Shown here piece by piece: positions 1-44,690 of a DNA stretch of 44,690 nucleotides. Below the pieces are notes generated by a model. That model made no database searches. It was not told where the DNA came from and worked only from the letters and a program-made list of their open reading frames with translations. The position numbers and the translations under genes were made by a program. Source of the DNA: Acidimicrobiia bacterium (GTDB lineage Bacteria > Actinomycetota > Acidimicrobiia > Spongiisociales > JAENVV01); contig JAENVV010000166.1 in the NCBI GenBank assembly GCA_016650365.1, positions 1 through 44,690 of the forward strand. Reading direction: 5' to 3'. The stretch's first letter is position 1; each line of letters opens with the position of its first letter.

Positions 1-163
1 ACCTACACCAACAAACCCCAACCACCCTAAGAACCCCGGGCGATCAGCCCGAAGGCACTTCCCTTGAAGAAGCTTCCCCCAAACGCACTACCCGAGAGTC
101 ACACCAATGGATAGGGAAGAAGCACCATGTGTCTCCGGTCCCGATCTTGGCTTGCGAGACTGA
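1..163. other. Left-edge non-coding stretch
   Basis: No gene can be supported here. The first plus-strand frame is open from the edge to a TAA at 28-30, giving only nine residues (TYTNKPQPP), which could be the tail of a gene lying outside the window. It is followed by a small hairpin (CGGGC at 37-41, loop GATCA, GCCCG at 47-51) without a clear U tract. If the tail is real, the hairpin could be its terminator. Both readings are weak. The 2H phosphoesterase gene ends at 164 on the other strand. Confidence 0.2.
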
Positions 164-691
164 CTACCCATCGCCGAGGGTGAAGCTGGCGATCCGGGCC
201 CAGGAGCCAGGGGTGGCATCTCCGGAGATCAGGTCGACCTCAGAGACGGTCGTTTCGACGGGGAGCAGTGCCTCGATAGCCGCAGCAGCTTCGACCATCG
301 ACGAATAATCCTCGCTGTCGCCGACCGTGAGGTGGGGAGTCGGATTTGGATGCAATCCGCCGTAGGGTGGCCACTCCGGCCATCGCTCCCAGACCATTGC
401 CGTAAGACGCTTGAAGACAGCCTCGGGTTGCGGCACTAAATACACCACTTCGGTGGTGAACCAACCGACCGATGCCAGACTCAACTTGAAGGGTGGAACC
501 GGCGCGAACATGGTCGCCAGATCGCCGAGCACGTCGTCATTCAGCAGGTCTGGCGGCATGAACGGGTAGAGCACGGTGATGTGGGCGGGAACCCCGAGCG
601 GCGCCGAACTAGCCAGGTTGTTTCGTAGGAGTCCGACCACTCTCTCGGCTGCGGGTACCGCAACGATGAGGGCGCTCTCCCGGCCGTCCAT
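164..691 (-). CDS. 2H phosphoesterase / 2'-5' RNA ligase-like protein
   Basis: A 175-residue protein with the two HxT signatures of the 2H phosphoesterase superfamily, H37-I-T39 in AHITV and H120-L-T122 in PHLTV, about 80 residues apart as in LigT/ThpR-type proteins. The family hydrolyses or ligates 2',3'- or 2'-5'-phosphodiesters and acts in the cytoplasm; the substrate here cannot be told. It is the last gene of the minus-strand dioxygenase operon, starting 2 nt after ligA-like ends, so it is probably co-transcribed and translationally coupled. An RNA-type phosphoesterase is an unexpected companion for ring-cleavage genes. Family assignment is good, function unknown. Confidence 0.8.
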   Translation of the reverse strand: MDGRESALIVAVPAAERVVGLLRNNLASSAPLGVPAHITVLYPFMPPDLLNDDVLGDLATMFAPVPPFKLSLASVGWFTTEVVYLVPQPEAVFKRLTAMVWERWPEWPPYGGLHPNPTPHLTVGDSEDYSSMVEAAAAIEALLPVETTVSEVDLISGDATPGSWARIASFTLGDG

Positions 692-693
692 GG

Positions 694-1038
694 CTACGTC
701 GCAAAGTTGGGGTAGCCGTGCGGCGTGACGGCCTCTTTGTATGCGCGATCAAACTCAGGGAAGGCGATTCCGTTGAAGTCCACCTCGACAGCCCTGGCGA
801 AATGCAAAAGAATGTACGGGTGCGCTCCCATCTCGTACAAGGTCCCGACATCGAGGCCGACCAGGGCGGCTTGCTCGTCGGTTGACAGGGATCCGCCGTC
901 GGGGACCGGTCGCACAGATTCTTCCGCGGCTCCAACCCACCTGGCCACGAAGCCTTCCCGATCGATGCAGAACTCGTTGAGCGCTTCGGTCGTCCCATCC
1001 ACAAACATCATGAACTTGTTGATGTCGAACCGGCTCAT
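694..1038 (-). CDS. LigA-like alpha subunit of extradiol dioxygenase
   Basis: A 114-residue, mainly helical small subunit resembling protocatechuate 4,5-dioxygenase alpha chain (LigA). The family-typical stretch with LSTDEQAAL around residues 51-59, followed by GxLYEMGAHPYILLHFA-like sequence, is visible. In LigAB enzymes this chain caps the active site of the catalytic LigB subunit. Its ATG overlaps the stop of the LigB-like gene by 4 nt (ATGA), so the two are translationally coupled as expected for subunits of one enzyme. Gene order is B then A, the reverse of the classical ligAB order. The true substrate (protocatechuate, gallate or another catechol) cannot be told. Confidence 0.8.
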   Translation of the reverse strand: MSRFDINKFMMFVDGTTEALNEFCIDREGFVARWVGAAEESVRPVPDGGSLSTDEQAALVGLDVGTLYEMGAHPYILLHFARAVEVDFNGIAFPEFDRAYKEAVTPHGYPNFAT

Positions 1039-1889
1039 GGTTGGTCCTTCATGTCCCAGTAGAAAAACGGGCCGGGCGCAAATCGCGAGGCGGTGCCCTC
1101 TGCGAAGTCCGGGACTCGATTGGCGGCCGCAAGCCCGACGAGCAAGTTAAGAAACTGCAATGTGACATTGCCTGCCGACGCGAGTCGATCGAACTGACAC
1201 CCATCGATGGCAACATCGATATCCCCACTCGCCATCCACGCCACCGCATCGGCGTCGAACTCGGGATCCGGTGAATCCCCACCGAGGAACTGGCGGGGTC
1301 CGCCAATATCGGTCGCGAGGTGCCCGGTGGCAATGATGGCAACGCGTTTGTCGGCTCCATCGGTGGCAATGGTTTCTCGAAGGTATTGCCCGAGAGCGGC
1401 AAACCGCCGCGGCCCGGGCAGCGGTGGCATGTTGGTATTTGTGTGAATCGGAACAATCGGAATGTCGTACTGGGGCCGCAGGAACCACAGCGGGACCGTC
1501 CATCCATGGTCGATCAGCCACTCATTCGAAAAGCCGAAGTCGATGGAGTCGCTGTTGAGGTACTTGGTACCCAACAGTGATGTGGCCATCTCGACGTCCC
1601 CTGGCACCTCCATCGGATCGAGCCCGAACGTCCTGATCTCGTTGGGGTGGGTTCCTTGAAACCGGGACGCCTTGCCGATCATGAACGCCGGCGAGTTGTC
1701 ATAGAAGAACTTCCGGAAGTGGTCTGAACCGACCATGATCAGGACGTCAGGCCGGGCGTCCTCAAGGCGGCCGCGGAAATCCTGAAAGTTCTCATGGGTG
1801 GCGCGCAAGTCGTCATCTATCCCCGCCTGCATGGCTCGCTTGAGGAGCGGATTGTGAGGAACCCCGAGGATCGCGACCAGCTCAGACAT
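1035..1889 (-). CDS. LigB-like catalytic subunit of class III extradiol dioxygenase
   Basis: A 284-residue protein of the LigB superfamily, which uses non-haem Fe(II) and O2 to open dihydroxylated aromatic rings. Visible family landmarks are H12 in GVPHNPLL, D56-H57 in VGSDHF, LIDHGWTVPL near 125-134, and H190 in ATGHLA, the usual catalytic base. In the C-terminal stretch where LigB enzymes normally carry the metal-ligand Glu (an xNExxxEWxNWL-like motif), this protein reads NVTLQFLNLL, placing Gln245 at that position. It lies 3 nt after the upstream C-C hydrolase and overlaps the LigA-like gene by 4 nt. It is probably ring-cleaving, but altered metal binding or another reaction is possible. 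Confidence 0.85.
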   Translation of the reverse strand: MSELVAILGVPHNPLLKRAMQAGIDDDLRATHENFQDFRGRLEDARPDVLIMVGSDHFRKFFYDNSPAFMIGKASRFQGTHPNEIRTFGLDPMEVPGDVEMATSLLGTKYLNSDSIDFGFSNEWLIDHGWTVPLWFLRPQYDIPIVPIHTNTNMPPLPGPRRFAALGQYLRETIATDGADKRVAIIATGHLATDIGGPRQFLGGDSPDPEFDADAVAWMASGDIDVAIDGCQFDRLASAGNVTLQFLNLLVGLAAANRVPDFAEGTASRFAPGPFFYWDMKDQP

Positions 1890-1892
1890 CCA

Positions 1893-2963
1893 TCAGCCTC
1901 TGGCCCCAAGTTGCCTGGCCATCCAGTCGGCGGCATCGTGACGGTACAGATACGCCTTGTTCGACGCCACGTGGTTACCCCCCTTGATGATGTTCAGGGT
2001 GACCGGACCGGTAATACCCTCTGCCATCTCGCGAGCCGCCGCCGGTGGGACGATCCGGTCCTGATCGCCCCCCATGATGTAGGCCGGGCAGGTGACCTGA
2101 TGGATGACCTCGGTGAGATCCAACAGTTCGGCCTTCGGATACGCTTCATCAAGGGTTTCGGAATGAGTTCGAACCCGCCACGTCTCCAGCGACATCGGCG
2201 GAAGGATGTCCCACGAGTCCACCACCCGGAACGGCCCCGACAGGGAAACCAAAGCCTTGATCCGCTTCTCGAAACAGGCAGCCCGAACCACATAGAAGCC
2301 GCCCATGCTGACCCCCCACGCCCCGAGACGGTCGGTATCGAGATCGTCCCTCGCCTCCAGCACATCGATGGCGGCAGCAGCTGCCACCTCGTAGGTCGGG
2401 GTGATCGGGTAATCGAACTCCGACTCGCCTTGTCCTGGCCCATCCATCGTGAACGTGGCCATGCCCCGATCGAGATAGAACTGTTCGTTGGTCGAGAGTT
2501 CTTCCTTGGCCGAATCCAGACCAGGCATCATGAGCACGATCGGTGGGTTCTCGATACCAATTGGCTTACGAAGGTTGCCGACGAGAGGCGGGCCGTCACC
2601 GAACGGAATCTCAAGTCGTTCGACCGGTTCGGCAAAGAGCGGATGTGCTTTGCGATGGGCCCGAATGGCCCCCTGATGGGCGGCCTTCATCTGGACGAGG
2701 TCGTGAGTGAACAAGAACTTCCCGAAGTGATAGCAAACCGCCGCGGTGTTGAAATGGACTGCTGCGCTGCGAGTCCGCCCCTGCGACAGCGCCCGGTCTC
2801 CTTCGGCCTCGTGAATCGCACCACAAGCCGACCAGGCCGAGCACCACTCGTCCCACGAGTCGATCGAACCGGTCACCTCCAGAAAGTCGCCGACCGGCAC
2901 ACCATTCTCAACGTATCGGGGCGCCCAATGTGAAATTGCTGCTTCAATTCTCGGATCTGCCAT
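1893..2963 (-). CDS. Alpha/beta hydrolase, 2,6-dihydroxypseudooxynicotine hydrolase-like (C-C hydrolase)
   Basis: A 356-residue protein: an N-terminal helical region (about 1-115) followed by an alpha/beta-hydrolase core. The nucleophile is S219 in GVSMGG, the acid D300 in GGDQDRIV and the base H331 in GGNHVAS; an acidic pair sits at E154-E155 after GLDSAK. Length, helical N-terminus and residue spacing match the family of 2,6-dihydroxypseudooxynicotine hydrolase, which cleaves a C-C bond beside a hydroxypyridine or hydroxyaryl ring. It precedes the LigB-like gene by 3 nt, which fits a pathway where side-chain or ring fission is coupled. It could also be a plain esterase; the exact substrate is not visible. 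Confidence 0.8.
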   Translation of the reverse strand: MADPRIEAAISHWAPRYVENGVPVGDFLEVTGSIDSWDEWCSAWSACGAIHEAEGDRALSQGRTRSAAVHFNTAAVCYHFGKFLFTHDLVQMKAAHQGAIRAHRKAHPLFAEPVERLEIPFGDGPPLVGNLRKPIGIENPPIVLMMPGLDSAKEELSTNEQFYLDRGMATFTMDGPGQGESEFDYPITPTYEVAAAAAIDVLEARDDLDTDRLGAWGVSMGGFYVVRAACFEKRIKALVSLSGPFRVVDSWDILPPMSLETWRVRTHSETLDEAYPKAELLDLTEVIHQVTCPAYIMGGDQDRIVPPAAAREMAEGITGPVTLNIIKGGNHVASNKAYLYRHDAADWMARQLGARG

Positions 2964-3028
2964 GGGTTGCGAGACTACACATGAGTGGGCCTCGCGTGCC
3001 GGTATCGGGGCTGGCGTTCATCCAACCG

Positions 3029-4279
3029 CTAGGGCGGTGACTGAGGTCCACCCAGGACCTCGGGTACCACGTCCTGGACACGGTCAATCCCGCGCAGTGC
3101 CGGAAAGAGTCTCCACCAGAGAACGACGATCAGAAGCGTCCCGATCCCGCCGGTAATCACCGCCAGCGAGGCGCCAAGCCACTGCCCGACTAATCCTGAC
3201 TCGACGGCACCCAGCTCATTGGACCCGCCAATGAAAACGCTCTCAGTGGCTAGGACCCGGCCCCGCATATGCTCAGGCGTAGCGAGCGGAGTCACCGAGG
3301 AACGGACCACCACCGAAACAACGTCGGCCGCCCCGAGTACGGCCAGAGCGACCAGGGCGACAACAAAGTTGGTTGTGACACCGAGCACGATCGTGGCAAG
3401 TCCAAATATGAAGACAGCAACGAGCATCTTTGGGCCTGCATGTCGTCTCATCGGGCGGACTGCCAGGATGGTGGCCATGCCGAGCGCGCCTATGGCAATC
3501 GATGCTCGTAGCCACCCGAACTCGACAACTCCCACTCCGAGGCGTTCGTCGGCGATCGCCGGAAGCAAGGCAACCGCTCCTCCAAGCAGCACCGCGAACA
3601 GGTCAAGAGTCATGATCCCGAGCACCGTGGGAGTGCGTCGAATGAACCGCAGTCCTTCAAAGGCGTCCCGGATGGCAGCTCGGGGCGTCGTTGCCTGGCT
3701 CATCTTCATCGTTGTCGGCTTCGGCACGAAGAACAGGGCGCCCATGGACGCCACGTAAAAGATGGCCGCCGCGAGGTACGGTAGGGCCGAGTTCCGCTCG
3801 TACAGAACCGCGGCGGCCACAGGACCAACAATCGTTGCAACCTGGAACGACCCGGACCGGATGGCGACGACCCTGCTTACAACACTCGGCGGCGATAGGT
3901 CAAAGGGCAGCGCCCAACCAGACGGAGCCACCAGCGCCCGACCGGCTCCAAAAAGACCCATGAGAACAAAAGCAGGGGCCACGCTGGTCGGCTCGGACAA
4001 GGAGTACCTGACCAGACCGAGCGACACCAGCATCTGCGCAATCAGTCCAAACGCATACACCTTGCGTCGATCAAAACGATCGGACAGGAACCCTGCCGCC
4101 GGCGACAAGAAGAAGACCGGAACGAACTGCACCAGACCAAGGAGTCCGAGGTCGAGTTCTCGCCCGGTGATCTGATAGATCTGTAGACCGACGATCGCCA
4201 CAAGCGCGGCCTGTCCAACTCGTGACAGGAATATGGCACCGATCAGGACCTTTACCCCTTTGGGGACCCGGTCGGTCAC
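3029..4279 (-). CDS. MFS transporter (MFS_3, enterobactin exporter-like)
   Basis: A 416-residue integral membrane protein with about 12 hydrophobic segments and a motif A-like loop (AGFLSDRFDRRK, residues 62-73) after the second helix, typical of the major facilitator superfamily. The pattern of the N-terminal half (LGLLGLVQFVP, then FFLSPAAG) resembles the MFS_3 / EntS group of proton-driven exporters. Its start overlaps the upstream hydrolase stop by 4 nt, so it belongs to the catabolic operon. It may export an intermediate or inhibitor, or import the substrate. Family assignment is firm, direction and substrate are not. Confidence 0.85.
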   Translation of the reverse strand: MTDRVPKGVKVLIGAIFLSRVGQAALVAIVGLQIYQITGRELDLGLLGLVQFVPVFFLSPAAGFLSDRFDRRKVYAFGLIAQMLVSLGLVRYSLSEPTSVAPAFVLMGLFGAGRALVAPSGWALPFDLSPPSVVSRVVAIRSGSFQVATIVGPVAAAVLYERNSALPYLAAAIFYVASMGALFFVPKPTTMKMSQATTPRAAIRDAFEGLRFIRRTPTVLGIMTLDLFAVLLGGAVALLPAIADERLGVGVVEFGWLRASIAIGALGMATILAVRPMRRHAGPKMLVAVFIFGLATIVLGVTTNFVVALVALAVLGAADVVSVVVRSSVTPLATPEHMRGRVLATESVFIGGSNELGAVESGLVGQWLGASLAVITGGIGTLLIVVLWWRLFPALRGIDRVQDVVPEVLGGPQSPP

Positions 4280-5175
4280 TTCATGTATCGATCAAGGTAG
4301 GCGATGACCCCGGCCACAGCCTGGCGCTGAACGTCATTGACCTCGTATTCGCCGTCGGCTCCGCGCATCGGGTACACGTAACCGTGCAGGTCATGATCCC
4401 ACGACACCCATTCACAGTCTTTGCCTGCTTCGGCCAGCATGTCGTAGGTAGTCCTGAATATGCCTTGCAGGTGGTCGGTTTCGCGTCCCATCACGAGGAT
4501 TGGGGTTTGAATGCCGGACACCCTGGCGCGAGCGATATCCATGTCGATCCGGCCTCGTACCTTCTCGACCTCCGCCATTTGCATGTCTTCGATGTTGCGC
4601 ATGTGCGTTTCTTCATTCATGGGGGCCGTGTGGTCCGGATTCAGAGCGAGGTATTCATGTGAGGCGGGTTCGCTGGCCACGCCGACGAGCGCCCCGTGAT
4701 ACTCCGAGCAAATCTTCATGACCATCTCACCGCCGTGACTCATGCCAATCAACCCGACGCCGGAAAACCGCGGATCTGCGTTGAAGTACTCGATGATGGC
4801 GATCTCGTCCTCATACTCGAGGGGCGACCGGTTGAACATTTCACGACCCTGTCGAGCGTCCCTGACCAACGGGCCACCATTGTGGTACCCGAGTTCGACT
4901 TCGGTGCGATAGCGAATCCAGGCACAGGCGTACCCGGCCTCGACGAGACGATCCATGGTCCAACCGCGATTCCGCATCGCATCACGGATCCAGGCCATGC
5001 CTTCGCCACCATTCCCAGATGCCAACAGGATGAGAGGAAACGGCCCCGGTCCATCGGGCGTCCGTAATCCAACCGGGGCGTAGAGACCATCCCACGTTTC
5101 GACGAACGTCAACTCGACCTCCCCATGGTCGGGAGTCATCTCGGTAATTCGCACCGCTTCAGGGTCGATACCCAT
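4276..5175 (-). CDS. Dienelactone hydrolase-type alpha/beta hydrolase
   Basis: A 299-residue cytoplasmic alpha/beta hydrolase. The nucleophile elbow is GMSHGG with S146, the likely acid is D234 in GRETDHLQ and the base H264 in DLHGYVYP. The latter resembles the dienelactone hydrolase / prolyl oligopeptidase style. It probably hydrolyses an ester, lactone or similar pathway intermediate. The start is well supported by AAGGAG about 7 nt before the ATG. It begins 11 nt after the CMD selenoprotein candidate ends and overlaps the MFS gene by 4 nt, placing it second in the minus-strand operon. Whether it acts on a lactone or on a peptide-like bond cannot be told. Confidence 0.75.
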   Translation of the reverse strand: MGIDPEAVRITEMTPDHGEVELTFVETWDGLYAPVGLRTPDGPGPFPLILLASGNGGEGMAWIRDAMRNRGWTMDRLVEAGYACAWIRYRTEVELGYHNGGPLVRDARQGREMFNRSPLEYEDEIAIIEYFNADPRFSGVGLIGMSHGGEMVMKICSEYHGALVGVASEPASHEYLALNPDHTAPMNEETHMRNIEDMQMAEVEKVRGRIDMDIARARVSGIQTPILVMGRETDHLQGIFRTTYDMLAEAGKDCEWVSWDHDLHGYVYPMRGADGEYEVNDVQRQAVAGVIAYLDRYMK

Positions 5176-5186
5176 TTTCCTGCTCC

Positions 5187-5759
5187 TTATTCGCTGTCTG
5201 CGGCCGCCAAACCTACCTGAGTGTCACCCAACACCTCACGATGTCCAATCCCCAACGTTTTGATCCATCGCTGCTGACCGCTCGTCAAGGCGATGAAGAA
5301 GCCCAGCTCGACAAGTTCGGGCTCGGTGAAGTAAGCGTGTAGCTGCGCCCACAGATCGTCATCGGCGATGCTGGAGTCCCAGAGGATGGCGCTCGTGTAG
5401 CGGAGGGCCGCCTTCTGGCGATCATCGAATCGATCCGAATCCTCAAACCGAAGCAATTCGTCATAATCGGATTCGGTAAGTCCTTGCCGTCCACCCTGGA
5501 CGGACCGTTGGACCCCTCAGTAGTCACATTCAATCGATTGCGATACGTACACCCGGCACAGTTCCTTGACCGAATGGTCGAGCACTCCCTCAATGAACGT
5601 TTCCCGCCAGGCGTTCGTAAATGTGTGGAGCACCGCCGGAACGTGCGACCGGATCGACTGGCTTTCCGGGCGAGGCGTCCCATTCCATCGGGCATGCTCA
5701 AGTAGGTCACGGTCATCCGGGGGCAGCGAATCTGGCGGCGGGTAGCTGATGTTTGGCAT
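5187..5759 (-). CDS. CMD/AhpD-like protein with in-frame TGA: candidate selenoprotein (CxxU)
   Basis: Read through one in-frame TGA (5519-5517), this frame gives a complete 190-residue carboxymuconolactone-decarboxylase/AhpD-family protein. The start is ATG at 5759 with a strong AAGGAGG five nt upstream. The N-terminal half ends in E66-x11-C78-D-Y-[TGA81]-G-V-Q-R, so the TGA sits exactly at the second Cys of the family CxxC redox motif. Downstream the same frame continues with family-typical sequence (RQKAALRY, then AYFTEPELVELGFFIALTSGQQRW). A bSECIS-like hairpin follows the TGA. Selenocysteine variants are known in AhpD-like proteins. TGA is an ordinary stop elsewhere here. The likely role is a thiol/selenol peroxidase or a lyase. 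The alternatives are a pseudogene or a single-base error. Confidence 0.75.
5478..5515 (-). promoter_or_regulatory. bSECIS-like stem-loop downstream of in-frame TGA
   Basis: In the mRNA, 13 nt after the UGA a perfect 6-bp stem forms: CCGUCC (5503-5498) with GGACGG (5492-5487), closing the loop AGGGU. If A and U also pair, the loop is GGG. A lower stem GGGUCC/GGACUU (5515-5510 with 5483-5478, two G-U pairs) is separated from it by an internal loop. The loop G lies about 20 nt after the UGA and is the first or second loop base. This fits the published bacterial SECIS rule, with a G among the first two loop bases at 16-37 nt from the UGA. The pairing was read by hand; no folding energy was computed. 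Confidence 0.65.
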
Positions 5760-5966
5760 GATGGCCTCCTTAGCCATGAGACTAACCAGCCAGATACGCG
5801 AAGATCCGCTCGCCGGGCGAACACCGGGGAACCGGGCATTTCGGATCAAGCCAACGTAGGATCGAAACCAACCGAGGAGGGTCGCATCCGGGTCGACAAC
5901 GCCAAGCTCAGAGAAAACGTAGCGGATACCGCTCGCCTCCTCGAAGACGATCCGAGCGCCGGACAC

Positions 5967-6455
5967 GTGCGGCCATTGGTCAAGACGACGCTCGTCCACA
6001 ACGTTCACGCACGTTCCGATTTCATCCAATACGACAAAGAGTTCTCCTTCGAATGCGACGAATCCGATGGGCGAGCCGGCACCAGCCGGGCTCCGAGTCC
6101 GCTGCGCTACTTCCTCTCCTCGATCGCCTTCTGCCAGCAAGTGTGGTTCGCCAAGGGAGCCGCACTGGCCGATGTGGAGATCGAGGAGCTGGAGATCGAC
6201 GTCCACACGTACATGGACATGCGCGGGGAGCACAAGGTCGGCGAGGTTCCTCCCAACCCACAGTGGATCATCATCGAAGCCAACGTTACGAGTCCGTCGG
6301 CAACGGAGGCGGTGCTGGCTATGGCCGACGAGGCGAATGCCCGTTGCCCGGTCACCAATCTGGTCGCCAAAGCGGTGCCTATCTATGAACAGATCCGTCT
6401 CAATGGCGTCGTGATCCGTGACACGGTTCCCACCGGTCTGGAGGAACAACCGTGA
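5967..6455 (+). CDS. OsmC-family protein (start uncertain)
   Basis: An OsmC/Ohr-fold protein, 162 residues from the GTG at 5967. Two Cys lie in family-typical places, C56 (SSIAFCQQVW) and C127 (ANARCPVTNL). These proteins reduce organic hydroperoxides or act on thiol-linked substrates. The frame stays open upstream with convincing sequence (RVDNAKLRENVADTARLLEDDPSAGH) but has no ATG, GTG or TTG before 5967. A strong GAGGAGG at 5874-5880 sits five nt before an ATC codon (5886), and an ATT lies at 5838. The gene may therefore begin at a rare start, or the region may hold a sequence error. It is divergent from the CMD gene and overlaps the CoA-transferase by 4 nt. Confidence 0.75.
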   Translation: MRPLVKTTLVHNVHARSDFIQYDKEFSFECDESDGRAGTSRAPSPLRYFLSSIAFCQQVWFAKGAALADVEIEELEIDVHTYMDMRGEHKVGEVPPNPQWIIIEANVTSPSATEAVLAMADEANARCPVTNLVAKAVPIYEQIRLNGVVIRDTVPTGLEEQP

Positions 6456-7636
6456 ACGGCGGTGCGTTGGCCGGCATCCGGGTCCTCGAGCTCTCGCGCT
6501 ACATCGCAGCCCCTTACGCCGGCAAGGCGCTCGGAGAGATGGGCGCCGACGTGATCAAGGTCGAAGAACCCGATCGAGGCGACCCGATGCGGTATTGGCA
6601 AGCCGGTGACCGCTCACACAGCCCGCAGTTCGCCGTCTATAACCGCACCAAGCGGGGCATCACCCTCGACCTCAAACGCCCCGAGGCAACCGAGGTCTTT
6701 CTAAAGCTGGCCGATACGGCAGACGTGGTTCTTGAGAACTTCCGCCCGGGGGTCTTGGATCGCCTCGGAATCGGGTGGGACGTTCTGCGGGCCCGCAACC
6801 CCCGACTCATCTATTGCTCAATCTCCGGTTTCGGCTCGAAGGGTCCGATGGTCGATCGAGCCGCCTATGACACGGTTATCTCGGCGATGGGGGGACTGTT
6901 CAGCCAGATCCTCGACCCCCAACATCCTCAACCGGTCGGGCCGGCCTTCTCCGATCTGCTGGCCGGCACCCATGCCACGCAAGGCATCCTGGCCGCTCTC
7001 TTCTCCAGGGAGAGAACCGGTCACGGCCAGTTCATCGACGCCTCCATGCTGCGCTCGACCATCGGCTTCCTCGCCGAGCCAGGTTCAAGCTTTCTCGATC
7101 AGGGCGAGATCACGCTCAACAACACCCGGCAGCGCCGGGCCCAAGCGTACGGACTCGTGTCCATGGACGAGCTTTCGTTCGTCATCCACCTATCCGTTCC
7201 CAACAAGTTCTGGGTCGCCTTGACCAATGTGATTGGAAAGCCGGACTTGCAGACCGACCCCCGGTTCATGTCTCGCGACGACCGGCACAACAACTATGCC
7301 GATCTCGATGCGCTCCTCAAGGATGTGGCGCTTACGAAGACCCGGGCAGAATGGTTTGATCTGCTGGCGGCGGCCGATGTACCGCACGGTCCGATCAATG
7401 AAATCGAAACCATGTTCAACGACCCCCAGGTCAGTCAGCTGCGGATGATCCATGAGATCGACATGAAGGATCAACGACCGCTGCGGCAGGTCGGTCCCCC
7501 CATCGAGATGGACGGAACCCCTCTCCGGGTAGAACCGCCTGCCCCCGACCATGGTGAGCACACCGACGAACTGCTCTCCGAAATCGGATATGACAGCGCC
7601 GCCATCGGGCGACTGCGAGAAGCAGGTGTGATTTGA
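6452..7636 (+). CDS. Class III CoA-transferase (CaiB/BaiF family)
   Basis: A 394-residue cytoplasmic enzyme of the CaiB/BaiF family, which moves CoA between carboxylic acids. Family marks are the N-terminal LAGIRVLELSRYIAAPYAGK, GADVIKVE at 31-38, NRTKRGITLDL at 64-74, VLENFRPG at 93-100, SISGFG at 123-128, and D168 in AFSDLLAG, at the place of the catalytic Asp. The GTG start (6452) overlaps the OsmC stop as GTGA, so the genes are coupled. The usual role in catabolic loci is activation of an organic acid to its CoA ester; the acid is not identifiable from sequence. Confidence 0.9.
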   Translation: MNGGALAGIRVLELSRYIAAPYAGKALGEMGADVIKVEEPDRGDPMRYWQAGDRSHSPQFAVYNRTKRGITLDLKRPEATEVFLKLADTADVVLENFRPGVLDRLGIGWDVLRARNPRLIYCSISGFGSKGPMVDRAAYDTVISAMGGLFSQILDPQHPQPVGPAFSDLLAGTHATQGILAALFSRERTGHGQFIDASMLRSTIGFLAEPGSSFLDQGEITLNNTRQRRAQAYGLVSMDELSFVIHLSVPNKFWVALTNVIGKPDLQTDPRFMSRDDRHNNYADLDALLKDVALTKTRAEWFDLLAAADVPHGPINEIETMFNDPQVSQLRMIHEIDMKDQRPLRQVGPPIEMDGTPLRVEPPAPDHGEHTDELLSEIGYDSAAIGRLREAGVI

Positions 7637-7652
7637 CCGAAACGAATAAACC

Positions 7653-8513
7653 ATGTTGATGAGTGACGTCGTAGCGATCGACGTCCATACCCACCCGCAG
7701 ACTGAAGAGTTCCTGGCCGCGATGGGCGCCCGCCGTCGGCAGATGGGTGAACACTTCGGCAAGGAACGCCAGCCCGTTTCGTTCGCAGAACAGGCCGACA
7801 TGTATCGGGACCGCAAGATGATGGCGGTGCTCTGCAACTCTGACGACGAATCGACGTCCGGCGTCAAAGGGGCACCCAACGACCTCATCGGTCAGGCAGT
7901 ATCGAATCACCCGGACGTCTTCATCCCGTTCGCCGGCATCGACCCGCACCAACCCGCCAAGGCAGTCGCAGAAATTCGCCGCTGCCACTCAGAGTTCGCG
8001 ATCAAAGGGGTCGGGGAGCTGAACCCGTCGCGCCAGAAGTTCTTCATGAACGATCCAAAGGTGTATCCAATCTGGGAGGTTTGCCAGGAACTCGGACTCG
8101 TGGTCATGTTTCATATGGGGTTCGCCGGATCAGGTGCCGGTCGTCCTGGAGGCATGGGGTATCGCCTCGAGAACGTCCGACCGATCCCCTACCTGGATGA
8201 CATGGCCGCCGACTTCCCGGAGCTCCAGATCATTCATGCCCACCCGGGTTGGCCATATCACCAGGAAACGTTGGCGGTTGCCTGGCACAAGTCGAATGTC
8301 TGGATCGACCTGAGTGGCTTCGCCCCGAAGTACTTTCCGGCCGAAGTCGTCCACTACGCCAACTCGTTGCTTCAGGATCAGGTCCTCTTCGGCACCGATT
8401 GGCCGGTCGTGGGCATAGACCGGTGGATGCGCGAGTTCGACGAGCTTCCGATAAAGCCGGAAGTCCGCTCCAAGATTCTGCTCGGCAATGCCAGGCGACT
8501 GTTCGGGATTTGA
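7653..8513 (+). CDS. Amidohydrolase-2 family metal-dependent hydrolase or decarboxylase
   Basis: A 286-residue TIM-barrel protein of the amidohydrolase-2 group. Metal-site motifs in order are H12-T-H14 near the N-terminus, HMGF in the middle, IHAHPGWP, and a late FGTDWPV with the conserved Asp. Members decarboxylate or hydrate ring-cleavage products and aromatic acids (ACMSD, gamma-resorcylate decarboxylase, 4-oxalomesaconate hydratase-like) or hydrolyse lactones. It follows the CoA-transferase by 16 nt in the same operon, so it probably handles an intermediate of the same route. The start may be the first ATG or the MSD two codons on. Confidence 0.8.
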   Translation: MLMSDVVAIDVHTHPQTEEFLAAMGARRRQMGEHFGKERQPVSFAEQADMYRDRKMMAVLCNSDDESTSGVKGAPNDLIGQAVSNHPDVFIPFAGIDPHQPAKAVAEIRRCHSEFAIKGVGELNPSRQKFFMNDPKVYPIWEVCQELGLVVMFHMGFAGSGAGRPGGMGYRLENVRPIPYLDDMAADFPELQIIHAHPGWPYHQETLAVAWHKSNVWIDLSGFAPKYFPAEVVHYANSLLQDQVLFGTDWPVVGIDRWMREFDELPIKPEVRSKILLGNARRLFGI

Positions 8514-8564
8514 AAAACATCCGATTTTCCTCGTGGTGCAGTTGGAAACGTTGTAGGGTGGGCT

Positions 8565-8576
8565 GCAATCGATTGC
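8565..8576. promoter_or_regulatory. LacI/GalR-type operator (GCAATCGATTGC), site 1
   Basis: A perfect 12-bp palindrome GCAATCGATTGC, 43-54 nt before the GTG of the ABC-transporter ATPase gene. It has the AAnCGnTT centre that LacI/GalR-family repressors recognise (PurR's GCAAACGTTTGC is the close parallel). The same core recurs in three other promoter regions of this window. It probably controls the three-gene transporter operon. Confidence 0.65.
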
Positions 8577-8618
8577 GGAAAACCCCCGAATGGCCATAGC
8601 GGCAGGAGGATAAGTGGC

Positions 8619-9521
8619 GTGACAGCGACAGGACAGGCTCGCCGCCCCCTAATCGTGGCCGACTCAATGACTGCCGGCTACGAACTTGAGCGAGAGCGAA
8701 AACTGCTCACCGCCCTCGAAGGAGTGTCACTTACCGTTCACGAAGGCGAGTTCCTGGTGCTCGTCGGTCCTTCCGGATGTGGCAAGACCACCTTCGTCAA
8801 CGTCATAGCCGGGCTGGTAAAGCCGTGGGCAGGGACCGTGACGTTCGACGGCAAACCGATCGATGGACCAGGTGAGGATCGGTCGATGGTATTCCAGGAC
8901 TATGCGATCATGCCGTGGCGTACCGTCGAGCACAACATTCAGCTTCCCTTCGAGCTTCGACCGCACAACTTCTCCAAGGCCGAGGTAGCCGAGAAGGTGC
9001 AGGACATCATCGAAGATGTCGGACTCGTCGGGTTCGAGAAGTCCTTCCCATACGAACTCTCCGGTGGCATGCGCCAACGAGTCGGTTTGGCTCGGGCCAT
9101 GGTCACGCAACCAAAGGTGCTGCTGGCCGACGAACCGTTCGGGGCGGTCGACGCCATGACGCGCGAGGTCCTTCAGGCTCAGCTGGAGGCGCTTGTCATG
9201 AACGCCGGACAAACGGTTGTATTCATCACCCACAGCATCGATGAGGCCATCGCACTCGGTGATCGCATCGCGGTCATCTCGAACCGGCCAGGCAAGGTTC
9301 GTGAAATCGTCGAAGTGGACATGGAGCGACCCCGCCTGGCCGAGGGCGAGATCACCAGTCACCCCCGGTACGGCGAACTGAGAGAACATCTGTGGAATTT
9401 GGTGAAAGATGAGGCACTCGGTGCCCAGGATGCCCACCACGACGACAGCGAAACAACAGGCGACCCCAGGCTGGATCGCCTGTCAACCAGTCCGGCAACC
9501 ACCATGGACCCAGGGATCTGA
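8619..9521 (+). CDS. ABC transporter ATP-binding protein (SsuB/TauB-type)
   Basis: A 300-residue nucleotide-binding subunit of a nitrate/sulfonate/taurine-type importer. Walker A is GPSGCGKTT (50-58), the Q-loop is FQDYAIMPW (92-100), the signature is LSGGMRQR (147-154), Walker B is VLLADEP (167-173) and the switch His lies in THS (204-206). The GTG start follows an AGGAGGA-type site at about 8605-8611. It heads a three-gene operon with the permease (2-nt gap) and the binding protein, downstream of a LacI-type operator. The tail of about 40 residues after the ABC core is acidic and of no known function. Confidence 0.9.
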   Translation: MTATGQARRPLIVADSMTAGYELERERKLLTALEGVSLTVHEGEFLVLVGPSGCGKTTFVNVIAGLVKPWAGTVTFDGKPIDGPGEDRSMVFQDYAIMPWRTVEHNIQLPFELRPHNFSKAEVAEKVQDIIEDVGLVGFEKSFPYELSGGMRQRVGLARAMVTQPKVLLADEPFGAVDAMTREVLQAQLEALVMNAGQTVVFITHSIDEAIALGDRIAVISNRPGKVREIVEVDMERPRLAEGEITSHPRYGELREHLWNLVKDEALGAQDAHHDDSETTGDPRLDRLSTSPATTMDPGI

Positions 9522-9523
9522 TC

Positions 9524-10453
9524 ATGACCCAAAAAGTCGATTCACAAGAACCAGGTAACAAGAAGAGCACGGACGGGGCGGCCCTGACCGCCCAGCCTCG
9601 CATCAAAGACGCCGAGTGGACCTGGGCTCGTATCTGGACTCGCTACCGGTTCGCCATCGTGACCGTCATCAATCTGACGATCTTCTTTATCATCTGGCAG
9701 CTCCTGGCGCATTTCGAGGTCATCGGCCCACATCTCATCTTCCCGACGTTCACCGACACCCTCAGGGCCCTCAAGATCGGTTGGCTCGGAGGCCAGGCCG
9801 ACGATGGAACCAGTTTTGAGCTGCTGCGGGACTTCGTTATCGCCAGAAACGCCTGGGAATCGCTGCAACGTTACGCCATCTCGATGGTCATCGCCATCGG
9901 AATCGGCATACCCATCGGCCTGGCCATGGGCGGATTCAAGTGGGTAGACGCCATCCTCAGCCCGTACGTGTGGACGCTGTCTTCACTTCCACGACTTGCC
10001 ATCTATGCACCGCTGGTCATGATCATGGGTATCGGCGAATCCATCAAATACGCCCTGATCATCCTGACTGCCATTTTCCCGGTCATCATCAACACCTGGG
10101 CGGGCGTTAAGACCACCGAACAGTCCCTCATCAACGCGGCTCGAGTTTTCGGAGCTGGTCGAGCTCAGATCTATAAAAAGGTCGTCCTTCCGTACACCCT
10201 TCCGTTCGTCGTGTCAGGGATCCAGCTCAGCCTGAGCCGCGGACTTATCGGGGTGGTCATCGTTGAGTTCCTGACCGGCGCCAGCACGCTCGGCGGTCTA
10301 GGATGGCTCATCTTCAGATCAGCAAGCGCTTTCAACTCTGCATTAACGTATGCGTCGTTGATGAGCTTGGCAGTTTTCGCCCTCATCCTTGTACAAGGAA
10401 CGAGGTCGATGGAAGCAAAAATCGCACCATGGAGACAGGTTTCCAAGACCTGA
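9524..10453 (+). CDS. ABC transporter permease (SsuC/TauC-type)
   Basis: A 309-residue inner-membrane subunit with about six hydrophobic segments, the first at about 45-62. The EAA-like loop that docks on the ATPase is visible at about 204-223 (NAARVFGAGRAQIYKKVVLP). It forms the channel through which a small solute, captured by the downstream lipoprotein, crosses the membrane. The start lies 2 nt after the ATPase stop, which implies translational coupling. The BPD_transp_1 family assignment is firm; the solute is unknown. Confidence 0.9.
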   Translation: MTQKVDSQEPGNKKSTDGAALTAQPRIKDAEWTWARIWTRYRFAIVTVINLTIFFIIWQLLAHFEVIGPHLIFPTFTDTLRALKIGWLGGQADDGTSFELLRDFVIARNAWESLQRYAISMVIAIGIGIPIGLAMGGFKWVDAILSPYVWTLSSLPRLAIYAPLVMIMGIGESIKYALIILTAIFPVIINTWAGVKTTEQSLINAARVFGAGRAQIYKKVVLPYTLPFVVSGIQLSLSRGLIGVVIVEFLTGASTLGGLGWLIFRSASAFNSALTYASLMSLAVFALILVQGTRSMEAKIAPWRQVSKT

Positions 10454-10469
10454 TGTACTAGGAGGAAAT

Positions 10470-11702
10470 GTGAAAGATAAGAAGGAAACAGCACAACAAA
10501 GAATGCTCGGGGAACTATCCCGTCGGAAGTTCCTTAGTTACTCCGGGGTGGCTCTGGGCGGAATAGCGCTCGCGGCTTGCGGAGCAAGTGATTCAACGAC
10601 AACTACCGCGGCCGCCGCACCAGGCACAACTGCGGCCGGAGCTACGCCAACGACCGCCGCCGGAGCTACGCCAACGACCGCCGCCGGAGCGAGCCCAACG
10701 ACCACGGCTGGAATGAGCATTCCGACCACCACGATCAGCAAGGTGACCGTCGGGTACAACAACCCGAACCGGGTCTTGCGGGCTCCTCTGTATATCGGCC
10801 AGACCAAAGGCTTCTTCGAAGAGGTCGGAATCACCGAGCCGCTCGACATCAACGACGCCGACGACCCGATCGCTCCAACGATTGGTGGCTCGTACCATCT
10901 GTCGTTGTTCGACTCGGACGTCTTGTATGACTTCGAAGACAAGGCAACCACCAGCGGCGACCCACAGGGCCTCAAGATGATCAACATCAACCTCGGCGCG
11001 CAGCCGTTGGTGCTGATCGCCAATGCCGGCATCACAGCCGACAACCTGGCAGGCAAGAAGGTCGGCGGCGGTCGCGAGGGTCAGGTCAACGAAGCGCTCT
11101 GCAAGTACATGCTCGAGCAACTCGGCCTTGACTGGCAGACCGACGTTGAGTTCATCAATACGACCGGTGGATCAAACGACTGGGTCACGTTGATGCTGGC
11201 AGGAACGCTCGACGCAACCATCGCCTTCCCACGCCATATCCCGTTGGCCGAGCAAGTCGGCGGAAGTGCCCTCTTCCAGGACTTCTTGAACTCCCCTCAG
11301 GGTGGCTTCGGAATGCTCCAGAGCAAGATCGACGAAGATCCGAACTTCCCGGCAGCGTGGGCCCATGCCTATATCAAGGCACAGCAGTTCTGCAAGACGG
11401 TGGACAACTTCGAGGAAGTACGCCAGATCTTGAACGACGACTGGGAGATCGACTTCCCCGAGGAGGCCTATTCCGTGTTCGACCTGGACGCGACGATCAT
11501 GACGCAGGATCTCGGGTTCGATCCGGTTGAAATGGACACCTGGATGGATTTCCTTACGCCGTTCGGCAACGTTCGCGACGGAGTTCCATGGCGGGACTAC
11601 ACGGATGTGTCTGGACTGCATGTTGCGCAAGCGGCCCTCGGGCTCGATGCCAACCCGGCAGCCGACTTCTCGTCCGGCAAAGAGAACGTCGCCAACTACT
11701 AA
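10470..11702 (+). CDS. ABC transporter substrate-binding lipoprotein (NMT1/SsuA-like), Tat signal
   Basis: A 410-residue binding protein. GTG at 10470 is chosen because AGGAGG (10460-10465) lies just upstream. The N-terminus carries a Tat motif SRRKFL (17-22), a hydrophobic stretch and a lipobox ending at C37 (LAAC), so it is a Tat-exported lipoprotein. A Thr/Ala/Pro linker follows, built from AGATPTTA repeats. The mature domain (NRVLRAPLYIGQTKGFFEE onward) resembles NMT1/SsuA-type periplasmic binding proteins for nitrogenous or sulfonated small molecules. It is last in the transporter operon, 16 nt after the permease, and is followed by a strong hairpin. Confidence 0.85.
   Translation: MKDKKETAQQRMLGELSRRKFLSYSGVALGGIALAACGASDSTTTTAAAAPGTTAAGATPTTAAGATPTTAAGASPTTTAGMSIPTTTISKVTVGYNNPNRVLRAPLYIGQTKGFFEEVGITEPLDINDADDPIAPTIGGSYHLSLFDSDVLYDFEDKATTSGDPQGLKMININLGAQPLVLIANAGITADNLAGKKVGGGREGQVNEALCKYMLEQLGLDWQTDVEFINTTGGSNDWVTLMLAGTLDATIAFPRHIPLAEQVGGSALFQDFLNSPQGGFGMLQSKIDEDPNFPAAWAHAYIKAQQFCKTVDNFEEVRQILNDDWEIDFPEEAYSVFDLDATIMTQDLGFDPVEMDTWMDFLTPFGNVRDGVPWRDYTDVSGLHVAQAALGLDANPAADFSSGKENVANY
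10635..10706 (+). repeat. 24-bp tandem repeat in binding-protein linker
   Basis: Two perfect 24-bp copies (10635-10658 and 10659-10682) and a third degenerate copy (10683-10706), encoding AGATPTTA, AGATPTTA and AGASPTTT. They form the flexible linker between the lipid anchor and the binding domain, and copy number may vary between strains. Confidence 0.9.
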
Positions 11703-11719
11703 AAGCAATTCCCCAAGCT

Positions 11720-11752
11720 AGAGAATGGGAGCCCATCGGGCTCCCATTCTCT
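11720..11752. terminator. Bidirectional hairpin terminator
   Basis: A perfect 15-bp inverted repeat (AGAGAATGGGAGCCC at 11720-11734, loop ATC, GGGCTCCCATTCTCT at 11738-11752) lies between the convergent ends of the binding-protein gene (11702) and the CrtI-like gene (11758). CCAA before and TTGG after can extend the pairing. There is no long U run in either direction, but the stem is strong and the position between converging genes fits a shared terminator. Confidence 0.8.
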
Positions 11753-11757
11753 TGGCC

Positions 11758-13332
11758 TTAGAGGACTTCCTCGATGGTGGTTCCCAGGTCGTGAAGAATC
11801 ACCATGGCGGCGTTGCGCCCGGGAGCACCGGTGATCGAACCACCCGGGTGAGTGGTACCGCCGGTCTGATAGAGACCGGCAATCGGCATGCGGTGTTGTG
11901 CCCAACCGGGCGCCGGACGCTGGCTACCAGAGAAGATCAAACCACGATCGCCGCCGTGTGGAGTGCCACCAACCATGTGTGGATTCATACGCTCGAAGTC
12001 GAGTGGGGACTTCACCAGACGGGCAGTGATGACATCGTCGGTGAACGTCGGCACGAACTTACGGAAATGATCAAGCAACTTGTCCATCTCTGCTTCCTTG
12101 ATCTCGTCCCAATGCTCGGGACCGCGTCCGTCGGCGTCATAGGTATTGAACGTGACAAGCTTGACGGTGTGGGTGCCTTCCGGAGCCCGACCACGGTCAA
12201 CCAACGTGGGAGTGGCGGCCAACAGCCACCCGGGATTCTTGACGAACTTGCCGTCGTAGACGTCGCGACCTTGCTGGACAGCGTCTTCGATCCACGGGGC
12301 CAGGCCGGCCGAGACCGCCGAGCGCCCACCATCGGGAGTCGGAAACACCGGGGGGGCCGTTGTGGCGAAGTAGCCGGCAAAAAAGGGCGTACCAGGATGG
12401 AACGTCTCAACGCCGTAGGTGAAACCCTCCCCCCAGGCTTCGGCGGGGGCCATCTCCAGGAGCTTCTTGACGTGGATCGTTGACACGACCCCCTTGGTGG
12501 CCCGGAACTCTTCACCCTCGGTCGTGCGCACCCCAACACATCGGTCGCCTTCCAGGATCAGCTCGGACACCATACGATTGCAGAGAATGGTGGCCCCGGC
12601 GTCTTCGAGGTATCCGACCAGCGCATCGATGAGCTTGCCTGACCCCCCAACCGGTAACGACCAACTACGAGCCTGCCGGGCGCTCACAATCGAATACGCC
12701 AGGATTCCCGAACCAGGAGCGTCGAGCGGGACGGCGGTCTGCAGCGAAATCCATCCCATGAACGCCCGCATGTGGGGTGACTCGAATTCGCGCAAAATGA
12801 TGTCACGAGCCGTCAGCATCGACCGACGCTGCCAGACGTCCCCACGCGGATGGGAAGCAAGCAACTCCTCGGCCGATGGGCCAAACCCGACCGGTCGAAA
12901 CCGGACCTGACCGATGAGGGTTTTGACCTCGTCGTACTCGGCGACCAGGCGCCGGTAGGCCTCGGCATCCTTCTCCGAAAAGCGGGCGATTTCCTCGCAG
13001 GTGCGGTCAAGGTCAAGCCACATCGTGAACGGTTCGCCGTCGGGGAATGCCACCTGAGCAACGGGGTCCGGATCGACGTAGCTCAACCCGTATTTGCTCA
13101 CCAGACCGAGCTCATCGTTGCGGATCAACGGATTCACCTGGATGAGCGTGTGCCCGGTTGAGCATGTGTCGACCCAGTAGCCTGAGCCAAGTATCTCTTC
13201 GGTTGATGCCCCTCCGCCGGGAATCTCACGGGCGTCGAGAACCACGCACGAATATCCGGCTTTGGCAAGGTATGCAGCAGTAATGAGACTGTTGTGACCG
13301 GCCCCGGCCACCACAAAATCGTAATCGGCCAT
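11758..13332 (-). CDS. FAD-dependent oxidoreductase, phytoene desaturase (CrtI)-like
   Basis: A 524-residue flavoprotein. The N-terminal dinucleotide-binding motif is AGAGHNSLITAAYLAKAG (residues 8-25), with an acidic residue ending strand 2 (VVLDAREIPGG). The C-terminal FAD motif region GLYQTGGTTHPGGSITGAPGRNA is typical of the phytoene dehydrogenase-like NAD(P)/FAD oxidoreductases. No carotenoid genes are nearby, so it more likely oxidises or isomerises a catabolic substrate or an amine. It is divergent from the M24-like gene with a shared 55-nt promoter region holding a LacI-type operator, and ends at the hairpin facing the ABC operon. Confidence 0.8.
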   Translation of the reverse strand: MADYDFVVAGAGHNSLITAAYLAKAGYSCVVLDAREIPGGGASTEEILGSGYWVDTCSTGHTLIQVNPLIRNDELGLVSKYGLSYVDPDPVAQVAFPDGEPFTMWLDLDRTCEEIARFSEKDAEAYRRLVAEYDEVKTLIGQVRFRPVGFGPSAEELLASHPRGDVWQRRSMLTARDIILREFESPHMRAFMGWISLQTAVPLDAPGSGILAYSIVSARQARSWSLPVGGSGKLIDALVGYLEDAGATILCNRMVSELILEGDRCVGVRTTEGEEFRATKGVVSTIHVKKLLEMAPAEAWGEGFTYGVETFHPGTPFFAGYFATTAPPVFPTPDGGRSAVSAGLAPWIEDAVQQGRDVYDGKFVKNPGWLLAATPTLVDRGRAPEGTHTVKLVTFNTYDADGRGPEHWDEIKEAEMDKLLDHFRKFVPTFTDDVITARLVKSPLDFERMNPHMVGGTPHGGDRGLIFSGSQRPAPGWAQHRMPIAGLYQTGGTTHPGGSITGAPGRNAAMVILHDLGTTIEEVL

Positions 13333-13352
13333 CGAGCCTCCAGTAGATTGAC

Positions 13353-13366
13353 TGCAATCGATTGTA
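13353..13366. promoter_or_regulatory. LacI/GalR-type operator, site 2 (TGCAATCGATTGTA)
   Basis: Core CAATCGATTG at 13355-13364 with one mismatched outer pair, centred between two divergent genes: about 21 nt before the CrtI-like start (13332) and about 22 nt before the M24-like start (13388). One bound repressor could control both directions. It matches sites 1 and 3 in the ten central bases. Confidence 0.6.
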
Positions 13367-13387
13367 ATTGACCAAGAGGGCGGCGCC

Positions 13388-14515
13388 GTGCAGAACTACC
13401 CACGATTCTCAACCGAAGAGATGCTACGGAGGCGACTCGCCATCGAAAGTCTGATCGACGAATACGAACTGGATGCCATCGTCGTCTACGGGGCCAACCG
13501 GGCCGGGTCCGCCATCCAATGGATAAGCGAGTGGCCGGTCACCCGCGAAGCAGCTCTCATCATCCGACCAGGACGAACCGACCACCTTTACATCCAGTTC
13601 TACAACCATGTACCTACCGCCCGAATACTTGCCAAGGACGCTGAAGTCCAGTGGGGCGGTCCGTCCACGACTCAAACGGTGAGCGAAGACCTGCACGGAA
13701 GCCGCCGGGTCGGACTGATCGGACCGATCGGGTACAAAATGCATGCCGTACTCAAAGCTGCAGTAGGTACGCTCATTGACCTCGATGGCGCGTACACCCG
13801 GTTGCGAATGATCAAATCAGCCGAAGAGATCGACTGGCTTCGACTGGGGGCCAGGTTATCCGACCAGGCGATTACCTCGCTGCGCGAAACTGTCCTCCCC
13901 GGCATGACCGAACAGGACCTGGGGGCCATCGTCGAAGCCGCCTATTTGGCAGAGGGCGGCACCAACCACATCCACTACTTCGGCGTCACGAGCATGTCGT
14001 CGCCAGACCGATGTGTCCCTGCCCAATATCCGACGACCCGTACGATTGCCGCCGGGGACATCCTCACCACCGAAATCAGCGCCTCCTGGTGGGGGTATCC
14101 AGGTCAGGTTCTGCGCTCCATGACCATCGGAGCCGAGCCAACCGATCTTTACGTCAAGCTGCACGACGTAGCCGACGCGGCCTTCGACGCCGTGACCGAC
14201 GTACTTGTCGACGGGGCGACCGCCGCCCAGGTCATCGAGGCTGCCTCCGTGATCGAGGCAGCCGGGTTCACCATCTATGACGACCTTGTGCATGGGTTTG
14301 GCGGCGGCTACTTCCAACCCATTGTTGGGTCCGCCAGCCGGATGAACGGTCCCCTCACCGAGGTGGTATTCGAAGCCGGGATGACTGTGGTGGTCCAACC
14401 CAACGTCATCACCCCCGACGAGTTAGCCGGAGTGCAGACCGGACAACTGGTCCTCATCACGAAAACCGGCGTCGAGCAACTCCACCAGGTTCCACGTGGT
14501 CTCTGGCGGGCGTAA
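13388..14515 (+). CDS. M24 (creatinase/prolidase-fold) homologue lacking most metal ligands
   Basis: A 375-residue pita-bread-fold protein with the creatinase N-terminal domain (1-140) and an M24 C-terminal domain. Peptidase members bind two metals through D, D, H, E, E. Here the matching positions read E229 and Q240 (spacing 11, as in D-x10-D), H302 in VHGFGGG, Q337 in VVVQPNV, and no Glu in GVQTGQLVLIT. It is therefore probably not a metallopeptidase but a metal-free member acting on a C-N or amide-like bond, as creatinase does. GTG start with GGCGG upstream. It is followed at 39 nt by a class III aminotransferase; the promoter shares a LacI-type operator with the CrtI-like gene. Confidence 0.75.
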   Translation: MQNYPRFSTEEMLRRRLAIESLIDEYELDAIVVYGANRAGSAIQWISEWPVTREAALIIRPGRTDHLYIQFYNHVPTARILAKDAEVQWGGPSTTQTVSEDLHGSRRVGLIGPIGYKMHAVLKAAVGTLIDLDGAYTRLRMIKSAEEIDWLRLGARLSDQAITSLRETVLPGMTEQDLGAIVEAAYLAEGGTNHIHYFGVTSMSSPDRCVPAQYPTTRTIAAGDILTTEISASWWGYPGQVLRSMTIGAEPTDLYVKLHDVADAAFDAVTDVLVDGATAAQVIEAASVIEAAGFTIYDDLVHGFGGGYFQPIVGSASRMNGPLTEVVFEAGMTVVVQPNVITPDELAGVQTGQLVLITKTGVEQLHQVPRGLWRA

Positions 14516-14554
14516 CGTGAAAACAACAGGTACCAACCAGGGAGGCGTACGTTC

Positions 14555-15916
14555 ATGATGGACGCACCAGCCATAACAACTCCACATCCCGGACCCCGAA
14601 CCCGCCAAATCCTCAAGCGCCTCAGCGCCGTCGAGGCGGGGGCCGGACTGACGTACGGCCTTGGCGACGATCCCATCGTCCTGGACCATGCCGAAGGTGC
14701 AGTCATTACCGACCCGGATGGCAATCGATTCTTGGATATGGTGGCGGGATTCGGCTCGCTCAATCTCGGGCACTCCCATCCGGCCCTCGTCGAAGCGGTC
14801 CGCACCCAGGTCGGGCGCGGGCAGCAGGCCATGTCCATCGGGTCGACTACGCGCACCGATTTGGTGGAGAAGATGGCGGGCCTCGTCGCCGGCGACTATC
14901 GAGTCATGCTCGCCGCGTCGGGTTCCGAGGCAGTCGAAGTCGCTTTGAAGATGACTCGTCGCGCCACCGGACGGCAAGGGATCGTGGCGTTTTCCGGGGG
15001 GTTTCACGGCCGGACCATGGGAGCGCTCACCCTCATGGGACGTCAGTCGCAACGTGCCGGATTGGGCACCCTCCTGGCCGGGGCAATCCATCTACCGTTT
15101 CCGGACCCATATCGATCGCCGTTCGGGACCGACCCGCAACAGATTTCAGATACGACGTTGGCGCTCCTCGATCAGCAGTTGGGTGATCCGGCTTCGGGGT
15201 GGATGCCGGTAGGAGCCGTGATCATCGAATCTGTGCAGGGCAACGGTGGCATGATCCCGGTTCCGGCCGGGTTCATGTCGGGGCTGCGAGACATCTGCAC
15301 GCGTCATGGCATCCTGCTGATCGCTGATGAAGTCATGAGCGGATTTCACAGAACGGGTTCCCTGTTCGCCTACCAACGCGACGACAACGTCGATCCCGAT
15401 ATCATCGTGGTCGGCAAGTCTCTCTCTGCCGGACTCCCGTTGGCGGGATGCCTCGTCAGTGCCTCGATCAGCGAATCGAATCCAGTCGGAACCGAATCGA
15501 GCACCTATGCCGGCAACCTTGTGTCCTGCGCCTCAGCACTTGCCGCACTCGAAGTATACGAATCGTTCGATGTTTCAAAACAGGCTCGGGATCTCGGCGA
15601 CTACTTCCAGGCTCAACTGCGAGCCGTGGTCGGTGATCACCGGAACGTCGGCACCATTCGAGGCCAGGGGCTCATGGTGGCCGCCGAACTCGTGTCCGAC
15701 CGCAACGACCGGATCCCTCTGCCGGTCGCTCGGGCGGTCAGTCACCTGGCCGTCCAACGGGGGCTACTTCTGTACCCCGGGGGTCATTTCGGAAACGTTC
15801 TTGCGTTTCTGCCCCCCCTGATTGTCACGCGTGACCAGATATCGGCGTGCGTATCAGTAGTAGCAGCCCTTCTCAACAGCGCCGCCTACGATGCTTTGGA
15901 GACCGCAGCGGACTGA
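14555..15916 (+). CDS. Class III aminotransferase (PLP-dependent)
   Basis: A 453-residue fold-type I enzyme of the omega-/GABA-/acetylornithine-type aminotransferases. Landmarks are ASGSEAVEVALK (121-132) for phosphate binding, FSGGFHGRTMGAL (146-158), D258 in LIADEVMSGFHRTG, K288 in VVGKSLSAGLPLAG as the Schiff-base lysine, and TESSTYAGN for the neighbouring subunit's phosphate contact. It removes or exchanges an amino group, probably on an omega-amino acid or dialkylglycine-like substrate. GGAGG precedes the ATGATG start. It pairs with the upstream M24 homologue, suggesting hydrolysis to an amino acid and then transamination. Confidence 0.9.
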   Translation: MMDAPAITTPHPGPRTRQILKRLSAVEAGAGLTYGLGDDPIVLDHAEGAVITDPDGNRFLDMVAGFGSLNLGHSHPALVEAVRTQVGRGQQAMSIGSTTRTDLVEKMAGLVAGDYRVMLAASGSEAVEVALKMTRRATGRQGIVAFSGGFHGRTMGALTLMGRQSQRAGLGTLLAGAIHLPFPDPYRSPFGTDPQQISDTTLALLDQQLGDPASGWMPVGAVIIESVQGNGGMIPVPAGFMSGLRDICTRHGILLIADEVMSGFHRTGSLFAYQRDDNVDPDIIVVGKSLSAGLPLAGCLVSASISESNPVGTESSTYAGNLVSCASALAALEVYESFDVSKQARDLGDYFQAQLRAVVGDHRNVGTIRGQGLMVAAELVSDRNDRIPLPVARAVSHLAVQRGLLLYPGGHFGNVLAFLPPLIVTRDQISACVSVVAALLNSAAYDALETAAD

Positions 15917-15943
15917 GGCTCAACAACTCGCGGCGAGACTCCG

Positions 15944-16786
15944 CTACGTGACCGCTGCCAGGGCGACGGCCAGCGGCTCTATGTGCTTCACAGACAAGGG
16001 CGCCCGCATACTGAACACAACATGATCGACGCCCGCTTCGGCGCGCACCATGGCCTTGTCCGCTAGCTCATTAGGGTCGGCGTCCGGCGCAAACATCACA
16101 TGGACCGACGTCTCTATTTCGGACGGGTCCCGACCCACCTCGGCGCAATGGGCATAGAGAATCTCCCGTTTGGCCTTCCAAGCGTCGACTTCGATACCGA
16201 GCGCGTCCCACATCGTGGCGTGCCGCGCCACAGTCCGGAGGGTCCGCTTCTCGCCACCACCGCCAATCATGATCGGGACATCGGGTGACTGCGGTCCTTT
16301 GGGTTCACAGCGAGCATCTTTCAACTGATAGAACGCGCCATCAAAGGTGGTCGATTCGTTGGCCAGCAGTGACTTGATGACCGCCACCCCTTCGTCGAAC
16401 CGGTCCATTCGTTCTTTGATCGTGCCCAATTCGAGGCCATAGGCAGCAGACTCGATTTCAAACCACCCGGCTCCCAAGCCAAGATTGAGCCGCCCACCCG
16501 AGACGATGTCAAGGGTGGCAGCCATGTTGGCGGTCACTGCCGGGTGGCGGTAGTGCATACCGTGGACCATGCAACCAACTCGCAGCCGCTTCGTCGCCTG
16601 GGTCAACGCAATGAGGGTCGTCCACCCCTCAAGGCAGGGTCCATTCGGATCCCCATGTATTGGATAGAAATGATCGAAGTTCCACGCCGAATGAAACACC
16701 TCCATCTCATCGGCTGCCTGCCAGATCTCCAACATGTCCGACCAGGTCGTGTGTTGGGGTGGGGTCTTGATGGCGAACTTGACCAT
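15944..16786 (-). CDS. LLM-class F420-dependent oxidoreductase
   Basis: A 280-residue TIM-barrel flavin or F420 enzyme of the luciferase-like monooxygenase superfamily. Family marks are AWNFDHFYPI near 35-44, the segment VTANMAATLDIVSGGRL followed by NLGLGAGW (about 84-108), and IMIGGGGEKRTLR (about 171-183). The short length and these motifs resemble F420-dependent actinobacterial members rather than two-component monooxygenases, though either cofactor is possible. It is last in the cupin-XDH-nitrilase-LLM operon, starting 2 nt after the nitrilase stop. Its role may be reduction or oxygenation of the pathway substrate. Confidence 0.85.
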   Translation of the reverse strand: MVKFAIKTPPQHTTWSDMLEIWQAADEMEVFHSAWNFDHFYPIHGDPNGPCLEGWTTLIALTQATKRLRVGCMVHGMHYRHPAVTANMAATLDIVSGGRLNLGLGAGWFEIESAAYGLELGTIKERMDRFDEGVAVIKSLLANESTTFDGAFYQLKDARCEPKGPQSPDVPIMIGGGGEKRTLRTVARHATMWDALGIEVDAWKAKREILYAHCAEVGRDPSEIETSVHVMFAPDADPNELADKAMVRAEAGVDHVVFSMRAPLSVKHIEPLAVALAAVT

Positions 16787-16788
16787 GG

Positions 16789-17841
16789 CTACTCCTCTTC
16801 TTCTTGCGGTGTGTCCAACGCAAGTAATTCTCCGTAATCGATGGATGCCCGCTCCAATTGCTCACTGGTCGCTTCAAGAAGCAACGGGGCCGGTGCCCGA
16901 TTGACCAGAAGACGAAACACATCAGGCCGGTTGTAATGACCGGCCAGGTCGTGGCGGAGTTTCATCGTGATTCCCGCATCCAGGTCCATGTCTGCATAGA
17001 GAATCAACTCCTCGTTGCCGATTGCCGGGCCGGCCACCACGGTCGTATTCGGGGCAACAATGCACGAGCCGCCGCCAATGTCGTCTCGCATCAAAAACTC
17101 TCGATCCTCATCACGCAAGGGAACCATGTCCCGGATGCGATCATTCACGACGGCCGATGCGCTGATGACCCACGCCTTGGACATCTGGGCGAAAGCCCGC
17201 GCCGCGGTTAGGGAAATATCCGGCATGGGCAGCGCCGGCTTGGGGAAATGATTCGGCCAGGCCATCACATGAATACGGGTGGCGTCAGACGTAAGAGCAA
17301 AAATAGCCAGCGGGTTGGAGTTCTCACCACACATGAGACCGGAGACCGGACCAAACGGACTATCGAACACCCCGAAGGTCTCGGGGCCACCAGGCGCGTG
17401 CACCAAACGCTCTCCGACAGTCGGGACCAGCTTCTGGTGCTTTCCGACATACCCGGTTGTCGGGCTGATGAACACCTGGGTGTTGTACATGGTCCCGAAC
17501 GTCCCTGGCCGCTTCTCACAAACTCCCATGACAACATACGTACCCGCACGGGCGGCCGCCTCCGCAAGTACCTGGATCTCCGGTCCGGGTACTTCAAGCG
17601 AGTTCTTGAACAGTTCCGTTGAGAGTTTGGTAGCGGGCCGGTCGGTGCCCGAGTGAAAATGAAACCAGATCGGATGAGCAGGGATGAACCCCTCCGGGAA
17701 TCCGACGATCTGAGCGCCGCCGGCCCCGGCCTCTTCGATGAGGGAAACCGCTTTTTCCAGCGTGGCCCGTTTATCCAAAAACACCGGAGCGGCTTGGACC
17801 GCCGCCCCCCGCACGATTTGATCAGACACTGGCTCTGGCAT
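16789..17841 (-). CDS. Nitrilase-family carbon-nitrogen hydrolase
   Basis: A 350-residue enzyme with the full Glu-Lys-Cys triad of the nitrilase superfamily: E50 in GFPEGFIP, K137 in GKHQKLVPT and C171 in LMCGENSNPL. The length and the GFIPAHP and CGENSNP signatures are those of true nitrilases (nitrile to acid and ammonia) rather than of omega-amidases, but amide hydrolysis is possible. The start overlaps the Mo-hydroxylase gene by 20 nt, so the two are translationally coupled. In context it probably releases ammonia from a nitrile or amide intermediate. Confidence 0.9.
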   Translation of the reverse strand: MPEPVSDQIVRGAAVQAAPVFLDKRATLEKAVSLIEEAGAGGAQIVGFPEGFIPAHPIWFHFHSGTDRPATKLSTELFKNSLEVPGPEIQVLAEAAARAGTYVVMGVCEKRPGTFGTMYNTQVFISPTTGYVGKHQKLVPTVGERLVHAPGGPETFGVFDSPFGPVSGLMCGENSNPLAIFALTSDATRIHVMAWPNHFPKPALPMPDISLTAARAFAQMSKAWVISASAVVNDRIRDMVPLRDEDREFLMRDDIGGGSCIVAPNTTVVAGPAIGNEELILYADMDLDAGITMKLRHDLAGHYNRPDVFRLLVNRAPAPLLLEATSEQLERASIDYGELLALDTPQEEEE

Positions 17842-20056
17842 CCTGAATTGCCTGCCACACTTTTTGAGGCCGGAGAGGAAGTTGGAGGTCGGTAACCCCC
17901 AGCGGGGCGAGTGCGTCGAGCGCCGCGTTGAGGATGGCCGGGGGAAGGCCGATACAGCCTGCCTCCCCGGAGCCCTTCACACCAAGCGGATTCGAGGGGG
18001 CGGGGTGTTCCAGGCGATCGGACCGAATGGCAGGCAGCGATGTCGAGTCCGGGATGAGGTAGGCGAGCAACGACGTCGTGAGCGGCTGGCCCTCTTCGTC
18101 ATACAGCACCTCTTCCCAGAGCGCCTGACCGAGTCCTTGAGCCATCGACCCGTGCAGTTGGCCCTGGACGATCATCGGATTGAGCACCCGTCCACAATCG
18201 TCAACGGCGACAATATCGAGCACCCGCACCTCGCCTGTTTCGGGAAGCACTTCAACCACCGCCGCATGTACCCCATACGGGAAGGTCTGGGATCCTGGCT
18301 GGAACTTCTCATCGCTTTCCAAAGGCTCATCCCTCGCCAGGTCCCAGAGTGACACCTCACTATCAGGCGAGCCTGCCACCGAGAAGACGCCCTGGTCATA
18401 TCGCAGATCATGCGGAGAAGCTTCCAGGTGTTTGGCGGCGCGCTCTCTAGCCAGCTCCAACACTTTCAGGGCCATCCGATGTACGCCACTGGCACCGATC
18501 TGGGCTGACCGAGACGCAAAGGTTCCCATCCCGGACGGCACCTCGTCGGTGTCACCGGCAATGACCCGGATCTCCTCGATACCGAAGACGTCGCGAGCCA
18601 CCTGTGACCAGACGGTCTTGTGTCCTTGCCCCCCACCGTCGGTGGAACCGGTTCGAATCACGACCTCTTCGGATATCGGATCAACCTCGACGGCTGCATA
18701 CTCCCATGATTCAACCGCTCCGCCCGCTCGCTCGACGAAGGCTCCAAAACCCATACCGAGGAGGGCGTCGCCGGTTGCCAGGCGCTGCTGCTGCTGATCG
18801 CGTATTGCGTCCATGTCAAACATCGACCTGGCCAATTCGATGGCGGCCACATAGTCGCCCGAGTCGTAGATGGCGCCGGCCGCAGTCGTATACGGAAACT
18901 CCCGAACGGCATTCCGGATCCGCACCTCGATCGGATCGAGTCCGGCCGCCTTCGCAAATGCATCGATGCCGCGCTCAATGGTCAGAGCCGCCTCCGGCCT
19001 CCCGGCACCCCGGTATGGGGCGGTCGGCGCCATGTTCGTTACAACGGTTCGAGCATGGATCTCAACCCGCGGGATGTCGTACATGCCGGTGGCCACCAGA
19101 CGCCCGAACGTTGGAACCGCCGAGCCGTCGTGCGGGTATGCTCCGGTCTCAGCCCATAATTCGAACATCGCCCTGGTGAGGCGCCCGTCGGCAGTCCCTT
19201 CCAGAGTGACGACATGACGCTGGGCACGGCCGTGGGTGCCACCGGTGAACTGATCCGGTCGCCGCTGAATCCAAGCCACCGGTCGACTCAGGCGCATGGC
19301 AGCAGCCACCACCACGAGATACTCGGGGAACATCGAGCCCTTCATGCCAAAGGCACCGCCCACATCGGGCACTGTGACTCGCACCCGCTCGATCCCCATG
19401 AACGTGGAGATCTGGCCCTTGAGTTTGTGAGGTGCTTGGTGGCTGCACCACACATGCACGCCCCCGTCTTCCGGAGCCGCCAGGATCGCCTGGGTCTCCA
19501 TCGATACCGGTGCCAACCGCTGGTGATTCACCTCGACGGTCACCGAAATCTCCGCGGGAGGAGCAGGAAGTCCACCTTCGATGAACACTTCCTCGACGAG
19601 GTTGGAATCAGTTCCTTCAAACAGGATCGCCCGGTTCTCGCCTGGCACGAGCTCGACGGGGAGTTCATCGACCTCAACCCAGGCCAGGTCGGCTGCGTCG
19701 GCGGCCTGGCGAGCCGACTCGGCAACAACCACCGCCACCGGGTCGCCAACATATCGAACCCTGGTCCTGGCCAATGGTGGGCGCGTCATGGGTTCGGCAG
19801 CGGGACCGCGGCCGGTGACTCCGGGAATGTCGTTGAGGTCGAGATCTTCGGCGGTGAACACGGCCACCACCCCGGGCGACGAGCGAACCTCATCGAGGTC
19901 GATTTCCTTGATGACCCCATGGGCGCTCGGGCTGCGGACAAACGCGCAGAACAGAGCGTCGGCAGGCACGAGATCGGACACGTACGTTCCGTTCCCGGTG
20001 ATGAGGCGCTCGTCTTCGATTCTACGTGAACTCACGTAGTGGGCTCCCATGTTCAT
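17822..20056 (-). CDS. Molybdenum hydroxylase large subunit (xanthine dehydrogenase/CoxL family)
   Basis: A 744-residue molybdopterin-binding subunit. It shows the small alpha/beta domain first (SSRRIEDERLITGNGTYVSDL), then GGAFGMKG (233-240), PYRGAGRPEA, STDGGGQGHKT, and GVKGSGEAG with E698, the catalytic Glu. Such enzymes hydroxylate N-heterocycles, purines or aldehydes using water. The PYRGAGRPE loop is not the AYxCSFR loop of true CO dehydrogenase. The usual FeS and FAD partner genes are missing here; the neighbours are a cupin (4-nt overlap) and a nitrilase. Either the partners lie elsewhere or the operon has been rearranged. Confidence 0.9.
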   Translation of the reverse strand: MNMGAHYVSSRRIEDERLITGNGTYVSDLVPADALFCAFVRSPSAHGVIKEIDLDEVRSSPGVVAVFTAEDLDLNDIPGVTGRGPAAEPMTRPPLARTRVRYVGDPVAVVVAESARQAADAADLAWVEVDELPVELVPGENRAILFEGTDSNLVEEVFIEGGLPAPPAEISVTVEVNHQRLAPVSMETQAILAAPEDGGVHVWCSHQAPHKLKGQISTFMGIERVRVTVPDVGGAFGMKGSMFPEYLVVVAAAMRLSRPVAWIQRRPDQFTGGTHGRAQRHVVTLEGTADGRLTRAMFELWAETGAYPHDGSAVPTFGRLVATGMYDIPRVEIHARTVVTNMAPTAPYRGAGRPEAALTIERGIDAFAKAAGLDPIEVRIRNAVREFPYTTAAGAIYDSGDYVAAIELARSMFDMDAIRDQQQQRLATGDALLGMGFGAFVERAGGAVESWEYAAVEVDPISEEVVIRTGSTDGGGQGHKTVWSQVARDVFGIEEIRVIAGDTDEVPSGMGTFASRSAQIGASGVHRMALKVLELARERAAKHLEASPHDLRYDQGVFSVAGSPDSEVSLWDLARDEPLESDEKFQPGSQTFPYGVHAAVVEVLPETGEVRVLDIVAVDDCGRVLNPMIVQGQLHGSMAQGLGQALWEEVLYDEEGQPLTTSLLAYLIPDSTSLPAIRSDRLEHPAPSNPLGVKGSGEAGCIGLPPAILNAALDALAPLGVTDLQLPLRPQKVWQAIQDARASV

Positions 20057-20427
20057 ATGTCATCCGGGACGACCCAGACGGTTTCGACCGGAGCCGGCAC
20101 CCATAGTTCGTAGAACCCGAACGGTTCGTCTCCGACCGCCTCAAACCAGTGAACCTCACCATCGCCGGCCGTACAAACATCCCCCGTGGCAAGCTCGTGT
20201 TGCTCGTCGTCCAAATGGAGAATTCCCCGACCCTCGGCTATGAACCAAACGTGTCGGGCCCCGACGTGATAGTGGGCGGCGGCGGTATCTCCTGGTTGAT
20301 AGAGGATGTAGTCGGCCCGCAAGTCGGTGAAACCGAACATCTCCTCGGTAACCAGATCGATCCGTTTTCGACCATCTCGAGTGGAATCGTGGGTGGGAAG
20401 CGCAGAAGCTTTGATAACTGACGGCAT
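20053..20427 (-). CDS. Cupin-domain protein
   Basis: A 124-residue single-domain cupin. The first motif is visible around residues 46-66 (PGDTAAAHYHVGARHVWFI) with candidate metal ligands H52, H54 and H59; the second is around 82-96 (GDVCTAGDGEVHWFE) with H93. The start MPSVIKA at 20427 is preferred, because longer starts run into the operator. Small cupins may be isomerases, dioxygenases or binding proteins; none can be chosen here. It is first in the operon with the Mo hydroxylase (ATGA overlap), nitrilase and LLM enzyme. Confidence 0.8.
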   Translation of the reverse strand: MPSVIKASALPTHDSTRDGRKRIDLVTEEMFGFTDLRADYILYQPGDTAAAHYHVGARHVWFIAEGRGILHLDDEQHELATGDVCTAGDGEVHWFEAVGDEPFGFYELWVPAPVETVWVVPDDI

Positions 20428-20459
20428 ACTCTCGAAGCTACACGGACGAAGATGTTCCT

Positions 20460-20471
20460 GCAATCGATTGC
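20460..20471. promoter_or_regulatory. LacI/GalR-type operator (GCAATCGATTGC), site 3
   Basis: A perfect 12-bp palindrome identical to site 1, with the same flanks (CTGCAATCGATTGCGG). It lies between divergent genes, 33 nt before the cupin start (20427) and 34 nt before the amidohydrolase start (20505), so it can control both. Confidence 0.65.
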
Positions 20472-20504
20472 GGGCGCTTTGTTCGACCGGGTACAGTCGT
20501 ATCC

Positions 20505-21491
20505 ATGATCATTGACGTACATGCCCATTGCATTCCTTCCGAGTTTCGTTCCTGGCTGGAGACGGCCGACCCGTCAACCGGCATCAAGCTGGTTCAAGCC
20601 GAACGTGGCACATCCGTCGAGATGGCGGGGCGAGCGGTCTCCCAGCCACTCCGCCCCGACTTGACCGACCTCGATGCCCGACTGGCCGCCATGGATCGGC
20701 AAGGAGTTGACGTACAGGTACTGGCGGGATGGATCGACCTCACCGCCTATGAGCTGCCAACCGACCAGGCGGTCGCCTACTCCCGCATCCACAACGAGGC
20801 TCTGGCCGGAGAAGCCGCCAGGGCACCGGAACGGTTCCGGACCATCGGAACGATGCCGCTCCAGAACACCGACGCGTCCGTTGATGCGCTCAACTACGCC
20901 ATGGATGAGTTGGGCATGGCAGGCGTGGAGCTGGCCACCACCGTGGACGGGGCCTACATAGACCGCTTAGATCTCGACCCGTTCTGGGCCGCGGCCGAGG
21001 AAAAGGAAGCTTTCGTTCTGCTGCACCCGATGACTCCGCTCACCGGAGTCGACATGAGCAAATACTTCATGGAGAACATGGTCGCCCGACCTGCCGAGTC
21101 CACGATTGCCATGGCCGGCCTCATCTTCTCGGGCGTATTCGAACGATTCCCTGACCTCAAGTTCTGCGTGGTTCATGGCGGCGGGTTCATGCCATACCAG
21201 ATCGGCCGCCTCGACAAAGGTTATGAGATGAAGCCCGGCCTGACCGCCAAGAACATCTCCAAGCCGCCCCGTGCGTACCTTAAGCAGATGTATCTCGACA
21301 CCGTTGTCCACGACGCCGGGGCGTTGCGGTACCTGGTCGAGGTCATGGGCGCCGACCACATCCTGCTGGGAACCGATTACCCGTTCGAGATGGGCGACGA
21401 CGACCCGGTGGCCTTCATCAAATCAGCCGGACTGACTGCCGAGCAGGAAGCGATGATTCTCAGCGGCAACGCCGAGAGGCTCTTCAGCTAG
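20505..21491 (+). CDS. Amidohydrolase-2 family, ACMSD-like
   Basis: A 328-residue TIM-barrel metal enzyme resembling 2-amino-3-carboxymuconate 6-semialdehyde decarboxylase. It shows H6-A-H8 at the N-terminus, LLHPMTPL in the middle, VVHGGGFMPY, RAYLKQMYLDTVVHD, and GTDYPFEMG with the conserved Asp. Members decarboxylate aromatic or ring-cleavage carboxylic acids. It is monocistronic, divergent from the cupin operon and shares its LacI-type operator, so it probably belongs to the same pathway. Its substrate is unknown. Confidence 0.85.
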   Translation: MIIDVHAHCIPSEFRSWLETADPSTGIKLVQAERGTSVEMAGRAVSQPLRPDLTDLDARLAAMDRQGVDVQVLAGWIDLTAYELPTDQAVAYSRIHNEALAGEAARAPERFRTIGTMPLQNTDASVDALNYAMDELGMAGVELATTVDGAYIDRLDLDPFWAAAEEKEAFVLLHPMTPLTGVDMSKYFMENMVARPAESTIAMAGLIFSGVFERFPDLKFCVVHGGGFMPYQIGRLDKGYEMKPGLTAKNISKPPRAYLKQMYLDTVVHDAGALRYLVEVMGADHILLGTDYPFEMGDDDPVAFIKSAGLTAEQEAMILSGNAERLFS

Positions 21492-21524
21492 CTCGGCCCA
21501 CCCTCGCCGATGCAAGGCCAACTC

Positions 21525-22712
21525 CTAGAGCAGTCCTTGCATCAGGTTGGCGATGTGGTCGCCAATGGCGAGAGAGCTGGTGGCAGCCGGGCTGGGGGCG
21601 TTGAGCACATGGATGGCGTTGTCCGTTTTGATCATCGAGAAGTCGTCCTGGAGGCTGCCATCTGGCATGACGATCTGGGCTCGCACGCCGGCGCCTCCGG
21701 GTTCGAGATGTTCGCCGCGGATCTCCGGAACGAGTTTCGTAGCCGTTTTTGCATAGGTCGAACTGCGAGCTGAGCGCCACACCTCCATCGCCCCGGTCTT
21801 CCAATACTTGGCGGCGAGCTTCATAAATCCGCCATAGGCAAACGTGCGAGCCAACTCACCGAATTCGGGGCGAACTCCCCGGTAGTGCTCACGTCCCATC
21901 GCCAGGACGGCGTTGGGACCGACCTCGACCCGACCGTCGACCCGTCGGGTGAAGTGGACCCCCAACCAGGGGAACCGGGGGTCGGGGACCGGATAGATGA
22001 GGCCATTGATGAGCGACGAGGCGGCCTCAGTCAATTGGTAATACTCACCGCGGAAGGGCACTACCCGCCCGGGCGTCTCCAGTCCTGACATGGCGGCCAC
22101 CCGATCGGCGTGCAACCCGGCGCAGGCGATCATCGCCCGTGCCCCGATCGTGCCTCCGGGAGTGTCAATCTCAACCCCGCTCGTACCGGATCGGATCCTC
22201 TCGACGGGTTGACCCAGCTTGATGTCCCCCGACAATTTCTCAGCCAGACGAACTGCCACCGCTTGATAATCGGCGACGCCGGACTCGGGTACGTGAAGGG
22301 CAGCGACACCACCGCAGTGGGGTTCGTACTCCTTGATCTCGTCGGCATCAATCCGGCGTAGTCCCCGGAGGCCGTTGGCGGTCCCACGAGCCAACAATTC
22401 TTCCATGGCCGGGATCTGGCTTGGGTCGGTGGCAACAACCAGCTTGCCAGAGCGCTTGAATGGCAGGCCCTCGGTCTCGCAGAACTCGACCATGGCTCGC
22501 TGGCCCCGCACACACAGATCAGCTTTGAGCGATCCTGGCTTGTAGTACAACCCCGAGTGCAAGACCCCGCTGTTGTGACCGGTCTGGTGGAACCCGATGG
22601 TCGGTTCCTTGTCAATCACGACAACCGAGGCACCTGGAAAACGTTTGGTGACGGCGCTCGCCGACGCCAGGCCTACTATCCCCGCCCCAATTACCGCTAC
22701 GTCATACTTCAC
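21525..22712 (-). CDS. lhgO: L-2-hydroxyglutarate oxidase-like FAD enzyme
   Basis: A 395-residue member of the DAO/LhgO flavoprotein family. The N-terminal Rossmann motif is VIGAGIVGLASA (residues 7-18), followed by VVVIDKEPTIGFHQTGHNSGVLHSG, very typical of L-2-hydroxyglutarate oxidases, and KSLKADLCVRG-like sequence. LhgO oxidises L-2-hydroxyglutarate to 2-oxoglutarate, passing electrons to oxygen or quinone. In this cluster it could link a C5 dicarboxylate breakdown product to the TCA cycle. It is divergent from the second M24 gene with a LacI-type operator between them. The symbol is by homology; a related 2-hydroxyacid remains possible. Confidence 0.8.
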   Translation of the reverse strand: MKYDVAVIGAGIVGLASASAVTKRFPGASVVVIDKEPTIGFHQTGHNSGVLHSGLYYKPGSLKADLCVRGQRAMVEFCETEGLPFKRSGKLVVATDPSQIPAMEELLARGTANGLRGLRRIDADEIKEYEPHCGGVAALHVPESGVADYQAVAVRLAEKLSGDIKLGQPVERIRSGTSGVEIDTPGGTIGARAMIACAGLHADRVAAMSGLETPGRVVPFRGEYYQLTEAASSLINGLIYPVPDPRFPWLGVHFTRRVDGRVEVGPNAVLAMGREHYRGVRPEFGELARTFAYGGFMKLAAKYWKTGAMEVWRSARSSTYAKTATKLVPEIRGEHLEPGGAGVRAQIVMPDGSLQDDFSMIKTDNAIHVLNAPSPAATSSLAIGDHIANLMQGLL

Positions 22713-22759
22713 TTACTACCACCCGGCCGACTCATACCCTCTCCAGATTCGCTAACCTT

Positions 22760-22775
22760 ATGCAAACGATTGCAT
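22760..22775. promoter_or_regulatory. LacI/GalR-type operator, site 4 (ATGCAAACGATTGCAT)
   Basis: A 16-bp palindrome with only the pair flanking the central CG asymmetric (ATGCAA-ACGA-TTGCAT). It lies 20-35 nt before the second M24 gene and about 50 nt before the divergent lhgO-like gene. The outer arms match sites 1 and 3 and the AAnCGnTT centre is kept. Confidence 0.6.
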
Positions 22776-22794
22776 CCTACCTGGAGAAACACTC

Positions 22795-24048
22795 ATGGGA
22801 GACTTCCCGGTCGCAACAACCCCCGCCCCCGGAACCATGTCGGTCGACTGGGAAGAGCGCGTCAACTGGGAACGGCTTCGTTCCTATCGATTGGCCCGCG
22901 TCCGCGAGCAACTCGACGCTCACAACCTCGGCGCTCTATTGCTGTTCGAGACGTCGAATATCCGCTACACCACCAGCACGACCATCGGCTATTGGGCGTT
23001 CAACAAGGGCGAGCGGTGGGCTCTGGTCACCCGCGAAGGTCAGCCAAAGATCTGGGACTTTGGATCGGCGGCCAAGGCTCACCGACTTCAGTTGCCGTCC
23101 CTCTATGACAAAACTAATTCTCTGGCTGGAAACACCGGCCTTCAGGGAGCTATCGGCCCCAACAGCGGCCTCCATGAACGGGCCGCCGAGGAGATCGCCG
23201 CCGCCCTTCGGGAAGCCGGAGTAGAAGGCGAACCACTCGGTGTCGACATGGCAGAAACCGGCGTATTCATGGCATTGCAGGCGGAAGGTCTCAACGTTAC
23301 CGACGGCCAGCAGGCCATGATGATGGCCAGGGAGATCAAGAACCAGGACGAGATCATGCTGCTCACGCAAGCATGCGCGATGGTCGACGGCGTCTACCAG
23401 GACATCTTCGAGTTCCTCAAACCCGGGGTCCGGGAATCCGACGTCGTCGCCCTCGCTCACGGCCGCCTATTCGAGATGGGATCAGAGTTCGTCGAAGCCA
23501 TTAACTCGATCGCCGGCGAACGATGCAGCCCGCATCCGCATGTTTTCTCGGATCGGCTCATCCGTCCAGGCGACCAGGCGTACTTCGACATCATCCACGT
23601 CTACAACGGCTACCGGACGTGTTATTACCGGACGTTCGCAGTTGGTCGCGCCAGCCAGGCCCATCGAGACGCCTTCAAGCAGTCGCGCGAATGGATGGAC
23701 GCGGCGATCGATCAGGTCCAGGTAGGTAAAACCACCGCCGACATTGCCAGGGTCTGGCCGGAAGCCACCGAGTTCGGTTTCGAGGACGAGATGGACGCCT
23801 TTGGCCTTCAGTTCGGACACGGCGTCGGGGTGGGATTGCATGAGCGCCCCATCGTGAGTCGCCTGAACTCGCTCGACGACCCGGTCGAAATCAAAGAAGG
23901 CATGGTCTTCGCTCTGGAAACCTATGCTCCGGCCAAGGACGGACGATCGGCGGCCCGGATCGAAGAAGAAATCGTCGTAACGGCCGACGGTCCGCGCATC
24001 ATTACGCTGTTCCCATGCGAAGAGCTCATGGTCGCCAATGAGTACTAG
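22795..24048 (+). CDS. M24-family (Xaa-Pro peptidase-like) protein with Cys at a metal-ligand position
   Basis: A 417-residue pita-bread-fold protein. Four of the five M24 metal ligands are present: D265 (PGDQAYFDII), H342 (FGHGVGVGLHERP), E375 (FALETYAP) and E390 (ARIEEEIV). The second Asp, expected 11 residues after the first, is C276 in GYRTCYYRTF. It may be a one-metal enzyme or a non-peptidase lyase or hydrolase of the type seen in DMSP lyase DddP, which shares this fold. A GGAG site precedes the ATG. Its stop overlaps the E1-alpha start by 11 nt, so it is coupled to the dehydrogenase genes and probably feeds them a substrate. Confidence 0.75.
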   Translation: MGDFPVATTPAPGTMSVDWEERVNWERLRSYRLARVREQLDAHNLGALLLFETSNIRYTTSTTIGYWAFNKGERWALVTREGQPKIWDFGSAAKAHRLQLPSLYDKTNSLAGNTGLQGAIGPNSGLHERAAEEIAAALREAGVEGEPLGVDMAETGVFMALQAEGLNVTDGQQAMMMAREIKNQDEIMLLTQACAMVDGVYQDIFEFLKPGVRESDVVALAHGRLFEMGSEFVEAINSIAGERCSPHPHVFSDRLIRPGDQAYFDIIHVYNGYRTCYYRTFAVGRASQAHRDAFKQSREWMDAAIDQVQVGKTTADIARVWPEATEFGFEDEMDAFGLQFGHGVGVGLHERPIVSRLNSLDDPVEIKEGMVFALETYAPAKDGRSAARIEEEIVVTADGPRIITLFPCEELMVANEY

Positions 24049-25129
24049 GCCCTTCAACGACTCGGCCGCCGACGACCCGACGCTGCTCGATTACGCGACG
24101 CGTCCGGCGCGCCCACCCATGCCCACCGATCCAGCCATGGATGAAGCTGACATCCCGGCCGACGTACGCTTGGAGTTGTACGAACGCCAGCACGTTCTCC
24201 GCCAGTTCGAGAAGCGGGCCTATGACTTGTTCATGCAGAACCTGGTCAAGGGCACGAGCCATCTTTCGCTTGGTATGGAAGCCATTTCGGCTGGATTCGG
24301 TCAAGCCATGCAACCAGACGACTACGTATTCGCCACCTATCGGGGCCACGCACACACCCTCTCGAAAGGCGCACCGCTCGGTCCAGTGATGGCTGAGCTA
24401 CTCGGCCGCGAGAACGGCATCTTGCAGGGCAAGGGTGGATCGATGCACCTGACCTCGGTGGAGCACAACATGATGGGCAGCTACGCCATCATTGGTGCGC
24501 ACCTGTGCATCGCCAATGGAACAGCATGGTCGGCCCAGATTCGGGGAACCGACCAGGTCACGGTCGCCTTCTTCGGTGACGGCGCCACCAACATCGGGGC
24601 ATTCCATGAAGCGCTCAACTTCGCGGTGATCTGGAATTTGCCGATCGTGTTCGTGTGCGAGAACAACCTGTACATGGAGTACACCCCGTCCGACTTGATC
24701 ACGGCCGTCGATCATCCGGCCGCCGACCGGGCTTCGGCCTACGGGCTGGAGCGAATCGTGGTGGACGGCAACGATGCCGACGCGGTCTATCTCGCTGCGC
24801 AGGACGCGCTGTCGAAAGCCCGCCGGGGAGCGGGCCCTTCCCTGGTCGAGGCCGTGACCTATCGGCACGGTGGTCACAGCCGGGCCGACCCGGGAAAGTA
24901 CCGGCCGGCCGAGGAAGTTGAGGCATGGCTCGACCATGACCCGATTCCCATCTATCACCAACGTCTCCTACGACTCGGAGTCTCCGAAGGCGACCTGGCC
25001 ACGATCCAGCAGTCAGTGGCGGGGCGGGTGGACGAAGCCACCGAATTCGCCAAGGCAGGAGGCGCTCCGGCGCCGGAGTCGGCAATGACCGACCTTTGGG
25101 CAAACGGAGGATCAGCATGGCGGAACTGA
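24038..25129 (+). CDS. 2-oxoacid dehydrogenase E1 component, alpha subunit (PdhA/AcoA-like)
   Basis: A 363-residue thiamine-diphosphate enzyme subunit. The TPP/Mg motif runs from GDGATNIG (180-187) to ENN (208-210); YRGHAHTL (101-108) and KGGSMH (132-137) are further family marks. It decarboxylates a 2-oxoacid or cleaves acetoin together with the beta chain encoded next. Length and GKGGSMHL sequence suit the acetoin/pyruvate branch. No E2 or E3 gene follows, so the acyl acceptor is unclear. It overlaps both neighbours, an operon with the M24 homologue and E1-beta. Confidence 0.9.
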   Translation: MSTRPFNDSAADDPTLLDYATRPARPPMPTDPAMDEADIPADVRLELYERQHVLRQFEKRAYDLFMQNLVKGTSHLSLGMEAISAGFGQAMQPDDYVFATYRGHAHTLSKGAPLGPVMAELLGRENGILQGKGGSMHLTSVEHNMMGSYAIIGAHLCIANGTAWSAQIRGTDQVTVAFFGDGATNIGAFHEALNFAVIWNLPIVFVCENNLYMEYTPSDLITAVDHPAADRASAYGLERIVVDGNDADAVYLAAQDALSKARRGAGPSLVEAVTYRHGGHSRADPGKYRPAEEVEAWLDHDPIPIYHQRLLRLGVSEGDLATIQQSVAGRVDEATEFAKAGGAPAPESAMTDLWANGGSAWRN

Positions 25130-26091
25130 GTTATCGGGAGGCAGTGGCCCGAGGGATCGCCCAGGAGATGCGGCGTGACCCGATGCTCGTGATGCTGGGT
25201 GAAGACATCGCCGGAGCAGGCGGTGTCTTCAAGACGACCGTTGGCCTACTCGACGAATTCGGGCCGAGCCGGATTCGTGATACCCCCATCTCCGAACAGG
25301 CCATTCTTGGCGCGGCCATGGGTGCGGCGATGACCGGGATCCCGGTCATCGCCGAAATCATGTTCTCCGATTTCATCGCTGTGTGCTTCGACATCCTTGC
25401 CAATGAGATGGCGAAGAGCCGGTACATGACCGGCGGGCAAATGACCGTACCAGTCGTCGTCCGCACCCATAACGGGGGCGGGTCTCGCTTCGGGGCCCAG
25501 CACAGTCAAAGCGTCGAGAACTGGTGCATGATGATCCCCGGCCTCAAGGTCGTGGCCCCATCGAATCCCGGCGACGTGGTCGGGCTCCTGGCCGCGGCGA
25601 TCCGTGATCCCGACCCGGTGGTGTTCTTTGAACACAAGTCGCTGTTGGCCACCAAAGCCGAAGTTCCCGACGGCGAGATCATCGACACGCTCGGAACCGC
25701 CAAGGTCCTGCGCGAGGGTACGGACTGCACCATCGCCGCATTGGCACTCATGGTGCCAAGGGCGATGGAGGCCGCCGAACGTTTGGCCGCCGAAGGCATC
25801 TCGGCCGAAGTCATCGATCTACGATCGCTGGTTCCGCTCGACACCCAGACGATCCTCGGCTCAGTCGAGAAGACCGGACGTCTGTACACCGTCGAAGAGA
25901 ACCCCCGCTTATGTGGCTGGGGCGCCGAAATCGCCTCACTGGTGGGTGAGGAAGCCTTTTGGAATCTTGATGGGCCTGTCATCAGAATCTCGACGCCGCA
26001 TATTCCGTTGCCGTCGGCGGAGAACCTCGAAGACCTGACCATCCCTTCGGTCGATCGGATCTATGAGACGATCAAACGAACCATGGACTGA
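25117..26091 (+). CDS. 2-oxoacid dehydrogenase E1 component, beta subunit (PdhB/AcoB-like)
   Basis: A 324-residue E1-beta subunit. The start MAELSYREA at 25117 is chosen for its GGAGG site at about 25107. Family marks are the N-terminal YREAVARGIAQEM, MLGEDIAGAGGVFKTT (about 29-44), RIRDTPISEQAILGAAMGAA (about 52-71), RTHNGGG followed by GAQHSQS (about 116-130), and EVIDLRSLVPLD (about 236-247). It forms the alpha2beta2 E1 with the upstream alpha chain, whose gene it overlaps by 13 nt. It ends the co-transcribed set before the small OsmC gene 30 nt on. Confidence 0.9.
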   Translation: MAELSYREAVARGIAQEMRRDPMLVMLGEDIAGAGGVFKTTVGLLDEFGPSRIRDTPISEQAILGAAMGAAMTGIPVIAEIMFSDFIAVCFDILANEMAKSRYMTGGQMTVPVVVRTHNGGGSRFGAQHSQSVENWCMMIPGLKVVAPSNPGDVVGLLAAAIRDPDPVVFFEHKSLLATKAEVPDGEIIDTLGTAKVLREGTDCTIAALALMVPRAMEAAERLAAEGISAEVIDLRSLVPLDTQTILGSVEKTGRLYTVEENPRLCGWGAEIASLVGEEAFWNLDGPVIRISTPHIPLPSAENLEDLTIPSVDRIYETIKRTMD

Positions 26092-26120
26092 GAATACCCC
26101 TCAGCGGGTAAAGTCTCACC

Positions 26121-26540
26121 ATGAGCTCAACAACCAGTCGGCCAATCGGCGGCGGACGCACCCAGATCACCGACGGTAAAACCGGAACGATCCTCCACAC
26201 AGACGTTTCTCCCGAATTCGGGGGTGGTGGAAGTACGTTTTCGTCAACCGATCTGATCGGGGCCGGCCTCGGATCATGCATCAGCTCTTCGCTTGAGCCC
26301 CTGGCTGTCCGACATGGCATCCCCTTGGATGCCATCTCTATCACCGTCCACAAGGAGCTCGGCGTCGACCCGAAACGAATCGTCCGGCTGGCAGTAGATA
26401 TCGAAGTGGCCACGACAAACGATCCAAAAATTGCGAAGCTGTTCGAGCGAGCCGCCCATTCATGTACGGTTCACCGCTCACTCCATCCCGATATCGAATC
26501 GCCGATACAGGTTCTGTTCATCGATCGACCGGCCAACTGA
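26121..26540 (+). CDS. OsmC-family protein
   Basis: A 139-residue OsmC/YhfA-like protein. The two family cysteines are C53 in LGSCISSSL and C115 in AAHSCTVHRSL, the latter in the usual xxCPVxxxL-like position. Proteins of this fold reduce organic hydroperoxides or disulfides in the cytoplasm; the YhfA branch has unknown function. It is 30 nt after E1-beta and 6 nt before the zinc metallopeptidase gene, so it could be the last gene of the catabolic operon or the first of the next one. It is a second OsmC member in the window, only distantly similar to the one at 5967. Confidence 0.85.
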   Translation: MSSTTSRPIGGGRTQITDGKTGTILHTDVSPEFGGGGSTFSSTDLIGAGLGSCISSSLEPLAVRHGIPLDAISITVHKELGVDPKRIVRLAVDIEVATTNDPKIAKLFERAAHSCTVHRSLHPDIESPIQVLFIDRPAN

Positions 26541-26546
26541 GGCGTC

Positions 26547-27467
26547 ATGGTCAAATGGAAACCCACATCCGGCAGGTACGTCGAGAACCGGCGCGGCCGG
26601 CAAGCCACCAGAAGCAGCGGTTCGATGGGCTTTCCATCTGGCGGGTCTGGCGGCGGAGGCAGCCTCCCGATCGGCAAAATGGGTTTACCGATCCTCATTC
26701 TTATCGTGGTCCTCAGCGTCTGTATGGGCGGTGGACTCGGAACCGACAGTGCGACCGTGACCCCGACCGCCGCTCCCGACCAGTCCCAAACGGCGGCACC
26801 ATCCAACTGCGCCCTCGATAACTCCGAGCTCGTCCAGTTCATGTGCGCCATCACCGACAATACCCAGGACATCTGGGCTCGCCGGTACGCGGCGGCTGGT
26901 GCGACCTACCAACCAACCAAGCTGGTCATTTTCGACGGTTACACGAATTCGGGTTGCGGTGGTGCTGACGCCCGGGTCGGACCGCACTACTGCCCACTCG
27001 ACCAGACCATGTACCTGGATTTGGGTTTCTTCCAGACCCTTGGCAACGAATTCGGGGCGCCAGGAGACTTCGCTCAGGCTTATGTGATCGCCCACGAAGT
27101 TGGCCACCATATCCAGACACTTGAGGGCATCAACGACGATGTGCGCACCGCCCAGCAAAACGATCCCGCCAACGCCAACCAACTCTCAATCGCCATGGAA
27201 CTTCAGGCGGACTGTTTCGCCGGTATCTGGGCCCATGACGCCAATCAACTGACCGACGACGTTGGTGCCGTCGAACTCGAAATCGGCGATCTCGAGGAGG
27301 GCATCGCAGCGGCCGAAGCGGTAGGTGACGATCGAGTCCAACAGGCTTCGACAGGTCGCATCGACCCCGAGTCATGGACCCACGGCTCGTCCCAGCAACG
27401 GGTCGACTGGTTCCTGACGGGCTACAACTCGGGCGACCTTAACCTCTGCGACACCTTCAGCGGTTAG
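26547..27467 (+). CDS. Neutral zinc metallopeptidase, YpfJ family
   Basis: A 306-residue membrane-anchored protein: a Gly/Arg-rich N-terminus (1-44), one transmembrane helix (about 45-64), and an outward-facing domain. The zinc site is H183-E184-x2-H187 in IAHEVGHHIQ with E218 in ELQADCFAGIW as third ligand. Paired Cys (C88/C100, C137/C149) probably form disulfides outside the membrane. The family (YpfJ/putative neutral zinc metallopeptidase) is widespread but its substrate is unknown. It starts 6 nt after the OsmC gene. Confidence 0.9.
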   Translation: MVKWKPTSGRYVENRRGRQATRSSGSMGFPSGGSGGGGSLPIGKMGLPILILIVVLSVCMGGGLGTDSATVTPTAAPDQSQTAAPSNCALDNSELVQFMCAITDNTQDIWARRYAAAGATYQPTKLVIFDGYTNSGCGGADARVGPHYCPLDQTMYLDLGFFQTLGNEFGAPGDFAQAYVIAHEVGHHIQTLEGINDDVRTAQQNDPANANQLSIAMELQADCFAGIWAHDANQLTDDVGAVELEIGDLEEGIAAAEAVGDDRVQQASTGRIDPESWTHGSSQQRVDWFLTGYNSGDLNLCDTFSG

Positions 27468-27511
27468 CCGATAACACCAGATAGTCCCCAACTTCAGGTT
27501 GAATAGTCTTT

Positions 27512-28957
27512 ATGAACCGTTTGACCTCCCTGTTCGTGCTCCTGGCCATTCTGGCCGCGGCCTGTGTTGGCGCCGAGACGGCGCAAACCAGTGTGACAAC
27601 CACCGCCGTGACCACCACCTCGCCGTCCATCGCCCCGACCACGCCGTCGACTGCCGCGACCGAAACGGCCGCCCCCGACAATCTTGTTCTTACCGACTGC
27701 GACCACGAAACCGACCAGTTCAAGATGTTCTGCGAAGCGTATGACATCTTGACCACCAGCTTTGTGGACCCACTGGCCCCGGCTGACCTCGCCGCCGGGG
27801 CCATCGAAGGAATGCAGGAGTATGGTGGAGAAGCCATCGGAACGGCTCCCCAGGAGGTTCAGTGTGCGACGCCGACCGACGACTTCGCCGATTTCTGTAC
27901 CGTATTTGCCGAAGAAGCCAACAACGACATCCCGGGCGACGCCCTGGTCGAGGCAGCTGTGCGGGGCCTCATGGATTTCGCCCTCGACGATCCGAACTCC
28001 ACCTATCTTCCCCCTGAGGCATTTGAGGCTTTTCGCAGCTCCAATTCCGGTCAGATCGAGGGCATCGGCGCATTGGTCCAGGGAACCAACCTTGAGCCCG
28101 TCGATGACACCGACATCATCTGCAATGATCTGAGTCCGACCTGCAAGCTTGAAATCGTCACTCCGCTCGAAGGTAGTCCGGCCGAAGCGGCCGGCATCCT
28201 GCCGGGCGACTACATCGTTGCAGTAAACGGCGAATCAGTAGAGGGTCAATCGGTTGATGCTGTGGTTCTTCAGGTCCGCGGACCCGCCGGATCCGAGGTT
28301 CTTCTCGGTGTCGAGCGGGATGGCGAAGTCCAGGACATCACCATCGAGCGGGCACCGATCGTCGTACCGATTGTCGAGGCGGACATGCTGAGCGACACCA
28401 TCGGTTACCTGAGCCTGGCCCAGTTCACGGCAACCAGTCCCGAGCTAATCCACGATGGGCTCGTCAAGCTTCTCGATGCGGGGGCCGAGAACATTATCTT
28501 CGACCTTCAGTACAACCCGGGTGGATTGCTCGACGCCTCCGTGGAAATCGCCTCCGAGTTCATCGGAGACGGCCTAATCTTGTCCACCGAAGCACCCGGC
28601 GAAACCATCGAGTTTTTGGCTCTTCCGGGCGGGGTCGCGACGGATGAATCGGTGAAAGTCTATGTGCTCATCAACCGTGGCAGCGCCTCTGCTTCCGAGG
28701 TCGTCGCCGGTGCCCTTCAAGACACCGGCCGGGCGACCATCATCGGGGAGAACAGCTTCGGCAAGAACACCGTGCAGCGCCAGTTTCTTCTCAGCAATGG
28801 CGGAGCGCTCAAGGTGACCATCGCCCGTTGGGTAACTCCCGATGGGAACAATTACGGTATAACGGGACTTACCCCCGACGTGCCAGTCGAGTTGTCAGAC
28901 GACTTCGATCAGCAATTCCTGATCGACTACACGGTCGACTTGATCAACAACGGCTAG
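27512..28957 (+). CDS. S41 C-terminal processing peptidase, lipoprotein with PDZ domain
   Basis: A 481-residue secreted serine protease. The signal peptide ends in a lipobox AAAC with C18, followed by a Thr/Ser/Pro linker (about 25-55). A cysteine-bearing N-terminal domain comes next, then a PDZ domain (about 182-282, with [20 protein letters not shown]) and the S41 catalytic core. The Ser-Lys dyad is S393 in [10 protein letters not shown] and K418 in NSFGKNTVQ, 25 residues apart as in Prc/CtpA. It degrades or trims proteins outside the cytoplasm. It is 44 nt after the zinc metallopeptidase and may be co-expressed with it. Confidence 0.9.
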
Positions 28958-28970
28958 CCGCCGGGCTAGC
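28953..28970. terminator. Small bidirectional hairpin holding two stop codons
   Basis: GCTAGCC (28953-28959) and GGCTAGC (28964-28970) form a 7-bp stem around GCCG. The TAG of the S41 gene (28955-28957) and the TAG of the convergent msrA (28968-28966) each lie inside an arm. There is no U tract, so terminator function is uncertain, but nothing else separates the two genes. Confidence 0.4.
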
Positions 28971-29610
28971 TGGCCGCCAGCCCGGTCGGACACGAGACAC
29001 CGGTGCCGCCGATGCCGCAGTATCCGTTCACATTCTTGGCGAGGTACTGCTGGTGGTAGTCCTCGGCGTAGAAAAACGGTCCGGCGATCTCGATATCCGT
29101 CGTGATTGCCCCGTACCCCGCCGCGGTCAGCTCGGCTTGATAGGCGTCCCGCGAGGCTTCAACCATCGCCAACTCACCGGCGTCCGCGACGTATACGGCC
29201 GACCGATACTGCGTCCCAACGTCGTTGCCTTGCCGCATCCCCTGGGTCGGATCGTGACCTTCCCAGAACGCTTTCAGGATCGACTCGAAGCTGATTTGAC
29301 CGGGGTCGTAGGCAACCAGCACGACCTCAGTGTGTCCGGTCTGGCCGGTACACACCTCGCGGTAGGTCGGGTTGGGCGTGTAACCACCGGCGTATCCGAC
29401 GGCTGTCGAATAGACCCCATCGAGCTTCCAGAAAATCCGTTCGGCACCCCAAAAGCAGCCCATCGCCACAACCACGGTTCTGATCCCATCCGGAAAAGGA
29501 GGCTCAAGACGGTGCCCGTTGACAAAATGCGCCAGCGGAACATCCACGGCTTCAGTACGCCCCGGCAAGGCTGTCTGCGGGTCGATCGTCGCTTTCGTTT
29601 TACCAAACAT
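28966..29610 (-). CDS. msrA: Peptide methionine sulfoxide reductase A
   Basis: A 214-residue enzyme that reduces methionine-S-sulfoxide in proteins and free Met. The catalytic C52 is in [12 protein letters not shown]; substrate-pocket residues follow in [12 protein letters not shown] and [12 protein letters not shown]. The C-terminal resolving Cys region [12 protein letters not shown] is present. The long N-terminus (about 45 residues before the active site) and the double C-terminal Cys match the E. coli-type MsrA. GGAGG precedes the ATG at the usual distance. It stands alone, convergent with the S41 protease and downstream of an alpha/beta hydrolase gene. Confidence 0.95.
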
Positions 29611-29680
29611 GTTGGAGGTCCTTTCCCGCTATCGGGCGGTTGGCTGCTCGTTCAAACACCAGCTCAGGCGCCGATGTTCC

Positions 29681-30628
29681 CTATCGAACGAGAATTCGAT
29701 CTTCGACGCGACGGACGATTTCGTCAACAGCCTCCCAATTGAGCATGTGGCCACAGCCATCGAGCCAGACCAGTTCACCATGGAGGAGGTTGGCCGCGAT
29801 CAGGCGCGCCTGGACGGGCGGGGTCGTTCGATCCTCGCTCCCGGTGATGACCGAAACCGGTAACTCGATCTCCGCGATCCGAGGTGAAAGGTCTTCGTCA
29901 ACCATCATGTCGACCGCTGGAAATATCTGGGCATAGTCGGCGCTGCCCAGTTCAGCCTGAAGAGCCTCGACCAGGGACGGGGAAGCAGTTCCGAACGCAT
30001 CGGTGAGCGCCACCCGTCCGTAAATGCGATTCGAAAGCACCGTGGCTGCCAGCGGATACTTCATGACCCTGGTCCGTGCTTTACCCAGAGGATCACGCCC
30101 CAGGGCACCGTACGTTGGCGACACCAGGACCGCGCCGCGCAGATGGCCCCGGGCGTGGTCCGCATGATCGATCAGGTATTGAAGTGCCAGAAACGAACCC
30201 ATCGAGTGACCGACCAGTACCCCGTTGGAAACTTCGAAGTGGTCGATCAAGGCCCGATAATCGGCTGCCATCGGGGATGAACCAATACCATCGGTCCCGA
30301 TGGTCGATTGGCCGTGGCCCCGCTGGTCGAACGTGATGACCCGGTGTCCGGTCGCCACGAGTCGTTCGGCAACCACGTTCCAGCTCATCGATGAAAGGGC
30401 GTAATCGTGTGCCAAAACAACGGTGGGACCGGTGCCCGCTTCAAAGGTGCGTAGTCGGGTGCCGTCGACCCGCTCCAGCCACCCGACCTCACCGGGTACC
30501 TGGTGGGACAGTTCTTCAGGCTGGTATGGATCAGGCTTCTTCTCGAGGGTGCGGGCCATGGACGTAACCGCCAAATGAGCTGCCCCGGCTGCGGCGGCAG
30601 CTCCCAAAATAATACGTGAGATCTTCAT
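29681..30628 (-). CDS. Alpha/beta hydrolase with N-terminal membrane anchor
   Basis: A 315-residue alpha/beta hydrolase. The start MKISRIILG at 30628 (GAGG upstream) gives a short hydrophobic Ala-rich segment (about 5-22) that can act as a signal or anchor. The core has the nucleophile Ser in VLVGHSMGS, the acid in VITGSEDRTTP and the His in DGCGHMLNWE, with HDYALSS as oxyanion-hole segment. It resembles general esterase/lipase or haloperoxidase-type hydrolases. It is divergent from the maleylpyruvate-isomerase-like gene with about 80-110 nt between. The substrate is unknown. Confidence 0.8.
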   Translation of the reverse strand: MKISRIILGAAAAAGAAHLAVTSMARTLEKKPDPYQPEELSHQVPGEVGWLERVDGTRLRTFEAGTGPTVVLAHDYALSSMSWNVVAERLVATGHRVITFDQRGHGQSTIGTDGIGSSPMAADYRALIDHFEVSNGVLVGHSMGSFLALQYLIDHADHARGHLRGAVLVSPTYGALGRDPLGKARTRVMKYPLAATVLSNRIYGRVALTDAFGTASPSLVEALQAELGSADYAQIFPAVDMMVDEDLSPRIAEIELPVSVITGSEDRTTPPVQARLIAANLLHGELVWLDGCGHMLNWEAVDEIVRRVEDRILVR

Positions 30629-30738
30629 ACCTGCATCCTCGCGCATTTCCCGGTCGATATCTGCAACCGGCAGTGCACTTTCCCTCAAGTTTCTATTGCT
30701 GGAGTCGAATAGTGAGTAACGGAGAACCAAGAGGACCT

Positions 30739-31527
30739 GTGAATCGGACGCCCGATCTGCCCGCCGAGGATGCACGTGTTGCAGTGCTCGCCCTTCAGCG
30801 CGCCAATCAGCACCTTCTTGATCAACTCGAGGGCCTAACGCACGAGTCGGTGCAAGCCCCTTCGCTACTCCCCAACTGGTCACGCGCCAACCTCATCACT
30901 CACCTGGCATACGTTGGCCGGGCCTTGGTGCGGATGACCGACGAAGCACTCGCCGAAGGTGCAACATCCACGTACTTGCGTGGTCCGGAGGAACGGGCCG
31001 AGTCGATCAAACGTGGCAACCATATGCCAACCGACCTCTTGCGAAAGGAGCTGATGGTCGCCGTTGAAGAACTCGACCGCATGTGGTCCGGTTTAAGCGA
31101 ATTCGACTGGGAGACTCCCTTCATTCTCAATGGAACCCACGACGTCCGGCTGACCCGCCTGCTCATGTTGCGCTGGATGGAAGTTGAGGTACACACCTCC
31201 GACTTTGGTTTCGATGGCCCTGGTTTCGACGTGTCCGAATTGTTCATCGCCGCGGCTCTCCCACTTCGGATTGCCTGGCTCGTACAACACCACCGCAGCC
31301 GTGAGGACGCCGACCACAGCGTTCGGGGGGTCTGGCACTTGCGGGCGACGACATCGCACGAAGCATGGACGATCAAGACCGCCAACGCCACCACCGAGTG
31401 CGTGATCGAAGGTCCAGATCATGACCTACTGGGTTTCATCCTCGGCCGGGTACCCGTTGGCGACTTGGTCACAAGCGGGAACGTCGGGTTGGCCCACCGG
31501 TTTAAGCTGGCCTTCCCCGGCCCGTAG
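30739..31527 (+). CDS. Maleylpyruvate isomerase-family (DinB-fold) protein
   Basis: A 262-residue protein with an N-terminal DinB/MDMPI four-helix domain containing SLLPNWSRANLITHLAYVGRAL and a later H in MEVEVHTSDFG, the usual metal-binding pattern of mycothiol-dependent maleylpyruvate isomerases. A C-terminal MDMPI_C-like domain follows (WHLRATTSHEAW onward). Actinobacterial members use mycothiol as cofactor; many have unknown substrates. GTG at 30739 with AGAGG upstream is chosen; GTG at 30712 with GGAG upstream is also possible and adds nine residues. Confidence 0.8.
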   Translation: MNRTPDLPAEDARVAVLALQRANQHLLDQLEGLTHESVQAPSLLPNWSRANLITHLAYVGRALVRMTDEALAEGATSTYLRGPEERAESIKRGNHMPTDLLRKELMVAVEELDRMWSGLSEFDWETPFILNGTHDVRLTRLLMLRWMEVEVHTSDFGFDGPGFDVSELFIAAALPLRIAWLVQHHRSREDADHSVRGVWHLRATTSHEAWTIKTANATTECVIEGPDHDLLGFILGRVPVGDLVTSGNVGLAHRFKLAFPGP

Positions 31528-31530
31528 GTT

Positions 31531-32691
31531 TTACAGAACCAGTTTGGTCGGCGCCAGCGCATCCGCCACGCGCCCGAGGATGTTTTCGAGGACGGATGGA
31601 TAGGTCCCGAAATTGAGGCGGGCGTGTCCGGCGCCGCCCGTTCCGAACTGAGTTCCCTCGCTGAGCGCCACCCGGGCTTTTGCGAGGAGGCGCTCGTGTG
31701 GTTCCACCGACCAGTTGTGGGTTCGGAAGTCGAGCCAGGCCAGGTAGGTTGCTTCGGGTGGTCGGAAGCCGACTCGACGATCATCCTGTACCCAGGCCGT
31801 CACGGTCTCCCGGTTTTTGGCAAGCAAGGTTCGGAGCTCGCCAAGCCAGGGACCACCGGACTCCCAGGCGGCCGAGCTGGCACGCAGCCCCGTGGCGGTC
31901 GGATGGCCGAGAAGCGAAGTAGGCAATGCATCGAACTTCTCTGCCAGTTCCGCAGTTCCAAAACACGTCATGGCGCAACCGACCCCGGCCAGATTGAACG
32001 CTTTGGATGGTGAGGTGATCAACACGGTCCGTTCCGAAATCGTCGGTCCGAGCGCAGCCACCGGGATATGGCGATATGGCTCATAGACCAGATCGGCATG
32101 AATCTCATCGCTCACAACAACCAAGTCGGCCGCCGCGGCCACCTCGGCGACGATCGCCAACTCCTGAGCCGAAAAAACTCTCCCTGTTGGGTTGTGGGGA
32201 TTACAGAGCAACAGCAATCGACCTCCGCGGTCGACGGCTTCCTCCAAGGCGGCCTTGGTAATCCGGAATCCATCTTGTCTGCTCGTAAGTGGCGCCTCCA
32301 CGATCAAGCGATTACTCGACTCGATCGCCCACCCGAACGGGTGGTAAACAGGCGTCGTGATGATCACGCCCTCGCCAGGCAGGGTAAATGCTTGGATCGC
32401 CGCAGCAACCCCTTGCATGACATCGAGAACTACCCGGCTATTGGGGGCAGAGGGTGCCCACCCGTGATGGTCTTGATACCACGACCGACCGGCCTCGATG
32501 AGGCGCTGGTAATAGTCGCGGTTCATGTAACCCCAATCGCCGCCGGCGAGAAAGGCCTGGACCTCTTCGACGATGACAGCCGCCGGAGGAAAATCCATAT
32601 CCGCGACCCAGGCGGGAACGACGTCATCATCAAATCTGGTCCATTTCACGCCGACCCGACGACGGAGCTCAGCCACGGATGGTTCGATCAT
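31531..32691 (-). CDS. PatB/MalY-type PLP aminotransferase / C-S lyase
   Basis: A 386-residue fold-type I PLP enzyme. ATG at 32691 is chosen because the family starts close to FDDDVVPAWVADMDF (20-34), a PatB/MalY hallmark. Others are NPHNPTGRV (164-172), SDEIHADLVY (194-203) and K230 in SPSKAFNLAG, the PLP lysine. MalY/PatB enzymes cleave cystathionine and related C-S bonds; some act only as aminotransferases. It lies 38 nt after the HMG-CoA lyase gene on the same strand, and its stop nearly touches that of the convergent gene. Confidence 0.9.
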   Translation of the reverse strand: MIEPSVAELRRRVGVKWTRFDDDVVPAWVADMDFPPAAVIVEEVQAFLAGGDWGYMNRDYYQRLIEAGRSWYQDHHGWAPSAPNSRVVLDVMQGVAAAIQAFTLPGEGVIITTPVYHPFGWAIESSNRLIVEAPLTSRQDGFRITKAALEEAVDRGGRLLLLCNPHNPTGRVFSAQELAIVAEVAAAADLVVVSDEIHADLVYEPYRHIPVAALGPTISERTVLITSPSKAFNLAGVGCAMTCFGTAELAEKFDALPTSLLGHPTATGLRASSAAWESGGPWLGELRTLLAKNRETVTAWVQDDRRVGFRPPEATYLAWLDFRTHNWSVEPHERLLAKARVALSEGTQFGTGGAGHARLNFGTYPSVLENILGRVADALAPTKLVL

Positions 32692-32729
32692 GGGAAAAGG
32701 GTAGCGGTCGGCCTTTCGGCGACAGCCAG

Positions 32730-33647
32730 CTAGGGGTAGGTGACCGGAAAGAGGCCTGCCCGGGGCAGGAGAGCCGGGATCTGTTTGCCGAGCGGACCTT
32801 CCAACCATCGGCTGGTACCCATGAGCTGTTCGAGATCGAGACCGGTCTCCAGACCCATACGACCGAACATGTAGCCAAGGTCCTCCGTTGCGATGTTGCC
32901 CGTTGCGTTTGGGGCAAACGGACACCCTCCGATTCCCCCAAGCGACGCGTCAAAGTGGGTCACTCCCACGGTATACGCCGCATACGCATTGGCATACCCC
33001 GTGTTGCGAGTGTTGTGAAAGTGGGCCCCGAGCGCCGTCGAGGCGGTATCGACGAACGGAGCGATGACGGAATACCGCTCCACCACGTCGGACGGGCCGG
33101 CCACCCCGATGGTGTCGCCCAGGTTCAGCCGCACCGGACGGGCAGGCATCACCGCTTTGACGACTTCAACCAGACGGCTGACCGGGACTTCCCCTTCAAA
33201 CGGGCAGCCAAAGGCGGTCGCAACCGTTACCGAAGGAGCGACTCCGGCCTGCCCGCACGCATCAGCCAGGTCGAGGGCTATCTCGACACCGGCCAACGTG
33301 CCAACGCCCTGGTTCTTGTGAGAAAACGTGTCAGAGGCGACAACGACAATATTGACCTCATCAACCCTGGCTTCCAGGGCGCGGTCGAGTCCGCGCTGGT
33401 TCATGACGAGACCGATGTACCGGACCCCGTCGATCCGCGGGACCTCACGCATGAGGATGTCCGAGTCGGCCATGGCCGGGACCCTGGTCGGGCTGACGAA
33501 ACTGGCAGCCTCAATAGCCGTGACCCCACCGTTGATCAACCCTTCGATTAAGGCCAACTTGTCGGCGGTCGATACCTTCGCGGCCTCGTTCTGTAGGCCG
33601 TCACGCGGCGAAACGTCGATGAGGTTCACCTGGCCTGATGCTGTCAT
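32730..33647 (-). CDS. mvaB: Hydroxymethylglutaryl-CoA lyase
   Basis: A 305-residue TIM-barrel enzyme that splits HMG-CoA to acetyl-CoA and acetoacetate, the last step of leucine breakdown. Motifs in order are VSPRDGLQNE (metal and substrate Arg/Asp), ASFVSPTRVPAM, GCPFEGEVP, LNLGDTIGVA, HFHNTRNTGYAN (metal His pair) and GGIGGCPFAPNATGN, the HMG-CoA lyase Cys signature loop. MTASGQV at 33647 is the likely start; an upstream extension lacks family features. No other leucine pathway genes are adjacent. Confidence 0.9.
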   Translation of the reverse strand: MTASGQVNLIDVSPRDGLQNEAAKVSTADKLALIEGLINGGVTAIEAASFVSPTRVPAMADSDILMREVPRIDGVRYIGLVMNQRGLDRALEARVDEVNIVVVASDTFSHKNQGVGTLAGVEIALDLADACGQAGVAPSVTVATAFGCPFEGEVPVSRLVEVVKAVMPARPVRLNLGDTIGVAGPSDVVERYSVIAPFVDTASTALGAHFHNTRNTGYANAYAAYTVGVTHFDASLGGIGGCPFAPNATGNIATEDLGYMFGRMGLETGLDLEQLMGTSRWLEGPLGKQIPALLPRAGLFPVTYP

Positions 33648-33771
33648 GGTGTCATTTCCGATCGTTGTTCCGGAAGGCCGGGCGGGGACGTGTCTCAAAT
33701 CGCATCATAGTTATCGCCCTGGAGCCTCCACGTTGGTAGACCTTCGGCTCACCCGGGATGGCATTCTCCGA

Positions 33772-34251
33772 CTACACCAAGAGGGCTCCTTCATGACGCA
33801 GCAGCCAGAGCTTGCGGTCGAGACCTCCCCCGTATCCCGTAAGCGATCCATCTGCCCCCACAACGCGATGGCACGGGACGATGATCGAAATCGGGTTCTT
33901 GCCGTTCGCCCTGCCGACCGCCCGGCTCGCCTTACGATCGCCGAGACGATCTGCCAGGTCGCCGTAGGAGAGAGTCGTCCCGAATTCGATCTCCAACAAG
34001 CCTGCCCAGACTCTCAGCTGGAAGGCACTACCTACTGGCCGCATCGGCAGGTCGAACACCTGGCGATCCCCGACAAAGTACTCGTCCAGCTGGGCCATTA
34101 CATGATGGAACGCTTCGGGCAATTCGCGGGTGTCTTCCGAAATCGGCGGACCATTGACATGATCCTCGAAGTACACGCCGGTCAAAAACCCGTGCTCACC
34201 CGCCAATCGCAATCGCCCAAGCGGCGATTCATAAACAGCAGTGTCCACCAT
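33772..34251 (-). CDS. ogt: Methylated-DNA--protein-cysteine methyltransferase
   Basis: A 159-residue suicide repair protein that takes the alkyl group from O6-alkylguanine. The alkyl-accepting C127 is in IIVPCHRVVG, preceded by the helix-turn-helix with GTTLSYGDLA (91-100) and RAVGRANGKNP (110-120) carrying the Arg finger and Asn hinge. No Ada N-terminal domain. It is followed by HMG-CoA lyase 124 nt downstream on the same strand, probably a separate unit. Confidence 0.95.
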   Translation of the reverse strand: MVDTAVYESPLGRLRLAGEHGFLTGVYFEDHVNGPPISEDTRELPEAFHHVMAQLDEYFVGDRQVFDLPMRPVGSAFQLRVWAGLLEIEFGTTLSYGDLADRLGDRKASRAVGRANGKNPISIIVPCHRVVGADGSLTGYGGGLDRKLWLLRHEGALLV

Positions 34252-34297
34252 GGGCTGACCTTACCTCTGGTGCTCCGTTGGAGGTCCGCCTTCGTTA

Positions 34298-35014
34298 CTA
34301 CTTAGCCCAGGATTGATTCATCGAAAGACCGTTCTCAAGGTAGAAGTAACAGAGATAGCCCCGGTCACCCGATGACCAGCCCTCCTCGGTCGGGATCAAG
34401 ACATCGAGGAACAGTTCTTCCGGAATAGCCTCAAGATCGAGGTACGACTCGGACAGTACAAAGCACCGGTCCAACCCGATAGCAAACAGTACGTCCGAAT
34501 AGGGCTGCTCGCCGATGAAATTAGCCCGGGCCACCATCTCAAACTGGTGCGGTTCTTCACACGGCAGCACGTCGGCCGCTCCGACTTCAAATATCTCCGC
34601 ATTGGTGTCTTCAAAGAGGTTATAACACTGGCCAACCTGGAGCTCTTCGATGGCGGTGTAGTCCCCGGCTCCGGTCAGAGACCGGTAGGCCTGTGTAAAG
34701 ATTCCCACCCCAAAGATGGCGATCAGGACGATCCCGATCCGTAGCCCGATCCCCAACCCACCAAAGGTCAATTTCCTGCCCATGGAAGGCCCCTGCCGGC
34801 CGGTACCAAACGGTTGGTGTGTCGGCGGCTCGGTATCAACCGTCGTTTCAAATCCGCCGAACACGCTATTCGTTGCGGGCCTTTGCTCGAAACCACCGAA
34901 GACGCCGCCCGGAATCTCTGGCAGCGGCGGAGGGGTGGGAAGCTTCGCCAGACAGTGCGGGCACACGGTCGCCAACGAATCGACAATCTCGCGCTCACAT
35001 CGTGGGCAAACCAT
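34298..35014 (-). CDS. Zinc-ribbon membrane protein with septum-formation-like outer domain
   Basis: A 238-residue protein starting MVCPRCEREI. A zinc ribbon of two CxxC knuckles (C3/C6, C18/C21) is followed by a Pro-rich linker with two FGGFE repeats (about 38-55), one transmembrane helix (about 86-108) and an outside domain. That domain contains VGQCYNLFE and VLPCEEPHQFEMVA, the pattern of actinobacterial septum-formation/DUF domains with paired Cys. ATG at 35014 is chosen because longer starts run into the dnaK promoter. Function is unknown; it may sense or bind something at the envelope. It is divergent from dnaK. Confidence 0.65.
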   Translation of the reverse strand: MVCPRCEREIVDSLATVCPHCLAKLPTPPPLPEIPGGVFGGFEQRPATNSVFGGFETTVDTEPPTHQPFGTGRQGPSMGRKLTFGGLGIGLRIGIVLIAIFGVGIFTQAYRSLTGAGDYTAIEELQVGQCYNLFEDTNAEIFEVGAADVLPCEEPHQFEMVARANFIGEQPYSDVLFAIGLDRCFVLSESYLDLEAIPEELFLDVLIPTEEGWSSGDRGYLCYFYLENGLSMNQSWAK

Positions 35015-35165
35015 AGGATCCCATTGGCCGGAATCGGCCAAATGCTGAGTAAAACGGTCATCCCGGTCATGGATTTGTGCCTTGCGAACCATCGGACAGT
35101 TCGAATCAGCGGGGGCACCAAATTCCTCATTCCAAATCCCCACCCGCCGCGCGGAAAATCGGGAA

Positions 35166-35193
35166 TATGACATAGGGTCACTCAGGTTATAAG
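35166..35193 (+). promoter_or_regulatory. dnaK promoter with degenerate HAIR-like element
   Basis: A -35-like ATGACA (35167-35172) and a -10-like TATAAG (35188-35193) precede the dnaK start by about 45 nt. Overlapping them is TATGACA-N7-ACTCAGG (35166-35186), a weak match to the HspR operator HAIR (CTTGAGT-N7-ACTCAAG). The right half is the better one and the spacing is exact. The same ACTCAG half recurs before clpB. Left-half agreement is poor, so this stays tentative. Confidence 0.4.
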
Positions 35194-35238
35194 ATGGGAA
35201 CCAACTGAGAAACGAAGTTCCTGAAAGGAAATACGATT

Positions 35239-37062
35239 ATGGCACGGGCAGTAGGCATTGACCTCGGTACCACAAACAGCGTCATCGCTACCCTCGACGG
35301 TGGCGAACCGACCATCATTCCCAACGCCGAAGGCGGTCGCACCACGCCATCGGTAGTCGCCTTCAAGGACGACGAAGTCCTGGTTGGAGAGGTCGCCAAG
35401 CGGCAGGCAATCACCAACTCCGACGGAACCATTCGTTCGGTCAAGCGCCACATGGGCACTGACTGGACCATCACCATCGCCGGCAAGGTCTACACGCCGC
35501 AGGAAATATCGGCGCGCATTCTCATGAAGCTCAAGCGCGACGCCGAGGCCTACCTTGGCGAGGAAGTAACCCAGGCCGTCATCACCGTGCCCGCCTATTT
35601 CGGTGATGCTCAGCGACAGGCAACCAAGGAAGCCGGCCAGATCGCCGGACTCGAGGTCTTGCGGATTGTCAACGAACCGACCTCGGCGGCCCTCGCCTAC
35701 GGACTCGACAAGAACGAAGAGACGCTGCTCGTCTTCGACCTCGGTGGTGGCACGTTTGACGTGTCGGTGCTGGAGATCGGCGAGGGAGTTTTCGAAGTCA
35801 AGTCAACGGCCGGTGACACCAACCTCGGTGGCGATGACTGGGACCAGGCGATCATCGATTGGCTCGTGACCGGTTTCAAGAATGAGCATGGAGTTGATCT
35901 GAGCCAGGACAAGATGGCCGTTCAGCGCCTCAAGGAGGATGCCGAAAAGGCCAAGATCGAACTGTCATCGGTGTCTGAAACGGAGATCAACCTTCCCTTC
36001 ATCACGGCCACCTCATCGGGGCCACTCCACCTTCAGAAGAAGCTCTCACGGGCTGAATTCCGCAAGATCACCGAGCACCTTCTCGAACGAACCAAGGGTC
36101 CATTGCTCCAGGCCGTCAAGGATGCGGGCATCGCCATGAAGGACATCGGCCACGTCGTGCTCGTGGGCGGGTCTACCCGGATGCCGGCCGTGACCGAGCT
36201 CGTCCAGGAACTATCAGGGCAGGCACCCCAAAAGGGCGTCAACCCTGACGAAGTCGTCGCTGCCGGAGCGGCCATCCAGGCCGGTGTACTCAAAGGCGAC
36301 GTCAAAGACATCTTGCTCCTCGACGTTACCCCACTGACCCTCGGGATCGAGACCCGGGGTGCCGTCATGACGAAAATGATCGAACGAAACACCACCATCC
36401 CGACCAGAAAATCCGAGACATTCACCACCGCTGCTGACAATCAACCGGAGGTGGAGATCAACGTTCTGCAAGGCGAGCGGACCATGGCCGGTGACAACAA
36501 GAGCCTCGGCAAGTTCACCCTGACCGGGATTCCACCGGCCCCAGCCGGCATGCCCCAGGTCGAGGTGACCTTCGACATCGACGCCAACGGCATCGTCGCG
36601 GTGTCCGCCAAGGATCTCGGCACGGGTCGCGAGCAGCAAGTCACCATTACCGGTGGCACGGCTCTGTCGTCAGACGAGATCGACAAGATGGTCAAGGATG
36701 CTGAGATGCACGCCGAGGAAGACGCCAAACGACGCGAACTCGTCGAGACCCGTAATCAGGGCGAGCAGATGGTTCGTCAAACCGAAAAACTGCTCGAGGA
36801 GCAAGCCGAACAGCTGCTCGATGACGAGAAGACGGCTATCAACGCGGCACTCGACGAGCTCAAGGCCTCCGTCGCCGATGAGAATGCCGAGTCCGGGGCT
36901 ATTCGCTCGAAGATCGACGCCGTGATCAGCGCGAGTCAGGCGCTGGCTCAACGGTTGTACGCCCAGACCGAGCAAGCCGACGCCGGCGGAGCCGACGCCG
37001 ACGCTGACCTGAACGACGAGGACGTTGTCGAGGCGGAAATCATCGATGAAGAGACCGAATAG
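35239..37062 (+). CDS. dnaK: Chaperone protein DnaK (Hsp70)
   Basis: A 607-residue Hsp70. The ATPase domain opens with GIDLGTTNS (6-14), with [15 protein letters not shown] in mid-domain and [13 protein letters not shown] later; [14 protein letters not shown] marks the linker and start of the substrate-binding domain. The C-terminus is Glu/Asp/Ala-rich. It refolds and protects proteins with DnaJ and GrpE in the cytosol. It is the first gene of dnaK-grpE-dnaJ-hspR; GAAAGGAAA precedes the ATG. Slightly shorter than the E. coli protein, as is usual in actinobacteria. Confidence 0.98.
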
Positions 37063-37724
37063 TGACCAAGCATCAAGAGGAAGCTGCGGCTGCCGACGGT
37101 TTCGAAACCGAAGATTGGGATAACCAGGCGGAGGTGATCGAAGCCGAGGTGGTCGAGGAGGAAGTACTCCCGCCGCTCGACCTCGAATTACCAGCCGACC
37201 CGGTCCAAGCGAACGAGATACTTATCGCCGCCCTGCGTCAATCCATGGCGCAGGGGGCGGAGTATCTCGATAGCTGGCACCGGTCGGCCGCCGACTTCGA
37301 CAATCTCCGCAAACGCAGCCTACGAGAACTTCAGCAAATCCGGTCGGTCGCCGCCGAACGAGTTGTCGGTTCGTTGCTGCCCACCCTCGACAGTTTCCAA
37401 GCCGCCCTCGAATTGCCGGCCGCGACCGATAACGAGATCAAACTCCTGGCTGGAATCCAGGCCACCTACGTCCAGTTGATGGACGTGCTGACCCGGGAGG
37501 GCCTGATGGCGATTCCAGGAGTCGGGGCGCCCTTCGACCCGGCCGTTCATGATGCGGTGACCCATCTAGGCGACGGCGACACGCTCGTCGTAATTGGCGA
37601 ACTCCGGCGCGGCTATCGATTGAACGACAAGGTCATCCGACCCGCTCTCGTGGCGGTTGGTCCTGCTTCCGATCTAGCCACGGACAGCCCAGCCTCCGAC
37701 GACGAGGGCGAGGACAGCGAGTGA
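37062..37724 (+). CDS. grpE: Nucleotide exchange factor GrpE
   Basis: A 220-residue GrpE. An acidic, disordered N-terminus (1-50) leads into the coiled-coil and head with RSAADFDNLRKRSLRE (about 70-85), SLLPTLDSFQAAL, and the beta-wing IPGVGAPFDPAVHDAV (about 147-162). It drives ADP release from DnaK. The GTG start shares its first G with the dnaK TAG stop, so translation is coupled. Confidence 0.95.
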   Translation: MTKHQEEAAAADGFETEDWDNQAEVIEAEVVEEEVLPPLDLELPADPVQANEILIAALRQSMAQGAEYLDSWHRSAADFDNLRKRSLRELQQIRSVAAERVVGSLLPTLDSFQAALELPAATDNEIKLLAGIQATYVQLMDVLTREGLMAIPGVGAPFDPAVHDAVTHLGDGDTLVVIGELRRGYRLNDKVIRPALVAVGPASDLATDSPASDDEGEDSE

Positions 37725-38854
37725 ACAAAGACTGGGTAGACAAGGACTACTACACGGTCCTTGGCGTTTCGAACACGGCCGAACAGGCCGAGATCAAACG
37801 CGCCTACCGCAAGCTGGCCCAGGCCAACCACCCCGACGCCAACCCGGACGATCCGAGCGCCGAAAGCCGGTTCAAAGACATATCCGAAGCGTATGCAACG
37901 CTCTCGCACGAGGATCAGCGAAAAGAGTACGACGACGTCCGTCGCATGGTGAACTCCGGCACCTTCGGCGGATTCGGCGGCTCAGCCGGACCGTACGGTG
38001 GCGGGTCACAGCAGCGAGTGAGAGTGGAGGATCTCGGTGATCTGCTCGGCGGCTTCGGTGGTCTCGGTGATCTACTCGGCGGCGGTACCCGCCGCCAGCG
38101 CACGGGGCCTCAGCGGGGCGTGGACACGCAAGCGACGCTCCACATGTCGTTCGAAGACGCCATCAAAGGCATCACGACCACCATCGCCGTCGATGGCGAA
38201 ACCACGTGTCACCTGTGCCACGGCTCGGGAGCGGAACCGGGCACCAAAATCGACCTCTGCCAATCGTGCGGGGGCAGCGGAACCACCGCTCAGAACCAAG
38301 GCTTTTTCTCATTTGCCCAACCGTGCCGCCAGTGCCAGGGGACCGGTCGGATGGTGGTCCAACCCTGTTCGAACTGCCGGGGGCGCGGAACCGAGGTTCG
38401 CACCAGAAAGATCAACGTCAAGATCCCGCCCGGTGTGAAGGATGGCTCGACCATCCGCCTCAAGGGAAAGGGCGGACCGGGTAGCGCCGGCGGACCGGCG
38501 GGAGATCTCCTCGTCCGGACCAAGGTTGACACCCACCCCCTCTTCGGAAGGAGGGGTGATCACCTGACTGCCGCGATCCCCATCACCTTCACCGAGGCTG
38601 CCCTCGGCGCCGAAATAGTCGTTCCAACCCTCGACGGGTCGGTGCGTCTCAAGTTGCCGGCGGGTACCACGACTGGACAGACGTTCCGGGTGCGGCAGAA
38701 GGGTGTCCCCAAAACCAAAGGCAAGCCAGGCGATCTCCTCGTTACCGTCGAGGTAACGGTCCCGAAGAAGCTGTCCCGGGAAGCCAAAAAACTACTCGAG
38801 CAGTATCGCGATGAGTTTGAAACCGACGACCCCAGAGCGAGGTTATTGATATGA
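37721..38854 (+). CDS. dnaJ: Chaperone protein DnaJ
   Basis: A 377-residue type I J-protein. J domain with H37-P-D39 (ANHPDAN); Gly/Phe-rich stretch (about 80-125); four zinc-finger repeats (CHLCHGSG, CQSCGGSG, CRQCQGTG, CSNCRGRG); then the substrate-binding C-terminal barrels (KINVKIPPGVKDGSTIRLKG onward). It delivers clients to DnaK and stimulates its ATPase. The GTG start overlaps the grpE stop as GTGA, and its own stop overlaps hspR as ATGA. Confidence 0.97.
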   Translation: MNKDWVDKDYYTVLGVSNTAEQAEIKRAYRKLAQANHPDANPDDPSAESRFKDISEAYATLSHEDQRKEYDDVRRMVNSGTFGGFGGSAGPYGGGSQQRVRVEDLGDLLGGFGGLGDLLGGGTRRQRTGPQRGVDTQATLHMSFEDAIKGITTTIAVDGETTCHLCHGSGAEPGTKIDLCQSCGGSGTTAQNQGFFSFAQPCRQCQGTGRMVVQPCSNCRGRGTEVRTRKINVKIPPGVKDGSTIRLKGKGGPGSAGGPAGDLLVRTKVDTHPLFGRRGDHLTAAIPITFTEAALGAEIVVPTLDGSVRLKLPAGTTTGQTFRVRQKGVPKTKGKPGDLLVTVEVTVPKKLSREAKKLLEQYRDEFETDDPRARLLI

Positions 38855-39243
38855 GCGGCAAGTCAGCCAATCACGCCCTGTTTGTGATCTCGGTGGCTGC
38901 CGAATTGTCGGGGCTCCATCCGCAGACCTTGCGGATCTATGAACGGCGAGGACTTGTGGAGCCGCACCGGACCGCCGGCGGGACGCGCCGTTATTCGCAG
39001 GCCGACATCGACCGGCTCCAACTCATTCAGACCCTCACCGAACAGGGGTTAAACCTCGAGGGTGTGAAAAAGGTTATGGCCCTGCAAGATCGAGTTCAGG
39101 CCCTCGAAGAACAGGTTGCCGAGCTCATAGACCACCTGGCTCTGGAGCGAGAGCGAGCCCAGACTGCGGTCCGTCAGGTCCACGCGTCGTATCGGAGTGA
39201 AATCGTGCTCCGTCAGACTCATTTGCCAGACCGTAACCGGTAA
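38851..39243 (+). CDS. hspR: Heat-shock repressor HspR (MerR family)
   Basis: A 130-residue MerR-type regulator. The winged helix-turn-helix is FVISVAAELSGLHPQTLRIYERRGLV (11-36), with the wing RTAGGTRRYSQADIDRL (40-56), followed by a coiled coil (about 78-115). In actinobacteria HspR sits at the end of the dnaK operon and represses dnaK and clpB through HAIR sites with DnaK as co-repressor. The ATG overlaps the dnaJ stop by 4 nt. Position and sequence make the assignment firm. Confidence 0.93.
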   Translation: MSGKSANHALFVISVAAELSGLHPQTLRIYERRGLVEPHRTAGGTRRYSQADIDRLQLIQTLTEQGLNLEGVKKVMALQDRVQALEEQVAELIDHLALERERAQTAVRQVHASYRSEIVLRQTHLPDRNR

Positions 39244-39356
39244 CCACGATCAAGCGAGCCCCAACTCGGGATGGACGAACGTGAACGCAGTCCTGCGGCG
39301 CGTCCGTTCATCCCTGACCCTGGTTCCGAGGGCCCCAGCTCCCGAAATCGGGCGTA

Positions 39357-39383
39357 CGAACCCAGGGTTGAACCCTGGGTTCG
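39357..39383 (+). terminator. Rho-independent terminator after hspR
   Basis: CGAACCCAGGGT (39357-39368), loop TGA, ACCCTGGGTTCG (39372-39383) form a perfect 12-bp stem followed by GGTTTT. It lies about 110 nt after the hspR stop and is the natural end of the dnaK operon; it also faces the convergent mscL. The remaining 39244-39427 shows no gene, only a smaller CCCGA/TCGGG hairpin at about 39342. Confidence 0.8.
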
Positions 39384-39427
39384 GGTTTTCGGCCGGGTCC
39401 ACCCGTTACGAGACCGTCAACGAAGAT

Positions 39428-39820
39428 CTAGCCGCGGCTGAGGGCGTCGCGAATCTCGCGCAGCAGGACGATGTCCTCTGCGTCCGGCTCAGGAGCTTCT
39501 TCAGCAGGCGCTTGGGTGCGGGACTTAACCGCCTTGTACGGCTTGATGATGAAGAAGAACACCACCGCGCCGACCATCATGAAGGTGATCAAGGCGGAAA
39601 TAAAGGATCCAATGCGGATCCCGCCGGTTCCGTCGGCCGCCGTGTTGAACGCCAGGACACTGTCGAAGCTCGGTTCACCGAAGGCGAGTCCAACGATCGG
39701 CATCAGTAGGTTGTCGACGAGAGAAGTGATCACCGCACCGAGCGCAGCCGCCATAACCAGGCCGACGCCAATATCGATCAAACCGGGCCGCATGATGAAG
39801 TCTTTGAACTCCTTGAACAT
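39428..39820 (-). CDS. mscL: Large-conductance mechanosensitive channel MscL
   Basis: A 130-residue channel subunit starting MFKEFKDFIMRPGLIDIGVG, the conserved amphipathic N-terminus. TM1 (about 15-45, with GLVMAAALGAVITSLVDNLLMP) and TM2 (about 70-93, with ISALITFMMVGAVVFFFI) are visible, then the charged cytoplasmic helix (EDIVLLREIRDAL). It opens on hypo-osmotic shock to release solutes. Of two adjacent ATGs, the one at 39820 has the better distance to GAGGAGGG. Confidence 0.95.
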   Translation of the reverse strand: MFKEFKDFIMRPGLIDIGVGLVMAAALGAVITSLVDNLLMPIVGLAFGEPSFDSVLAFNTAADGTGGIRIGSFISALITFMMVGAVVFFFIIKPYKAVKSRTQAPAEEAPEPDAEDIVLLREIRDALSRG

Positions 39821-39871
39821 CATTCCCTCCTCGGGGGTCTGAGATCCGCAACATGGTATCTGAAGCAACGG

Positions 39872-40273
39872 TCAGCTGGCCTGCTGGGGCAACCCTTTCC
39901 GAATTCGAGCCCAAGCGCCATCGACCATGGGGACAATCGTCTCAACATCCCACCGCTGCGAGAGAGCCGTTTCTGAGGAGCGATATCCGGCGGCAGTCCC
40001 TTGCACCCCGCCCTCCTCAAGCCGGTCTACCGAGAAGGAGACCAGGCTCAACCCGGCTTCAATGCTCCGTATGTCGAGCTGCACCAGCCAATCGCCGAGC
40101 AACTCTTCAGGACTATCCCCGATGGCCATCACGGCAACGTCATACAGTGGCGACTGTCGGTCGTCGAAACCTGAGTGGGCTGCGATACCATAGGCGGCGT
40201 TCTCAAAAAGCTCTGCGAGCGTCGACCCGTAGGCAATCATGAGATCTGCTGAAGCAAATTCGAAAGCAGCCAT
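39872..40273 (-). CDS. Archease-like protein
   Basis: A 133-residue protein matching the archease family: N-terminal FEFASADLMIAYGSTLAELFENAAYGI (like FEHTADxGIxAxGxxLEELFxxAAxG) and a middle GDSPEELLGDWLVQLDIRS. Archease activates the RNA ligase RtcB and helps some methyltransferases in archaea and some bacteria. No rtcB is in the window. ATG at 40273 puts the conserved FEF near the N-terminus; a TTG at 40300 is possible. It is divergent from the AAA+ gene across about 30 nt. Confidence 0.75.
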   Translation of the reverse strand: MAAFEFASADLMIAYGSTLAELFENAAYGIAAHSGFDDRQSPLYDVAVMAIGDSPEELLGDWLVQLDIRSIEAGLSLVSFSVDRLEEGGVQGTAAGYRSSETALSQRWDVETIVPMVDGAWARIRKGLPQQAS

Positions 40274-40302
40274 CCAACAATTGTGGTCTATGTGAGGCAA
40301 AA

Positions 40303-41766
40303 ATGGACAACTCGGTCGATCTGAAGGTGTTACTTGCTTCGCCAGCTTCGCTCGTGATCGTCGAGACCGACGAAGAAGCCCGTTTCATGGCATTACTCCG
40401 ATCGATCGCCACCGACCTCAAGGCTGACGTCTGGCAGTGGTCCAGTGCCAGTGGCCTAACCAACAACTCCGGTGCGGCGATGTACCAGACCCAGAACCCC
40501 CATCAAGCACTCAACTGGATAACCGACGTGCAGGCGGGGGCGGTATTCGTTTTTGCCGATGCCCAGCCGATCCTCAATGACAGCTACGTGGTGCGCAGAA
40601 TCAAGGAGACCGCCGCTCAGCTATCCCCTGATCAAACCATCATCTTGACCACCCCAACCGCTGAGGTACCTCCCGAGCTCGGATCTGTCGCTCACCTATG
40701 GAAACTCCGTCCACCCGAACTTGACGAACTCACCGACCTCATCCGCCGAACCGCCAGTGATCTTGCGGAACGAAGCTTCGAAGTGGCCATTGATGAGGCA
40801 TCCCTGCCCTCCCTGGCCAGCGCACTACGAGGACTGAGTGTCGGCCAAGCCGAGCGTCTGATCCAGCAAGCTGCCTTCGCCGATGGAGCTCTCGGCGCCA
40901 ATGACGTGGCTTCACTTCGAAACGCCAGAGCAGCCCTGTTCACCGCCGATGGCATTCTCGAACTCATCGAAGCCGACTCGGGCACTCTCGACTCCGTCGG
41001 AGGGCTTGAGGGACTGAAGGATTGGTTGCAACTGAGAATCCGCGCCCAGGCCGCTCCTCAGCTCAACCTGCCGGCCCCGCGCGGAATCCTCCTCACCGGA
41101 GTGCCCGGATGCGGCAAATCGTTCATCGCCAAGACGTTGGCGAGGACCTGGCAACAACCCCTCGTGCTGCTCGATCCGTCTCGCCTCTATTCAAAGTACG
41201 TCGGCGAGTCGGAAACCCGTCTCGCCAAATCCCTGACCGCCGTCGACGCCATGGCACCTGCCGTGCTGTGGATAGACGAGATCGAGAAGGGCTTCGCGAC
41301 CTCCGGGTCGGACAGCGACGGGGGAACCAGCAGCCGCCTCCTGGGAACGTTCCTACGGTGGATGCAGGATCGTCCTGAGGGGGTCTTCATCGTGGCCACG
41401 GCCAACAACGTCGCATGGCTTCCGCCGGAATTCCTGAGAAAGGGCCGGTTCGACGAGATCTTCTTCGTGGACCTCCCTGACGCCGCCGCCCGGAGCGAAA
41501 TTCTCACATATCATCTGAGTTCCCGAGATCACGACCCGGCCGGTTTCGACCTGCCACGCCTCGCAGCGGCCACGTCGGGCTACTCAGGAGCAGAGATCGA
41601 AGGGGCAGTCGTCGGGGCCACCTACCGGGCCTTTGCGAAAGACGAATCACTCACTACGAGCACCCTCCTCCAGGAATTGGCCGCAGCAGTCCCTCTGTCG
41701 ATATCGCGGGCAGAAAGCATCGGAGCCCTTCGGGCATGGGCATCCGAACGGGCCGTTCGGGCGTAA
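40303..41766 (+). CDS. Ycf46-like AAA+ ATPase
   Basis: A 487-residue ATPase. The N-terminal half (1-215) is a degenerate P-loop-like domain without Walker A, as in Ycf46 proteins. The C-terminal AAA+ module has Walker A GVPGCGKS (266-273), Walker B VLWIDEIEKG (321-330), the segment FIVATANNVAWLPPEFLRKGRFDEIF with sensor 1 and Arg fingers, and a sensor-2-like SGYSGAEIEG. The family is common in cyanobacteria and actinobacteria, linked in cyanobacteria to CO2 response; the role here is unknown. It stands between archease and a small unknown gene. Confidence 0.85.
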   Translation: MDNSVDLKVLLASPASLVIVETDEEARFMALLRSIATDLKADVWQWSSASGLTNNSGAAMYQTQNPHQALNWITDVQAGAVFVFADAQPILNDSYVVRRIKETAAQLSPDQTIILTTPTAEVPPELGSVAHLWKLRPPELDELTDLIRRTASDLAERSFEVAIDEASLPSLASALRGLSVGQAERLIQQAAFADGALGANDVASLRNARAALFTADGILELIEADSGTLDSVGGLEGLKDWLQLRIRAQAAPQLNLPAPRGILLTGVPGCGKSFIAKTLARTWQQPLVLLDPSRLYSKYVGESETRLAKSLTAVDAMAPAVLWIDEIEKGFATSGSDSDGGTSSRLLGTFLRWMQDRPEGVFIVATANNVAWLPPEFLRKGRFDEIFFVDLPDAAARSEILTYHLSSRDHDPAGFDLPRLAAATSGYSGAEIEGAVVGATYRAFAKDESLTTSTLLQELAAAVPLSISRAESIGALRAWASERAVRA

Positions 41767-41806
41767 CAAGGGGACCCACCAGATATATCCGCTAGAGTTT
41801 GCCCCG

Positions 41807-42190
41807 ATGAAACTGAGACCAGCTCTCGCGCAATTTGAAGAAGTGACCGAGGGGGACGAGACCCGCGTCAAAGTGATTTTGGCGTGGGGCGAAGAAATTC
41901 ACGAAGGAACCTCTGTCGGTTCCGTATCCCTGTCTGCCCGCCCCCGTCTGGTCGGCGAGGCCACGTTGCGAGCGGTCGAATCCATCGCTGCCGGCAAACT
42001 CCACCTCGACCTGGCTGCTGTAGCGACCACCGATCTCGGTGCCTCCCGGATCGCCATCGCCCAGGTTCATTCGTCCACGGCTCCCGGAGCGCTGGTCGGC
42101 AGTGCGGTCATCCACGAGAACAGCCCTGAGAAGGCCACGGCCCGGGCCGTTCTCGATGCGATCAACCGGCACCTCGAAGCCACCCTCTAA
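41807..42190 (+). CDS. Small conserved-looking protein of unknown function
   Basis: A 127-residue protein I do not recognise. It starts MKLRPALAQFEEV and contains alternating strand-like segments (TRVKVILAWGEE, LHLDLAAVATTDLGASRIAIAQVHS) and a C-terminal helix (KATARAVLDAINRHLE), suggesting an alpha/beta fold like small repeat-of-two domains found beside actinobacterial metabolic genes. No SD is seen before ATG 41807; a TATATC / TAGAGT-type -10 lies 15-25 nt upstream, so the message may be nearly leaderless. It follows the AAA+ gene by 40 nt and is convergent with the thioesterase. Confidence 0.6.
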   Translation: MKLRPALAQFEEVTEGDETRVKVILAWGEEIHEGTSVGSVSLSARPRLVGEATLRAVESIAAGKLHLDLAAVATTDLGASRIAIAQVHSSTAPGALVGSAVIHENSPEKATARAVLDAINRHLEATL

Positions 42191-42208
42191 GTCTGCGAAC
42201 CCGGTCTC

Positions 42209-42700
42209 CTATTGCATTTCGAGACGAGATCGCAGTTCGATACGAGACGACCGGCGCGCCTCGGCCTTACGCTGATCTCGTAATTCGGATTCGGTTTCGG
42301 CGAGGATTGGCGGAACCGATACGGGGTGTCCGTCCTCATCTACGGCCACCATCGTCAGATATGCCCTGGTCGTGAGTTCCCCCTCGCCGGTGCGAGGGTT
42401 TTCACGATTTACTTCGACTTCCACCTCCATCGAGGTCGTCCACGCTTGAGTCACATGGGCAACGATCGATAACACATCGCCCATGTGCACCGGAGCCAGG
42501 AACGACAGCGAGTCGACCTGGGCGGTTACCACCCGGCCCCGACAATGTCGCATCGATGCCACCCCGGCCGCCTCGTCAACCAATTTCATAATGGAGCCAC
42601 CGTGCACAAAACCTGCCGTATTCCCGTGGTCGACACCCATCATCAGTGTCATATTGGTCAAGGACTCGCTGGGCGGTTTGGCTCTGAGTTGGCTGGTCAT
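42209..42700 (-). CDS. Hotdog-fold acyl-CoA thioesterase (YciA-like)
   Basis: A 163-residue single hotdog-domain thioesterase. ATG at 42700 is chosen (GAGAGG upstream). The core motif GFVHGGSIMKLVDEAAGVAS (about 30-49) carries the HGG turn and the catalytic Asp/Glu helix; VVTAQVDSLSFLAPVHMGDVL follows with the second strand pair typical of the YciA/BFIT group. It hydrolyses acyl-CoA to free acid and CoA in the cytosol. The C-terminal 35 residues are charged and variable. It is divergent from clpB with a 99-nt gap. Confidence 0.88.
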   Translation of the reverse strand: MTSQLRAKPPSESLTNMTLMMGVDHGNTAGFVHGGSIMKLVDEAAGVASMRHCRGRVVTAQVDSLSFLAPVHMGDVLSIVAHVTQAWTTSMEVEVEVNRENPRTGEGELTTRAYLTMVAVDEDGHPVSVPPILAETESELRDQRKAEARRSSRIELRSRLEMQ

Positions 42701-42724
42701 GGCGAGAACACCTCTCGGGGTAAA

Positions 42725-42745
42725 ATTGATATAACTAGACTCAGA
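42725..42745 (+). promoter_or_regulatory. HAIR-like element before clpB
   Basis: ATTGATA-N7-ACTCAGA matches the HspR operator CTTGAGT-N7-ACTCAAG at TTGA in the left half and ACTCA in the right, with the exact seven-base spacing. TTGATA can also serve as a -35 hexamer. It lies 55-75 nt before the clpB ATG and shares the ACTCAG half with the dnaK promoter. The match is partial, so the call rests on context. Confidence 0.45.
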
Positions 42746-42799
42746 TTTATTGAAATACTTTACACAATTCGGTGGTTGTAGGTACCTGGAGAAGACACT

Positions 42800-44690
42800 A
42801 TGGACATGCAAAAACTCACCAATGCAACTCAACAATCGCTGGTCGCGGCGCGCCAACTAGCCGAGACCGCCAACCACCAATATGTCACCCCCGGTCATCT
42901 TGTCCTGGCTCTGTTGAGCCAAACCGATGGCATCGTCTATCCGCTCCTCAACCGACTTGACGTTACACCGGGCGCCCTCCGAAACGCCGTAAACGACATT
43001 ATCGACAAACTTCCCAAAGTGTATGGCGACACGGAGCCTTCGTTTGCCCCCGAGACGATCAAGGTACTCGATCGGGCCGACGACGAGCGCCAGGGCATGT
43101 CTGATGACTACGTTTCAGTGGAACACGTTGTGCTGGCCCTTCTCAAGACCAGCGATCCGGTCGGCCAGGCGCTCGCCCAACTCAACATCACTCGAAAGAG
43201 GGTGTTGGAAGCGCTCACCACCCTCCGGGGTAGCCAGCGGGTCAGCTCCCAGGACCCCGAAGCCACCCTCAATGCGCTTGAGAAGTACGGCCGCGATCTC
43301 ACCTCGGTCGCCAGGGCCCAGAAACTTGACCCGGTCATCGGCCGTGACGAAGAGATCCGTCGCGTCATCCAGGTGCTGTCTCGTCGGACCAAAAACAATC
43401 CGGTGCTCATCGGCGAACCGGGGGTTGGCAAGACGGCCATCGTCGAGGGCCTCGCCCAACGTATCGCCAATGGCGACGTCCCCGAGGGACTCAAGACAAA
43501 GCGGATTGTCGCCATTGACCTATCGGCCCTGGTGGCGGGCGCAAAGTATCGCGGCGAGTTCGAGGAGCGCCTCAAAGCGGTGCTCGACGAGATCAAGCAT
43601 TCCGAAGGCCAGATCATCACATTCATCGACGAAATGCACACACTCGTGGGAGCGGGAGCCGCCGAAGGGTCGATGGATGCCTCCAACATGCTCAAGCCCA
43701 TGTTGGCCCGTGGCGAGCTGCGGTTGATCGGCGCCACCACCCTTGATGAATTTCGCAAATATGTGGAAAAAGACGCCGCCCTCGAACGCCGGTTCCAGCC
43801 GGTACTCGTCGAGGCGCCTTCGGTCGAGGACACGATCGGGATCTTGCGAGGACTCAAGGAACGTTACGAGGTTCATCACGGAGTCCGCATCCAGGACTCA
43901 GCTCTGGTCGCGGCCGCCGTGCTATCTGATCGGTACATCACCGGCAGACATCTTCCCGACAAGGCGATCGACCTCATCGACGAGGCCGGCTCGAAGCTGC
44001 GCATCGAGATCGACTCCATGCCAGACGAGATCGACGAGTTGGAGCGGCGCATTATCCAGCTCGAGATCGAACGAGCGGCACTCAAGAAGGAAACCGACAA
44101 CGCCTCGCGAACCCGGCTCGAAGGGTTGGAAGAGGAACTCGCCAATATCTCCGAGGAGCGCGATCGGCTCACTGCCCACTGGTCGCTTGAGAAGGAAGCC
44201 ATCACCGAGATCCGATCGCTCGCCGAATCAATCGAAGAAACCCGCTCCGGAGCCGAACGGGCCGAACGGGCTGGCGACCTCCAGAAGGCCGCTGAGCTTC
44301 GCTATGGATCGCTCCCTTCGCTTGGCGAACAGTTGAAGGCCGGTCAGGCAAAACTCGAACAGCTCCAATCGAACATGCGTATGTTGACCGAAGAGGTCGA
44401 CGAAGAGCATGTCGCCGAGATCGTCAGCCGCTGGACCGGGGTACCTGTGTCACGGCTCATGGAAGGCGAGATCCAAAAACTGGTCCGCCTGGAAGATCAT
44501 CTGCACCACCGGGTGGTCGGCCAGGATGCTGCCGTGAGAGTCGTCGCAGACGCCATCCGACGGAGCCGGGCGGGGCTCGCCGATCCATCACGTCCGATTG
44601 GTTCCTTCGTATTCCTCGGCCCGACCGGAGTTGGCAAAACCGAGCTGGCCAGGGCACTGGCAGAGTTCCTATTCGACGACGAACAGGCGA
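42800..44690 (+). CDS. clpB: ATP-dependent disaggregase ClpB (partial, right end cut)
   Basis: The first 630 residues of ClpB. The N-terminal Clp repeats (1-145) are followed by NBD1 with Walker A GEPGVGKT (205-212) and Walker [15 protein letters not shown]. The long coiled-coil M-domain (about 405-525, rich in Glu/Arg/Leu) comes next, then the NBD2 start with [15 protein letters not shown] and a second Walker [10 protein letters not shown] near 608. It disaggregates proteins with DnaK. The window ends inside NBD2; about 230 residues are missing by family length. ATG 42800 has GGAGAAG upstream. HspR control is likely. Confidence 0.97.

Follow-up and report, generated by a model that had tools for sequence, protein, structure and literature searches.

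A 190-residue frame on the reverse strand of an Acidimicrobiia contig (5187-5759) raises the question of whether the in-frame TGA at codon 81, its sole interruption, ends a short protein or encodes selenocysteine (Sec). Coordinates refer to the window, the whole stretch of 44,690 nucleotides that was analysed. As far as sequence comparison can tell, it is very nearly certain that the gene is a real selenoprotein gene, whose product would be a full-length CMD/AhpD-family thiol oxidoreductase with Sec81. The elements of the gene, in its own 5' to 3' direction, are as follows.

5765..5771, reverse strand: Shine-Dalgarno AAGGAGG, 5 nt 5' of the ATG, read directly
5187..5759, reverse strand: putative CMD/AhpD-family selenoprotein gene, 190 residues with the TGA taken as Sec
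5759-5757, reverse strand: start ATG
5562..5564, reverse strand: Glu66 codon, in the family E-x11-C spacing
5526..5528, reverse strand: Cys78 codon, partner of Sec81 in CxxU
5517..5519, reverse strand: TGA codon 81, taken as selenocysteine
5487..5503, reverse strand: predicted bSECIS hairpin, in which 5503-5498 pairs with 5492-5487 around the loop 5497-5493 (AGGGU)
5189-5187, reverse strand: stop TAA

Direct reading confirmed the elements proposed in the earlier note: the ATG with a strong ribosome-binding site at 5759, the stop at 5187, the lone TGA at codon 81, the motif C78-D-Y-U81 (C78 at 5528-5526), and the E-x11-C spacing from E66 (5564-5562) that completes the pattern E-x11-C-x2-U. Upstream of the ATG the frame stays open as far as a TTG at 6449, but a longer protein was rejected, as this region is antisense to an OsmC gene and has no Pfam match; in the alignment, orthologues begin at the same Met as the ATG at 5759. 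An overlapping frame at 5839-5285 was also considered as an alternative gene and set aside, likewise having no Pfam match.

With codon 81 read as U, the protein matches the Pfam CMD domain (PF02627) at 33.7 bits against a gathering cut-off of 23, and the match spans residues 41-122, across U81, in agreement with the proposal that family-typical sequence continues past the TGA. The E-x11-C-x2-C redox site of the CMD/AhpD-like family is present as E66, C78 and Sec81, all invariant in an alignment in which Sec was written as C. An AlphaFold2 model (pLDDT 92.5) shows an all-helical AhpD-like fold; among solved structures the closest in both sequence and fold are those of peroxidase-related AhpD-core proteins, of PA0269 and of the debrominase Bmp8. 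PA0269 and the peroxidase-related proteins (2ijc, 2o4d, 7xw1, 2prr) are Cys enzymes with 14-21% identity in the fold alignment. Bmp8 (6ohi, 6ohj) has the same fold (TM 0.68-0.72) and a profile match at E 8e-12, but differs in being a Cys enzyme of bromopyrrole biosynthesis, so that the likeness lies in sequence and fold only. In the profile search the selenoprotein reached no NCBIfam model at its cut-off, and the subfamily thus lacks a curated name there. The nearest curated model, NF053654 YciW-related (seleno)protein (E 1e-10), was rejected at 41.7 bits, far below its cut-off of 310, as was TIGR01926 peroxidase-related enzyme (25 bits against 81.8). The NF053654 relatives that were seen carry Arg four residues past the Sec site, as the present protein does.

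A thiol/selenol redox enzyme is a safe inference for the gene product. By analogy with the family, the redox centre would be the Cys78-x-x-Sec81 pair with Glu66 nearby, in which Sec81 may act as the attacking selenolate, Cys78 would resolve it via a selenenyl-sulfide, and re-reduction of the centre would fall to a cellular thiol system. The likeliest substrates would be peroxides or other electrophilic oxidised compounds, an assignment on which our confidence is evenly balanced. The following genes lie around the selenoprotein gene.

694..1038, reverse strand: candidate LigA-like subunit (Pfam match weak and below cut-off)
1035..1889, reverse strand: LigB-type class III extradiol ring-cleavage dioxygenase
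1893..2963, reverse strand: FrsA-like hydrolase
3029..4279, reverse strand: MFS transporter, overlapping the next gene by 4 nt
4276..5175, reverse strand: alpha/beta hydrolase-like gene, Pfam match below cut-off, kept in the genus
5967..6455, forward strand: divergent OsmC-like gene, Cys form, fitting NCBIfam NF041052, OsmC-related (seleno)protein

The alpha/beta hydrolase-like gene starts 11 nt past the selenoprotein stop, and the two are probably co-transcribed. The catabolic setting described earlier holds, in that LigB ring-cleavage and hydrolase genes do adjoin the selenoprotein gene. The downstream gene order holds within the genus, apart from some differences, but is not shared outside it, where no constant operon partner was found. 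The 108 neighbouring proteins at 30 other loci belong most often to catabolic or transport families, led by Amidohydro_2, TctC and 2-hydroxyacid dehydrogenases, in counts that are low, raw and without a background.

Such surroundings, namely the hydrolases, the LigB dioxygenase and a CoA-transferase in the window and the leading families elsewhere, speak for a different function of the same selenoprotein, in which it would serve a specific catabolic step, such as the reduction or dehalogenation of ring-cleavage intermediates, and not peroxide defence. The site of M. tuberculosis AhpD, which we take to include two His (one in C-x-H-C and one at the fourth residue past the second Cys), points the same way: Tyr80 and Arg85 stand at these presumed positions, both canonical His are missing, and peroxidase activity may not follow. 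A catabolic step also gains from the match of Bmp8 by sequence and fold, since Bmp8 has been described as a dehalogenating homologue of decarboxylases (PMC7918430). However, PA0269 and the peroxidase-related proteins match better than Bmp8, the neighbours vary from locus to locus, no halogen-related gene was recognised nearby, and the divergent OsmC gene points to peroxide chemistry; we consider the catabolic role unlikely. The broader proposal that the widespread, unnamed Sec-dependent CMD subfamily is a dedicated enzyme of soil and groundwater catabolic clusters appears more doubtful still; if it were true, selenium supply would limit the breakdown of such compounds.

A second OsmC-like gene lies in the window at 26121-26540, and in two other loci (L096 and L097) an OsmC homologue lies just 3' of the Cys paralogue of the CMD gene. 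At 30616-31527 the window also encodes a protein whose N-terminal domain is of the mycothiol maleylpyruvate isomerase type, so the host may have chemistry linked to mycothiol.

The Sec reading itself, whichever substrate is involved, depends on machinery that the earlier note proposed to look for in the full genome. The host genome, 97.8% complete at 3.49 Mb in 341 contigs, holds tRNA-Sec with a UCA anticodon, SelA, SelB and SelD, all above curated cut-offs, with selA adjoining selB on one contig. The host selD (contig C5) carries its own Sec-type TGA within GAG-U-ACK, and is thus itself a selenoprotein gene. UGA codon 81 would be decoded as Sec by SelB and tRNA-Sec, directed by the predicted hairpin inside the coding sequence.

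The proposed 6-bp stem with a G-rich loop is present: the UGA is followed by 13 nt, CCGUCC, the 5-nt loop AGGGU and GGACGG, which form a perfect stem. Its loop Gs lie about 21-23 nt 3' of the UGA, in keeping with a bacterial SECIS, where a G in a small apical loop is expected close behind the UGA. The energy of the lone hairpin was no better than that of shuffled sequence (z = -0.41, not significant), so the case had to rest on comparison. With the six pairs scored in a fixed register, all six are formed in 52 of 54 distinct TGA sequences and in none of 25 sequences without TGA; among all 26 rows scored without TGA, the best forms four. The two TGA exceptions (L045 and L048) have the stem in a shifted register, as read by eye. 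The 25 remain from 26 non-TGA rows (24 TGC/TGT, one TTC in a degenerate tandem CMD, and one, L100) after exclusion of L100, a TGA locus aligned out of frame. Across 20 distinct sequences, each of the 120 hairpin cells is paired, and 16 double-changed cells over four of the six pairs are compensatory, a result equalled by 0 of 500 shuffles; in slid hairpin structures, pairing drops to 22-48%. Some of the compensatory changes also replace an amino acid (Arg to Gln), an argument for selection on the RNA itself. The excluded relative (L100:6-526) is TGA-bearing, with a one-base frame shift just 5' of CxxU that is either an assembly error or decay.

Homologues carry the same TGA widely. Relatives with 60-96% identity from many phyla share it, and the contig search yielded 53 loci, most with TGA at codon 81, whose titles name Acidimicrobiia, Chloroflexi, Ktedonobacterales, Rokuibacteriota, Binatia, Deltaproteobacteria, Burkholderiales, Armatimonadota and ANGP1. 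Loci at 89-96% identity with the same gene order are labelled Acidimicrobiia, and in the set of 296 class genomes the close relatives have TGA at the identical codon. All 21 genomes of the class in which a CMD match bears the TGA have SelA above cut-off (they are related and do not count as 21 independent events), compared with 199 of all 296. Beyond the nearest relatives, 27 of 37 Sec-bearing genomes have SelA above cut-off; the other ten, distant assemblies that show no full SelA (draft genomes being incomplete), comprise seven in which tRNA-Sec scores above the Rfam cut-off (scores near 50 bits being weak, as five control genomes pass too), two with fragments of SelA, at 203.7 and 81.8 bits, and one with neither. 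A search for plasmid copies gave only distant CMD proteins with less than 30% identity. The subfamily is spread through soil and groundwater bacteria, with near-uniform Sec use, and often lies near catabolic genes.

These comparisons bear on the objection that the TGA is either a genuine stop or an error of sequencing, in a pseudogene or a gene for a truncated 80-residue protein. Standard gene finding does end the frame at the TGA. Against this, over 40 independent assemblies have TGA at the same codon, which rules out a read error, and pairs with unsaturated dS give a dN/dS of about 0.02-0.11 5' of the TGA and 0.04-0.11 3' of it, distant pairs with saturated dS being left out. By this measure of coding sequence, purifying selection is equally strong on either side of the TGA, and the frame decay named earlier as a possible refutation is not seen in close or distant relatives. 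With a covarying hairpin and Sec machinery in the genome as well, a stop or an error is very improbable.

Reading of UGA as Trp or another ordinary residue through a changed code or suppressor tRNA, under which the frame would also be open, is the least probable of all, given that TGA is the ordinary stop of many genes in the window and the code as a whole is thus unchanged, that homologues have Cys and not Trp at the site, that only 2 of 11 CMD matches in the host genome contain TGA, and that a tRNA-Sec with anticodon UCA is present. Among other TGA-split frames in the window, 0 of 6 tested give one Pfam domain across the TGA, and one such pair (MscL and a weak archease match) apparently represents two separate genes. 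Incorporation of selenocysteine at codon 81, as first suggested, is thus the reading that machinery, Cys homologues, covariation and selection past the TGA together support.

The gene was proposed as a probable new selenoprotein; it is new as a gene, while its kind is known, and the accompanying statement that AhpD-like selenoproteins exist agrees with the literature. A CMD-domain CxxU selenoprotein (PF02627) from the Sargasso Sea was reported in 2005 (PMC1088965), and a CMD domain-containing selenoprotein is listed again in PMC9312934 and in a 2026 list (PMC13188914). The Sargasso Sea protein shares with the present one the Pfam family, the CxxU motif and a bacterial SECIS after the UGA, whereas the present host lineage is of terrestrial or freshwater type; the two are likened by description, not by subfamily-level identity. 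AhpD-like 2 selenoproteins (pfam02627, CxxU) were described in the 2008 GOS survey and share domain and motif with the present gene, again by description; they were more abundant in nonmarine samples, which fits the present subfamily (PMC2398784). What appears new is a subfamily without a curated NCBIfam name, set beside the published CMD selenoproteins by description only. Literature on selenocysteine in Acidimicrobiia and selenoproteins in Rokubacteria yielded incidental mentions only. Standard annotation cuts genes of this sort short at residue 80 or labels them pseudogenes, so that many genomes from soil, groundwater and sediment are likely to hold an intact redox enzyme that goes unrecognised.

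Cys-containing copies offer a natural comparison. Cys (TGC/TGT) occupies the Sec site in 24 of the 25 non-TGA homologues, as the alignment suggested earlier for position 81 now shows. The host itself has a Cys paralogue on contig C41 with 64% identity to the selenoprotein, which lacks three codons exactly in the hairpin region and has no hairpin. In the tree, an Acidimicrobiia clade of Cys copies (100/99) groups with good support (95/96) with the Sec rows of Acidimicrobiia, and both adjoin an all-Sec Ktedonobacterales branch. The simplest reading of these sequences would be duplication followed by replacement of Sec by Cys, a direction that depends on the root, which is not fixed in this tree. 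One lineage appears to provide a natural experiment, a related Cys copy without the SECIS hairpin, and as both copies are kept in one genome, the advantage of Sec over Cys could be tested directly.

Additional CMD genes were observed in the host and its relatives. A second Sec-CMD gene on host contig C79 (L104:2592-3673) has TGA at the same motif position (CNYU) and looks nearer to NF053654; it is followed by a tandem degenerate CMD copy in which CxxC is DPYF, and the pair recurs in three relatives (L108, L109 and L039). A further close relative (L099, JAUVPA010000009.1), partial at a contig end, has 69% identity over 118 residues and Cys at the Sec site, in a genome with a strong tRNA-Sec match (79.8 bits), and may represent a second, independent exchange between Sec and Cys.
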